Origin: a virus
IMG/VR virus record: IMGVR_UViG_3300037010_001255
Location: 1-45,375 of that record
Strand: one strand, 5' to 3'
Length of the DNA stretch: 45,375 nucleotides
Part shown: in pieces, positions 1-45,375 of the stretch
Numbering within the stretch: position 1 is the stretch's first letter
Layout: each line of letters starts with the position of its first letter
Program-made: the position numbers and the translations under genes
Notes under the pieces: generated by a model
Told to the model about the DNA's origin: nothing
Database searches by the model: none
Seen by the model: the letters and a program-made list of their open reading frames with translations, nothing else

Positions 1-2
1 GC

Positions 3-236
3 GCTGCCAAACAGACTACTGAGAATGTTGATAAAGCTAATGAAGCGACCAACAATGAAGTTGATAAGGTTGACGGCGAAATCAAGGCTGGCAAGCCGGA
101 AGCTAAGGCTCAGGCTGAAGTGGCCAAGGAAAAGAAGATTGCAATCCAGAGGGCCTCTGCTGGCGCTGCTGCCGCTGTCGTCGCTTTGGCTCCCCCTGTC
201 GTTCTGCCTCCCCCAATGCCCAGAGCTGGGAACTAA
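3..236 (+). CDS. Lys/Ala-rich helical protein, C-terminal part (5' end outside window)
   Basis: An open frame runs in from the left edge and stops at TAA 234-236. Its product is closely similar to the C-terminal third of the protein at 590-1360: both contain NNEVDK followed by an Asp/Glu-Ile/Val-Lys-Ala-Gly stretch, then PEAKAQAE and AKEK. It is therefore the first copy of a tandem duplication. The last 25 residues diverge into an Ala/Val/Pro-rich tail (APPVVLPPP), while the other copy ends in Lys. The function is unknown; the second copy suggests an abundant helical, possibly virion-associated protein. The other forward frame over this stretch is a shadow. Confidence 0.75.
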   Translation, partial: AAKQTTENVDKANEATNNEVDKVDGEIKAGKPEAKAQAEVAKEKKIAIQRASAGAAAAVVALAPPVVLPPPMPRAGN

Positions 237-270
237 GAATAAGCTACAGCCTAAGAGATAATCTGCAAAA

Positions 271-303
271 AATTCCCTCATGCATATGCATGAGGGAATT
301 TTT
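271..303. terminator. Palindromic terminator, copy 1
   Basis: A perfect 30-base palindrome (271-300, core CCCTCATGCATATGCATGAGGG) is flanked by A-rich and T-rich tracts, so it can terminate transcription on either strand. It lies 34 bases after the stop at 236. The same palindrome recurs at 1376-1403 after the second gene copy. Confidence 0.85.
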
Positions 304-488
304 ACGCCATTTTCAAGCGGCTTTCGGAAGCTGCTCGGAATTGAATAGAATTCTTTCACGTACTTTTTGTCTTTTAGTGATTGGACGAGTCGGCTCCATC
401 CTTCGTTTGTGTCATTGTAAAAGGCGCAGATTGTAGTGTTATTCCTTACAATATCGCAATTGGAATCGCAGGAGACTGCGATTGACAA
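304..488 (-). pseudogene. Relic of a small convergent ORF (copy 1)
   Basis: Read on the minus strand, 306-304 is a TAA preceded by codons for RAASESRLKMA. The corresponding end of the second repeat unit (1404-1440) encodes QAVSENRLKMA with the same TAA position. Upstream, the sensible reading moves to another frame (an ORF from a TTG at 488 reading NTTICAFYNDTNEGWSRLVQ), so this copy looks frameshifted. No SD-preceded ATG is visible. This is the only content seen in the 350-base stretch between the two large genes, apart from the start region of the next gene. Confidence 0.35.
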
Positions 489-589
489 AGAACATTGAAT
501 TAGTACTATCCCGGCTTCTCCAGAAAACATATCATGCTGGAGAGAAAAGGGGTATAATCTCAAACTCATCACCAATAAAGGAAACGAAA

Positions 590-1360
590 ATGGCACTGTT
601 TCTCTCTGAATCCGTCGGCTACACCAAGTCCATCTCCCTCGAGGAGGCTCTGATCGAATTGCACTCTATTGCCATGGAAGGCGGAGTCTTGACCGAGAGC
701 CTGCTCCGCGCTGACTTTATTATCCACGAGCAATCCCGCAATCTGTCCGAGTCCGAACAGGAAGAAAAGAAAATGGGCTTCTTCGCGAAGGCTTGGGAAG
801 CCATCAAGGCTTTCTGTAAGAAAGTCTGGATGGTGATTAAGCGCATCTGTAAGGCCATCTGGGAAAAGCTGAAGATGTATTGGAACAAGATCACCGGCAA
901 CAATGGCAACATCGAGAAGTCCAAGAAGGATGTCGAAATCGCTCGCTTGAAGGTGGCTAAAGCCCAGGAACTTGCTATCGTCGCCGAGCGCAAATATCCC
1001 TCCGTTGAAGATCTCCGTCGCGCCGTCCAGGACATCGAGATCAAGTACGAGCGCAAGATCACTGATGCTGAAAAATTGACCGGTACTGTCGAGATCACCA
1101 AGGACGAGCTTGGTAGGATATTCGCCACTACTGAACAGGTTACCAAGGCTGTCGATAAGACCGCTGATGCTAACAACAATGAAGTTGATAAGATTGACAG
1201 CGAAGTCAAGGCAGGTAATCCGGAAGCTAAGGCTCAGGCTGAATTGGCCAAGGAAAAGCAGGTTACGAACCAGAAGGCCGCTGCTTCCGTTGCCTCCGCT
1301 GCCTCCGCTCTGGCCGGTGGCTCTGAACCTGATGCCAAAGCTAAAAATAAGAAGAAATAA
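590..1360 (+). CDS. Lys/Ala-rich helical protein, possible internal virion protein
   Basis: A 256-residue protein of unknown function. I chose ATG 590 because AAAGGAAA sits just before it; the upstream TTG at 482 has no SD. The N-terminus MALFLSE is shared exactly with the unrelated protein at 21053. Residues of roughly 65-105 form Trp-rich amphipathic helix (FFAKAWEAIKAF, CKKVWMVIKRICKAIW). The remainder is predicted long charged helix ending in an Ala-rich stretch and KNKKK. It is a paralog of the truncated gene at 3-236. By analogy with T4 internal proteins that share an N-terminal targeting peptide, an internal or ejected virion protein is possible, but this is inference. Confidence 0.8.
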   Translation: MALFLSESVGYTKSISLEEALIELHSIAMEGGVLTESLLRADFIIHEQSRNLSESEQEEKKMGFFAKAWEAIKAFCKKVWMVIKRICKAIWEKLKMYWNKITGNNGNIEKSKKDVEIARLKVAKAQELAIVAERKYPSVEDLRRAVQDIEIKYERKITDAEKLTGTVEITKDELGRIFATTEQVTKAVDKTADANNNEVDKIDSEVKAGNPEAKAQAELAKEKQVTNQKAAASVASAASALAGGSEPDAKAKNKKK

Positions 1361-1375
1361 TCTGCACTAAAAAAA

Positions 1376-1404
1376 AATCCCTCATGCATATGCATGAGGG
1401 ATTT
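1376..1404. terminator. Palindromic terminator, copy 2
   Basis: AATCCCTCATGCA and its exact inverse form a 28-base palindrome preceded by eight A and followed by TTTT. It closes the gene ending at 1360 and, on the other strand, the relic ORF that begins upstream of it. It is the second copy of the element at 271-300. Confidence 0.85.
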
Positions 1405-1572
1405 TACGCCATTTTCAAGCGATTTTCGGAAACTGCTTGGAAATCGGCTTCGACTGCCACTGCATCACAGACTTCTTCATACCCTTGAAAATTTCGAAAA
1501 ATCTGGTACGATGTGCGAGAGCCTTTATCATACTCGACGGTCTCAATGAGATTCAGATTTGAATTTAGGCAT
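1404..1572 (-). pseudogene. Relic of a small convergent ORF (copy 2)
   Basis: On the minus strand, codons from 1553 to the TAA at 1404-1406 read LIETVEYDKGSRTSYQIF and finish in SENRLKMA, which matches the end of the relic at 304-488. The only ATG with an upstream purine tract is at 1572-1570 (MPKFKSE), but it is in another frame and stops after nine codons. One base too many near 1548-1556 would explain this. It is either a frameshifted gene of about 55 codons or non-coding sequence. The rest of 1405-1655 holds only the terminator of the next minus-strand gene. Confidence 0.35.
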
Positions 1573-1590
1573 TTTGTTTCTCTTGTGGAA

Positions 1591-1625
1591 TTATGACAAT
1601 GGCGTTTCTCTCGCCATTGTCATAA
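1591..1625 (-). terminator. Hairpin after the tail-hub/peptidase gene
   Basis: A 14-base-pair perfect stem (TTATGACAATGGCG with its complement) encloses a 7-base loop. It starts about 30 bases after the stop codon of the minus-strand gene that ends at 1656. The T-tract is weak. Confidence 0.7.
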
Positions 1626-1655
1626 TACATCAGCTGAAGCTCTTTATTTATACAA

Positions 1656-4367
1656 TTATACATACGACCCCTTGATTCTCAAAATCTTGCCGAACTTGAG
1701 AACATCTGGGGAGGTGATCTGCGATGCCGAGATCGGGGTGTAGTGACGTGCCTCCGGGGCCACAAGAATTTGTCTACGCTGCGTAGAATTGTAGTTCAGT
1801 CCAATGTGGATCCAGCGCCACTGCGAGCCATTCCCTTCGAGGATGATCTGGTCGAAGTTCAAACCACTTTGAATAGCCAACCAGAAGAATGGCTCGCACA
1901 GTAGGTCGCCCTGACCGGGGGACGGAATGATGTCGGCAGCTAGAGCCCACTTGTGCATCGACTTATTCGAATCATTCGAAGGGACATAATACCTGTAAAA
2001 AGAGTTTAGCTTACCCCCGGCTCCAGGGAACTTGCCGTACTTATTTATGATCGGGTCAAGTATCTGCTTCGAGAACTTTTGAGCGAAGCAGAAGACCTCG
2101 AAGTCAGCACACAGCTTCGCGCCGAGGTTCGGGTCGGTGCCATCCTTTAGCTCGTAGCAGTCCTTCAATTTGATGTTATCGGACATAGGGTATCCAGCGG
2201 GAATCTCCTTCGGGATCTCCGACCCGAGGTAGTCCTGTTTGCCCCAGAACGTACACTTGAACGGAGCACCTGCGCCAGTTGCCCTGATGATCGGCGGGGT
2301 GCGAACGCTGCCGGACCTGGCTGCTCCGGAGCCACCGCCTCCCTTCTCGCGAAAATAGCGGTAGTCGTTCTTCATTCGTCGGACTTTGTCGACGTAGCTT
2401 TCACGCTCTACGATTGCCCCATTCACAGTGATGTTCGGGATCGTTGTAAAGTACATATAGGCCGTCATCGAGACGCCGACTTTCTCGGACATCCAAGGCG
2501 TGGTGAAGTGATATTTTACCGCCTTGAGGCGGTACTCGCCAGAGTTGACTTCATCGTCGCGGTTGTAGAACTTAAGAGTATACTGAAGATTCTCGGTCAT
2601 CGAGAAGACATCCACGTTACAGAGCTGCACAGTGACGCTCAGGGCCTTCTCGCGGATGCTGTCCTGTAGCTGTGTCAAGTTATACGGGTTATCATTATTT
2701 CCCCAATATGTTCTCTGCACTGCATCGTCGTCCATGTTGATGTCGCAATCTGTCATCACTGAATCGTCCTGACTCGTCTGGATGACTCGTACGTTTTCAC
2801 CATCGATGATCTTTGAAGCATTGTTCTTCTTGATCTCGTACTGTTGCATAGTACGAACCACAAAGATATTGGATGTTTTGTCAATAACGGATCCTTCCTC
2901 GAATTCAGGAATCGTAAGGCGAGTGTTCTGATCCATGATTTCAATAAGGCACTGCTCCACCGTATTCTTGGCTGGGGCGCTACCGCCCTTGTCTGTTACT
3001 GTCACGAGCGTCTTGTTCGTGAACGCGCCGGTTGCTTCGTCCTTCTCAGAAACCACAGTATCGAACATGACACGGATCCCGGTCTTATAGACGCCGTACT
3101 TCTCTTGTAGCTGCTTGAGATTCTGTGCTACCGAGCCGGGATCGAGAATGATCTGTTCGTACTTCGTAACGTTGTCGGGTGGTGTGATCGTGAACTTCAC
3201 GATGTCTTTGTCTGCAACCTTCTTGTTCTTTTGATCGTTATAGGCTTCGTTCAGGATTGCCATGATGACGTCCAGAACCGTCACATCTATATACACCTTT
3301 GCACGAACCTTGCCATTGACGTCGACGTTGCGGCGGCTCACGAAGTCTAGTGAGATCTTATGACGCGGCACGCCAGCCATCGGGTGCGTCTCGAGTACAG
3401 CGTCCGTTGGCAGAATCAGGTTGACCGGCGTCATCGGGTGATTATCTAATACCGTTATCTTAATCAAGTACTCATTCTGCTGCTTCATCCGGTTGCGTTG
3501 CCACTTCCGGACCGTCATGTAGAACCGCAGCTGCTCGAAGTTCTCTTTGAAGTCCCGGTAGTGTAGATCTGTTAATGCCATAGATACGGTGTAGACTGGC
3601 ATAACGAGCAGATCATACTCCATTGTGTAAATGAACTCGTTGATGTATTGGTCGATCCGAACCATCTCGTTGTCGGGGCGGATATAGTACAGCTCGAAGT
3701 CGTAGACCCACTGATCGAGAACTCGCTCCGGAATACGCTGGTTTTTATCTCCATCCACAGCGGTCTGCAGTTTCGTGGGTTTATCTGACAGCTGCTCAGT
3801 TCTAGACTCGCCGAGGATTTTTTTCTTGATCATCTCGACTTGCTTCACGAGCGGCTTTATATCGTCAAGATAATCCTCGATGATACTCTTCTGCTCAGGA
3901 TTCAGTTCATCAGAACGGCATTTAGAGTCGAGGTCCTCGATAGAGTACTCCGTCAGCATAGCCGGGTTGAAGACCTTGTCGATCAGCTTGTCGCGGACAA
4001 GAGCAAGATCGGTGACGGCCAGCATCGCTTTGATGTACTTCTCATGTCCCTGCACGGCTTGTATCGTGGGTTCTTCGCCTTTATTTTGCCCGAGAAGCTC
4101 GTTGTAGACCTCCTCTATCATTACCTTTGTGGACGACAGCATTGCTGATTCGTATTTCTTGTAGATATCCGAATGCTTGAGCTTCAGGGTGTTAAGGTCA
4201 ACGAACTCCTTCTGATAGCGATTTTGCTCATCGATCTTCTTACCACTGGTCGGCTTCAGCCTCGACTGCGGTGGGTCGAGACGCTCGCTTATGTGTTCGA
4301 GCTTTAGCGAAGTCTGCTCGGTACGCTTAAGCTCATTCGCTAGATTGAAAATGGATGGAACTGTCAC
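1656..4367 (-). CDS. Tail-hub/baseplate-like protein with C-terminal M15 peptidase domain
   Basis: A 903-residue protein starting at GTG 4367, which has GGAG six bases upstream. The C-terminal 130 residues look like a zinc D,L-peptidase of the M15 (VanY/endolysin) type. The motif SMHKWALAADI gives metal ligands His805 and Asp812, and RWIHIGL gives His854. The usual Gly of SxHxxGxAxD is Ala808 here. The N-terminal 250 residues are charged and helical. The middle is beta-rich and resembles large virion proteins that sit at the tail tip. A hub that cuts peptidoglycan cross-links during infection is the likely role: the peptidase motif is seen, the hub assignment is inference. A strong terminator precedes it and its U-tract touches this gene's SD. 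Confidence 0.7.
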   Translation of the reverse strand: MTVPSIFNLANELKRTEQTSLKLEHISERLDPPQSRLKPTSGKKIDEQNRYQKEFVDLNTLKLKHSDIYKKYESAMLSSTKVMIEEVYNELLGQNKGEEPTIQAVQGHEKYIKAMLAVTDLALVRDKLIDKVFNPAMLTEYSIEDLDSKCRSDELNPEQKSIIEDYLDDIKPLVKQVEMIKKKILGESRTEQLSDKPTKLQTAVDGDKNQRIPERVLDQWVYDFELYYIRPDNEMVRIDQYINEFIYTMEYDLLVMPVYTVSMALTDLHYRDFKENFEQLRFYMTVRKWQRNRMKQQNEYLIKITVLDNHPMTPVNLILPTDAVLETHPMAGVPRHKISLDFVSRRNVDVNGKVRAKVYIDVTVLDVIMAILNEAYNDQKNKKVADKDIVKFTITPPDNVTKYEQIILDPGSVAQNLKQLQEKYGVYKTGIRVMFDTVVSEKDEATGAFTNKTLVTVTDKGGSAPAKNTVEQCLIEIMDQNTRLTIPEFEEGSVIDKTSNIFVVRTMQQYEIKKNNASKIIDGENVRVIQTSQDDSVMTDCDINMDDDAVQRTYWGNNDNPYNLTQLQDSIREKALSVTVQLCNVDVFSMTENLQYTLKFYNRDDEVNSGEYRLKAVKYHFTTPWMSEKVGVSMTAYMYFTTIPNITVNGAIVERESYVDKVRRMKNDYRYFREKGGGGSGAARSGSVRTPPIIRATGAGAPFKCTFWGKQDYLGSEIPKEIPAGYPMSDNIKLKDCYELKDGTDPNLGAKLCADFEVFCFAQKFSKQILDPIINKYGKFPGAGGKLNSFYRYYVPSNDSNKSMHKWALAADIIPSPGQGDLLCEPFFWLAIQSGLNFDQIILEGNGSQWRWIHIGLNYNSTQRRQILVAPEARHYTPISASQITSPDVLKFGKILRIKGSYV

Positions 4368-4377
4368 AGCTCACTCC

Positions 4378-4454
4378 AAAAAAAAAGTCATCTAACGAGA
4401 AGTTTCGTCGGTACGCCTATGCTACAGCGCACCGACGATCATCTCGTTAGATGA
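4378..4454 (-). terminator. Long two-part terminator hairpin with nine-T tract
   Basis: On the minus strand, a 13-bp stem (TCATCTAACGAGA with its complement, 4388-4400 / 4442-4454) encloses a second inner stem around CGTCGGT/ACCGACG. It is followed by nine T. The TAA of the gene ending at 4447 lies inside the stem. The T-tract runs straight into the GGAG Shine-Dalgarno of the next gene (4374-4377). Confidence 0.85.
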
Positions 4455-5505
4455 AAGAGAACAACACCGGCTCTTCAACGATCCCGCCAAAGTACTCCAG
4501 ATTGTAGTGGTTGAATTCCTTGCGCGATATCCGGTTGCAATCGTTAAATTGCGCGAGGATGTCAAGACGCTCAGCATCATCAACGGCGGAGGCATGGGCG
4601 AATACGTTGTAGCAGGAGTCACGCTCTCTCAGTTTCAGTATAGCATCGTCGGAGACCAGCCCCTCAACGGCGGAGTAGTCGATGAACTTCATCTCGCTCT
4701 GCCGGATCTTGTTGATTAGGTTGATGGCTTTCTTGTTTTTGAAGTCATCCACGGCGCACTCATCGTCGCCTCCGACGAGATTCAGAAACAGGCGTATGTA
4801 GGAGTCATCGATTGTGGTCTCTTCTTCCTTTTTGATTGTCCACTTGTTCTTCTCAAATAGATAACGGAAGAACTTGTTCCTCGAGATAGACCGTGAGTGT
4901 TCTCCATTTGCCCGGAAATTCAGGAAGTTGCGAAACTCGGATGATATCTCATGGAAGAGCGGATCATCTGACAGGAAAATATTGTGCACAGACAAGAGAT
5001 TATCCTTGACCAGCAGCGGTATGCAAGTCAGATCGCGTTCTCGCGAGTTCACCACCCGCAGCCCTGGTATACAAGGTGCTATCCGCTGCACCTTGTTGGC
5101 GAGAAAGCCGAGGTAAGATGGCTTAACTGTCTTACCTGTACGGACAGATCCGTACAGCTCGTTTATCGCCGTCTTGGCCGGATCCGGGAGACCGGAATCA
5201 AACAGCAGCACAAACTCAGCGCGGCAACTGCGCTTCTCTGTGAGGTAACGCTTATAGTGAACAACGAGGTTCAGCAGCTCCGCGATGACACGGTTTGAGC
5301 TCGGGATCAACTCCTGCGTTACAGCATCCTTATAATATTCAATCCGCATAATGTCAAGGACGTAGCGGACATCGATGAACATGGTGACTGTCGTGTCAAT
5401 GAGATTATCGCTAACAAGATCGTCTAGCATGCTATATCGTATCTTCTTTCGATTGAAGGCGAAGCTGACGATGTCGGACTCGTTCGCCTCGTGTTTGTGG
5501 CTCAT
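4447..5505 (-). CDS. Unknown protein downstream of the RNA polymerase genes
   Basis: A 352-residue protein if translated from ATG 5505, which is preceded by GAGGAAGAAGAACT, a good SD. The same frame stays open upstream through a run of ten A into the DUF4326 gene, giving a possible 445-residue fusion that starts at 5784. The protein has an alternating beta/alpha pattern with Asp at strand ends (MFIDVRYVLD, VLLFDSG, NIFLSDD). That is compatible with a PIN/5'-nuclease-like fold, but I cannot confirm it. It follows beta' and beta on the same strand, so a link to phage transcription is possible but unproven. Its stop codon lies in the stem of its own terminator. Confidence 0.75.
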   Translation of the reverse strand: MSHKHEANESDIVSFAFNRKKIRYSMLDDLVSDNLIDTTVTMFIDVRYVLDIMRIEYYKDAVTQELIPSSNRVIAELLNLVVHYKRYLTEKRSCRAEFVLLFDSGLPDPAKTAINELYGSVRTGKTVKPSYLGFLANKVQRIAPCIPGLRVVNSRERDLTCIPLLVKDNLLSVHNIFLSDDPLFHEISSEFRNFLNFRANGEHSRSISRNKFFRYLFEKNKWTIKKEEETTIDDSYIRLFLNLVGGDDECAVDDFKNKKAINLINKIRQSEMKFIDYSAVEGLVSDDAILKLRERDSCYNVFAHASAVDDAERLDILAQFNDCNRISRKEFNHYNLEYFGGIVEEPVLFSFI

Positions 5506-5784
5506 AGTTCTTCTTCCTCTATCTTTCGTTTTTTTTTTCGGGTTAGCGATCTCGATAAGCCAGTGTCCGTGGCACTCTTTTGGTTCGCAATGACAGATGA
5601 CATCCTTTCCGCGAAGTTCGTGGAGCGATTCCATGAGGTGGCGCTGTTTTGATAGCCATCGCTTGTATTTTGCTATGCATTGCAAATGCATCCCGTCCTT
5701 TCCGATGTGGAAGGGATTTGCCCACTTGCTGCCTGATGGGTACTCGCGACACAGACGACCAATGTAGATGGCTCCAGAGACCAC
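5502..5784 (-). CDS. DUF4326 domain protein, 3' end ambiguous at an A10 run
   Basis: About 90 residues matching the DUF4326 pattern: YIGR at the start, WANPF, a helix, then LRGKDVICHCEPKECHG. The Cys/His cluster (CHCEPKECHGH) is the family hallmark; the activity is not known to me. The start is GTG 5784, the only start codon directly before YIGR, and it has no clear SD. As sequenced, the frame continues through A10 (T5529-5538 on the plus strand) into the next gene. With nine A it would instead end in KRKIEEEEL and a TGA at 5504-5502. That TGA overlaps the ATG of the next gene, a classic coupled ATGA junction. Sequencing indel, polymerase slippage and genuine fusion are all open. Confidence 0.65.
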
Positions 5785-5838
5785 TCCATCTTGCTTGATT
5801 GTAGACTCGGGGCATCATCTCCTCAAAAGAATATATGA

Positions 5839-5862
5839 GCGGGAAGGGTTTCCCCTTCCCGC
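5839..5862 (-). terminator. Hairpin after the RNAP beta gene
   Basis: GCGGGAAGGG pairs with CCCTTCCCGC around a short loop, eight bases past the stop of the beta-like gene. The following bases on the minus strand are AT-rich (TCATATATTCTTTTG). Confidence 0.65.
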
Positions 5863-5869
5863 GCACTGA

Positions 5870-7324
5870 TCATTCAGACTGCGGGGTCTCCCACCGCTTC
5901 TCAAAGAACATGTCGTCGAGGCTATCGCAGAATGGCACGATTGAGCCACTCATACCGGGATCACCGGCAGATGACGCATTCAACGAGATATTCCCGATGA
6001 AGCTCGGATGCACACTCCGATACTTCACGAGGACATTACCACCACCAGCACCGAGTGACTGCGGACCGCGAGCCGAGTAGCGCAGTGCTACACCAAAGAC
6101 ATTCAGAGCGTTCGTGATATTGGAGTAGCGCAGCAGCTCGTTCATAATAAGTCTCTTCACGAGGAACATCGCACCAATGTTGGAAAACACTGTCTCGAGG
6201 CGCTTCATGTCGACATTTCGGCTGTTCAGGATGCGCACCGCGATCTCCGACCACTTGATAAGCAGCGGGAAGATCAGATACTCATACAGTCGGATACGAC
6301 GCGTGTAGATGTCGAGCCCGTCTGTGCGGTGAATAGCTTCGTAGTTCCAGACCATGTGTCGCACAATGTCGAATGTACTGTCTTTCTCGCCGTCCGGGAT
6401 CTCACGTAGATTCTTTTTGGTACGCTCGTCAAGGATCCGCTCGAGCGACGCAATGGACTTGTCGGCCTTGTCTAACTTTGCAGTCGGGCTGGTCAGAATC
6501 CGGCGCTTCCAAAAGTCTTTGTTCTCGAGGCTTGAGATTTTCTTCGTTGCTTCAAGTGCGTTGCATAGCGAGACGATGATATTGCGAAAATTCTCGTCTT
6601 CCTGCATTCGCTCTCGAAGCACCGCCACCATCACGTTCTTGTGTACTGCAAAGTACTCATAGTCTTCATCGCTGGTATCGACGCCCTCCCCGTCGAACAC
6701 GCAGACCTCTTCCTCGAGCCCCATCAGGCGTATGGTCTCGTCGAAACCATACTTGATGAAGAAGTACACGAAGAAATTCTTGAAACTGTTGATATTATTT
6801 GACTTTGTCTTGAAGAAGTCAAGCACAAATATCTTCCCAGTGTACTCGTTACCGCTTTCGGCTTCGATCGTCGTGATCTTGTGCCGGATTCCAAGCGGCA
6901 TCAGTAGTGTCTTCAGGAAGATACCGTTACGGACCGAGTACCAGTTCTTGTCGGCGATTTGCAAGATCGCATAGTATCGATTGCCATTCAGGATGAAGAA
7001 GAAGTCATCTACGAGTTTCGGGATAAACAGGTGAAGCTTGATATCTTTCTTCTCACTCTCCCACTCGATCTTGAATCGAGCCTCAATGAGGTCGAGACGC
7101 GATTCCTCGATGCTGATATTACGCTTCTGGATGTACTCGGAGCACTTTTCCTCCCCGACCCGCTCCATGTCAAGGAAAGTGATGCCAGGGATTGAGTTCA
7201 GTGTGGTGAACAAATCTCGGAAGTACGAGTCCACATCCTCCTTGTGGCGGATGTAGATCAAATCCTCGTTAAACCGCTCAGGATTCTCAGCTTGATACTT
7301 ACAGTACAGTATGTTCTGATGCAT
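5870..7324 (-). CDS. Phage RNA polymerase beta subunit, N-terminal half
   Basis: A 484-residue protein resembling the N-terminal half of a multisubunit RNA polymerase beta subunit. Around residues 110-150 is the lobe motif LNGNRYYAILQ, equivalent to the INGxERVIVSQL region. Near the C-terminus ARGPQSLGAGGG, then VHPSFIGNI and GDPGMSGSIVPF, align with the cellular LGPGGL, DVHPTHYGRI and ETPEGPNIGLI fork-loop region. The protein ends there, so the active-site C-half must be encoded elsewhere, as in phiKZ-like split polymerases. ATG 7324 has AAAGGAAAAGGAAG upstream; the in-frame extension to 7402 has no SD. It lies downstream of the beta' half on the same strand. Confidence 0.8.
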   Translation of the reverse strand: MHQNILYCKYQAENPERFNEDLIYIRHKEDVDSYFRDLFTTLNSIPGITFLDMERVGEEKCSEYIQKRNISIEESRLDLIEARFKIEWESEKKDIKLHLFIPKLVDDFFFILNGNRYYAILQIADKNWYSVRNGIFLKTLLMPLGIRHKITTIEAESGNEYTGKIFVLDFFKTKSNNINSFKNFFVYFFIKYGFDETIRLMGLEEEVCVFDGEGVDTSDEDYEYFAVHKNVMVAVLRERMQEDENFRNIIVSLCNALEATKKISSLENKDFWKRRILTSPTAKLDKADKSIASLERILDERTKKNLREIPDGEKDSTFDIVRHMVWNYEAIHRTDGLDIYTRRIRLYEYLIFPLLIKWSEIAVRILNSRNVDMKRLETVFSNIGAMFLVKRLIMNELLRYSNITNALNVFGVALRYSARGPQSLGAGGGNVLVKYRSVHPSFIGNISLNASSAGDPGMSGSIVPFCDSLDDMFFEKRWETPQSE

Positions 7325-7533
7325 CTTCCTTTTCCTTTTCGAAAAACTATTACTTGCTTGAAAACTGTCGATGTGATCTCGCGAGCGATCACAAGCTCTC
7401 ACACATCTTCCCCATTTGGCCTATTATAGCTGCACTCTTAGGAAGGATGAGTATACTTTTGTTATACGTCGTCTAAGTATTCCAAATGGCAGATGACGGA
7501 CTTCTATGTCTCTAATGACAGGGTCGTTCACAG

Positions 7534-7550
7534 CAATATAATATATAAAT
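7534..7550 (-). promoter_or_regulatory. AT-rich promoter-like motif before the beta gene
   Basis: The minus strand reads ATTTATATATTATATTG. Its TATATTAT core is shared with the motifs at 16710, 19011, 19662 and 42244. It lies after the terminator of the beta' gene and about 210 bases before the beta start, so it could restart transcription. The 7325-7552 stretch otherwise holds no gene that I can see. Confidence 0.4.
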
Positions 7551-7553
7551 AAA

Positions 7554-7586
7554 ACACCCTATGGGCATTTGTGGCTCATAGGGTGT
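7554..7586 (-). terminator. Terminator after the beta' gene
   Basis: ACACCCTATG pairs with CATAGGGTGT, with inner GC pairs. On the minus strand it is followed by TTTATTTAT, and it begins only five bases after the beta' stop codon. Confidence 0.8.
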
Positions 7587-7590
7587 ATGC

Positions 7591-9156
7591 TCAATCTTTC
7601 GTAAGCATGTAGAGCGCAAGACCGCCCTCGCGGTGGACACCTCTGATGAAGTTACCTCTGGCGTCGAGGAAGTTCAGCGGACTCTGCATGACGCGTTGCG
7701 CCTCCATATTCGCTTCAGCAGAGAACAGACCGATTACGCGCATCGTGTCGCCATCGAAGTCGCCTCCGAGACCTTTCAAGAAGGCCACGTTTGGAACATA
7801 GGTATCGATCCACTTGATCTTATCATGCAAGATGTTCCCCTTACCATCCGTCGGGAAATACGGGTAGTGTGTGAACCGCTTGTCGCCGAGACCGCCAGCA
7901 TCATACGATCCAGATACGTCAACCGTCTCTTCAGTGGTGAGTAGCTTGATACTGCAGGTGATGACTGACTCAGGGCCAGTCACGGGATAGCGCGTCGCAA
8001 TAACATGCTTATTCTGCGTAACGTCCATGCACGCTTCATAAAATAGATCGGTCAATGTGAAAGGGCGATCCGGAAACTTGCGGCCCTCGAACGTCGCCAC
8101 GAGCTTCGTATCGTCGCCGACGCCATCTAGCCAGAAGTGCTGACTGCGGATGTGTCGCGTCTTGTCCTTGATGTAACCGTCTACCAACTTCGACAGGCTG
8201 GTCGAGGTCAGTTTACCGTAGGTGGTCGCCGGAAGGTCGTACCGCTTGTCGCCGTCGATCACGATTGATGCTGCATGTTCGTATCCGTGAAAGAAATCCT
8301 CGAGCCACTTGATGACGAACGGATAGAACAGGCTAAGACAGAAGTGCAGCGGTACCCCGAACTCGTTGAATCGCACCTGCTGGAGGGCGGGTGAATCTGA
8401 CGAGAGCTTTGGACAAGAAAGAACGCCGATTGTCGAGAAGTCGATCGACTTGCCGAGCACTGCTTGACGGATGACGCCACGCTTACCAGAGATCTTCTTC
8501 GTCAGCTCGGTGTAGATGTCGACAAGAATCTTCTGTACAGACGATTGCGTGAGGTAGGCGTTAGTGAAGGTGATGGAATCGGAAGTCGTCGCATTGATCA
8601 GCTTGATGTAGCTGGCGTTAATGCCCTCAACAGTGATCTTTTTAGAGCCGGAAGCCGTGGAGAAGTTAATGTCACGATAGTACGCCGGAATGACTAGGAA
8701 CTTATCAACAAAAATCTCCTCCGGTTTCAACATGGAGAGTAAATTCTCCTTTTTGGCGCGGGAGGCGTTCTCCTCGCCGATCTTAGTCCAGCGGATCTTC
8801 TTCCAGTTATTGATGAAGAAGTCGATGCCAGTATCTCCGTCTTCTGGCTTATCACTCACGACGATTTTACCGGCGGCGTCGAGGCGGCAGAACTTCTCGC
8901 CGCTCATCACCTGCGGCAGGGCGCGGAACATGCCGTAGATCGTCATGTAAACAAGTGGGTGGAAGAACTTACGGCGCAGGTCGATGAATCCGAAGTTAAT
9001 CTTGCGAGCCTCCGAACCAACCTTACCGAAGATGCGCTGCGAGAACAGGCCATCGTCCGAGGGACCGCCGTTACTATCGAGATAGAATCTGCTAGTCACC
9101 TGCTCACAGCCGTTCGTCTCGATGAATTCATTAATGTTAAAGATGTCCAGTTTCAT
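7591..9156 (-). CDS. Phage RNA polymerase beta' subunit, N-terminal half with catalytic motif
   Basis: A 521-residue protein. GLFSQRIFGK near residue 36 matches the beta' zinc-region GLFCERIFGP motif. KRGVIRQAVLGKSIDFSTIG matches the universal [20 protein letters not shown] segment. GGDFDGDTMRV (Asp466, Asp468, Asp470; bases 7747-7761) matches NADFDGDQM, the loop that binds catalytic Mg2+. All three Asp are present. The protein ends about 50 residues later, so the C-terminal half of beta' is encoded elsewhere. This is the split arrangement known for phiKZ-family polymerases that transcribe phage genes independently of host RNAP. ATG 9156 follows TGGACCGATAAA, a weak SD. Virion versus non-virion enzyme cannot be decided here. 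Confidence 0.88.
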   Translation of the reverse strand: MKLDIFNINEFIETNGCEQVTSRFYLDSNGGPSDDGLFSQRIFGKVGSEARKINFGFIDLRRKFFHPLVYMTIYGMFRALPQVMSGEKFCRLDAAGKIVVSDKPEDGDTGIDFFINNWKKIRWTKIGEENASRAKKENLLSMLKPEEIFVDKFLVIPAYYRDINFSTASGSKKITVEGINASYIKLINATTSDSITFTNAYLTQSSVQKILVDIYTELTKKISGKRGVIRQAVLGKSIDFSTIGVLSCPKLSSDSPALQQVRFNEFGVPLHFCLSLFYPFVIKWLEDFFHGYEHAASIVIDGDKRYDLPATTYGKLTSTSLSKLVDGYIKDKTRHIRSQHFWLDGVGDDTKLVATFEGRKFPDRPFTLTDLFYEACMDVTQNKHVIATRYPVTGPESVITCSIKLLTTEETVDVSGSYDAGGLGDKRFTHYPYFPTDGKGNILHDKIKWIDTYVPNVAFLKGLGGDFDGDTMRVIGLFSAEANMEAQRVMQSPLNFLDARGNFIRGVHREGGLALYMLTKD

Positions 9157-9292
9157 TTTATCGGTCCAGACTATTGGATTAATACGCTGTTCAGGTTAGC
9201 CATTTCTGCAATATCCTTACTTAGATTATCGGTTATAGCTGGAACAAGATGTTAGACAACCTCTCCTCTCTTTTCCCAGATATCGGACCACT

Positions 9293-9739
9293 ATGAAATT
9301 TGTATTCATCACCCTGCAGCTTACGAATGTGGTTATCTCAAGCATGCTAATCATGTCTGGGGTATTCCTCTTTTCGTACATCAGCAGGATCATTCACCAC
9401 ATGGACAAGCATCTGCACTCACTGATCGGCTTGCACATTTTGGCGAGTGCCCTAATCCTCTCAACTTGTGATATACGGAGCCTGACTGAGACCAACGTAA
9501 TCTTGCAGTTTCTATCACAGCTTTCGATCCTAGTTCTGCTAGTGATCAACTCACTGATGCAGGCGGGAATATATCACTTCTTTCACGCGGTCGTAACCCA
9601 CCGCATCCTTCTCGACGAATCAACGCAGAGCACTGACATCTGGTCGATCTGCTTGGATCATACGGCAAAGGAGTGTAAGTGCGGAACCCACGTGGTAATC
9701 TTTGGCAGGAGATCGACAGATGATGTCAAGTTCGAATAA
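9293..9739 (+). CDS. Small membrane protein, about three TM segments
   Basis: A 148-residue protein with hydrophobic segments at about residues 3-30, 45-60 and 70-95 (for example NVVISSMLIMSGVFLFSYI and FLSQLSILVLLVINSLM), followed by a polar, Cys-containing tail. It lies in the inner membrane by prediction. Size and topology fit a holin or another phage membrane protein, but no family is recognised. The start ATG 9293 has only CGGA as a possible SD. Its last 20 bases overlap the start of the next gene, so the two are probably translationally coupled. It is transcribed away from the beta' gene. Confidence 0.7.
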   Translation: MKFVFITLQLTNVVISSMLIMSGVFLFSYISRIIHHMDKHLHSLIGLHILASALILSTCDIRSLTETNVILQFLSQLSILVLLVINSLMQAGIYHFFHAVVTHRILLDESTQSTDIWSICLDHTAKECKCGTHVVIFGRRSTDDVKFE

Positions 9740-10349
9740 GGGCTTTATGACTCAAGACGGTCATTACTATGAGGCGCCGTTTCCACTCCAGCCGAATCAT
9801 ACGGAAGTAGAGCGCCGTCCTTCCGAAGGCGAACACTTCTTCCACAACGGTCGCTGGCAGCCTGACCGCAGACATGAGTATACACTCGAAGAAATCTATG
9901 AGCGATACGGTATTCACCACCACCAACCTCACCACCACAGACCGATGGAAGACTACAATATGCAAGGCCAAGAGCAGCCGTTGTCCCACCAGCATCAATA
10001 CGACCCATCGATGCCACATTCTCCGCATATGCCGCCACCACCGGTCCCCGGAGTGAATTCCCCCTACACGATCAATCAGGACTCACAGTTCAACTTCAAG
10101 TTAAAGGATGTGGTCGTCATCGCAGGAGCCATTGCATCTGCCGCTGTTTCATGGAATAACGCTGATGGGCGCATCTCGCGTCTCGAAGAGAAGGTTTCGC
10201 AAGAGATGGTCAAGAAGATTGAGTCCATCGAGCGCAAGCAGGACGAGCTCGTGAAGAAGCAAGAGGACTCGATCAAGACCCTTACTAGCCAAATTTCTGA
10301 TCTCGAACGTGCAATCCTCAATTCCAATCGCAACAATGGCTCGAAATGA
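9720..10349 (+). CDS. His/Pro-rich protein with one TM segment and a C-terminal coiled coil
   Basis: A 209-residue protein. The start is ATG 9720 (or 9723), with AGGAG at 9707-9711; the earlier TTG 9702 is less likely. Residues 1-120 are rich in His, Pro and Gln, including clusters such as HHHQPHHH and MPPPPVPG. A hydrophobic helix follows at about residues 132-150 (VVVIAGAIASAAVSW), then a regular coiled coil to the end (ISRLEEKVSQEMVKKIESIE). The TM-plus-coiled-coil ending is common among phage lysis accessory and virion-anchored proteins. It is coupled to the membrane gene before it and followed by a bidirectional terminator. Function is unknown. Confidence 0.75.
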   Translation: MMSSSNKGFMTQDGHYYEAPFPLQPNHTEVERRPSEGEHFFHNGRWQPDRRHEYTLEEIYERYGIHHHQPHHHRPMEDYNMQGQEQPLSHQHQYDPSMPHSPHMPPPPVPGVNSPYTINQDSQFNFKLKDVVVIAGAIASAAVSWNNADGRISRLEEKVSQEMVKKIESIERKQDELVKKQEDSIKTLTSQISDLERAILNSNRNNGSK

Positions 10350-10350
10350 G

Positions 10351-10394
10351 AAAAAAAAAACGACCATAGGACCGTCAAGGCCCTATGGTCGTTT
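10351..10394. terminator. Bidirectional terminator between convergent genes
   Basis: AAACGACCATAGG (10358-10370) pairs with CCTATGGTCGTTT (10382-10394). A tract of ten A lies on one side and TTTATT on the other. It sits exactly between the plus-strand gene ending at 10349 and the minus-strand gene ending at 10397. Confidence 0.85.
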
Positions 10395-10396
10395 AT

Positions 10397-11161
10397 TCAT
10401 GCGCCGACCCCGAGACTCCAGTTTAGCTTGAAGCGGTCGAAGTCGCTGTGGTCCTCAATGGCATCATATAAGATTTCGTCTTTCAAAATGAGATCGTTGT
10501 CGAACCAGAGCACTTTGGAATCCTGTACTGAGGCCATGGCACTGACCTCCGGGGTACGGACGTTGTAGCCGTAGCGCGGAATAAGGAACTCCTTCTCCCT
10601 CGAGTCGGTGTTGGCGATCACATCGTGAATGTTGCTGATGTGATCGTCGACAAAGGAGTGGTATCGAATCTCACGGTCATTGATAACCTGTGCCTTTGTT
10701 TCACCGTGTTCGGTGAAAATGAAGTGGATCTCGGTCTTTAGCCGAAGATCGTCGAAAAGACGCTTCAGGAAGCGAACCTTACTGGCAGTTACCGGGTACT
10801 TCAGGTCCACGCAACTGGTTATCACCCAGACGCCCTCAACAAGGTTACTCTCGCACATAGCGCGAAGACCCCTTGCATAGGAACTCGGCAGCAGGTTGTC
10901 ATAGAACGTCGGATCGAGAAAGAACTTATCGAGCATCGCCCTCTTTAGCTCCGGCGTCAGCCAGCTCTGGTTGATGCCGAAATGTGATGTGATCTCGAAC
11001 TCCTCGCGGTTCATCGGGTGTCGCTCGGCAGCACGCGTCAGGGCTTCGGGTGGGATCTTTGAGACGATCGAGTCGTCCGACAATATTCTCCGTACCCACT
11101 TCCCGGCGGTATTAACGAGCACGTCATCACAATCAGTTGCAATTCGGAACTTACTAGTCAT
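10397..11161 (-). CDS. HAD-superfamily phosphatase-like protein (5'-nucleotidase type)
   Basis: A 254-residue protein with HAD motif I near the N-terminus: IATDCDDVL, with Asp10 (nucleophile) and Asp12 (acid/base). An ITSCVD segment near residue 118 could supply the motif II Ser/Thr, and FVDDHISNI near residue 170 fits motif IV. The layout resembles phage 5'(3')-deoxyribonucleotidases and related phosphatases, so nucleotide dephosphorylation is a reasonable guess. Substrate is unknown. ATG 11161 has GGAGG five bases upstream. It lies at the 3' end of the minus-strand replication cluster, but behind a terminator. Confidence 0.7.
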   Translation of the reverse strand: MTSKFRIATDCDDVLVNTAGKWVRRILSDDSIVSKIPPEALTRAAERHPMNREEFEITSHFGINQSWLTPELKRAMLDKFFLDPTFYDNLLPSSYARGLRAMCESNLVEGVWVITSCVDLKYPVTASKVRFLKRLFDDLRLKTEIHFIFTEHGETKAQVINDREIRYHSFVDDHISNIHDVIANTDSREKEFLIPRYGYNVRTPEVSAMASVQDSKVLWFDNDLILKDEILYDAIEDHSDFDRFKLNWSLGVGA

Positions 11162-11171
11162 CCAAACCTCC

Positions 11172-11207
11172 AAAAAAATAGTGGCATCGGAATTGATCCG
11201 ATGCCAC
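11172..11207 (-). terminator. Terminator whose T-tract abuts the next gene's SD
   Basis: GTGGCATCGGA pairs with TCCGATGCCAC (11181-11207). On the minus strand it is followed by TATTTTTTT and then directly by GGAGG, the SD of the HAD gene. It closes the SSB-like gene. Confidence 0.85.
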
Positions 11208-11211
11208 TGTG

Positions 11212-11949
11212 TTATTCGTCGAACTCGTCGTTCAGGTCAGCACGCTTGGCAGGCTTGCCAGCGGGCTTTTTGCCACCATTGGATGAGGAGCCACCGTCAT
11301 CGTCGCCATCCTCTTCCTCGACATTACGACGGGAACGCTGACCCTTGCTTGAGGAGCCGCCGAATGAGGAGCTACCGGCACGCTTCGCGCCGTGGTAAAC
11401 GATATTGAAACCGTTGGTGATGGCCTGGGTACAAAACTCGATGAGTAGCTGCAGGTCGGTCTCGAACTCTTCCTCGATCTCCTCATTGGAAGTGGTTTTA
11501 TAAGTGATGTTGTTACGTTGAAGGATGTGATAGAGCTTTTCTTCATCGTCGTCCTTCTTGATGGTTACGCGGAGAACGTGGTTTTCATAGGTCTTGCCGG
11601 ACAGCTTGAGAGTACCCGGCTTGAAGATCGCCAGTGTGCGGCTGTTCTTGCCGCCACCGAAGGTGACAGACATCATCTTGGTGTCTTCGTCGGACGACAT
11701 GTAGTTCTGGATGGCCTGACGGATCGTCAGAGCGCCCTGCGCGTCGATAGCAAAGTTAACCTTGCTATCGTAATCGTACACGTTGTCGCCGCGTTTCGGC
11801 TCTTTCCCGACAAACTCGTCGAAAATGGGTGCGAAGCTGATCATGGCGCGGCCTTCGACCATTACGAAGGACATGCAAGTGAAGTGGTGCTCATAGGAGC
11901 TGATCTCGGCGTTGGTGTAGGTGGACTTACGCTGGTTGTTTTCGGCCAT
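11212..11949 (-). CDS. Putative single-stranded DNA-binding protein
   Basis: A 245-residue protein. The N-terminal 150 residues are beta-rich. The C-terminal third is a flexible Ser/Gly/Lys linker with acidic patches, ending in the acidic tail LNDEFDE. A folded beta domain plus flexible linker plus acidic tip is the standard shape of replication SSBs (E. coli SSB, T4 gp32, T7 gp2.5), where the tip recruits replication proteins. I see no diagnostic OB-fold motif, so the assignment rests on architecture and on its place in the cluster with DNA polymerase. The ATG 11949 follows TAAGGAAACACC. It starts ten bases after the stop of the gene upstream. Confidence 0.55.
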   Translation of the reverse strand: MAENNQRKSTYTNAEISSYEHHFTCMSFVMVEGRAMISFAPIFDEFVGKEPKRGDNVYDYDSKVNFAIDAQGALTIRQAIQNYMSSDEDTKMMSVTFGGGKNSRTLAIFKPGTLKLSGKTYENHVLRVTIKKDDDEEKLYHILQRNNITYKTTSNEEIEEEFETDLQLLIEFCTQAITNGFNIVYHGAKRAGSSSFGGSSSKGQRSRRNVEEEDGDDDGGSSSNGGKKPAGKPAKRADLNDEFDE

Positions 11950-11958
11950 GGTGTTTCC

Positions 11959-12666
11959 TTAGTGGGTATGGGTGTTGAGATCGTGGACGTGGAACTTGAA
12001 GACAACGTCGTGCTCGGAGTTGCCGTAGTGGACGTATAAGCGACTGTCGCCACTATGCATCGTCATAAACTCGATCGTGTCTCGTTTCTTCGTCTTAAGA
12101 CGAAAGAAATTGCTCAGGCAAATGAGAGTCTTGTTCCGGAGACTCAGGCCGAGCTTGCTCTCAAAGATGTGGATCTGATCGCGTTCCAGCTCCATAAAGA
12201 GGAACTCGTTCTGGACAATAGACTTCTTAAACTCTATGAGATCGATGATGTCACCGATCAGGATCGGACCATCCTTGAGATGCTCGCGGTTGTACCATAA
12301 CGACATACTGGAGCAGTCGTGTTCCTCCAGTCTGCTCCAGGGAACGTCCGTGAGCCTGCTCTTAAAAGGTTCGTCCGTGTACTTTACAGGGAATGTGGCC
12401 CCGTTAAGCGTGATGCCGGTCTCGCTAAGAGAGGCGACAGCGTCTTTAGTCTTATTTTCGTTGACGAACTTGTACAGCGTTTTGCCGTCTTCCACGTACA
12501 TGAAGCGTTCCCCGCTCGGTGACTCGAGCTGGGAGCCCTTCGGCTGCACGTAGATGTCTGACTGTTCGTCTGCGCTAATAAATAGCTTTTCTTTGAAGTC
12601 ATACCAGTACGGGCTATTCTTCAGCCATTGGTTTACTTCGTACAGCTTGCGGTAGTCGAACTCCAT
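11959..12666 (-). CDS. Unknown protein in the replication cluster
   Basis: A 235-residue protein of no recognised family. It is mixed alpha/beta and rich in aromatic residues near the N-terminus (YRKLYEVNQWLKNSPYWYDF). It ends in a short His/Thr tail (HVHDLNTHTH). ATG 12666 lies behind GGGGATCATGA. The gene ends ten bases before the SSB-like gene starts, so the two are probably cotranscribed and the product may act in replication. No metal-binding or nucleotide-binding motif is apparent. The stretch between this gene and the next one upstream (12667-12742) shows no hairpin. Confidence 0.7.
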   Translation of the reverse strand: MEFDYRKLYEVNQWLKNSPYWYDFKEKLFISADEQSDIYVQPKGSQLESPSGERFMYVEDGKTLYKFVNENKTKDAVASLSETGITLNGATFPVKYTDEPFKSRLTDVPWSRLEEHDCSSMSLWYNREHLKDGPILIGDIIDLIEFKKSIVQNEFLFMELERDQIHIFESKLGLSLRNKTLICLSNFFRLKTKKRDTIEFMTMHSGDSRLYVHYGNSEHDVVFKFHVHDLNTHTH

Positions 12667-12742
12667 TCATGATCCCCATGCTAGTAAAATTGTGTTGCCA
12701 CGATATCACTAGCACGGAAATGATATATCGACGATCCGCCTT

Positions 12743-13324
12743 TTACGCTTCCGGGCGCACATCATCCGGTTCGACATTGGTCAGAAGGATGTGGTCGAAG
12801 ATTACATCGGCGTCATTCTCGGCCTTTTCATCTATTAACCTCTCAAGTTTCCATTCGAGCGTCTGCCGATACTTGGAGGTGAGCTTCGCCACTGTCTGCT
12901 TTGAGAGCTTGACTTCCGCTAGGGCTGGGGCAAGCTTTTCCTTTAGCATTTCAATCACCCGCTGCTCTACGACCTGCTGGTAGACGCGATACAGTGTTGT
13001 CTTGTGGAACTCGTTATTCTTTGGTTGCAGGCCGTTATGCCAACTCTCTTCCATGCCGATCAAGCTCAAGATGATGCTATTCATGTGCGTCTCGAAGAAA
13101 CCGTCTACGTAATTCTTAACGTTCTGCTCATTGAAGATGTCTTTAAACTGCTTCTCTGCGTTGGCGTTAGCGGAGCGGATGCCCTTCTTGACGCTCTCGA
13201 GCATTTTTTCTTGCGAGTAGAGGCTGCTACGGAGCTGGGCGGCAGTCTCGGCTGGGAAGATGCTGTACAGCGACTCGATAACTTCTTTCGGCAGGTCAGA
13301 GTTCAGGCTTTTTGCGCCGTTCAT
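12743..13324 (-). CDS. Unknown helical protein
   Basis: A 193-residue, almost entirely helical, charged protein (for example VVEQRVIEMLKEKLAPALAE and LEWKLERLIDEKAENDAD). ATG 13324 follows GTGGAGAATAAAC, a good SD. It lies downstream of the DNA polymerase N-half but is separated from it by a hairpin at 13361-13386. No family was recognised. Its helical content would suit a structural or adaptor role. Confidence 0.7.
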   Translation of the reverse strand: MNGAKSLNSDLPKEVIESLYSIFPAETAAQLRSSLYSQEKMLESVKKGIRSANANAEKQFKDIFNEQNVKNYVDGFFETHMNSIILSLIGMEESWHNGLQPKNNEFHKTTLYRVYQQVVEQRVIEMLKEKLAPALAEVKLSKQTVAKLTSKYRQTLEWKLERLIDEKAENDADVIFDHILLTNVEPDDVRPEA

Positions 13325-13360
13325 GTTTATTCTCCACTAGATTGACATTAACTTTGAAAT

Positions 13361-13386
13361 GTGGGATGCCAATCAAGGCATCCCAC
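13361..13386 (-). terminator. Hairpin after the DNA polymerase N-half
   Basis: GTGGGATGCC and GGCATCCCAC form a perfect 10-bp stem around AATCAA, five bases past the polymerase stop codon. The following tract on the minus strand is only ATTTC, so termination may be partial. Confidence 0.75.
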
Positions 13387-13391
13387 TTCGG

Positions 13392-15095
13392 TCAACTTAA
13401 GTACTTTTCAAGATTCTTCAGCACGTCGGACACTGTGGGGAGCCCGAGCAGCTGATTGCCAATCTTAACGTAGTCGGCTTCCGCCAGCAGTGCCGGGATC
13501 TCATCATCGAGCTCCGGCTTGTCGTAGCAGCGGATCTTACCGACCATCGTGTCAGCATCAATGTTCCACGCTAGGATGATTGATGGGTACAATGATGCCA
13601 AGTCTTCATCAATGACGTTCTCATAGACCTTCGCGGAACGCACGCCATTCAGCTCGATGCCAACAGGATCCATGAGTTTCGACAGGGCCACGAACGCGCC
13701 ACGGAACTTCTCCTTCTCGCCATGGTCCTTGTGCTTGTTGTGGTTGTTGGAGAGAATGAACCCTTCACCCTCCAACACCATCGCTGCGAAGTTTCGGATT
13801 GAAACAGTCTTTGTCATGACTTTCGAAAACCGTGTGGCTGTCATGAGGGACATCTTATACAGCAGGTCGATGTCCTTGTTCTTTTCCTCGAGTTGGTATA
13901 GCCGGAAGGAGTCGTACAGCGAGTACTTTAGGAAGCCTTCGAAGTCGACGTAGAGCGCGTCGGTGATGTCGCCCTCGTACTCGTACTTCGACTCGCCAAT
14001 TTCCTCCAGCAAGATGTCGCCGAGAGTGTAGCTCTCGCGCTTGCCCATGGTAGCTCGGATCGAGGCGAAGTTCTCAAGAAGACAGATAAACTGTGTATAA
14101 CCAGTGACCTCAAACTGCGACTTCTTTTTAGAAAAATCCGTGTTGAACGTGTCGGGTCGGATCATCACTTGTTTGTAGGGAAACTCGGCAGGGCACATGA
14201 CCTTAGAGGTATTCACTCCTTCGTTGAGAAGGCGCATCTCCATCGTTTTCATGTCGAACGACGCATTCCAAGCTCCACAGAAGTCGGGCTTATCGCGCTT
14301 CACCAGCTTGAAGAACGCCTTGATCAGCTCGATCTCGTCCTCATAGATGTGAAACTTGATGTCGCTGACCTGCTTGAACTTCATCTTGCTATTCATGTTG
14401 CTGGCATTGAACTCGTCTAGCAGGTGTCTGACATAGTCCCCCTCATGTTCGGCAAGGGCCTCGAGGAACTCGGTCTGGCTGTGATTGTCTTCGTTCCGGA
14501 GGATGAATGAATGTAGCACCATCGTTGGCTCGTATAAGTACGAGACTAGTGCCACCGGGCGTGGTGCTTCCTCCGGTTCTGGGAAGCCTTCGTAACCGAA
14601 GATGTCGACCTCGATGTCGAAGAAAGCCTTCGAGATCGGAACGATGGTCTTTTGGTCGTGGTTTGCCTCCAGCCACTCACGGATCTTGTAGTCTGCGAGA
14701 TGCATGTCGGATAGATGCGTGTTGATGTCCTTGTCGAGGTTGGACAAGTCGCGGAATCTACCGTTCTTTACACACGCCTTGTAGTAGTCCATCTGGCCGG
14801 AGATCTCGGCAATCTTCTTTGGCATGTCCGCATACCGCACCGAGATTGGTCGGCATTGATCTTTGGCGACGTAGTTGACGCCTTCATCACTGATTTCTTG
14901 ATCAGTACCAATAAGATGATGTGTGCTGTAGAACGTGTAGTGTGGGTCTTCCTCGACCTCGATGTGCTTTTTAACTGTCCCGTCCGGAAGCTGGTGATTC
15001 TCGACGTAGATGACCTTCGGGTCTGCGCGGTATCCATGCTCATTCTCGGCTCGGAGGAAAATTACATTTGATAGAGACTTCACAACTTGTGACAT
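13392..15095 (-). CDS. Family-B DNA polymerase, N-terminal part (exonuclease and motif A)
   Basis: A 567-residue protein. The 3'-5' exonuclease motifs are all present: Exo I FFDIE (Asp160, Glu162), Exo II NASFD (Asn277, Asp281) and Exo III YSLYD (Tyr391, Asp395). The polymerase motif A, DLASLYPS, follows at residues 498-505 with the catalytic Asp498. The protein then stops about 60 residues later. Motif B (KxxxNxxYG) and motif C (DTDS) are missing here and are found in the plus-strand gene at 25064-27025. Together the two halves make a full polB. A hairpin follows the stop, so this is a defined gene end and not an intron or sequencing break. ATG 15095 has AAGGAGAACC before it. Confidence 0.88.
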   Translation of the reverse strand: MSQVVKSLSNVIFLRAENEHGYRADPKVIYVENHQLPDGTVKKHIEVEEDPHYTFYSTHHLIGTDQEISDEGVNYVAKDQCRPISVRYADMPKKIAEISGQMDYYKACVKNGRFRDLSNLDKDINTHLSDMHLADYKIREWLEANHDQKTIVPISKAFFDIEVDIFGYEGFPEPEEAPRPVALVSYLYEPTMVLHSFILRNEDNHSQTEFLEALAEHEGDYVRHLLDEFNASNMNSKMKFKQVSDIKFHIYEDEIELIKAFFKLVKRDKPDFCGAWNASFDMKTMEMRLLNEGVNTSKVMCPAEFPYKQVMIRPDTFNTDFSKKKSQFEVTGYTQFICLLENFASIRATMGKRESYTLGDILLEEIGESKYEYEGDITDALYVDFEGFLKYSLYDSFRLYQLEEKNKDIDLLYKMSLMTATRFSKVMTKTVSIRNFAAMVLEGEGFILSNNHNKHKDHGEKEKFRGAFVALSKLMDPVGIELNGVRSAKVYENVIDEDLASLYPSIILAWNIDADTMVGKIRCYDKPELDDEIPALLAEADYVKIGNQLLGLPTVSDVLKNLEKYLS

Positions 15096-15107
15096 GGTTC
15101 TCCTTGC

Positions 15108-15860
15108 TTAACTGAATATAACGGTGTACCTCTCGAACTCCGTCTTGAAATGCTCAAAGGCATCCTTCCCGAGTGAAAGGTCCCCAGTGTGAGACTTGAC
15201 CACTTCGCAGATGGCTACACCTCCTTCAAATACTATACAGCCAACGATCGGTTTGTGTAGATGTGACATGGACGCCGCCAGCAACGCCGCATCTACAATG
15301 GCGTTTCCGCCGATGAACTCCACGCTAAAGGCGACTGACTTCCGACCCTCGCCGCGTAGAGTCTCGAGCGATAGATTGTCGAAAAGATGAAGATTGGAGT
15401 CTGGGACCGGGAAACCGAGAACGATGATGTCCTCAATCTGCGGAAACCGGACGTGTTGCTCCCCGGCATACGCCTTGAACTTCGCCGTGTCAGCCACGTC
15501 GGCGGCCACGTTCTCCAGCGAAATGATGATCCTCGTGCTGTCCGGGAAGACGAGCCGCTCCTCATGTCGGATCGTGGGCTTTAAGCCATCGTAAAGGGCC
15601 TGCAGACCGTCCTCGGTCTTGATCATCGGTCTCCCGGTCTTATCATTGAAGACGATTATGCCGTTTGGCAATGCCTTCGGGTCGATGTTAATCTTGCCCG
15701 AGGAGTCGGTCATCGTATTGGCGAGGCTGTTTATTGTCCCCTGCATGTTGGAGCTAACGGCCAATGCCGGGTTGTTGGTGATGGAGAGGTTGGACAAGCC
15801 TCCTGGCGCTTGTAATGGACTGGACAAGCCCTGACGGTTGCCCGTCATGATCTGAGACAT
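15108..15860 (-). CDS. Unknown protein upstream of DNA polymerase N-half
   Basis: A 250-residue protein of unknown function. The first 80 residues are low complexity (Ser, Asn, Gly, Leu), likely flexible. The rest is mixed alpha/beta with a hydrophobic stretch near residue 210 (HKPIVGCIVFEGGVAICEVV). ATG 15860 has one of the strongest SDs in the window (AAGGAGGTCT), suggesting high expression. It is spaced 12 bases from the polymerase gene and 8 bases from the gene before it, so the three form one operon driven from the promoter near 16717. Confidence 0.75.
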   Translation of the reverse strand: MSQIMTGNRQGLSSPLQAPGGLSNLSITNNPALAVSSNMQGTINSLANTMTDSSGKINIDPKALPNGIIVFNDKTGRPMIKTEDGLQALYDGLKPTIRHEERLVFPDSTRIIISLENVAADVADTAKFKAYAGEQHVRFPQIEDIIVLGFPVPDSNLHLFDNLSLETLRGEGRKSVAFSVEFIGGNAIVDAALLAASMSHLHKPIVGCIVFEGGVAICEVVKSHTGDLSLGKDAFEHFKTEFERYTVIFS

Positions 15861-15868
15861 AGACCTCC

Positions 15869-16678
15869 TTATATCAGGAGGAGGAACTTTTTCTTGTCGT
15901 CCTCACTGATGAAAATGCTCTTGAGATACGACTGCTTGAGCCGCTCGGCAAGCTCAACCACGTCATCCCTCTTGTGGAATCGGGCGTGCTTCGACTTTCC
16001 TCTGAGATTCTTCACGACCTCCATCATTTGATGATAGAACTTGTAGAACTCGTCAACCGGCATGTCGATGTACTGGGCACATCCCACGAAAGATTTGCTA
16101 GATCCCAGTTCGCATTTCTCGTAGAGGCGCATTCGGAGCATTCTGCGTAGGATCTCGGAGTTCTCTTTCGCTCTTTCCGGGTCCTTGGTCTTAAAGCTCA
16201 CGAAGACACCACGGATGTGGTTACTGTCGAAGCTGCCGTCACTCGGCTCCGGAACGCTGAAGAAGACTTCGGACACATCGCGGTTCTGCGTCAGAAGCGA
16301 GGGGCCGAGCTTGTCGACGACCTCTCGCAAGAAAACGCGCTTGTCAGACATCGTAAGCGGCTCGATGAACTCGGCATAGTCTTCAAAGGGGATCTCGACC
16401 GCCGCCTCACGGAGCAGTGAACGAACATCCTCCTTCATTCTGGAAATATCATGGCTCACGTGGTAGCCATTAGGGTTCTTGCCCCAGTCATAGTAGCCTT
16501 TAAGGCGGCATTGGGCTTCGACGTGAGCAAGAGTCTTTGATCGGATAGTCTTGGATCGCCTCACTGGCTTTCCATTTTGCTTGTCAATGTTTTCCTTCCG
16601 CAGTTTTGTTAGTTCTAGTAACGTCGTATGGGTCTCTTGGATACGGTCAGCGTAATCTTTGGTGATCTGAGATACCAT
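15869..16678 (-). CDS. Unknown protein, first gene of the polymerase operon
   Basis: A 269-residue charged, mostly helical protein. The start is ATG 16678 (MVSQITKDYADRI) with AGAGG upstream. The open frame extends to 16783, but that extension crosses the promoter-like motif at 16710-16724, so it is not coding. A basic patch follows the start (KPVRRSKTIRSK). Near residue 185 is a Ser/Lys/Cys segment (CELGSSKSFVGCAQYIDMP). No family was recognised. The 5' end of this gene, including codons 2-6, resembles two non-coding copies at 18964 and 19611, which shows that this promoter region has been copied. Confidence 0.75.
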   Translation of the reverse strand: MVSQITKDYADRIQETHTTLLELTKLRKENIDKQNGKPVRRSKTIRSKTLAHVEAQCRLKGYYDWGKNPNGYHVSHDISRMKEDVRSLLREAAVEIPFEDYAEFIEPLTMSDKRVFLREVVDKLGPSLLTQNRDVSEVFFSVPEPSDGSFDSNHIRGVFVSFKTKDPERAKENSEILRRMLRMRLYEKCELGSSKSFVGCAQYIDMPVDEFYKFYHQMMEVVKNLRGKSKHARFHKRDDVVELAERLKQSYLKSIFISEDDKKKFLLLI

Positions 16679-16768
16679 TGTTCTTGCCTCTTTTCGGTTT
16701 TGTACAGTTTCATAATATATTTTCGAAAAGATTTCTAGGAAAGCTAGAGGACGAGTATATTGGAATCG
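16661..16768. repeat. Divergent promoter-region repeat R1
   Basis: This copy holds a GGTGATCTGAGATACC half-palindrome (also codons 2-6 of the 15869-16678 gene), the promoter motif, and then TTCTAGGAAAGCTA plus AGGACGAGTAT and TGGAATCG. The last part equals the SD and start region of the plus-strand gene at 19728, except that its ATG has become ATT (near 16758-16762). R1 is therefore a decayed copy of the start of that gene. R1 and R3 (19611-19741) bound the accessory island. Confidence 0.65.
16710..16724 (-). promoter_or_regulatory. Putative phage promoter, copy R1
   Basis: The minus strand reads GAAAATATATTATGA, about 32 bases before the start at 16678. The same 15-mer, with at most one change, occurs at 19011-19025 and 19662-19676, each upstream of a minus-strand gene. 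The core resembles the TATATTAC element of phiKZ early promoters. Confidence 0.55.
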
Positions 16769-16857
16769 GAAGATGATCATCATCTTACTATCTTACTTCC
16801 TACCTAGGAATACCGAGTCGCGTGCAATACCGTCATTTAAGACAGCGTTGTCAATCT

Positions 16858-16894
16858 AAAAAAAAAGATAGCGCACAGGTCACACTGTGCGCTA
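16858..16894 (-). terminator. Terminator after the CCQ-motif protein gene
   Basis: ATAGCGCACAG pairs with CTGTGCGCTAT and is followed on the minus strand by nine T. It lies about 40 bases past the stop at 16934 and insulates the polymerase operon downstream. Confidence 0.85.
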
Positions 16895-16933
16895 TTTTCA
16901 GTCCTGCATTCGTTATGAGATGCAGAGGATTTC

Positions 16934-18826
16934 CTACTCGTCTTCCACCCATTCCGAGATGTTTGCCCCACAAGAGGGACAGATTTCACAGTCAGGGTGA
17001 ACTTCGACATTACAGTACTCACAGAAGGCATCACTGTCCTCCATGAGTTCATTGACTGGCCCGATAACAGTCTGCTGCTGCGCTTCTGCGACGGCTTGCG
17101 CCATCGCTTTACACAGCGCCTTGCCGAGAACTGGTTGGCTCTCATCATTCGCTTCACACACTAGGCGCACAGAACGTGCGTCGGTGTATGAGAGGCTGAA
17201 TGCACACATCGGTGCATCCTCTTCATAAGCGTCAGAAAGCATGTCAGAAACACCGTAGGAAGTGCTTCCAACATACACTTTCTTCACCCCCATCCTCCCA
17301 ACTACGGTTTTCGTAGCAGCTAGGAAGATATCTGCGATTATTTGACGACGGGCCAGCGCCTCGATGGAATCGAGAACAATCGTATCCCCAGCCCTTGATC
17401 TCCAGACAAAGGACTGTGCCACCATCCTGCCACCTTCAAAAACCGCCCAGATTGCAGCATCTCCTTCTGTCCAGCTCTGGCGCGCACAGCTTGCTGCCGC
17501 GCCGTGTAGGTGCTGGCAGCAGTTTACTAGGCGTCCAGCTAGAGGCTGGATGAGATCATCGTGAGCAAGCTGCACCAAGTGTAGTTCGTCAATTTTGATC
17601 CCATCCTTCCCGCCTGGGGCGGGTATACCAACAAACGCCTTGGGCGGGGATGCCCAGAGACGCTTGTAGTCTGCTTTTTCGGGCTGAGAAAGCAGTACTC
17701 CGTATGCCAAGTCGGTGAGACCAGGAATACAGGTAGCGGCATAGCGGATTTCTGCAAGGTCGCTTGGGATATGACCGAGCTCACGCTCGATTATGCCTGC
17801 CACTGACAACCATTCCCTGATTTGTACCGGGTAGTGGTTGGCTAACCCTGCCCACCCCTTGCGATCCCATTGAGAACCGCGAGTCGGCAGAGTAAACTGC
17901 CCAGCGTCATGCAGCCCGCCGTTGGCTTTTACAAAGCGGCAGGCTGCTGCCATATCGCGCCCGAAAAGAAGCGCGATATAAACGGCGGGGATGAAATTGG
18001 CCGCCATCACATCCTTCTCCGTACTCAAAAGAGCACGGAGAGTGCTCTGCGCCACCTCAAAAGGATTGAGGAGAAGTAGCACATCTGCCACGTCTTTCCA
18101 CTCGACCCGTAGGTTGAGGTTGGAAAATATTTGCTCCCAACCCCAACGGACGGGAGCATACCCGGCCATGACCGCCGCCCTCGACCCCTTTTGAGCTACC
18201 TTTACGGCAACCCAGTTTAGGTCGCGGATTCGGAGAGGCTTATCCCTCTCTTGTGGCAGGCCGCTGATCGCAGCCCATCTGGAATGCCATGTAAGTCGCC
18301 CTAGGGCGGCAATGGTCTTCCGGGGTAGGTACAACATCCCCTCCAGACGATTATTTCTCAGCCACCTCCATCCGCGTACATAGGCGATAAATTGAGGCAC
18401 CGATTCGCCCTTGCGGGCGAAGATTCCGATTGCTACTTGCAACCGGAATTTTGGCGAGTTCCGACAGCCCGCAGCATACCACATACGGGCGATATCAGAT
18501 GGAGCCAGCCCATAGTGGCCCCAGCTGTCCCATCCACCATTGGAGCGGGAGCCGTCGGGAAGTATTTCTCCCCAGTGGCTCCCGATTTTACTAGTCATCA
18601 CCCCTTCAGCTATAATGTAAGCTTGAGGGTCGACTTTGGGGCCATATGCCAGAGCGGGCCAATAGGCCAGCCCTAGTCTCTCGGCCCTGCGTTTCACAGC
18701 CTGACGGTCCAAGTATTTATGGATCGTTAGGCTGGTACGTTCCGCACGGCGTGCGATTTCTAGCCGTGCGGCACACTCCGCGTAATACTCGCGGAGCCCT
18801 TCCTTTATTTCTATTTCCAATTCCAT
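16934..18826 (-). CDS. Large accessory protein with CCQ/AQS motifs and C-terminal zinc ribbon (PcfJ-like)
   Basis: A 630-residue protein. ATG 18826 is chosen for the GAGGAG SD; the ATG at 18880 lacks one. The C-terminal third contains LVNCCQHL (near residue 435), MVAQSFVW and IVLDSIEAL. That motif order recalls uncharacterised phage and conjugative-element proteins related to PcfJ; the match is from memory and tentative. The last 35 residues form a zinc ribbon (CEYC, then CEICPSC). The N-terminal 400 residues are Trp/Arg-rich and helical. Its composition looks more GC-rich than the neighbours, and it ends in TAG, which is a minority stop here. It lies in an island bounded by promoter repeats. 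The role is unknown; an accessory, host-interaction function is inference. Confidence 0.65.
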   Translation of the reverse strand: MELEIEIKEGLREYYAECAARLEIARRAERTSLTIHKYLDRQAVKRRAERLGLAYWPALAYGPKVDPQAYIIAEGVMTSKIGSHWGEILPDGSRSNGGWDSWGHYGLAPSDIARMWYAAGCRNSPKFRLQVAIGIFARKGESVPQFIAYVRGWRWLRNNRLEGMLYLPRKTIAALGRLTWHSRWAAISGLPQERDKPLRIRDLNWVAVKVAQKGSRAAVMAGYAPVRWGWEQIFSNLNLRVEWKDVADVLLLLNPFEVAQSTLRALLSTEKDVMAANFIPAVYIALLFGRDMAAACRFVKANGGLHDAGQFTLPTRGSQWDRKGWAGLANHYPVQIREWLSVAGIIERELGHIPSDLAEIRYAATCIPGLTDLAYGVLLSQPEKADYKRLWASPPKAFVGIPAPGGKDGIKIDELHLVQLAHDDLIQPLAGRLVNCCQHLHGAAASCARQSWTEGDAAIWAVFEGGRMVAQSFVWRSRAGDTIVLDSIEALARRQIIADIFLAATKTVVGRMGVKKVYVGSTSYGVSDMLSDAYEEDAPMCAFSLSYTDARSVRLVCEANDESQPVLGKALCKAMAQAVAEAQQQTVIGPVNELMEDSDAFCEYCNVEVHPDCEICPSCGANISEWVEDE

Positions 18827-18984
18827 TTCTCTCTCCTCTCCCCGCAGCCAAGGGGGAAAAACAAATTCAACCCTGCGCATGGGCTACCCGGATTAGCTAG
18901 ATCCGGCACGCACAGGGGAACTGCTCGTGTGCAGTTGTCAATGTGGGGGTAGGAAGGTACTTTGGTGATCTAAGATCATCATTC
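18827..18984 (-). promoter_or_regulatory. Leader with a tiny ORF and hairpins
   Basis: Between the promoter at 19011-19025 and the gene start at 18826, the minus strand holds GGGAAAGA-ATG-ATG at 18985-18980 opening a 14-codon ORF (MMILDHQSTFLPPH, stop TGA). This is followed by a hairpin around GCACAC/GTGCGTGC and a small CCGGAT/ATCCGG stem (18888-18906). The layout is reminiscent of an attenuator, or it is the decayed start of a former gene; the tiny ORF resembles the one at 19611-19627. Confidence 0.3.
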
Positions 18985-19010
18985 TTTCCCTTTTTTATTT
19001 CATACCAAAC

Positions 19011-19025
19011 TCATAATATATTCTC
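19011..19025 (-). promoter_or_regulatory. Putative phage promoter, copy R2
   Basis: The minus strand reads GAGAATATATTATGA, one base different from copies R1 and R3. It drives toward the accessory gene at 18826. The sequence on its far side (CAAAAGGGTTTCACTTT) also matches R3, so the repeat is longer than the promoter itself. Confidence 0.55.
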
Positions 19026-19171
19026 AAAAGGGTTTCACTTTCAAAAAAAAAAGGTTTCATATTTAAATCTGTCCCGACGGCTCGATCCAAATACCTTCGC
19101 GAGAATGTTTGGGTCGAACCACCGAGATGATTCCAAGGAAATGAAACCTACTTAGGTGCTAATTTCTCATA
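19026..19171. other. Intergenic stretch downstream of the DUF1874 gene
   Basis: No gene is seen here. It contains an A10 tract (19045-19054) and an imperfect hairpin, GGCTCGATCCAAA with TTTGGGTCGAACC (about 19080-19118). That hairpin could end the minus-strand DUF1874 transcript, although the T-tract lies some 30 bases past the stem. Confidence 0.35.
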
Positions 19172-19495
19172 TTATGACACCTCCACGAGGAGCCATCTAA
19201 TATCGGCTCCTTCCGGAAGGGATGTTGCCCCTTCCGGCAAGCGCGGCCCAATATATTGACCGACAATCAGACTAGCGCCTTCTCCTAGGAACACAGTCGC
19301 CCTGCTTGGGTGAACATGCAATTTTAGCAAGTTTGTAAAAATTCTTGCGATATTTGTGTTCTCAACCGCTGATATGAAACCGGCGTCGAGTTTTCTCGCC
19401 GCCTGATAGAAAGTTAGAGGGGTGATAGTAATCACACTCCCCGTAGTTTGTAGGTCGGCAAACATGTTCAACGAAAATACATTACTCAGGATCAT
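19172..19495 (-). CDS. DUF1874 / AcrIII-1-like ring-nuclease family protein with His-to-Asn change
   Basis: A 107-residue protein, the normal length for DUF1874 (STIV B116-like; AcrIII-1). Family hallmarks are the start LSNVFSLNM, the strand-loop FISAV, SRATVFLGEG, and VGQYIGPRLPEGATSLPEGA with a terminal WLLVEV. Characterised AcrIII-1 proteins degrade cyclic tetra-adenylate and so block type III CRISPR signalling. Their catalytic His lies in the motif GHxST/GHADT directly after this FISAV equivalent. Here the segment reads ENTNIA, so the His position is Asn46, while Arg85 and Glu88 of the GPRLPEG motif remain. Ligand binding without cleavage, or another ligand, is possible. ATG 19495 follows AGGAGAAGGAT. 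It is alone on its transcript, inside the repeat-bounded island. Confidence 0.85.
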   Translation of the reverse strand: MILSNVFSLNMFADLQTTGSVITITPLTFYQAARKLDAGFISAVENTNIARIFTNLLKLHVHPSRATVFLGEGASLIVGQYIGPRLPEGATSLPEGADIRWLLVEVS

Positions 19496-19610
19496 ATCCT
19501 TCTCCTAGTATTGGAGCATTGGGGGGGGGACCAGATCCCATAGGGCTTGGTCTCCATGCAGGTTTGATGAAAAGAAAATAATTGCGATATTGTTGAGATT
19601 TACCCTCCTT

Positions 19611-19741
19611 GGTAATCTAAGATCACCGTTCTTTTCTTCTCCTTTCGATCTCGCAACAAGCTCATAATATATTTTCAAAAAGGCTTTACTTTTTTAAAAA
19701 GCTTCTAGGAAAGCTAATAGGACGAGTATGATGGAATCGCA
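19611..19741. repeat. Divergent promoter-region repeat R3
   Basis: It contains the palindrome GGTAATCTAAGATCACC (19611-19627), the promoter motif, and the intact start of the plus-strand gene at 19728 (TTCTAGGAAAGCTAATAGGA then ATG). R2 (18964-19050) shares the palindrome, promoter and following 35 bases. R1 (16661-16768) shares the palindrome, promoter and gene-start part. Confidence 0.65.
19662..19676 (-). promoter_or_regulatory. Putative phage promoter, copy R3
   Basis: The minus strand reads GAAAATATATTATGA, identical to R1. It points toward the DUF1874 gene with a leader of about 165 bases. That leader includes a C9 tract (19521-19529 as G9 on plus) and a small ACCA/TGGT hairpin. Confidence 0.55.
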
Positions 19742-20516
19742 ACAAGAATTAACAACAACGTCCGAACAAGAAGCCACGCTCCTCACTCTACAAGATGTGC
19801 TGGCGAGGAACGAGTTTAGCGAGAATGACCGCCTGCTCGAGCAAGAGATTGAGGAACTCGAGTCTTTATATAAGATGTCGAAGGGTATTTTGCAAAACGA
19901 AGCAAACCCGAATGGTGATTCAACATCCCCGAAGCGTCTCGGCACCAACGGCGCAGCCGTTAAGCGAAGCATGCTGTTCATTGCACAGCAGACGGGTAAC
20001 TTGATCAACATCCGCAGGCTTAAGATGGATATTATCCGTCAGAAGGCTGACTTGAAGCGCGATGAGCTTGACCGCAACATCAAGGCGTTAGTGCAAATCG
20101 CCAAGGAAGGCCGAATGGACAATGACGAGAGCAGTCCAAAGAAGGTGCTGGAATTCCTCGTCAACCACCTAAACATCTCTCTCCCGATGTTGTCACCGCA
20201 CTCCAAGAGCATCCAAAGCGAAGAGGATGTGGATGCTGCACTCGACGCCCTGCTCGATGGGGATGGCATCGATACTGAGTTTACCGAGGAGTTGCCAAAA
20301 ACTTCCGCCTTAAATAGGATGAAGGACTATGGTACTGATTATGATGGGAAGGGCAATTTTCTAGTCTATTCCAGCTCCGAGGAGAAGCTCTGGTTGGTCG
20401 ACTCCGACTATGAGGTCATTTGTGAGCTCGACGATGGAGAGTATGACGCAGATATACTGGATGACGGGCGTCTGATCGACAGACGCAAGAACGTCTTAAT
20501 AGAAATCATTGATTGA
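19728..20516 (+). CDS. Unknown coiled-coil protein
   Basis: A 262-residue protein starting at ATG 19728 or the adjacent ATG 19731, behind AGGACGAGT. Residues 25-60 and 95-125 are charged helices with heptad character (NDRLLEQEIEELESLYKMSK; LKMDIIRQKADLKRDELDRN). The C-terminal 70 residues are acidic and beta-rich (LWLVDSDYEVICELDDGEYD). No family was recognised. It is the first gene of a plus-strand group with lysozyme, an acidic protein and the capsid protein, so a structural or DNA-packaging role is possible. A decayed copy of its start lies at 16735-16768. Confidence 0.7.
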   Translation: MMESQQELTTTSEQEATLLTLQDVLARNEFSENDRLLEQEIEELESLYKMSKGILQNEANPNGDSTSPKRLGTNGAAVKRSMLFIAQQTGNLINIRRLKMDIIRQKADLKRDELDRNIKALVQIAKEGRMDNDESSPKKVLEFLVNHLNISLPMLSPHSKSIQSEEDVDAALDALLDGDGIDTEFTEELPKTSALNRMKDYGTDYDGKGNFLVYSSSEEKLWLVDSDYEVICELDDGEYDADILDDGRLIDRRKNVLIEIID

Positions 20517-20528
20517 GGCTATACCTAT

Positions 20529-21041
20529 ATGGCTAACGAAAACATGAAGACTGGTAAGCTTGGTCAGGAACTCATCAAGCACTACGAACAGGGACCGGAG
20601 GGTGGCTTTGCTAAAAAGCGCTATTTCTGCTCATCTGGAAAGCCAACCATTGGGTGGGGTCACGTTATCCTTCCTAATGAAAAGGCCGAGCTTTGGGATG
20701 CCGTAATTGATGAGGCCAAGGCTGATGCAATCCTTGCCAATGACCTCGTGAAGTACGAGAATATTATCAAGAAGTACGTCAAGACACAGCTTACACAGAA
20801 TCAATTTGATGCGCTAGTGTCGTTCTGTCTCAATGCCGGGGAGGGTGATTTTGCCTCTTCGACGCTGCTGAAGAAGGTTAATGCTGGCCTCCACGATGAG
20901 GTTTCCGCCGAGTTCTTGAAATGGAAATACGGCACTGACCCTAAGACGAAACAAAGGATCGAGCTGAAGGGTTTGCTATACCGCCGTCAATCTGAGCAGC
21001 TGGTCTACTCTGATGGGATGCTGAAGTTCTTTAACATTTAG
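20529..21041 (+). CDS. Endolysin, GH24 (T4/P21-type) lysozyme
   Basis: A 170-residue muramidase. The N-terminal catalytic block is clear: ELIKHYE (Glu20), RYFCSSGKPTIGWGHV with Cys34 and Thr40, where GH24 enzymes carry E-(D/C)-T. The Cys variant is common in P21/P1-like lysozymes. A five-residue insertion (QGPEG) lies between Glu20 and the Cys, so Glu24 is an alternative acid. The later LTQNQFDALVSFCLNAGEG matches the family's conserved LTxxQxDALxSFxFNxG block. There is no signal peptide, so export would need a holin. It is separated by 12 bases from the gene before it. It hydrolyses peptidoglycan at lysis. Confidence 0.88.
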   Translation: MANENMKTGKLGQELIKHYEQGPEGGFAKKRYFCSSGKPTIGWGHVILPNEKAELWDAVIDEAKADAILANDLVKYENIIKKYVKTQLTQNQFDALVSFCLNAGEGDFASSTLLKKVNAGLHDEVSAEFLKWKYGTDPKTKQRIELKGLLYRRQSEQLVYSDGMLKFFNI

Positions 21042-21052
21042 AGAGGCTTAGA

Positions 21053-21682
21053 ATGGCTCTGTTCCTGAGTGAAGAAATAATGCACAAGTTCCTTCTGCGT
21101 GAAGCGGATGATGATACCTACGATCCAACCTCGGATGATGCCGAGACGGATACCGACGATATGGGAGCCGATGAGAAGGACGTAACGTCTGATAGCGCTG
21201 ACATTGAGTCCGACAAATCAGAGGAAGATTCTGAAGAAGAAACGGCATCCGACGATGAGAGCTCTGACACAGACACCGAGAGTCCTGACACAGACACCGA
21301 GAGTCCTGATGTAGCTCCCAAGAGGAAGCCGTCGAAATTTGCAATCAAGGTCGAGGATACACCTCAGAACCGTCTCTTTCTTTTTAATAAGTTTGAGGAG
21401 ATGATTGCCCTGCACTCGAGTCTGAAGCAGTTCGTGGAGAATATCATGACCTCTGCTGACCTCACTGAAAAGCAGAAGGAGATCTTAGAGCAGCTCCGCA
21501 ATAAGATCAACGCCAACATCCAGATGCTCGGGCAGCTCTCAGATGACGATCTCTACACCGGACTTGATATCGCCGATATCTTCGGTCTCTACAAGATCTA
21601 TTACACAGACGTAAAGAACGCCAACATCATAATCAAATCTCTGATGCGGGCGAACCCAAAGAAGAATGACCGGAAGGGATGA
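21053..21682 (+). CDS. Acidic protein sharing the MALFLSE N-terminus
   Basis: A 209-residue protein. The first seven residues, MALFLSE, equal those of the helical protein at 590. Residues 17-90 are very acidic (Asp/Glu/Ser/Thr) and contain a perfect 21-base tandem repeat encoding SPDTDTE twice (21268-21309). The C-terminal half is helical (LTEKQKEILEQLRNKINANI). It lies directly before the major capsid gene, where T4-like phages often keep scaffold or prohead-core genes. A head-core or internal protein is a reasonable inference, not shown. ATG 21053 has GAGAGGCTTAGA upstream. Confidence 0.7.
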   Translation: MALFLSEEIMHKFLLREADDDTYDPTSDDAETDTDDMGADEKDVTSDSADIESDKSEEDSEEETASDDESSDTDTESPDTDTESPDVAPKRKPSKFAIKVEDTPQNRLFLFNKFEEMIALHSSLKQFVENIMTSADLTEKQKEILEQLRNKINANIQMLGQLSDDDLYTGLDIADIFGLYKIYYTDVKNANIIIKSLMRANPKKNDRKG

Positions 21683-21725
21683 ACCCCGCCGGATCCCTCA
21701 AATTGGAAGTAACATCCGATTAGAG

Positions 21726-21746
21726 AGCATCCTTCGGAAGGATGCT
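21726..21746 (+). other. Stem-loop in the capsid gene leader
   Basis: AGCATCCTT-CGG-AAGGATGCT is a 9-bp stem with a three-base loop, 40 bases before the capsid start. It could be a processing or stabilising hairpin for the capsid mRNA, or a partial terminator. There is no T-tract. Confidence 0.5.
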
Positions 21747-21786
21747 AAAGTCACTTCCCTTACGACTTTTCACAAAGGAACCAACC

Positions 21787-23367
21787 ATGGCTATCTCATA
21801 CGATACCATTCACCAGAGCAACATCGGGGTTCGTATCTCCGACGCCCTGACTAACCTGCAGGGCATCAACGAGTCCTTCCAGCAGGAAGGCATTAACGTG
21901 CTGAACGAAGGCTTCTCCGAAGTGGCAACAAACTCTCACTTCTTCGAAGACTACGTGGCTAAGCTAACCGAAGGCATGGACCCTGAAGCCGCTGGTCAGT
22001 TCCAGGCTCTTGCCAAGAACACCCGCACCCAGATCCTGCAAGAAAGTTCTATCGCCGGCATCAACCCGGTGACTGCTTTGTCCTTGCCGATGCTGCGTGT
22101 GGCCTTTCCAAAGACCGCTATCCGCGAAGGCTTTCCGACCGAGCCGGTCCTGCAGCCGAAGTTCAAGGTGACTTGGCTGAAGCCATACGTCATCGACCCG
22201 ACCAATAACCAGAAAGTCTACATGCCCCTCGGCATCAAGACTAAGAAGGCTTTGTTCAAACTGAAATCGCTGACCGAGTCCGCTATTACTGTGGGTGCTG
22301 CCGGTGCCACTGGCGTCGATCTGCTAACTCCGGTTGGCGGTAACTCCGCTTTGGGCGATGAAATTGACTCGAACTTCCACATCGTAGAAGTTACTTTCAA
22401 GGCTCTGGACGCCGCTGGTGCCAATGCCGAGTCCAAGACCGTCGAATGCGATCTGGTTCTGGACACCAACATCGATGTCGTCGAAGGCTCCGTCAAGGCC
22501 AGCCACACTGATGGCACTGTGAACACCGTCCGCATTTTCGCCAAACTGAACCGCCGCGAAGGTCTTATGGACGTCGTCGGCCTGGGCCGCGAAGTCGTGT
22601 CCATCAAGATCCAGGGCTACATTAGCTCTGAATCCAACAACCGCTCAGCGCAGGTCGGATTCGACGTCACGGCTGATGAAACCACCATCGGTACCGGCCA
22701 ACCGATCGAAAGTCCGATCAACATCCAGCAAATGACTGACACGATGGCGATGTACAACATCGACTCCACCGTGCGTACGCTGGAGATCATGTCCACGACT
22801 CTTGCTCAGTCCGTCGACCTCGAAGGCGTGGATTTCCTTGCCAGAAGGTGGTCCATCGGTCTGATGTTCCAGACCGAGTTCGACGTGAACCCGCCCGCCA
22901 ACTTCATGCTCGGCAACACTGCATGGCGTGAAGAGATGAAGATCAAGATCGACAACCTCGTGACGCGGATGATGCAGTCCACAAACATCACGCAGGGTTC
23001 TGTTGTCATCTTCGGCAATCCGCTGGACACGCAAGTTCTGCACAACGTTCGCTGGATGTATTCTAGCGAAGAGCAGGTCAACGGCGTCAACGTCGAGTAC
23101 CGCGTCGGTTCTTATGCCTCTGGTGTGACGACCTACAAGGTCCTGTCCTCCTTCAACTTTGACCAAGGCGACATGTACGTGTGCTTCCTGCCATCCACTC
23201 CGGATCAGGCCACGCTGAAATACTACCCGTATTCCTTCAACGTCATTCGTGGTGCCGCCTCCCCGAATCATCCCAATATTCCGGCTGTTATGATGCTGAA
23301 GCGTCATGTCTTCAAGGAATACAGCCCGATGATTGGCAAGTTGAAAGTGAAGAATAACAACGGCTAA
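21787..23367 (+). CDS. Major capsid protein
   Basis: A 526-residue protein. Recognition rests on the N-terminal segment SSIAGINPVTALSLPMLRVA followed by FPKTAIREGFPTEPV, which is typical of the HK97-fold capsid proteins of large myoviruses, and on the C-terminal YPYSFNVIRGAASPNHPN region with a conserved MLKRHVFKEYSP ending. The first 65 residues are helical and may be a propeptide or delta-domain. The even Ala/Gly/Val composition and regular codon use suit a highly expressed gene. ATG 21787 has AAAGGAACCAACC upstream; the frame is open to 21742, but that part lies in the leader. A strong terminator follows. Confidence 0.82.
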   Translation: MAISYDTIHQSNIGVRISDALTNLQGINESFQQEGINVLNEGFSEVATNSHFFEDYVAKLTEGMDPEAAGQFQALAKNTRTQILQESSIAGINPVTALSLPMLRVAFPKTAIREGFPTEPVLQPKFKVTWLKPYVIDPTNNQKVYMPLGIKTKKALFKLKSLTESAITVGAAGATGVDLLTPVGGNSALGDEIDSNFHIVEVTFKALDAAGANAESKTVECDLVLDTNIDVVEGSVKASHTDGTVNTVRIFAKLNRREGLMDVVGLGREVVSIKIQGYISSESNNRSAQVGFDVTADETTIGTGQPIESPINIQQMTDTMAMYNIDSTVRTLEIMSTTLAQSVDLEGVDFLARRWSIGLMFQTEFDVNPPANFMLGNTAWREEMKIKIDNLVTRMMQSTNITQGSVVIFGNPLDTQVLHNVRWMYSSEEQVNGVNVEYRVGSYASGVTTYKVLSSFNFDQGDMYVCFLPSTPDQATLKYYPYSFNVIRGAASPNHPNIPAVMMLKRHVFKEYSPMIGKLKVKNNNG

Positions 23368-23380
23368 TTTCTTGGCCAAT

Positions 23381-23422
23381 ATGAAATCCCCATACCCCTT
23401 AAAAAGGGTATGGGGATTTCAT
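23381..23422. terminator. Strong terminator after the capsid gene
   Basis: ATGAAATCCCCATACCC and its exact inverse form a 17-bp stem. The CCCATACC/GGTATGGG core recurs in the terminators at 33433 and 42997. Confidence 0.9.
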
Positions 23423-23424
23423 TT

Positions 23425-23727
23425 CAAAAGCGAGCGCTACAGGATCCAGTCCCGTAGCGCCCGATGATGAAGCATGGCATGCATATTGGTGACCCCCAAG
23501 CTGAGCCATTCCCGACAGAGGTGAACTGCCGAGGGAGGAGAGATACGCATTGAGACCGCAACTTGTATCTGACGACTAAACCGCCTTGCAGATATGCAAG
23601 CTTCCAGCGGTCCACGGGTCATGAGCTGATCCCGACACCTGCACATCGCCTTATGTATGAACGCTATGGAGAAATCTCCCGCAGCTCGGTCTATGAAATT
23701 GTTTGGGTGAAGTTGCTCGGAGCACAG
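23425..23727. other. Gene-free stretch between two terminators
   Basis: About 300 bases with no convincing gene. The open frame 23437-23793 (minus) starts at a TTG, runs through the terminator of another gene and has no SD. Local structure is present: a GCGCTAC...GTAGCGC stem at about 23435-23460 and CTTGCA-GATA-TGCAAG near 23585-23600. I could not fold a tRNA from it. A small non-coding RNA is possible. Confidence 0.3.
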
Positions 23728-23761
23728 AAAACCCTCCATCCCTTTTGTGAGGGATGGAGGG
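23728..23761 (-). terminator. Terminator of the 23809-24192 gene
   Basis: CCCTCCATCCC pairs with GGGATGGAGGG and is followed by TTTT on the minus strand. It lies about 45 bases past the stop at 23809. Confidence 0.8.
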
Positions 23762-23808
23762 TAGGTTTGTGCCGCAATAGCGGCAGTTCTCAAGCAAGAT
23801 AGCGAGAG

Positions 23809-24192
23809 TTACTTCTTATTACCGACACCAAGGCCAGAGACCAGCTGGCGGGCGCGGGAAAGAGCCTTGGAGCCATACTTGTGGTAAATGATCTCGCGGA
23901 TCTGCAAGCGGGCACCGTTGTACTTGGCGTACTTGGCGTACAGTGGGTCGTTATTAGCCTTGGCCAACAAGAGAGCTTGACGATGAGCCAGATTGTTCGT
24001 TTTGGCCTGACGATTCAGGCGGACGATGTTCTGCTGTTCCTGCAGGAATTCGGCATCAGCTGTCGGATCCAGAGCGTTCATAGCAGCGGCCATACGACGC
24101 ATTGCCAGCTCTTCGTCGAGCTGAAGGGAGGACTCTTCGTTTTCAGTGGTAAACTTGGTGTCGTTACCAAGCAGATTGTCAATCAGAGACAT
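23809..24192 (-). CDS. Unknown small helical protein
   Basis: A 127-residue protein starting at ATG 24192 (MSLIDNLLGND) behind GAGGTATCCATC. The frame extends to 24249, but without an SD. It is helical, Ala/Gln-rich in the middle and basic at the C-terminus (SKALSRARQLVSGLGVGNKK). It contains a short internal repeat YAKYAK, from a 10-base tandem repeat near 23920-23940. It stands alone between terminator 23728 and the bidirectional promoter-like motif at 24341. No family was recognised; size and charge would suit a minor virion protein. Confidence 0.7.
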   Translation of the reverse strand: MSLIDNLLGNDTKFTTENEESSLQLDEELAMRRMAAAMNALDPTADAEFLQEQQNIVRLNRQAKTNNLAHRQALLLAKANNDPLYAKYAKYNGARLQIREIIYHKYGSKALSRARQLVSGLGVGNKK

Positions 24193-24340
24193 GATGGATA
24201 CCTCATAGGTAAAAGTTATGGATTGCGCGGAGCGATAGCGCACCGACACAAATGAGCAATGTGCTCTACTAATGACTTGTTAGTATTTCTAAAAAATAAT
24301 TAGACCTAACGGGAAATAAGCACCCTAACATCGAATTTGG

Positions 24341-24354
24341 TAATATATTATATA
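24341..24354. promoter_or_regulatory. Nearly palindromic promoter-like motif
   Basis: TAATATATTATATA lies between two divergent genes (starts at 24192 minus and 24414 plus). The minus strand contains TATATTAC exactly as in phiKZ early promoters. The plus strand contains ATATTATAT. It could serve both directions. Confidence 0.5.
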
Positions 24355-24385
24355 AGTGGCATCACCTAGATGTCATCACCAAGCC

Positions 24386-24400
24386 AAACTTTGAAAGTTT
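24386..24400. repeat. Inverted repeat before the 24414 gene
   Basis: AAACTTT-G-AAAGTTT is a perfect 7-bp inverted repeat lying just upstream of the AAGGAAG SD at 24402-24408. It could be an operator half-site pair or an RNA hairpin affecting translation. Confidence 0.35.
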
Positions 24401-24413
24401 GAAAGGAAGAGTC

Positions 24414-25016
24414 ATGATCAATACCAAGAAAACCATCGTCGTCGAATTTCGTAACGTACCGGCAAACGAGCGTGACCCGATGTACAATACCATACATTTC
24501 CGGTTTGATGCGTACAACGTGCTCTCTGGGGAGTTCAATAGTGTGTCCAACCTGTATGCGATCAGTGCCGTCTATACTGACCCGGTCTTCGATCTCATGA
24601 ATGGTGTCGTGAACGTAGACGTCGGCATGGCATTTTGCAACGGCGATAACTTCAGCCGCAGCCTAGGTGCAACTCGTGCTTTTAATAATTTGAAAAATCG
24701 TAATATGACCCGCTACATGCGGCTCGCCCTTCGGGTTGACCCTGATGCTCAGCCTGGTATGAAGGCACATGTGATTGCCTCCGACTGGTATGAGAAGCTC
24801 CAGAAGCCGGAAGGGCGTCGTGAGGTTCATGCCAAGATCCGCAGCTGCATTGAGCGCGTCATCGCCAGCTCCCTACTACCGCACAAGTTCCGCCATGCTC
24901 TGCGCGACGGATTAATTCGCCCGAAAATGAGTCTATCGAAGGCCGTGCAGGATGTCCTTGAGGGTCTCGACAGCCTCCAATGTCAAGGTCGTAAAGGTGT
25001 CGTAACGAGAAAGTAA
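24414..25016 (+). CDS. Unknown protein upstream of the polymerase C-half
   Basis: A 200-residue protein. The start is ATG 24414 with AAGGAAGAGTC; the earlier TTG 24399 falls inside the inverted repeat. The N-terminal 110 residues are beta-rich (KKTIVVEFRNVPANERDP). The C-terminal 90 residues are helical and basic (RREVHAKIRSCIERVIASSL, ending KGVVTRK). No family was recognised. It precedes the DNA polymerase C-half, separated by a hairpin, and the mix of beta domain and basic helices would allow nucleic-acid binding. Confidence 0.7.
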   Translation: MINTKKTIVVEFRNVPANERDPMYNTIHFRFDAYNVLSGEFNSVSNLYAISAVYTDPVFDLMNGVVNVDVGMAFCNGDNFSRSLGATRAFNNLKNRNMTRYMRLALRVDPDAQPGMKAHVIASDWYEKLQKPEGRREVHAKIRSCIERVIASSLLPHKFRHALRDGLIRPKMSLSKAVQDVLEGLDSLQCQGRKGVVTRK

Positions 25017-25019
25017 TAA

Positions 25020-25043
25020 ATGCCCCAGTAGAAGCCGGGGCAT
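25020..25043 (+). terminator. Hairpin between the 24414 gene and the polymerase C-half
   Basis: ATGCCCC pairs with GGGGCAT across a ten-base loop, directly after the TAA. There is no T-tract, so it is probably a partial terminator or mRNA-stabilising hairpin. Confidence 0.5.
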
Positions 25044-25063
25044 ATCAGTGTAAGGAGATCCCA

Positions 25064-27025
25064 ATGCAGATAAACGGAGAGCCGATTGGAGCTTTCCTTG
25101 ACAAATACTTCGAGGCTCTGTTCAGTCGCCTCGAGCGCATCGTAGAGTTGGATGACAACCAGCGGATGCGCTTAGCTGAGAACATCGCGGCAAAGATCAC
25201 ATCAATCCTCGTTTCTGTCGAGAATAACTATCGCAACACCGAGATGGAGACCGACACCAAGAAGCTACTCGATCTTTACTATTCGAAAAACCCGATAATT
25301 TCCGGCTACGGGGTGTTATTTAAGGGGAATGCTATTAATGCACCCGGCAAAATCCTTGAGTACCTAATCAAGAAGCGGAAGGTTGTCAAGCACGAGATGT
25401 TCCAACATGCAAACGATGAAGACAAAACGTTCTATAACACCCTCGACGTCGAGCAGAAGGTGATCAAGGTGTTGGCGAATGCCTTCTACGGCGCATTTGG
25501 TCAGAACAGCTTTCATTTTTACAACCCAGTGCTCGGCCCTTCAGTAACCTATAGTGGGCAGCATATAACGATTAGTGCAATCCTCGGCTTTGAAGGTTTC
25601 ATGACTGGGAATATTCGGTTCTTCAACTTCGATGAGATCCTCAAGTACATTGATAATATCGACCGAGAGCCGTTACATGAGATCTCAATCCGGCAGAATA
25701 CAACGACTCCGGAGACCGTCGCTACGTGGCTCAAGCAACACTGTAAGTTCGAATTTACCAATGAGCACGATATGTACCTCGATGCAGTGCTTGGTAGTAT
25801 GAATAGTTATCAACTTGAGCGCCTTTTCTTCAAAAACAACTTGTTCGCAATGCTCAGCACACCGACCATCAGAGAGCTATTCGAACAGTGTTTCGACCGC
25901 GACTTCATGAATCCTGACAAGCCAACTGAGACAAACAAGGAGGCTATCGAGACGCTGAACGAATACTTCGAGTACTTCCTATCGTATCCGTACCAGTGGG
26001 ATGACAAGGAGCGCCACATCGCTGACATGCGCCGCAAGTGCGTCATCATTTCTGATACCGACTCGACATTCCTTAATATCGACCCGGTAGTGGAGTGGTA
26101 CGAGCAGGAGCTCAACGGCGGTGATCGTCTTGACAAAATCGGCCGCATCGCGGTTTGTAATATCATGGTCTATGCGATTACGAAATTCGTTGAGAAGATT
26201 TTTGGGCAATTGACGAAAAACATGAACATCCCGGAGGATCGAAGAAAGCTGATTAACATGAAAAGCGAGTTCAACTACTCGCGAATCATCTTGACGAAAA
26301 ACAAGAAGCAATACGCCGGGATCATCGTCCTACAGGAGGGTAATCTGCTAGAGAAGCCGAAGTTCGATATCAAGGGTCTCGATATCAAGAAGGTCAAGAC
26401 ACCGAAGATCGCACGGGAATACTTCGGCGAAGTGCTTGAGAAAGACATGCTGCTCTGCGACAAGATCGACCCGATGAGCGTCTTTATGAAGTTCATCAAG
26501 TTTGAGCGTCAGATTTACGACAGCCTTACGGCTGGCAAAACGTCGTTCCTGAAGCCAAGCAAGTTCGGTAGCGAGGACGGTTACAAGAAGCCCGGTCAAA
26601 TCCAAGCATACCGTGGCGTTAAGCTCTGGAATATCATGTTCCCGAGGGAGACGATTCCCGACTTCTCCAACGTGAATCTCCTGAAGCTGCGGAAGATCAC
26701 GCCTGAAGACTACAAGGACTATTTCCCGGAGGAGTGGCATGAGGCTATCGAGGCGTATTTCGACTACCAACTGCCAAAGACTAAGGGACAGGATTCGGAG
26801 GACAGTGAGAAAAAAGTCAAGACTTGCCTTGGTGACTACGGGATCGATGTGATTGCTATCCCGAAGAGCAAAGATGCCGTGCCAGAGGTCTTCCGTGACC
26901 TAATCGACACTACCAATATCATCGATGCCAACATGAAGAACGGTAACATCCTTCTTGAAAGCATCGGCTTCAAGGTCGTTAAGTCCCTGAAGCAGGATAC
27001 GATTACTAACATCGTGGAGGTATAG
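25064..27025 (+). CDS. Family-B DNA polymerase, C-terminal part (motifs B and C)
   Basis: A 653-residue protein. Motif B is KVLANAFYG (Lys135, Asn139, Tyr142, Gly143). Motif C is VIISDTDS (Asp331, Thr332, Asp333, Ser334), supplying the second catalytic Asp. A long palm/thumb region follows (KKKQYAG-like segment KNKKQYAGIIV near residue 410). The exonuclease domain and motif A are absent and are encoded by the minus-strand gene 13392-15095. The first 110 residues are helical finger-like sequence, so the split falls in the fingers between motifs A and B. The two chains would have to assemble. ATG 25064 has AAGGAGATCCCA upstream. Confidence 0.88.
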   Translation: MQINGEPIGAFLDKYFEALFSRLERIVELDDNQRMRLAENIAAKITSILVSVENNYRNTEMETDTKKLLDLYYSKNPIISGYGVLFKGNAINAPGKILEYLIKKRKVVKHEMFQHANDEDKTFYNTLDVEQKVIKVLANAFYGAFGQNSFHFYNPVLGPSVTYSGQHITISAILGFEGFMTGNIRFFNFDEILKYIDNIDREPLHEISIRQNTTTPETVATWLKQHCKFEFTNEHDMYLDAVLGSMNSYQLERLFFKNNLFAMLSTPTIRELFEQCFDRDFMNPDKPTETNKEAIETLNEYFEYFLSYPYQWDDKERHIADMRRKCVIISDTDSTFLNIDPVVEWYEQELNGGDRLDKIGRIAVCNIMVYAITKFVEKIFGQLTKNMNIPEDRRKLINMKSEFNYSRIILTKNKKQYAGIIVLQEGNLLEKPKFDIKGLDIKKVKTPKIAREYFGEVLEKDMLLCDKIDPMSVFMKFIKFERQIYDSLTAGKTSFLKPSKFGSEDGYKKPGQIQAYRGVKLWNIMFPRETIPDFSNVNLLKLRKITPEDYKDYFPEEWHEAIEAYFDYQLPKTKGQDSEDSEKKVKTCLGDYGIDVIAIPKSKDAVPEVFRDLIDTTNIIDANMKNGNILLESIGFKVVKSLKQDTITNIVEV

Positions 27026-27026
27026 A

Positions 27027-27413
27027 ATGAGCTATTTTACAGTGCTCTGCATCACGACCACGGTGGAGAACGGGGAGGTCTACAACGACATTCTCTTCAA
27101 GACCGTCGGGTCCTACAGAAACTCGATCGAATTCTTCAGTCAGCTCTGCGAGAGACTTGGGACCATACAGGTCGACCCCATGACGACCGCTCAGAAGAAG
27201 CAAATCATGAACGGAGATTACGACGTGGTGGCGTTGCTCGTGGACCCCAGCGTCTTCTACGCCTGCGAGGAACTCGACGATGGGGCGGAGCTCCTCTGCC
27301 AGAAGGCGATCGCCCGTATTGACGTTACGAAGTACGCCAAGGTCATGATTGAAGAACTCTGGCCTATCAAGAAGATGGAGTCGGAGGTCGCGGTCACCGC
27401 CAAAAAGGAGTGA
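27027..27413 (+). CDS. Unknown small protein after the polymerase C-half
   Basis: A 128-residue acidic alpha/beta protein (NDILFKTVGSYRNSIEFF; ALLVDPSVFYACEELDDG). ATG 27027 follows GGAGGTATAGA, a strong SD lying over the end of the polymerase gene, so the two are translationally coupled. It might therefore assist the polymerase, but no motif or family supports a function. Confidence 0.7.
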   Translation: MSYFTVLCITTTVENGEVYNDILFKTVGSYRNSIEFFSQLCERLGTIQVDPMTTAQKKQIMNGDYDVVALLVDPSVFYACEELDDGAELLCQKAIARIDVTKYAKVMIEELWPIKKMESEVAVTAKKE

Positions 27414-27417
27414 AGAA

Positions 27418-27777
27418 GTGATCATCGTTAAGAAGCACAAAGATATTCAGAATGCCTACAACGTACTTGGTCCTGCCTTCGAATCCGTTCGCCAACATAT
27501 CTCCGAGGCGTTTCCCGACGATGCTGTTTGGAAACCGGAGGTCGAGGGTTATGCCGTGATCTTCGATAAGAGCGACGTGTCGAAGATGTTCCCCTGCAGT
27601 TCAGGAGACTACAAATTGCTGGACCCGGCAGTCTGGGAGGAGGTAAAGTTTCTTCCCGGCGGGGTCTTCGCAATTTATGTGGTCCAGAACAACGAGATGT
27701 GCTCTATCGCGTACGTACCCGATCAGGATTGGGTTCCCGCGATTCTGCGCGACATGATGAAGTCTTTCATCAATTAA
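27418..27777 (+). CDS. Unknown small protein, GTG start
   Basis: A 119-residue protein starting at GTG 27418, five bases after the previous stop and eight after AGGAG. The ATG at 27349 in the same frame would overlap the gene before it and give an Arg/Ser-rich out-of-character N-terminus, so I reject it. The product is mixed alpha/beta (AVIFDKSDVSKMFPCSSGDY; FAIYVVQNNEMCSIAYVPDQ). It is the last gene of the polymerase C-half operon, which closes with a strong terminator. Function is unknown. Confidence 0.7.
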   Translation: MIIVKKHKDIQNAYNVLGPAFESVRQHISEAFPDDAVWKPEVEGYAVIFDKSDVSKMFPCSSGDYKLLDPAVWEEVKFLPGGVFAIYVVQNNEMCSIAYVPDQDWVPAILRDMMKSFIN

Positions 27778-27783
27778 CCCGAA

Positions 27784-27828
27784 GCGGCAGCCAGATGGAT
27801 GGCTGCCGCCTCTTCTCTTTTTTTTTTC
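27784..27828 (+). terminator. Strong terminator closing the polymerase C-half operon
   Basis: GCGGCAGCCA pairs with TGGCTGCCGC. It is followed by CTCTTCTC and then ten T. Confidence 0.9.
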
Positions 27829-27842
27829 TTACTTATTCTGGT

Positions 27843-28268
27843 ATGAACGAAATAGTCATCAGTAAGGGCGAGGCTGTGTTCCCGGACGGCGTTAGCGAGG
27901 CGTTCCGCCGAATCGCGGCCCATTACATCCGAGACCTCCTAGCTCAAGACAACAGTATGATCCTTTCAGAGCTCGGAGGCACCCATTTCGTGCCGTACGC
28001 GCTCGTCAACGCAGAGGAATATGACCGCTTCCTCTCACCTAACAACCCAGACAATATCGTGAACCGCGCCATCAACATGGTCATAGATCCTTCCGAGACA
28101 ATGATCTGTGTGTTCACCGAGCCGCCTAAAGGCGGTCCTATCGATGCCTTTATTCTAGAGACGGAACGGTGCAGTATTGATTTCCTGCGCTTTGTAAGGT
28201 ACATCCTCGACGACGTCGAAGATGAGGAAGACGGATACGTCCCGCCATACGAGGTATCGCGGTACTGA
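27843..28268 (+). CDS. Unknown acidic protein
   Basis: A 141-residue acidic protein (pattern EAFRRIAAHYIRDLLAQDNS, ending DDVEDEEDGYVPPY). The start ATG 27843 lies only about 15 bases past the T-tract of the terminator and has no SD. It may be translated from a near-leaderless transcript or depend on terminator read-through. It is followed by a 12-bp hairpin. No family was recognised. Confidence 0.65.
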   Translation: MNEIVISKGEAVFPDGVSEAFRRIAAHYIRDLLAQDNSMILSELGGTHFVPYALVNAEEYDRFLSPNNPDNIVNRAINMVIDPSETMICVFTEPPKGGPIDAFILETERCSIDFLRFVRYILDDVEDEEDGYVPPYEVSRY

Positions 28269-28286
28269 CCAAGGAAGACTATTACA

Positions 28287-28316
28287 TGCAGGATGAGCCA
28301 AAACGCTCATCCTGCA
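28287..28316 (+). terminator. Hairpin after the 27843-28268 gene
   Basis: TGCAGGATGAGC pairs perfectly with GCTCATCCTGCA around CAAAAC. The downstream sequence is not T-rich, so termination may be incomplete. Confidence 0.6.
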
Positions 28317-28349
28317 ACAACCACTTAGTTACTTTTATGGAGAGAGCCG

Positions 28350-28853
28350 ATGCAAAGTATCTCCCAATTGAAGGCAAAGTTCGAAGGGCTTCCGGTGGAT
28401 GAAAATAACTGGGAGCTCTATGAGAACCTTCTTGCCCTCGATCAGTCGGTTTTCAAACCTCTCATGGAGGAGATTCTCGCTGGTCGGATGGACATCGAAG
28501 ACACAAGACCGATCTTTGCAAAGTATTTCCCAAGGATGACTGAGAACTTCAGGAACAGGGTGAGCGAGAAGCGTAAGCTTATCAATTCTACTGAGGAGTT
28601 TCGAGAAAATCTGTCCCGACGATACATGAACCCGGAGAGTGCAATCCGCGAGATTACGCTTCGAGACCCAGCCTACGATGACATCAAGCAAGAAATGATT
28701 GCTGCCTATGAGACTGAAACAGGTAAGACTCTGACCGAATCGGAAAAGAAAGCTCTCATCATCGCAATGTCTGAGACTGAGAAGATCGATGTCGACCTCT
28801 ATAGTAATAAAGCCAAACAAACACGTCTGTCAGATATGATGTCTGGCGCATAG
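28350..28853 (+). CDS. Unknown helical protein, head/neck operon
   Basis: A 167-residue, charged, almost fully helical protein (NRVSEKRKLINSTEEFRENL; KALIIAMSETEKIDVDLYSN). ATG 28350 follows GGAGAGAGCCG. It is the first gene of a group with two putative neck proteins and the portal, spaced 14 bases from the next gene, so a role in head assembly is likely by context. No motif is recognised. Confidence 0.7.
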   Translation: MQSISQLKAKFEGLPVDENNWELYENLLALDQSVFKPLMEEILAGRMDIEDTRPIFAKYFPRMTENFRNRVSEKRKLINSTEEFRENLSRRYMNPESAIREITLRDPAYDDIKQEMIAAYETETGKTLTESEKKALIIAMSETEKIDVDLYSNKAKQTRLSDMMSGA

Positions 28854-28867
28854 TAAAGGGATAAATC

Positions 28868-29896
28868 ATGGCTGAACTGCTGCTAACGCAGGACGAGCTG
28901 GATAGCTACCTCTCGGGGGTGGATCTGGAGGACCCAGCAAACAACCGCGTCTTTAACTCCCTCCAGCTTTTGACAACGAACAACTATAATGACTTGCTGT
29001 ATTATTTGGTCAACGGTAAGATCACACTACAACAGCTTTACACAACGCCGATCAACAATGCTTCGGCACGTAATCTGATCGCAACAGCTGAGCAAGGTGG
29101 CGACACGATTCTCGCCAATAAGCGCTACTACGAGGCATTCCTTAAGAGTCTCCCGAGCTTTCGAGCCTTCTCTGATGACCTCGCTACATCGATGGGTACG
29201 TACATGTACCTCATCTCATACCCAAGCGATAGTTTTATCCGTACTTATATCATCGACTCGACCGGACTGGACCCGACAAAATTCTCTGGGGTTGCACCAA
29301 TCAAAGAGAAATATACAAACATTCTTACTTCACTCCTAACCAGTTCAGAGTGGACTGCGCTCGAACAATTCTCTGATCAGAACGGTTTTGCGACGCTGCT
29401 GAGTATCGCGTCCAAAGAGCTTAAGTTCTTCGAGATGATTTCCACGTCTGACCGTTCACTTATTCCATTGCGCGGCGGGGCAAAGAAGAGTCTATGTGGA
29501 TACGCTGCACGTGGTTTGTATGATTATAGCTACCGGATGTACTACACGGACTATCTCGATTTTGTGCTGACCAAGATGGCCGAGAAGCGCCAGCAGGATA
29601 TGACCGGAAATGGCGTTGTCGGCATCCGTGCCGCTCAGGAGTCGACCCTTTGGTCTGGGATAGAAAATCCCCTCGATGCAGAGACCTTTATCCAGAACCT
29701 CGGGAAGACGTATTTTGTATATTATACACTTCCATCGGTGTACGGCAGCACGTATTTCACCAGTGCGGAGCTTGCAGCCTCGAAGATGCGGCTCGAGCGC
29801 CTTACTGGCGGGGTCGCTGCTGCTGGCTTCTTGCCGCTGCTCCGAGCCTTCCTTCAGAGGTTCAGCTCCGAGCTTGCCTCGCAAATGATCCCGTAA
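28868..29896 (+). CDS. Putative neck/virion protein, paralog of the next gene
   Basis: A 342-residue protein. Its first 80 residues share a pattern with the following gene: a TxxELD start, then a run of aromatic/Leu residues with KITLQQL (RINLSML in the neighbour) and a PINN/PAIN motif. This suggests a tandem duplication of an old gene. The body is rich in Tyr, Ser, Thr and Leu, typical of virion proteins. It sits two genes upstream of the portal, where connector or head-completion genes are usual. ATG 28868 follows AAAGGGATAAATC. The exact role is unknown. Confidence 0.7.
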   Translation: MAELLLTQDELDSYLSGVDLEDPANNRVFNSLQLLTTNNYNDLLYYLVNGKITLQQLYTTPINNASARNLIATAEQGGDTILANKRYYEAFLKSLPSFRAFSDDLATSMGTYMYLISYPSDSFIRTYIIDSTGLDPTKFSGVAPIKEKYTNILTSLLTSSEWTALEQFSDQNGFATLLSIASKELKFFEMISTSDRSLIPLRGGAKKSLCGYAARGLYDYSYRMYYTDYLDFVLTKMAEKRQQDMTGNGVVGIRAAQESTLWSGIENPLDAETFIQNLGKTYFVYYTLPSVYGSTYFTSAELAASKMRLERLTGGVAAAGFLPLLRAFLQRFSSELASQMIP

Positions 29897-29908
29897 GGAA
29901 CTCGCAAG

Positions 29909-30958
29909 ATGGCAAGACTGACCTCCACCGAGCTAGACCTCTTCGTCCAGCGCATCAACCAAGATAATTTCATTCTGTTCGCAAAGTTGCTGAACCTTCA
30001 GAACCAAGACTCCTTCCGGACAGTCGTGGAGCTGCTTGCGGACAATCGCATCAATCTGTCGATGCTAAATGACCTACCAGCGATTAACGACCAGACCATC
30101 GCAGCCTTTCTGAACGGGTACATCATCCACGCCAACCCTCAGATACTTCACACGCCGCAGACCTCAGACTTCAACGCTGCGATGTATCTCGAGGGTGAAG
30201 TTGATGGTAAAAACCTAAGCGTGCTTGTGGACCTGCTTCGGTCGTACAATGATTTCGAGAGCCGTAACTATGGCGTGAACCAGCAGAAGCTCATTCCCGA
30301 CTTCCGTCTTACTCTAGACTCAGCGAACTTTTTTGCATACTCATCTACGCAAGAAATCTGCGATATCTTTGCTCAGAAGATAATACCTATTGTAACGACA
30401 GCGATCAACGCTCCGATGCTCGAAACTATCTTCCCTGCACCCGAAAGTCTTGTTGTATATCATACTCCATGGCAGAGTACAGTTTGTGAGTGGTATCGTA
30501 CAGTCTTCGGGCCGTTCCTCGATACGCTCCGGAATGACGGACTGTACAGGCTTCTGCTCTCGATCGACGACTTGATGGCAAAGTCACAGGAAAACATCGT
30601 CGAGTTCCATGAGCTTTATAATTTCCGCCAGTACGCCACGAACATCCCGGTGCTATTCAACAGGACCGCCTTTGAGCTGGCCGCACTTGGAAGGGGCTAC
30701 AGCCCTGCAGAGCTTGATGCGATCGAGGAGTCTGTAAGAACATCATTACTCCTTCCAACGAACCTCAGTGAAAGCTTCTCGTTGAAGCTCTTCAATATCA
30801 AGCTCCTCGAGCTCGGCAAGCAGTATGCTGGATCGTCTGGCTACACAGACGCGATGATCCGCGACCTACAGACCATGCTTACCATGATCGATAAGTTCAA
30901 AATTATCGTGAATGCGATCCTTGGCAAGCTTAACGATGTATTCAAAATCATAGGATAG
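29909..30958 (+). CDS. Putative neck/virion protein, paralog of the previous gene
   Basis: A 349-residue protein that resembles the preceding one over the first 80 residues. The remainder is helical with aromatic residues and an amphipathic C-terminus (IDKFKIIVNAILGKLNDVFK). It starts at ATG 29909 behind AAGGAACTCGCAAG and ends eight bases before the portal gene, so it is probably co-expressed with the portal. A connector, neck or tail-completion role is inferred from position only. Confidence 0.7.
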   Translation: MARLTSTELDLFVQRINQDNFILFAKLLNLQNQDSFRTVVELLADNRINLSMLNDLPAINDQTIAAFLNGYIIHANPQILHTPQTSDFNAAMYLEGEVDGKNLSVLVDLLRSYNDFESRNYGVNQQKLIPDFRLTLDSANFFAYSSTQEICDIFAQKIIPIVTTAINAPMLETIFPAPESLVVYHTPWQSTVCEWYRTVFGPFLDTLRNDGLYRLLLSIDDLMAKSQENIVEFHELYNFRQYATNIPVLFNRTAFELAALGRGYSPAELDAIEESVRTSLLLPTNLSESFSLKLFNIKLLELGKQYAGSSGYTDAMIRDLQTMLTMIDKFKIIVNAILGKLNDVFKIIG

Positions 30959-30966
30959 GAAATTCG

Positions 30967-33429
30967 ATGGCAAAGCCTAAATCTGCTATGCCGATCTCCA
31001 TCAGCAGCTCTGCCCTCAAGGCGATGGATCGTCTGGCCTCGAGCACCGACAAGGTGATCTCAGTCCAGTCAGGAATCCCGAAGGATCTGCTGACCGCCGG
31101 TAAGGCGCTGGATGATCTAGCCCAAGATGTTAACAAGAACGTCCTGAAAACCTACAACAGCTTCGTTGGCCTCGGCCAGGACTATAGTGCTCAGGAAGTC
31201 AATCAGATCCTCTCGCTATCGCAGAAGAACGCTAAACAGACAAAGAAGAACATGCAGAAAGTCGTTACCGACTTCAAGAAATCGATGTCGAGCAGCAATG
31301 CCGCCCAGGAGCTCGTCAAGGTCCGTAAGGAATACAAAGCATCACTATATTCGTCGTATGATTTGATCGTTAGCATCATTCCGAAGATGCAACTGGCCTT
31401 GAACACCTTCGCGAACAGCATCATCAGCCCCGATGACTTTTCAAAGCGGTCCCTGTCTGTATTCTTCAACGAGAAGAATCTTACCGAAACCGATCGCGAG
31501 GAAGTCATGACCCGCCTCCGTATGATCATCGAGAAGTACGGTTTGGAGAAAGAGCTGAAAGAGGACGTCATTGACGCCCTCGTCAAAGGCGAGAAGTTCT
31601 GGGCGGTCTTGTCCATGAACGATGAGCTCAAAGGACTGCTGAAAGAATCAGCCCAATCCAAGAATGGCGGCTATGCCACACTAGAAGGACAGTGTCGAGA
31701 GATGCTGAATGAACATTATGCTACCCGCGAGGAAACTATTCTTCTTGAAGATGGTCTCGAACTCTTCATGGATACCGACAAGAAACTTACGAAGGAGCGG
31801 TTCGCTGAGGATCTCGATGAGTTTCTCTCCGAGACCTTCGCGATTGGCAAGTCCGAGCAGTTCCTCTCAGAGCACGTTTCGCTACTCGAGGAAGTCGAGA
31901 ATTCTGGCGTCTTCAAGATCTATGACCCCTCCGCTAAGGGTGAATATTCCAAGAATGACATGCCGGATTCAGCAATTGATGGTCTGCAACTGTCCACCGA
32001 CACCGCTGTGCTAAAGAAGCTCAAGGCTGAGAGTGTTGTTAAGCTCGAATTCGATGGCAAGGTCTATGGCTACGTTTATGTCGACACCATAACAATCGAT
32101 GAGAAAGACAAGACTCAGCGCATCGGCAGCGCCTCAGCGTCTCTGGACCCGAATGCTCAACCGAACCTTGTAACGACCTCCATCCAGAATGTGCTGTACT
32201 CTTCGAACGACATTGATAAAGGCATCACCGGCGAAAAAAAGACGGTCATCAGCGACCCGAAGTTGATGTTTATTGCTGATACCTTTGTCAACCGCCTATC
32301 GAAGAAGCAGAACGTGAAACTGCTCAAGAAGTCTGAGCAGTTGAAATATGTGATTTATCATACGCTGATCACGAAGCGCATCACGAAGGACGAGAAGGTC
32401 CGAGTACTGTTCTTTACTCCAGACGAAGTTGTCCATATTGATCGCAAGCAGTCGATCTTCGATAATGTGCTCTTCTTCGCGAAGCTATATATTGCCACGC
32501 TGATCACGATCCTTATGCAAAACATCGTGCGAGGCGCAGATAAACGGGCCTACTACATTGAAATCGGCCTTGAGAACGATGCGGCTAACGCTATCAATGG
32601 TGTCATCCGCGACATCAAGACCAAAGAGCTGTCAAACGTCCACAATATGGACTTGACTTCGATGCTGAACGTTCTTGGCGACTTCAACGACTATTACATC
32701 CCCTCGATCGATGGAGAGAGGCCGATTGAGATTTCGACAGTAGACGGCTTGTCCAACATATCGCTGGATAATGACTTCTTGAACTGGTTGTCGAACAATA
32801 TCTTTTCAGGCATTGGTTTACCTGCATCCTACTTAACAGAAGTTGATAACGTCGATTTTGCCAAGTCACTGGCAATGCAAAATTCACGGTTCATCCGCGA
32901 TATTGTGTCTGAGCAGGTACTCTTTGGCTTCGGATATTCTGAGCTCCTCCGTAAGCTGTACATAAAGGAGCACGGTTCCGAGCTTAAGGAGCGACTGAAA
33001 GGCAAACCATCTGCCGAGCGCGATAAAAAGAAAAGCTCTATCCATCTGCTTAACATTGAATCCATCGAGATCAAGTTCCCGTCCCCCGTGTCGTTGAACA
33101 TGACCAACATGAACGATCAGATCAATAATCTAAGCACCCTTGTTGAATCATTGTCTGATGTCATTGATGTCAAGCCTGAAGATAAGGATGCAGCAACTCC
33201 CATCTTTAAGCGTGAAATGTACAAGAAGTACCTTTCAAACCTGAAATGGGAAGATATTGACGATATCATGATCAAGGTCAAACGCGGCCTACAAGAGTCC
33301 AAGATCAAGAATTCTTCCACTCTGGCTACTGATAGCGGAGGAGATTCTAGCGTAGGAGATAGCGGAGGAGATTCTAGCGTAGGAGATAGCGGAGGAGATT
33401 CTAGCGGCAGCATGTCTAAAGACGAGTAA
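30967..33429 (+). CDS. Portal protein
   Basis: An 820-residue protein with the core of T4 gp20-like portals: LFFTPDEVVHIDRKQ (the usual EIVHFRID block), SIFDNVLFFAKLYIATLITI, a KRAYYIEIG strand equivalent to RVFYIDVGN, and IGLPASYLTEVDNVDFAKSL toward the C-terminus. The N-terminal 300 residues are helical and longer than in T4, as in jumbo phages. The last 40 residues are three copies of DSGGDSSVG, encoded by a 27-base tandem repeat. The portal forms the dodecameric DNA gate at one capsid vertex and binds the terminase encoded at 38628-41101. ATG 30967 follows AGGAAATTCG. Confidence 0.85.
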   Translation: MAKPKSAMPISISSSALKAMDRLASSTDKVISVQSGIPKDLLTAGKALDDLAQDVNKNVLKTYNSFVGLGQDYSAQEVNQILSLSQKNAKQTKKNMQKVVTDFKKSMSSSNAAQELVKVRKEYKASLYSSYDLIVSIIPKMQLALNTFANSIISPDDFSKRSLSVFFNEKNLTETDREEVMTRLRMIIEKYGLEKELKEDVIDALVKGEKFWAVLSMNDELKGLLKESAQSKNGGYATLEGQCREMLNEHYATREETILLEDGLELFMDTDKKLTKERFAEDLDEFLSETFAIGKSEQFLSEHVSLLEEVENSGVFKIYDPSAKGEYSKNDMPDSAIDGLQLSTDTAVLKKLKAESVVKLEFDGKVYGYVYVDTITIDEKDKTQRIGSASASLDPNAQPNLVTTSIQNVLYSSNDIDKGITGEKKTVISDPKLMFIADTFVNRLSKKQNVKLLKKSEQLKYVIYHTLITKRITKDEKVRVLFFTPDEVVHIDRKQSIFDNVLFFAKLYIATLITILMQNIVRGADKRAYYIEIGLENDAANAINGVIRDIKTKELSNVHNMDLTSMLNVLGDFNDYYIPSIDGERPIEISTVDGLSNISLDNDFLNWLSNNIFSGIGLPASYLTEVDNVDFAKSLAMQNSRFIRDIVSEQVLFGFGYSELLRKLYIKEHGSELKERLKGKPSAERDKKKSSIHLLNIESIEIKFPSPVSLNMTNMNDQINNLSTLVESLSDVIDVKPEDKDAATPIFKREMYKKYLSNLKWEDIDDIMIKVKRGLQESKIKNSSTLATDSGGDSSVGDSGGDSSVGDSGGDSSGSMSKDE
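33331..33407 (+). repeat. 27-base tandem repeat at the end of the portal gene
   Basis: Two complete copies and one partial copy of a 27-base unit (GATAGCGGAGGAGATTCTAG plus CGTAGGA) encode DSGGDSSVG. It is in frame and changes only the length of the flexible tail. Copy number may vary between relatives. Confidence 0.9.
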
Positions 33430-33432
33430 AAG

Positions 33433-33468
33433 AAATCACCCATACCCCGAAAGGGTATGGGTGATTTT
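33433..33468 (+). terminator. Terminator after the portal gene
   Basis: AAATCACCCATACCC and its inverse form a 15-bp stem around a CGAA-type loop, followed by TTTT. It belongs to the same CCCATACC family as the hairpins at 23381 and 42997. Confidence 0.9.
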
Positions 33469-33586
33469 GACAACGCTGCCGATTGGCTGGAGGCTGATAG
33501 AAAAAGGAATTTCCAAGAGAAAAATCCTCAACGCCAATGTGTCAGCAATGTCTATATTTATGTTAGGACTAAGGGAGTAAGGCATG

Positions 33587-33624
33587 AAAAACTCTCCGAT
33601 GGCCTTTTGGACCATCGGAGAGTT
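33587..33624 (-). terminator. Terminator after the tail tube gene
   Basis: AACTCTCCGATGG pairs with CCATCGGAGAGTT and is followed by TTTTTC on the minus strand. It lies ten bases past the tube stop codon. The 33469-33586 stretch between the two terminators shows no gene. Confidence 0.85.
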
Positions 33625-33634
33625 CTCATACTCA

Positions 33635-34417
33635 TCAAGCCGAGGGAATGCTGGAAGCATACTCGGACAGGTTGAGGAAGTCGTTTTCATTGTAGAACTT
33701 GTACACCTTGGAAGTGGACATCTGAGCCACAGCGAAGGCATCAACAGCCTGACCGAAGTTCATGTAGCCCTTGAACTCTTGCTCCTTATCGGCGAAATCA
33801 TGGGTACCAGTTTCATAGTTGAAATGGTCAAGCATGATTTTCGTCGGCATGACATTCGTGAATAGCGCAGCGAATTCGATGTTCGACTTATCAGCACCGT
33901 TACCGAAATTGTCAGCGTCCGGGCGGGTCACCACATACAGCAGGATGCCGGTGTGGTTGCTCGAATGGTACGGCAGGCCAGACTTCTTCGGATAGGTGGC
34001 GATACCGGTCTTCGGATCGCGGATACCAGATACCCAAGAGTTGTAGTAGCGGTCGATGTCCATACCGGAATTCACCTGATACTTCAGAGTGAAGCCTTCG
34101 GACTTCTGGATGGCACCCTTAGCGAAAGATAGCTCATTGGGGGTGAAGCCAGCAGTGATCGGGCCGGTGTCCATCTGTAGGTCGGTGAGACCAGAGAAGC
34201 TTTTGAAGTTGCGCTCCGTCAGCTGGACGAAGTCGCGACCGTTGTCGGTGTGAATCCAGGTCGGAACCTTGATCCATTTGATGAAGGCGTAACCCGAAAC
34301 ATACGGGTCCTTCATATTACTGCCGTGGCTGACGTGACCGTTGAAGAACGACTCCCTGCCGGGATCGGTCACATGGTTCGTCAAGCCAGGCTCACGGATG
34401 AGAAATTCATTTGCCAT
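33635..34417 (-). CDS. Tail tube protein
   Basis: A 260-residue, beta-rich protein placed directly after the sheath gene, where contractile phages keep the tube gene. Size and mixed polar composition fit the phiKZ-type tube family. Segments such as SGYAFIKWIKVPTWIHTDNG and TNVMPTKIMLDHFNYETGTH followed by an HDFADKEQEF loop resemble tube proteins of large myoviruses. The call rests mainly on order and size. ATG 34417 follows AGAGGCATAAATC and is 22 bases after the sheath stop. The strong terminator behind it suggests a high-level transcript. Confidence 0.65.
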   Translation of the reverse strand: MANEFLIREPGLTNHVTDPGRESFFNGHVSHGSNMKDPYVSGYAFIKWIKVPTWIHTDNGRDFVQLTERNFKSFSGLTDLQMDTGPITAGFTPNELSFAKGAIQKSEGFTLKYQVNSGMDIDRYYNSWVSGIRDPKTGIATYPKKSGLPYHSSNHTGILLYVVTRPDADNFGNGADKSNIEFAALFTNVMPTKIMLDHFNYETGTHDFADKEQEFKGYMNFGQAVDAFAVAQMSTSKVYKFYNENDFLNLSEYASSIPSA

Positions 34418-34439
34418 GATTTATGCCTCTGCTGACTGA

Positions 34440-36434
34440 TTAACGGTTCACGATGAAGTCGATGAAGATACGCTCGATCAGTCCCGTGAAGACCATCTCG
34501 ACCTTGACGCGAGCAATCTTCTGCTGGCGGTCATAATCGGAAGCGTACACCGCGCCGGATATGTTTTTGCAAGTCCGGTTGGCCACCCACTTCTGCAGGT
34601 AGTTGTTCAGGTTGTAAGACATCGACTCGTGCGTGACCGCGTCGTTGAACTCGTCACGATACTCGTCCATCATCGCTTCGACGTCGCGCTTGATACGCAT
34701 CAGGGCGCGGACGTTGTTGATGTTGGAGAGGGCGGAGTTCACCGTCTGAGCGGTCAGCTGAGTTCCGAAGTTGATACGCTTCGGATCTTTCTCGACATAA
34801 TTGATCTGCTTCTTATACAAGGACTCTTTCCACATCTCATTCGGGAAGAAGTTGATCTCATCGAACCCAGAAATCACGCCACGGCGTGGACCGGAGAAGG
34901 ACCACTGGACCCCGTACTGCTCGTCGATCGCGGGGATCTTCGAGGCGAGGAAGTAAGTCATCGTAACCTTGATGTTCTGGCCGGTGTACTGGTCGTACAC
35001 GACAGCGTCCTGGCCGTAGATTGCGGTGCGGAAGTTCGACATACCGATGCTGTTGCTACGGAAGTCGATCGTCTGCTGTGGGGTAGCTTGGAAGCTGCAA
35101 TCGAGGAAGGCCACACAATCCTGACGGATGGCGTCAGCGAACTGGCTCATGGCGTTCTTGACTGCGGGGGAAGTGTTACCGTCGAGCAGCACATCGAAGA
35201 GGTACTGTTTCTTGTCGAGGATGTCAACATCGATCTCAGCGTTGTACGCCTTGACTAGCAGGGAGTCTTCGCTGTAATCAGCAACTTGAACCCATTTAGA
35301 AGGATCGGCACCGGTTGGGTCGGCAGACTTGTCATAGATCGGACCCCACGTACCATCAGTGCCACCCAGCAAGTACTGAATATCGGCCATGTCAGGAGCA
35401 CTAGCAACCGTCTTCCAGTTGTCTTGGAAGTCACTCGGGTTCGGAACAGCTACATTGTCGACCTTCGGAGTAGCGAACTTGACACCTTGATTGTGGTGAA
35501 TAGCGGCGGCAGTGAAGACCGGGTTGGGCGTACCACGACCAGAGGAATACACCTGAACGCCACTGCGCTCGGTACCGAAGAAGATATCGATGTGGAGCGG
35601 ATTCACGTCAGCGGTGCTGTTTACGAAGGCACGGATCTCTTCCATATGATCTTCATAATCGTTCGCAACGGTGGCGCGAACAAATTGGGAGTATTTGTTC
35701 AGTACGTTAGCAAAGAACAGGGACTCACGATTGCGGTCCTTGGCGGTCTTTTCGAAGGAAACCGTGAATGGGCCTTCAACGACGACATCAGCGCCAGTCA
35801 TGTCCTTGATCGTCACTTCGAGGCCGTAGGTACGGAAATCATAAGTGGCGTCCAGACCGTCCTTCAAAGACAGGCGGACGCCCATCTTGTTGTAAGCCTT
35901 ACCACGGCCCGTCGGCATAAAAACGGCAAGCGGGTAGACCTTGGTCGTGGAGGGAACATTATTGCCGGTGCCAAGGATCTTGGTCATGGACGATGTGTTC
36001 GCCATGTCCGGGGCGGTATTCAGCAACGTCTCGATCGCAGCAAGGCTGGAAGCAGACGTACCTTTAGCATTGGCAGAACCAACGTTGGATACCAGTGGTA
36101 TAACTGTCTTGGATCCATTGACATTGTCAAGGCCAAAGGACAGCATGAGATTGGCGTACTCGGCGTCTTCCGGCAGAATGCGCAGGAAGTAGGCTTCGCC
36201 GCCAACGCTCAACCAGTTAAAGACGTTGTAGAGCGTCTGACCAGTTAGGGGCATGTTCGGCTCGCCGAAATAGAACGTGGCCTCTTCAACCGTTGTCAGA
36301 CGGGTGAGCTTGTTGTCAGGCCCTTTGGTGGCCTTGCCGCATGCAAACAGGACCGTCGTGCCTTCCGCCGTCTGAAAGACGAAGGAGTTATCGATGATCC
36401 TCGAATGCACTGAAGGGTGCAAAAATTCAGGCAT
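34440..36434 (-). CDS. Contractile tail sheath protein
   Basis: A 664-residue protein. It begins with a sheath-type N-terminus (HPSVHSRIIDNSF, then a V-L-F-A-C-G strand and a LTTVEEATFYFGEP loop), typical of gp18/phiKZ sheath proteins. The C-terminal domain holds NNYLQKWVANRTC and ends VEMVFTGLIERIFIDFIVNR, the strand exchanged between sheath subunits. Rings of this protein surround the tube and contract to drive it through the envelope. ATG 36434 follows AAGGAAAGAAACC. Two long plus-strand open frames over this gene are antisense shadows. Confidence 0.85.
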   Translation of the reverse strand: MPEFLHPSVHSRIIDNSFVFQTAEGTTVLFACGKATKGPDNKLTRLTTVEEATFYFGEPNMPLTGQTLYNVFNWLSVGGEAYFLRILPEDAEYANLMLSFGLDNVNGSKTVIPLVSNVGSANAKGTSASSLAAIETLLNTAPDMANTSSMTKILGTGNNVPSTTKVYPLAVFMPTGRGKAYNKMGVRLSLKDGLDATYDFRTYGLEVTIKDMTGADVVVEGPFTVSFEKTAKDRNRESLFFANVLNKYSQFVRATVANDYEDHMEEIRAFVNSTADVNPLHIDIFFGTERSGVQVYSSGRGTPNPVFTAAAIHHNQGVKFATPKVDNVAVPNPSDFQDNWKTVASAPDMADIQYLLGGTDGTWGPIYDKSADPTGADPSKWVQVADYSEDSLLVKAYNAEIDVDILDKKQYLFDVLLDGNTSPAVKNAMSQFADAIRQDCVAFLDCSFQATPQQTIDFRSNSIGMSNFRTAIYGQDAVVYDQYTGQNIKVTMTYFLASKIPAIDEQYGVQWSFSGPRRGVISGFDEINFFPNEMWKESLYKKQINYVEKDPKRINFGTQLTAQTVNSALSNINNVRALMRIKRDVEAMMDEYRDEFNDAVTHESMSYNLNNYLQKWVANRTCKNISGAVYASDYDRQQKIARVKVEMVFTGLIERIFIDFIVNR

Positions 36435-36534
36435 GGTTTCTTTCCTTAATGAGAAAGTGTGCTCGGCTTCCGAAGCCTTTACACAATTACAAAGGTTTGG
36501 GATAGCCCTCTAAGTAGTTGTTTGGTAATCTTGG

Positions 36535-37233
36535 TCAGTACTTTAGGATTTTCTCCACCGGAGAGGCGATCTGGTCTTTCTCCCCCCTACTCATGATCAC
36601 TGCCGACTGCAAGGACTTGTTGATGTCCTCGAAAGAGATGGCGTTGAAGACGGAAGTCACGCGGGTAATCTCCTTGATTGAGATCAGCTTGAAGTCCCTT
36701 TTGTTGACACTCTTGTCCTTAAGGGCAAGGCGAAGGGGCTTCGTCTCGTCTTTGTTCCACCGCACCAGCTCAGACATGATAGCCTCGATGACGACTGGCT
36801 GCGACGCCACGCGGGTGTCGTTCATCTGGGCGTTCTTGGCGAAAAGGCCGATCAGGTCTTCAGGGTTCCGCACGTTGATCTTTGCGTTTATAAGGAAGTT
36901 CAAGAATTTGTTGACTGTATCCACCTTCTTGAAGTAGGACTTAGATTCGATGATGATGTCATCTGGCTCGAACACGATCTGAACATTTTCAGAGTCCTCC
37001 TGCATTGTGAAAGCGTTGATCTTCACGACAACGGGCAGGTTCACTTGATAGTCTTTGTATTTCGAGAAGGAGGCATCGTCTGACACTCGCATGACAAAAA
37101 ATCCGAGGGTCTGAATGTCGGTGTCGATCACTTGCGCTAAACCGTCCTCGAACATTTGCTTTGCGATCATTACTTTGATGTATTTCTTCGCGGTTATGCG
37201 GTTATCGGACTGATCGATGAAGTTGTATTTCAT
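36535..37233 (-). CDS. Unknown protein upstream of the sheath gene
   Basis: A 232-residue alpha/beta protein. The start is ATG 37233 with TTGGAGAACAGA; the TTG at 37245 lies inside that SD. Segments such as VVVKINAFTMQEDSENVQIV and FLNFLINAKINVRNPEDLIG give no family. It is the gene immediately before the sheath (100-base gap), so a tail-assembly or tail-terminator role is possible by order. Confidence 0.7.
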   Translation of the reverse strand: MKYNFIDQSDNRITAKKYIKVMIAKQMFEDGLAQVIDTDIQTLGFFVMRVSDDASFSKYKDYQVNLPVVVKINAFTMQEDSENVQIVFEPDDIIIESKSYFKKVDTVNKFLNFLINAKINVRNPEDLIGLFAKNAQMNDTRVASQPVVIEAIMSELVRWNKDETKPLRLALKDKSVNKRDFKLISIKEITRVTSVFNAISFEDINKSLQSAVIMSRGEKDQIASPVEKILKY

Positions 37234-37262
37234 TCTGTTCTCCAATAAGGCTAAAGAGCTGT

Positions 37263-37288
37263 TCCCACATGGCTGGAGCCATGTGGGA
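37263..37288 (-). terminator. Hairpin after the 37294-37887 gene
   Basis: TCCCACATGGC pairs with GCCATGTGGGA around TGGA, six bases beyond the stop codon. The T-tract is poor. Confidence 0.65.
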
Positions 37289-37293
37289 GTAAC

Positions 37294-37887
37294 TTAGACG
37301 CTTTTAGCCTGCTCGTAGACTCTAGCTGCAAGGGTCGGGATCAGGCCCATTGCAACGGCGCTGCGGGTCAGCATGAAATTGAACTTTAGAAAGAAGGCAA
37401 GGCTCTTCGGGTTATCGTTCTCCATCGTGTAGAGGATGACAGCATTGAACATGCCGGTCAGCTTATTGCGGAACTCCTCGTTCTTGATGCGCTTCAGCAT
37501 CGCCAGCAGCTCAGGGTACTTCAGCTGATCAATTTTGTTGCGGCGGAAGAGCGAGCGTGCTTTGTCATGCGGCACGAGATTCAACGAAAGTACGCGCTTC
37601 ACCCCGGCAACATGCTGTACAACTACATCAGGGTTCTCGATCAAGTCGATGCTCCGCAGAATGCTCTCGCAGTACGCTTTTGTCGGGCCGTCAATACTTT
37701 CTGCTGAGAGAACTTCAGTGTATTTCTGCCGGATCCCCTTGAGGTACTCATCAATACTCTCAGCAAATTGATTGCGAGCTTCTTTAAGACCCTCGTCAAT
37801 GTCTGTATCCAGCTTCGTTAGCAGTTCGTCGATCTTTGCGTCGTCTTGGGTCTGTGTAGCTTCCGTGATTTGTCCATTGTCAGTCAT
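37294..37887 (-). CDS. Unknown helical protein
   Basis: A 197-residue helical protein with an acidic N-terminus (DAKIDELLTKLDTDIDEGLK) and a more hydrophobic C-terminus (SLAFFLKFNFMLTRSAVAMG). ATG 37887 lies one base after the stop of the gene upstream, and the SD (GAGAAATGAAC) lies inside that gene, so the two are coupled. No family was recognised. It sits between terminase and tail genes. Confidence 0.7.
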   Translation of the reverse strand: MTDNGQITEATQTQDDAKIDELLTKLDTDIDEGLKEARNQFAESIDEYLKGIRQKYTEVLSAESIDGPTKAYCESILRSIDLIENPDVVVQHVAGVKRVLSLNLVPHDKARSLFRRNKIDQLKYPELLAMLKRIKNEEFRNKLTGMFNAVILYTMENDNPKSLAFFLKFNFMLTRSAVAMGLIPTLAARVYEQAKSV

Positions 37888-37888
37888 T

Positions 37889-38638
37889 TTAGTTCATTTC
37901 TCGCAGTTTGTCGATGAGTTCGTCTCGGACCTCGATCAAGAAATTGGTGTAGTCATCGTGCTCGGTCAACCCCTCGACGTAGCGGCTGTACGCCGTCGCC
38001 TGATCCATGTTTTCAAACATCACGTTGAGAAGTTCCATTTGATCGAAGTTCATCGGCAGGTGCTTGACGGCGTCGAGGAACTCCCCAGAGCCGAGTAGCT
38101 CTTCAACGATCTCTTGATAGAACGTGATCACGTTGTAATGCGCCTGATTCTTAAAACCAGGGAGCTCGTCACGCAGACGATTCAACATAAAGTCCTTCTT
38201 CGTTTCCTTCTTATATTGCTGGCTCAGGGTCTTGCGATCGTCGACAATTCGTCCAACAATAATGTCACGGATATTGGAACGACGATTGTAGTAGAAAAAG
38301 TAATATACAAACCGCAGATCAGCGGTTGAGTCAACGGTAAGCGCACTCATGTCGGCGATTCCGTCATAGTCCTTATTGAATTGCGTGAGGATCAGGGCCC
38401 AAGCCTGCTTCTTTAGCTCTTGCAGGCGCTCCTTATCCTCTTCGTTGTCCGTAATACTGATCGAGAAATGGATCTTCTCGAGGATGCCCTCCAGATAGTC
38501 GATCTCCTTCGGCTCCAGCTGGAGGTCCCTACGCGAGAGAAACTCGCGCAGCCCCTCATCTAGGAGGGCGTAGGATTCCTCCATGTACGCCTCGGGTTCG
38601 ACCTCAGAGGGGTATATTGTGTTGGGTTCAATTATCAT
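37889..38638 (-). CDS. Unknown protein coupled to the terminase
   Basis: A 249-residue charged helical protein (EPKEIDYLEGILEKIHFSIS; NRLRDELPGFKNQAHYNVIT). Its start at 38638 overlaps the 3' end of the terminase gene (stop at 38628) by 11 bases, which implies translational coupling and possibly a packaging or head-completion role. No motif supports more. Confidence 0.7.
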   Translation of the reverse strand: MIIEPNTIYPSEVEPEAYMEESYALLDEGLREFLSRRDLQLEPKEIDYLEGILEKIHFSISITDNEEDKERLQELKKQAWALILTQFNKDYDGIADMSALTVDSTADLRFVYYFFYYNRRSNIRDIIVGRIVDDRKTLSQQYKKETKKDFMLNRLRDELPGFKNQAHYNVITFYQEIVEELLGSGEFLDAVKHLPMNFDQMELLNVMFENMDQATAYSRYVEGLTEHDDYTNFLIEVRDELIDKLREMN

Positions 38639-39884
38639 ACCCTTGTTTCCGCATGGTTGAGAGAATACTGCTATTAATCTGGAGTTCGCGACCTTTGGTT
38701 TCTGGAGCCATCTTCTGCTTAGCGTACTTGACTATATCTATACCGCGCTCTCGAAGGTCTATGATTTCCTTGAGAGAAAGATTGTCTACTGCTTCAGGCA
38801 CATGTTCGACCCGGTTTAGATCAGCGATACTCTTGATTTCGTCATGGATGGAACCGATGATGGTCTTAGCATTTTCTACAATGGTTTTGCGTCCAGAGCG
38901 TAGGAACAATGATATCGAATTTGCATAGGTGACAGCATAACGCACGAACAGGTATGAGAATACCACGTCATCATGGCATCCTTTCTCGTGTTCGACTTTG
39001 CCCTTCGAGTTATATACCAGCGTTCGGATCTCATCATACAACTCCTTAATCGAAAGTGCTTCCGCCTCGTCCTCGACGACCTGAAAGAGTAGGTCGATCA
39101 TGGCGTCGCGGGATTCCTTCGTGGTGTCGATGCCATACTTGATGTTGTCCTTCTTGACGATGCGCTTGCTCTTATCCTTGTCCCGCAGTGGGTAGTCGTA
39201 GAAGATCTTATTAGGAATCTTCCGCACGAGCTGATCAATGACGGCTTTGCCATACGAGTTCCTTTCGATGATAAGAATCGCGTTTGGGAGCACATCGGTC
39301 ACAAGTTGTAACAACACCGAGCAGTAATACGCTGTGTTGATTTTGTTATTTCGGAAGACAGCGCAGGGCTTGAGATCGATCGGATCGACGACGATAAAAG
39401 CCGAGGAGTCTTTTCCGGTGCCACCGGAGGTGTCGACACCTACGAGGTAACGCTTGTCGCGGATCAGCGGGCGATAGATCTTCAGGGCATACTTTTCTTG
39501 AATCTCGCCATCCACATCATCATCCTCACTCATGACAGTTAGAAATTTCTTCTCGATCGGCTCCTCGATCAGCATCGAGGAAATGTACTCCAGCTGCTCT
39601 TCAGAAAACACCGAATTATCGGTTGCCTTCGTCCACACGAGGTCCAATTCGCGGCGGATGACAAGCATGTCATTGGCAAGTGCGCGGCATTCTTTGATGT
39701 ACCATTCCTTCGTCAGACCTAACTGCTGCCAAGTGAACTTGATGTACAGGAAGTCATTCTGCGAGTTAGCGGTAATGTATCGCTCTGCTTCGTCGCGGTC
39801 CATGTCATACATTTCCTCGGTGAACTCGCATGCATCGATAATCATCGAATGACAAAACTCGCCAGCTTCGGAATCAAGGTTGTT
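38628..39884 (-). CDS. Terminase large subunit, exon 2 (nuclease domain)
   Basis: The 418 C-terminal residues of the packaging motor. After splicing it begins NNLDSEAGEFCHSM, the conserved linker of large terminases. The RNase H-like nuclease follows: LVGVDTSGGTGKDSSAF (first metal Asp), AILIIERNSYGKAVID (Glu) and GCHDDVVFSYLFVRYA (Asp pair). Read alone, an ORF could start at ATG 39845, but 13 upstream in-frame codons are conserved coding sequence, so this is an exon and not a separate gene. The nuclease cuts concatemeric DNA at the portal. Confidence 0.88.
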   Translation of the reverse strand, partial: NNLDSEAGEFCHSMIIDACEFTEEMYDMDRDEAERYITANSQNDFLYIKFTWQQLGLTKEWYIKECRALANDMLVIRRELDLVWTKATDNSVFSEEQLEYISSMLIEEPIEKKFLTVMSEDDDVDGEIQEKYALKIYRPLIRDKRYLVGVDTSGGTGKDSSAFIVVDPIDLKPCAVFRNNKINTAYYCSVLLQLVTDVLPNAILIIERNSYGKAVIDQLVRKIPNKIFYDYPLRDKDKSKRIVKKDNIKYGIDTTKESRDAMIDLLFQVVEDEAEALSIKELYDEIRTLVYNSKGKVEHEKGCHDDVVFSYLFVRYAVTYANSISLFLRSGRKTIVENAKTIIGSIHDEIKSIADLNRVEHVPEAVDNLSLKEIIDLRERGIDIVKYAKQKMAPETKGRELQINSSILSTMRKQGYDN

Positions 39885-40276
39885 CCTTTATGTTCAGGAG
39901 AGGTCGTTAGGCTCTCCCCGGATAATGAATCCAGCTCGTACTTTCATACGATGAGCAGACTATATCACCAGCTCTTAGGCTGATCCCTATTTCCACCCAC
40001 TTGGGTGTACTCTCTTTCGAGATAGTCGTTGAACTTTATTCATTAGAAGAAGAATTTATTCTCTTATACTCATTCTTATTCTTATTTTCACTGAGTATTT
40101 GCTAACTCAATGCTGATTTTGATCTAACGAATCTTAGATGCTGATTATCCAATCCTTCAACTTTTTAAACCGTCACGCTCATCCTTACGGATCACGTTGT
40201 GGTGTGGAGGCTCTAAGGAGTTCCCAGCAATTAAAGGATTTTGCTACATCGCTTTCACGATGAAGGCCCAGAATTT
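39885..40276 (-). ncRNA. Group I self-splicing intron in the terminase gene
   Basis: A 392-nt intron without an ORF. Exon 1 ends ...ACGCCU and the intron opens AAAUUCUGGGC. GCCU (40280-40277) pairs with GGGC (40269-40266), with the terminal U-G wobble required at a group I 5' splice site. The core elements are all present in order: P AATTGCTGGGAA (40232-40221), Q GATAATCAGCATC (40148-40136), R GTTCAACGACTATC (40034-40021) and S GGTGATATAGTCTG (about 39968-39955). The intron ends in G39885. Joining U40277 to A39884 keeps the frame and gives TTTPNNLDSEAGEF, the expected terminase sequence. Confidence 0.92.
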
Positions 40277-41101
40277 AGGCGTTGTAGTCATGATCTTGGA
40301 GAAGGGTTTGCCGTGCTGCTTGGCAATCTCAGCAATCTTGGACTGAGCTGGAGCAGCTGACTTGTAGACTATGTTATTGTACTTCAAGAACGCAATCTCG
40401 TCCCACCAGACAATCGGCATCGTTGAGCCACGACCCTGCTTGTCGGCAGCCTCACGGCTAGTCGGAGAACCAGAGGTCTTAATCGAGTTATTGCGTTGTA
40501 CATTGACTATCGATTCAATATTATTTGTGTCAGAGAAATCAAAGATGGCTTCTCGGATATAATCAGGATGTAGACCACGGATGTCTTTAAAGCGTTTGAG
40601 GTTGTTCGTGGCATCACTGGTACTCTTGTTTGAAAAGAGCATCTGCGAGTTGGTAGTGCCAAAATCGTAAATCCATGACAGAACCGCTGCTACAGACATC
40701 GTTTTACCTTTTTGGCGAGGGAGCAGAAGGATTGGATTGAAATTATTTAGGATCGCCCAGATAGCAGCTAGGCTGCCTCGATGCAGTTCGAACTTGAGTG
40801 CCTGACCCGGCGCGGGGATTCGGACGACTTCTCGAAGGAAGTACCATGGGTTCTTAACGCATTCAGCAATGATACGGGCCTTTTGTTCTTTAGTAAGCCG
40901 TTTGCTGTATGGGTCGACCTTAGCAAGCGTCGGGTCATAAAGTCTGAGGAAGAACTTGTTATTCTTGACCCCAGCTTCCTTGAGATGACGGAACATCTTG
41001 ACGAATGAGATGTTCGTCGTCTGTGTGTGTATGACGTACTCGTCAAAGGCGATCTTCCCAAAGTATGGGTCAACCGTCTTCGGTTCTGTTCTTCTAGTCA
41101 T
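40277..41101 (-). CDS. Terminase large subunit, exon 1 (ATPase domain)
   Basis: The 275 N-terminal residues of the packaging ATPase. Walker A is LPRQKGKT (residues 127-134). Walker B is PIVWWDEI (229-236). The coupling motif III is TTTP at the exon end. The start is ATG 41101 with GGAAAGGCT; the frame open to 41161 crosses a terminator and is rejected. Unspliced translation would add WAFIVKAM-type intron residues and stop at 40244. Joined to exon 2, the product is 693 residues. The ATPase pumps DNA through the portal. Confidence 0.9.
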
Positions 41102-41110
41102 AGCCTTTCC

Positions 41111-41142
41111 AAAAAAAAAAGGGACAACTATAAAGTTGCCCC
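41111..41142 (-). terminator. Terminator directly upstream of the terminase SD
   Basis: GGGGCAACT pairs with AGTTGTCCC (one G-U) and is followed by ten T on the minus strand, which run into the GGAAAGG SD of the terminase. It ends the transcript of the 58-residue gene. Confidence 0.85.
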
Positions 41143-41157
41143 GAAACGCCCATTCCA

Positions 41158-41334
41158 TCAAGAGAGCTCGTTTTCGATGTATTTAAATACATCGTAAACG
41201 CGCTCTTCGCTCGTGAATGTAAATTCGCGGCCATCAATTTCGATGACGCATGCTTTTTCATCTTCAAAGGTCATGCTACCAACTTTTCCAGCTACTTTAA
41301 CTTTAGCTGTGAGGGGGACTTGAGCTTCAGCCAT
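41158..41334 (-). CDS. Small unknown protein (58 residues)
   Basis: MAEAQVPLTAKVKVAGKVGS begins at ATG 41334 behind AGGGAGTTTAAA, and the protein ends in VFKYIENELS with TGA at 41158-41160. It contains a VIEIDGREFTF strand pair and is predicted as a small beta protein with a C-terminal helix. A degenerate paralog lies immediately upstream (41423-41578). It has its own promoter-like motif and terminator, so it is an independent transcription unit. Function is unknown. Confidence 0.75.
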   Translation of the reverse strand: MAEAQVPLTAKVKVAGKVGSMTFEDEKACVIEIDGREFTFTSEERVYDVFKYIENELS

Positions 41335-41356
41335 TTTAAACTCCCTAAAGAAAGTG

Positions 41357-41384
41357 AAGGATACCGAACAAGCTCCGGTATCTT
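41357..41384 (-). terminator. Hairpin downstream of the degenerate paralog
   Basis: GATACCG pairs with CGGTATC across a nine-base loop, followed by CTTCACTTTC on the minus strand. It lies about 40 bases past the last stop of the relic and just downstream of the promoter-like motif at 41386, so it may also be a leader hairpin of the 58-residue gene. Confidence 0.5.
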
Positions 41385-41385
41385 G

Positions 41386-41400
41386 TACATAATATCTTCG
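41386..41400 (-). promoter_or_regulatory. Promoter-like motif before the 58-residue gene
   Basis: The minus strand reads CGAAGATATTATGTA, matching the ATATTATG core of the promoters at 16710, 19011 and 19662. It lies about 52 bases before the start at 41334. Confidence 0.45.
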
Positions 41401-41422
41401 TAAGTCCCCCTCAGTTACGGTT

Positions 41423-41578
41423 TCAGCTTAGAAGAGCCTCATTTAGCGTTTTCTGGACATTTTGGAGTGTCTCCTAGTTGCTGAAGACGAACCTTCTGCT
41501 ATCAATCTCGATCACTGCTTTGGCCTCCCCAATGATGCTGGTTCCTTTATGGCTCCTGGCCCTGACCCGAAAGGTCAA
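41423..41578 (-). pseudogene. Decayed paralog of the 58-residue gene, with an in-frame amber codon
   Basis: From TTG 41578, which overlaps the TGA stop of the kinase gene, the minus strand reads GTSIIGEAKAVIEIDSRRFV and then FSN followed by TAG (41474-41476). After the TAG the same frame continues ETLQNVQKTLNEALLS and ends in TGA at 41423. This parallels the intact neighbour (VIEIDGREFTFTS, then VFKYIENELS) over its whole length. The start lacks an SD. It is best read as a duplicated gene killed by a nonsense mutation; TAG is an ordinary stop in other genes here. Confidence 0.6.
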
Positions 41579-42213
41579 GATTTGTTTTTGTGTCGTTTTG
41601 CAATAACCTTCCTCGGGGCATACAAATCCTTGAGAACGTCAGTGGAAACAAGGTAATCTACAACCTCGCGGGGATTGGCGTACTTACCATTCCCATCACG
41701 CCAGATCATATTGGCGTGCTGGAGAACTTGACGCTCACGAGTGATAAACTCGTCGTCGCGACCGATGTGAGTCATACGGCCCTCGAGGCTAAGTTCCTCC
41801 CACGCTACGTCAAGGCCAATCACGATGACGTTGTAACCGGATACTATGTGGTTGTCACGACTAACCTTCCACATCAGGTCCTCAAGACTCTCTTCGGCAA
41901 GGATGATGGTTGCAATCTTGTTATCAACGAAGTCGGGCAATGACCCATAAAGATCTTTGTAGAGTGAGTTCGGTCTCGTTCCAAGCACACCAATAAGCTC
42001 ATCCTGAATGTACCCGAACGTACTGCGCTGGATGAAGATGTAGGGGTCGCCAGCTCGCTCGCCGGGTCGCATGGCGCGAGTAGTGAACTGCTGGAGCTTG
42101 TAAAACACATCGCCGAAGTCGGAGATCAGGTTCTTCTCGAGGATGCTCTTACCAGAGCCGGATACACCCACGATGGCAAGAATTGTAGGCTTGGTAATCA
42201 TAAAACGTTCCAT
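41575..42213 (-). CDS. Guanylate-kinase-like nucleotide kinase
   Basis: A 212-residue P-loop kinase. Walker A is IVGVSGSGKS near residues 14-23. FTTRAMRPGERAGDPYIFI follows, corresponding to the GMP-binding TTRxxRxGExxGxDYxF segment of guanylate kinases. The C-terminal half is less typical, so another (deoxy)nucleotide monophosphate kinase is possible. It would phosphorylate nucleotides for phage DNA synthesis. ATG 42213 follows AAGGAAGAAAGC and lies about 30 bases downstream of a promoter-like motif. Confidence 0.75.
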   Translation of the reverse strand: MERFMITKPTILAIVGVSGSGKSILEKNLISDFGDVFYKLQQFTTRAMRPGERAGDPYIFIQRSTFGYIQDELIGVLGTRPNSLYKDLYGSLPDFVDNKIATIILAEESLEDLMWKVSRDNHIVSGYNVIVIGLDVAWEELSLEGRMTHIGRDDEFITRERQVLQHANMIWRDGNGKYANPREVVDYLVSTDVLKDLYAPRKVIAKRHKNKS

Positions 42214-42243
42214 GCTTTCTTCCTTTTAATTTGGTTGAGGCAT

Positions 42244-42261
42244 GTAGATAATATATCACAA
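42244..42261 (-). promoter_or_regulatory. Promoter-like motif before the kinase gene
   Basis: The minus strand reads TTGTGATATATTATCTAC, with the same TATATTAT core as the other minus-strand promoters. It is about 32 bases from the kinase start. Confidence 0.45.
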
Positions 42262-42302
42262 AAAACTGTTTCGCGCAACCCAAATTTACAAACTGCTATC
42301 GT

Positions 42303-42422
42303 ATGCGTCATTCTTATGCCCTAGCGTTCGGAGCCCTAGCCATGTCACAAGTAACTGTAATAGAAGCCAGTCTTGATCAGAATAAGATCCTTGAACTTGT
42401 TCTGCGCAATAGTATCTCATAG
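42303..42422 (+). CDS. Possible 39-residue ORF
   Basis: The ORF starts MRHSYALAFGALAMSQVTVI at ATG 42303 (or 42342) and ends LELVLRNSIS with TAG. No SD is seen. The frame continues, after the TAG, into the next small ORF. Its last part (QNKILELVLRNSI) resembles EKELIDALVRNQS in that ORF. It may be a relic, or the upper part of a gene broken by the TAG. Confidence 0.3.
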   Translation: MRHSYALAFGALAMSQVTVIEASLDQNKILELVLRNSIS

Positions 42423-42428
42423 ACGATA

Positions 42429-42608
42429 ATGTCACTTTGGGGTGTCCGCAACCAGATAGCTGCTCTACGTTTGCATGAGAAAGAATTGATCGATGCTTTA
42501 GTGCGTAATCAAAGTCGTGTCGAAGTGCTGTCTCAGGCTAACAAGATGCACCGCGATATCCAGAGAACCTTGACGTACACCGCCCTCGGCGGGAGGATCC
42601 ATCACTAA
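42429..42608 (+). CDS. Possible 59-residue helical protein
   Basis: The ORF starts MSLWGVRNQIAALRLHEKEL at ATG 42429 and is helical and basic throughout, ending in GGRIHH with TAA at 42606-42608. It is plausible as a gene by composition, and it is in the same frame as the ORF before it, six bases past that TAG. No good SD is present. It would share a transcript with the membrane protein at 42668. Between 42214 and 42667 these two ORFs and a promoter-like motif are all I can see. Confidence 0.45.
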   Translation: MSLWGVRNQIAALRLHEKELIDALVRNQSRVEVLSQANKMHRDIQRTLTYTALGGRIHH

Positions 42609-42667
42609 GGTGGATCGGAGGTCGGACAATAGATTAGCCCGACTTATTTTGATTGGAGGGAGAGATT

Positions 42668-42991
42668 ATGTTCTCCGCGATTAAGATCCTTGGGAGCAAG
42701 CTTGACCACGCCATTCGTGAGGTCAATAGCCCCCACTGGTCGCTCACGAAACTCGGCATTATGGTCTTTCTTTATCCGACCATCACGTTCGTCTTCGTGT
42801 ACGACGCTTACAAGAACAGCCGCATGGACTGGATGAACACAGCAGTCTATATCTGCGGTATCGTCACTCCCCGTCTCGTCAGTCAGATCCTTGCTGCTCG
42901 TTTCGGGTATCAAGGGAAAAATGGCGAAAGGCTCGATGGCGATAATAACATTGATGCTAGTCCTAAGAAGTCTGAAGAAGAGGATGATTGA
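42668..42991 (+). CDS. Small membrane protein with two TM segments
   Basis: A 107-residue protein starting at ATG 42668 behind GGAGGGAGAGATT; the TTG at 42653 is inside the SD region. Two hydrophobic helices are seen at about residues 33-52 (IMVFLYPTITFVFVY) and 63-85 (TAVYICGIVTPRLVSQILAA). The tail is acidic and Lys-rich (SPKKSEEEDD). Size and topology fit a holin-like or other inner-membrane phage protein; there is no sequence-level evidence for lysis. It is followed by a strong terminator shared with the convergent HU-like gene. Confidence 0.7.
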   Translation: MFSAIKILGSKLDHAIREVNSPHWSLTKLGIMVFLYPTITFVFVYDAYKNSRMDWMNTAVYICGIVTPRLVSQILAARFGYQGKNGERLDGDNNIDASPKKSEEEDD

Positions 42992-42996
42992 AATTG

Positions 42997-43030
42997 AACC
43001 CCCCATACCTGGTAAGGGTATGGGGGTTTT
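42997..43030. terminator. Bidirectional terminator between membrane and HU-like genes
   Basis: AACCCCCCATACC pairs with GGTATGGGGGTTTT around TGGTAAG. It has the same CCCATACC core as the capsid and portal terminators. Confidence 0.85.
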
Positions 43031-43056
43031 ATCGGCTAAAAAGAAGAGCTAACCGA

Positions 43057-43434
43057 TTACTTCTTGGCAGCAGGCTTCTTGACCGGTAACTTCGGAGCGG
43101 GCTTCGGAGCAGCCTTGGCCGGAGCCTTCTTGACGGACTTCTTCTCGGAATCCAGCACGCGGATGGCCTTAGCTACCTTGAACTTCAGAGTGGAGTAGGC
43201 TTCGACGTGGACAGTCTCGCCATTGCGTGGGTTAATGCGATCGCGAGCCTCGGTGTGAGCCCAGCGGAAGGTACCCAGCTTGGTGCGGACGGATTCCTTG
43301 TCCTTACAGACCTCGAGCAGGCCGGACAGCACACCTTCAATATACTGCTCGGTCTCCTTCTTGTTTGCGATAACATCCAACTTGGCGAGCTCGGCTTGGG
43401 TAACGGCGATCAGATCGTCTTTGATTGCGGACAT
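43057..43434 (-). CDS. HU/IHF-family DNA-binding protein with Lys/Pro/Ala tail
   Basis: A 125-residue protein. Residues 1-93 follow the HU fold: N-terminal helices (KKETEQYIEGVLSGLLEV), then LGTFRWAHTEAR, NPRNGETVHVEA and LKFKVAKAIR, which match HU's GFGTF, R-NPxTGE and FKxGKxLK motifs. The minor-groove intercalating Pro is Pro69 in INPRNGE. Residues 98-125 form a basic tail of KKAPAK-type repeats, like eukaryotic-virus and Deinococcus HU tails. It probably bends or compacts phage or host DNA. ATG 43434 follows AAAAGGAATAGCACT. Confidence 0.82.
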   Translation of the reverse strand: MSAIKDDLIAVTQAELAKLDVIANKKETEQYIEGVLSGLLEVCKDKESVRTKLGTFRWAHTEARDRINPRNGETVHVEAYSTLKFKVAKAIRVLDSEKKSVKKAPAKAAPKPAPKLPVKKPAAKK

Positions 43435-43629
43435 AGTGCTATTCCTTTTCTAGAATGATTTTGAGAGATGTGGTTTTTGGCAGCCCGCTAGTCCCATTAC
43501 TCTACTGGGGCCACCACAGGCTACTATTATGTTAGCGACGCGGTACATGGAGAAATTCGTCCAGGAGTACCGGAAGGGCTTATGGCTGATGAGCAATTCT
43601 GCGTGGCTTTTAGAAGCATGAAGGAAAAT
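43435..43629. other. Intergenic stretch without a recognised gene
   Basis: No convincing gene is present. The minus-strand frame 43450-43695 overlaps the terminator and stop of the next gene and lacks an SD. It presumably carries the promoter of the HU-like gene, but I see no copy of the TATATTAT motif here. Confidence 0.3.
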
Positions 43630-43658
43630 CACGGAATGACCGAAAAGGCCATTCCGTG
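43630..43658 (-). terminator. Terminator of the 43676-44293 gene
   Basis: CACGGAATG-CC pairs with GG-CATTCCGTG (one mismatch or wobble) around a short A-rich loop, followed by ATTTTCC on the minus strand. Confidence 0.7.
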
Positions 43659-43675
43659 GTTCCCAAATATGCGAC

Positions 43676-44293
43676 TCACTCGTCGGCAACGACATTGGTG
43701 TTGATGATCTCCAATAGAACGCTCTTGCTGATATTGCGGTCGTTCTCGACCTGCTTTACGACCTCATCTGGCAAAGAGGCACTCAGTGCCTTGACAAACT
43801 TGAGCAGCTCGTCCTTGGTATAGGTCGCGTACTGTTCCATCGTTAGAGTGCGAACCTGAATGGAGTTCTCAGTGGACTCAATAGTGGAACACAAATCTTC
43901 TGGCAAGACTACTGGGGCCGGTTCCTTGATCTTTTCCTCGACGGGGGCTGGTTTCTTGGCAGGGGCTTCATCGGTCTGTTTTTCAGCCGGTTCTTCGGGC
44001 TTTGCTTTAGTTTGCTCTTCCGCTTCCGTCTTGGTTTCTTCGACGGTCGACTTAGCGATCTCCGTTTCCTCAACAGAGACCGCTTCAGTCTTTTTAATCT
44101 TCTCAGCATTCACAATGGAGCCATTGCCCAAAACATACTGGCGAATAGTCATCTTATAGCCGTTGTTGCTCAGGAAAAGATACTCCGACTTCGGCAGAGT
44201 GACGTTATATAGTGGACCAGAGCGGCGGAAGAACGCGACGATCTTTGTCTCCTCGATGTCCACTTTAATGAAAGTTACGTTAGTTAGATCCAT
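43676..44293 (-). CDS. Unknown protein with Glu/Lys/Pro/Ala-rich central linker
   Basis: A 205-residue protein. The first 70 residues form a small beta domain (VTFIKVDIEETKIVAFFRRS). Residues 70-130 are a charged low-complexity linker (EETKTEAEEQTKAKPEEPAE). The last 60 residues are helical (YTKDELLKFVKALSASLPDE). The architecture suggests two small folded domains on a flexible spacer, as in some virion or scaffold proteins. ATG 44293 follows AAAGGAAAACC, which is part of a hairpin (see 44301-44346). No family was recognised. Confidence 0.7.
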   Translation of the reverse strand: MDLTNVTFIKVDIEETKIVAFFRRSGPLYNVTLPKSEYLFLSNNGYKMTIRQYVLGNGSIVNAEKIKKTEAVSVEETEIAKSTVEETKTEAEEQTKAKPEEPAEKQTDEAPAKKPAPVEEKIKEPAPVVLPEDLCSTIESTENSIQVRTLTMEQYATYTKDELLKFVKALSASLPDEVVKQVENDRNISKSVLLEIINTNVVADE

Positions 44294-44300
44294 GGTTTTC

Positions 44301-44346
44301 CTTTCGCAGATGCGAAAGGGGTTTTACCTTACGGCAAGACCCCTTA
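44301..44346 (-). promoter_or_regulatory. Competing hairpins over the SD of the 43676-44293 gene
   Basis: On the minus strand, AAGGGGT (44346-44340) can pair with ACCCCTT (44323-44317). Alternatively CCTTTCGC (44320-44313) pairs with GCGAAAGG (44308-44301), which contains the SD. The two stems share the CCTT bases, so they exclude each other. The first stem also lies ten bases after the stop at 44357 and could be a weak terminator. Confidence 0.4.
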
Positions 44347-44356
44347 AGCATAAAGA

Positions 44357-45322
44357 TTAGTTGCTGGACCCGTTGTCAAGGTCATCAGACAGATCGCTGC
44401 TATCGTCGTCATCGCTATCAAGGTCATCACTATCGTCGTCATCGCTATCAAGATCATCACTATCAAGGTCATCACTATCAAGATCATCACTATCAAGGTC
44501 ATCACTATCAAGGTCATCACTATCAAGGTCATCACTGCCAAGATCATCGTTGTTAAGATCATCATCCCCGTCGTCGTCATCCGGCATGGGACCGGTTGTC
44601 TCAGCGTAGGTATTGTCAGCAGATTCACCAATCAGGAAGGAGACCATGCTATTTACACCTTCTTTGAGAGTCTGGTTCTGGTCGGTGCCGATCGGGTGGG
44701 CTACAATCGTTTCCACACCGTACTGGTGAGATACGTCTTGCTTGCCATTCACTTCGTCGGCCAAGTTGGAGGCTACAATCTTGCTGTTTTTCAGCAGATC
44801 TTCGATTTGAATCGGTACACCGGCAGCTCGGGCATGCTGCGTGTCGGCAGCTCGGCGCAAAACGCTACCGGCGGTCAGTATCTCGTCAAAGTCGGATGGA
44901 ATCTCAGTGAACTGGACTGACAGGTCGGGATTCGTGATGTCGGCAGCATTGCGAATTATGAAATCATTGTTCAGGGTACCGGGACCACCGGGGATCATGG
45001 CCTCATTGAGGTCCTTGTCGCCTTCAGTGGTATAGCTGTCCTGACTGTCGGGGTCATATAGGTTGTACAGGTCGCTGTTAGTGATACCGGCGATCTGGTC
45101 TTGATTGAAGAACTGGTACTTATCGAATTCGCCGACGCCCTTGCACTCCTTGCAATCCTCGAGGTCTTTGGGGTCAACGGGCAAATCAGCCGTCTCAACG
45201 AGGAATGCCGGGTCGGAGGCATCGCAGAGAGCCTCTTCGACTGATAGGGTCTCGCGCAGAGTGAGCTCTGCCAGCTCGGCCTCGCTCAAGAGCGTGATCT
45301 TTTCTTTCAGAGTATTACTCAT
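44357..45322 (-). CDS. Acidic protein with DSDDL repeat tail
   Basis: A 321-residue protein starting at ATG 45322 behind AAGGAAAAAACC; the ORF is open to 45337 without an SD. The N-terminal 60 residues are acidic helix (LSEAELAELTLRETLSVEEA). A CKECKG element near residue 62 is the only Cys cluster. The middle is mixed (IIRNAADITNPDLSVQFTEI). The last 70 residues are almost only Asp, Ser and Leu, built from 15-base repeats (DDLDS). Such acidic tails occur in phage internal, scaffold and DNA-mimic proteins. No function can be assigned. Confidence 0.7.
   Translation of the reverse strand: MSNTLKEKITLLSEAELAELTLRETLSVEEALCDASDPAFLVETADLPVDPKDLEDCKECKGVGEFDKYQFFNQDQIAGITNSDLYNLYDPDSQDSYTTEGDKDLNEAMIPGGPGTLNNDFIIRNAADITNPDLSVQFTEIPSDFDEILTAGSVLRRAADTQHARAAGVPIQIEDLLKNSKIVASNLADEVNGKQDVSHQYGVETIVAHPIGTDQNQTLKEGVNSMVSFLIGESADNTYAETTGPMPDDDDGDDDLNNDDLGSDDLDSDDLDSDDLDSDDLDSDDLDSDDLDSDDDDSDDLDSDDDDSSDLSDDLDNGSSN
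44390..44560 (-). repeat. 15-base tandem repeats coding for DDLDS
   Basis: About ten copies of a 15-base unit (plus strand ATCACTATCAAGGTC, with AAGATC and CGTCGTC variants) run in frame through the end of the acidic gene. Unit identity is high, so recent expansion or contraction is likely. Confidence 0.85.
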
Positions 45323-45375
45323 GGTTTTTTCCTTCAAACTAAAGTCGTGGAAGAGAGTTCTAAATCTCTGTTGTC

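Follow-up and report, generated by a model that had tools for sequence, protein, structure and literature searches.

A DUF1874 protein with asparagine at the position of the catalytic histidine, encoded by an accessory gene of a phiKZ-related jumbo phage

A viral record of 45,375 bases (the window, i.e., the whole stretch of DNA analysed) encodes a protein with the DUF1874 fold of AcrIII-1 and Crn2 in which the catalytic loop is rewritten and the histidine is replaced by Asn46, a combination found in this one member of the family among the sequences collected. The gene lies beside a rare partner gene in an accessory insertion and follows a promoter-like element that recurs in the window. The chances appear about even that this is a natural non-cleaving DUF1874 protein, an anti-CRISPR enzyme turned nucleotide binder and carried in an early two-gene cassette with an orphan protein, a reading that covers both a cA4 sponge and a receptor for a different defence nucleotide. 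We infer less firmly that binding has been retained, which ligand would be preferred, and that the protein would act in counter-defence.

19172..19495, minus strand: DUF1874 (AcrIII-1/Crn2 fold) protein of 107 aa with Asn46 for the catalytic His, from homology, alignment and predicted fold

Phage of origin

The window is part of the genome of a phiKZ-related jumbo phage of the phiR1-37/AR9 type, as judged from the identity of its major capsid protein to those of Yersinia phage phiR1-37 (47%) and AR9/PBS1 (35%) and from PHROG matches to head, portal, sheath and DNA polymerase families. The phiKZ-like traits proposed in the initial annotation are borne out by these capsid identities and structural genes, and the homologous capsid, sheath, portal and polymerase genes place the phage on the phiR1-37/AR9 branch of the phiKZ-related jumbo phages. 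Two genes on opposite strands, 13392-15095 (minus) and 25064-27025 (plus), seem to share its family B DNA polymerase between them across a distance of about 10 kb: one encodes the exonuclease and the start of the polymerase part, and the other matches DNA polymerase. A minus-strand gene at 4447-5784 encodes 445 aa with an N-terminal DUF4326 domain (E 7e-20).

Family membership and predicted fold

The open reading frame of 107 residues exists as the initial annotation described it, on the minus strand, which had been left unsaid, and the DUF1874 motifs quoted there are all present in its translation. Membership of the family is well above chance by several independent routes. In a tblastn search of 2.3 Gb, the DUF1874 protein of Thermoanaerobacterium phage THSA-485A was matched at E 8e-8; the closest IMG/VR relatives, L005 (3300044959_000328) and L006 (3300010289_000007), are 51% and 47-48% identical; PHROG 5063 is matched at E 2e-6; and profile matches include SIRV1 gp29, AFV3-109 and STIV B116. 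The Pfam PF08960 score, 19.3 bits and thus under the gathering cut-off of 26, is compatible with a divergent member. A PADLOC match to 'Csx16' was set aside as not discriminating, since ordinary DUF1874 proteins match that model too, most of them better.

An AlphaFold2 model built from a 73-sequence alignment has a mean pLDDT of 94.2, and its top structural match is 6scf (Z 14.3, 104 residues aligned), a SIRV1 gp29 structure whose sequence reads SIGADST and is thus itself a His-to-Ala form. Further matches, at Z 12.8-13.9, are 2x4i, 2j6b, 2j85 and the Crn2 domain of Csx1-Crn2, and homology and fold together (Z 13-14 for 6scf, 2x4i, 2j6b and 2j85) assign the protein to the DUF1874/STIV_B116-like fold family. 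The profile search, alignment and structure prediction that had been proposed as checks confirm the family, put N46 on the His column, and return a His-to-Ala AcrIII-1 structure as the nearest in fold.

The rewritten catalytic loop

19349..19363, minus strand: catalytic loop, codons 45-49, with E-N-T-N-I in place of the G-H-x-D-T of relatives, from alignment and sequence reading

Ring nucleases of this family normally break down cA4, a messenger of bacterial CRISPR defence, to A2>P. The histidine of AcrIII-1-type enzymes is the likely general acid (PMC12830947). Pairwise, profile and multiple alignments agree that N46 occupies its position (H47 of SIRV1 gp29), and the arginine and glutamate of the RLxEG motif are kept as R85 and E88, both as first described. 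A register that would place Glu45 rather than Asn46 on the histidine was ruled out by the alignments with L002/L005, with L006 and with the profile.

The change extends beyond the histidine, with four near-invariant loop positions altered (G45E, H46N, D48N, T49I). In the 73-sequence alignment, 25 columns reach 90% identity or more across the 72 relatives and are taken as near-invariant; of these the window protein keeps 20 and departs at five, namely A6V and the four loop changes, which occupy every near-invariant column of the catalytic loop (hypergeometric 4e-4, taking departures as spread evenly). The strictly invariant columns other than the histidine (N5, M11, R65, R85-L86-P87-E88-G89, L93 and P94) are all kept, as is Gln80, and every other row of the alignment has at most four departures, none at the histidine. 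In the wider set D48N occurs in three sequences and T49I in six (the window counted), and glycine stands at position 45 in 112 of 115, the window having glutamate; because D48 and T49 vary occasionally elsewhere, G45E and H46N are the telling changes. A sequencing artefact was judged unlikely, as it would need four altered codons in an otherwise intact frame. Read from the sequence, fast cleavage of cA4 has very probably been lost.

Conservation of the histidine and the DUF1874 tree

Distinct sequences numbering 115 were collected, one of which does not cover the histidine site; the histidine is present in 113 of the remaining 114, the sole exception being the asparagine of the window. Scans of the family with the C-terminal half, which are blind to the loop and hence carry no bias toward the histidine, returned no other His-less member. 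No His-less cellular member occurred among the site-covering matches in genomes of two phyla, plasmid copies in Nitrosomonas, Thermus and Thermoanaerobacterium all have the histidine, and a DNA pattern scan for the ENTNI loop gave 27 stretches, none of them DUF1874. Uniqueness of the loss thus holds for the collections and search sensitivity used. There is no second DUF1874 copy within the 45,375 bases, which are part of an incomplete phage genome.

In the tree the window protein is sister to L006 (support 99/95), and since this nearest relative has the histidine, in an intact loop, the loss is derived. The terminal branch of the window protein measures 1.08, versus 0.46 for that of its sister, and branches as long are also found among other His-bearing members.

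Several family members were noted in passing. A 7.5-kb viral contig (L011) carries two His-bearing DUF1874 genes, at 474-839 and 2912-3295, and the 120-kb IMGVR_UViG_3300021440_000015 (L007/L118 and L161) has two DUF1874 matches, one canonical and one more distant. In genomes from the phylum of an Aquificales MAG (L234-L244), several frames of 560-613 aa have a DUF1874 domain near the C-terminal end, with I/V-S-H replacing I/V-G-H; these are probably Csx1-Crn2 fusions.

Accessory insertion and putative expression signals

16934..18880, minus strand: partner gene for a 648-aa orphan protein with a zinc-ribbon-like C-terminal end, co-inserted with the DUF1874 gene, from locus comparison and profile search
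19502..19506, minus strand: Shine-Dalgarno AGGAG upstream of the DUF1874 ATG, from sequence reading
19657..19675, minus strand: early-promoter-like element AAAATATATTAT-6N-G before the DUF1874 gene, resembling the AR9 early consensus AAATATATATTAT-6N-G
19006..19024, minus strand: second early-promoter-like copy, AGAATATATTAT-6N-G, before the partner gene, a repeat of the element
16705..16723, minus strand: third early-promoter-like copy, before the conserved gene 15869-16677, a repeat of the element

Two related jumbo contigs, L116 (capsid 87% identical, 136,853 bases) and L117 (75%, 263,413 bases), have the neighbouring genes in the window order but lack both extra genes between the divergent pair, and no DUF1874 was found in either record by a search that matched three other viral records. 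The DUF1874 gene and its neighbour at 16934-18880 are therefore an accessory insertion. At 0.49, GC3 of the DUF1874 gene falls below the 0.56-0.72 of the other genes measured in the window, a difference that would fit acquisition.

On the minus strand, the DUF1874 gene is preceded by AAAATATATTAT-GAGCTT-G, the partner gene by AGAATATATTAT-GAGTTT-G and the conserved gene 15869-16677 by AAAATATATTAT-GAAACT-G; the three repeats have similar flanks and each precedes a minus-strand gene, and the matching intergenic region of L116 has one such element, AAAATATATTAT-TGGTCT-G. The early promoter of AR9, AAATATATATTAT-6N-G, is ascribed to the virion RNA polymerase (PMC5312081). The window element is shorter and the AR9 polymerase is reportedly sensitive to promoter deviations, so the assignment rests on recurrence and on the G at constant spacing. 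Given this repeated AR9-type element, early expression of the DUF1874 gene is likely, and would be compatible with counter-defence; together with the Shine-Dalgarno sequence, the element makes the gene look expressed and not decayed.

The partner gene and the question of drift

The partner protein gave only weak zinc-ribbon matches in Pfam, no match in NCBIfam or PADLOC, and no relative in the phage and plasmid collections; its predicted structure, from a two-sequence alignment, has a pLDDT of 36. In two scans of viral contigs a single relative came up, on a 40,992-base contig (L245), with 42% identity by tblastn and 46% in global alignment; the stretches N-C-C-Q-H-L-H-G and W-T-E-G-D-A-A-I-W-A-V-F of the 648-aa protein are conserved. 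On that contig the partner is followed, after 100 bp, by a DUF1874 gene that has the histidine. Both viral copies of the partner that were found thus adjoin DUF1874, in opposite gene order and in unrelated phages, and the partner gene is absent from all other loci fetched around DUF1874 genes. As adjacency of two rare genes on two occasions is unlikely, this suggests a functional pair or a co-transferred two-gene cassette, with the proviso that n=2 is small.

These observations bear on the alternative that the nucleotide role is gone, the protein either drifting or being retained to serve the adjacent 648-aa partner as regulator or subunit. The long tree branch, the low GC3 and the recurrent adjacency in unrelated phages would all accord with it. 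Against it stand the intact reading frame, Shine-Dalgarno sequence and promoter-like element, the 20 of 25 near-invariant columns kept when about one third would be expected on a neutral branch of this length (P ~3e-6, a rough estimate), and the DUF1874 protein of the other cassette, which keeps its histidine. On balance this alternative seems somewhat unlikely.

Binding, cleavage and choice of ligand

The explanation that we favour, although tentatively and at somewhat short of an even chance, is that the DUF1874 protein of this jumbo phage binds cyclic oligoadenylate and holds it without fast cleavage, which would lower the free messenger. On this view an accessory early gene of a phiR1-37/AR9-like phage yields a DUF1874 protein, presumably a dimer as in solved relatives, that has lost the general-acid loop of AcrIII-1 and kept the remaining invariant residues. 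It would bind cA4 or a close relative produced by host defence, and holding the messenger would leave less of it free during the first minutes of infection. In its favour are the match of the model to 6scf, the kept invariant columns, the derived loss of the histidine, and the early-promoter-like element, Shine-Dalgarno sequence and open frame. Binding of cA4 without turnover is moreover plausible because mutants of two family members behave in this way: inactive H47A AcrIII-1 binds cA4 with a KD of ~25 nM, compared with 130 nM for the Csx1 effector (PMC7213978), and Csx1-Crn2 H495A gives no cA4 degradation and binds cA4 at ~20 nM (PMC7293037), both His-to-Ala forms thus binding more tightly (20-25 nM) than Csx1.

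Several points stand against it. The acidic side chain of Glu45 could, from its place in the sequence, repel the phosphate ring or disturb the pocket. The messenger is also abundant, with ~1000 cA4 made per target RNA (PMC7213978), and by simple arithmetic a cA4 sponge must field ~1000 dimers against ~1000 ligands per target RNA, so that each handful of targets would call for protein molecules in the thousands; the authors of one study consider that attempts to sponge type III messengers may be in vain (PMC13148439). The native anti-CRISPR role of AcrIII-1 has itself been disputed (Nature 2025 640:E8, as cited in PMC12751052).

The main nucleotide-based rival to a sponge is that the rewritten loop changed the ligand, the protein binding or acting on another defence nucleotide such as cA3, cA6, a CBASS cyclic nucleotide or SAM-AMP. 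Alteration of four adjacent loop residues together, with the remaining conserved positions kept, is compatible with this as much as with a sponge, and cA3 and cA6 were indicated as still able to compete for the Crn2 site (PMC7293037). Crn1, Crn2 and Crn3 are, however, described as cA4-specific (PMC12409355, PMC12830947), and we regard a changed ligand as unlikely.

Ring nucleases of other families include Crn1, which lacks a catalytic His. Slow residual cleavage of cA4, in which Arg85 and Glu88 would position the 2'-OH for in-line attack without a general acid, would suit the kept Arg65, Arg85 and Glu88 and has precedent in slow ring nucleases of other families such as Crn1 (PMC12409355), but Csx1-Crn2 H495A degraded no cA4 and AcrIII-1 H47A is described as inactive (PMC7293037, PMC7213978). 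Slow cleavage by the window protein seems quite improbable.

Relation to known systems

Among viral ring nucleases AcrIII-1 is the best known, and a natural His-less member, if truly a binder, would mean that phages can trade turnover for binding in the DUF1874 fold, or can retarget the fold. It would also put to the test the view, stated in the literature, that the abundance of type III messengers defeats sponging. The recurrence of the partner gene suggests an accompanying function not yet described.

In its proposed mode of action the window protein would resemble the phage sponges Tad1, Tad2, Acb2 and Acb4, whose targets are instead CBASS or Thoeris messengers. The folds of these proteins are unrelated to DUF1874. 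Csx15, a cA4 sponge or slow ring nuclease, provides a precedent for mainly sequestering cA4 but belongs to another fold family, forms filaments, and is reportedly absent from phages (PMC13148439). The Crn2 domain of the Csx1-Crn2 fusion (8y7f, 8y7g) is common to both proteins, and its H495A mutant, which binds cA4 tightly and does not cleave it, is a laboratory analogue of the window protein; the fusion differs in being cellular, in residing in type III loci and in having its native histidine. With AcrIII-1 (SIRV1 gp29; 6scf, 2x4i) the window protein shares the fold (Z 14.3), Arg65, Arg85 and Glu88 in window numbering, and a virus-borne gene, whereas it has asparagine for the catalytic histidine and E-N-T-N-I for G-H-x-D-T, and is only 16% identical in structural alignment, being known from sequence alone. 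Closest of all are the DUF1874 proteins of L005 and L006, which have the same GQYxGPRLPEGAT C-terminal half as the window protein and differ from it in that their catalytic loop is intact.
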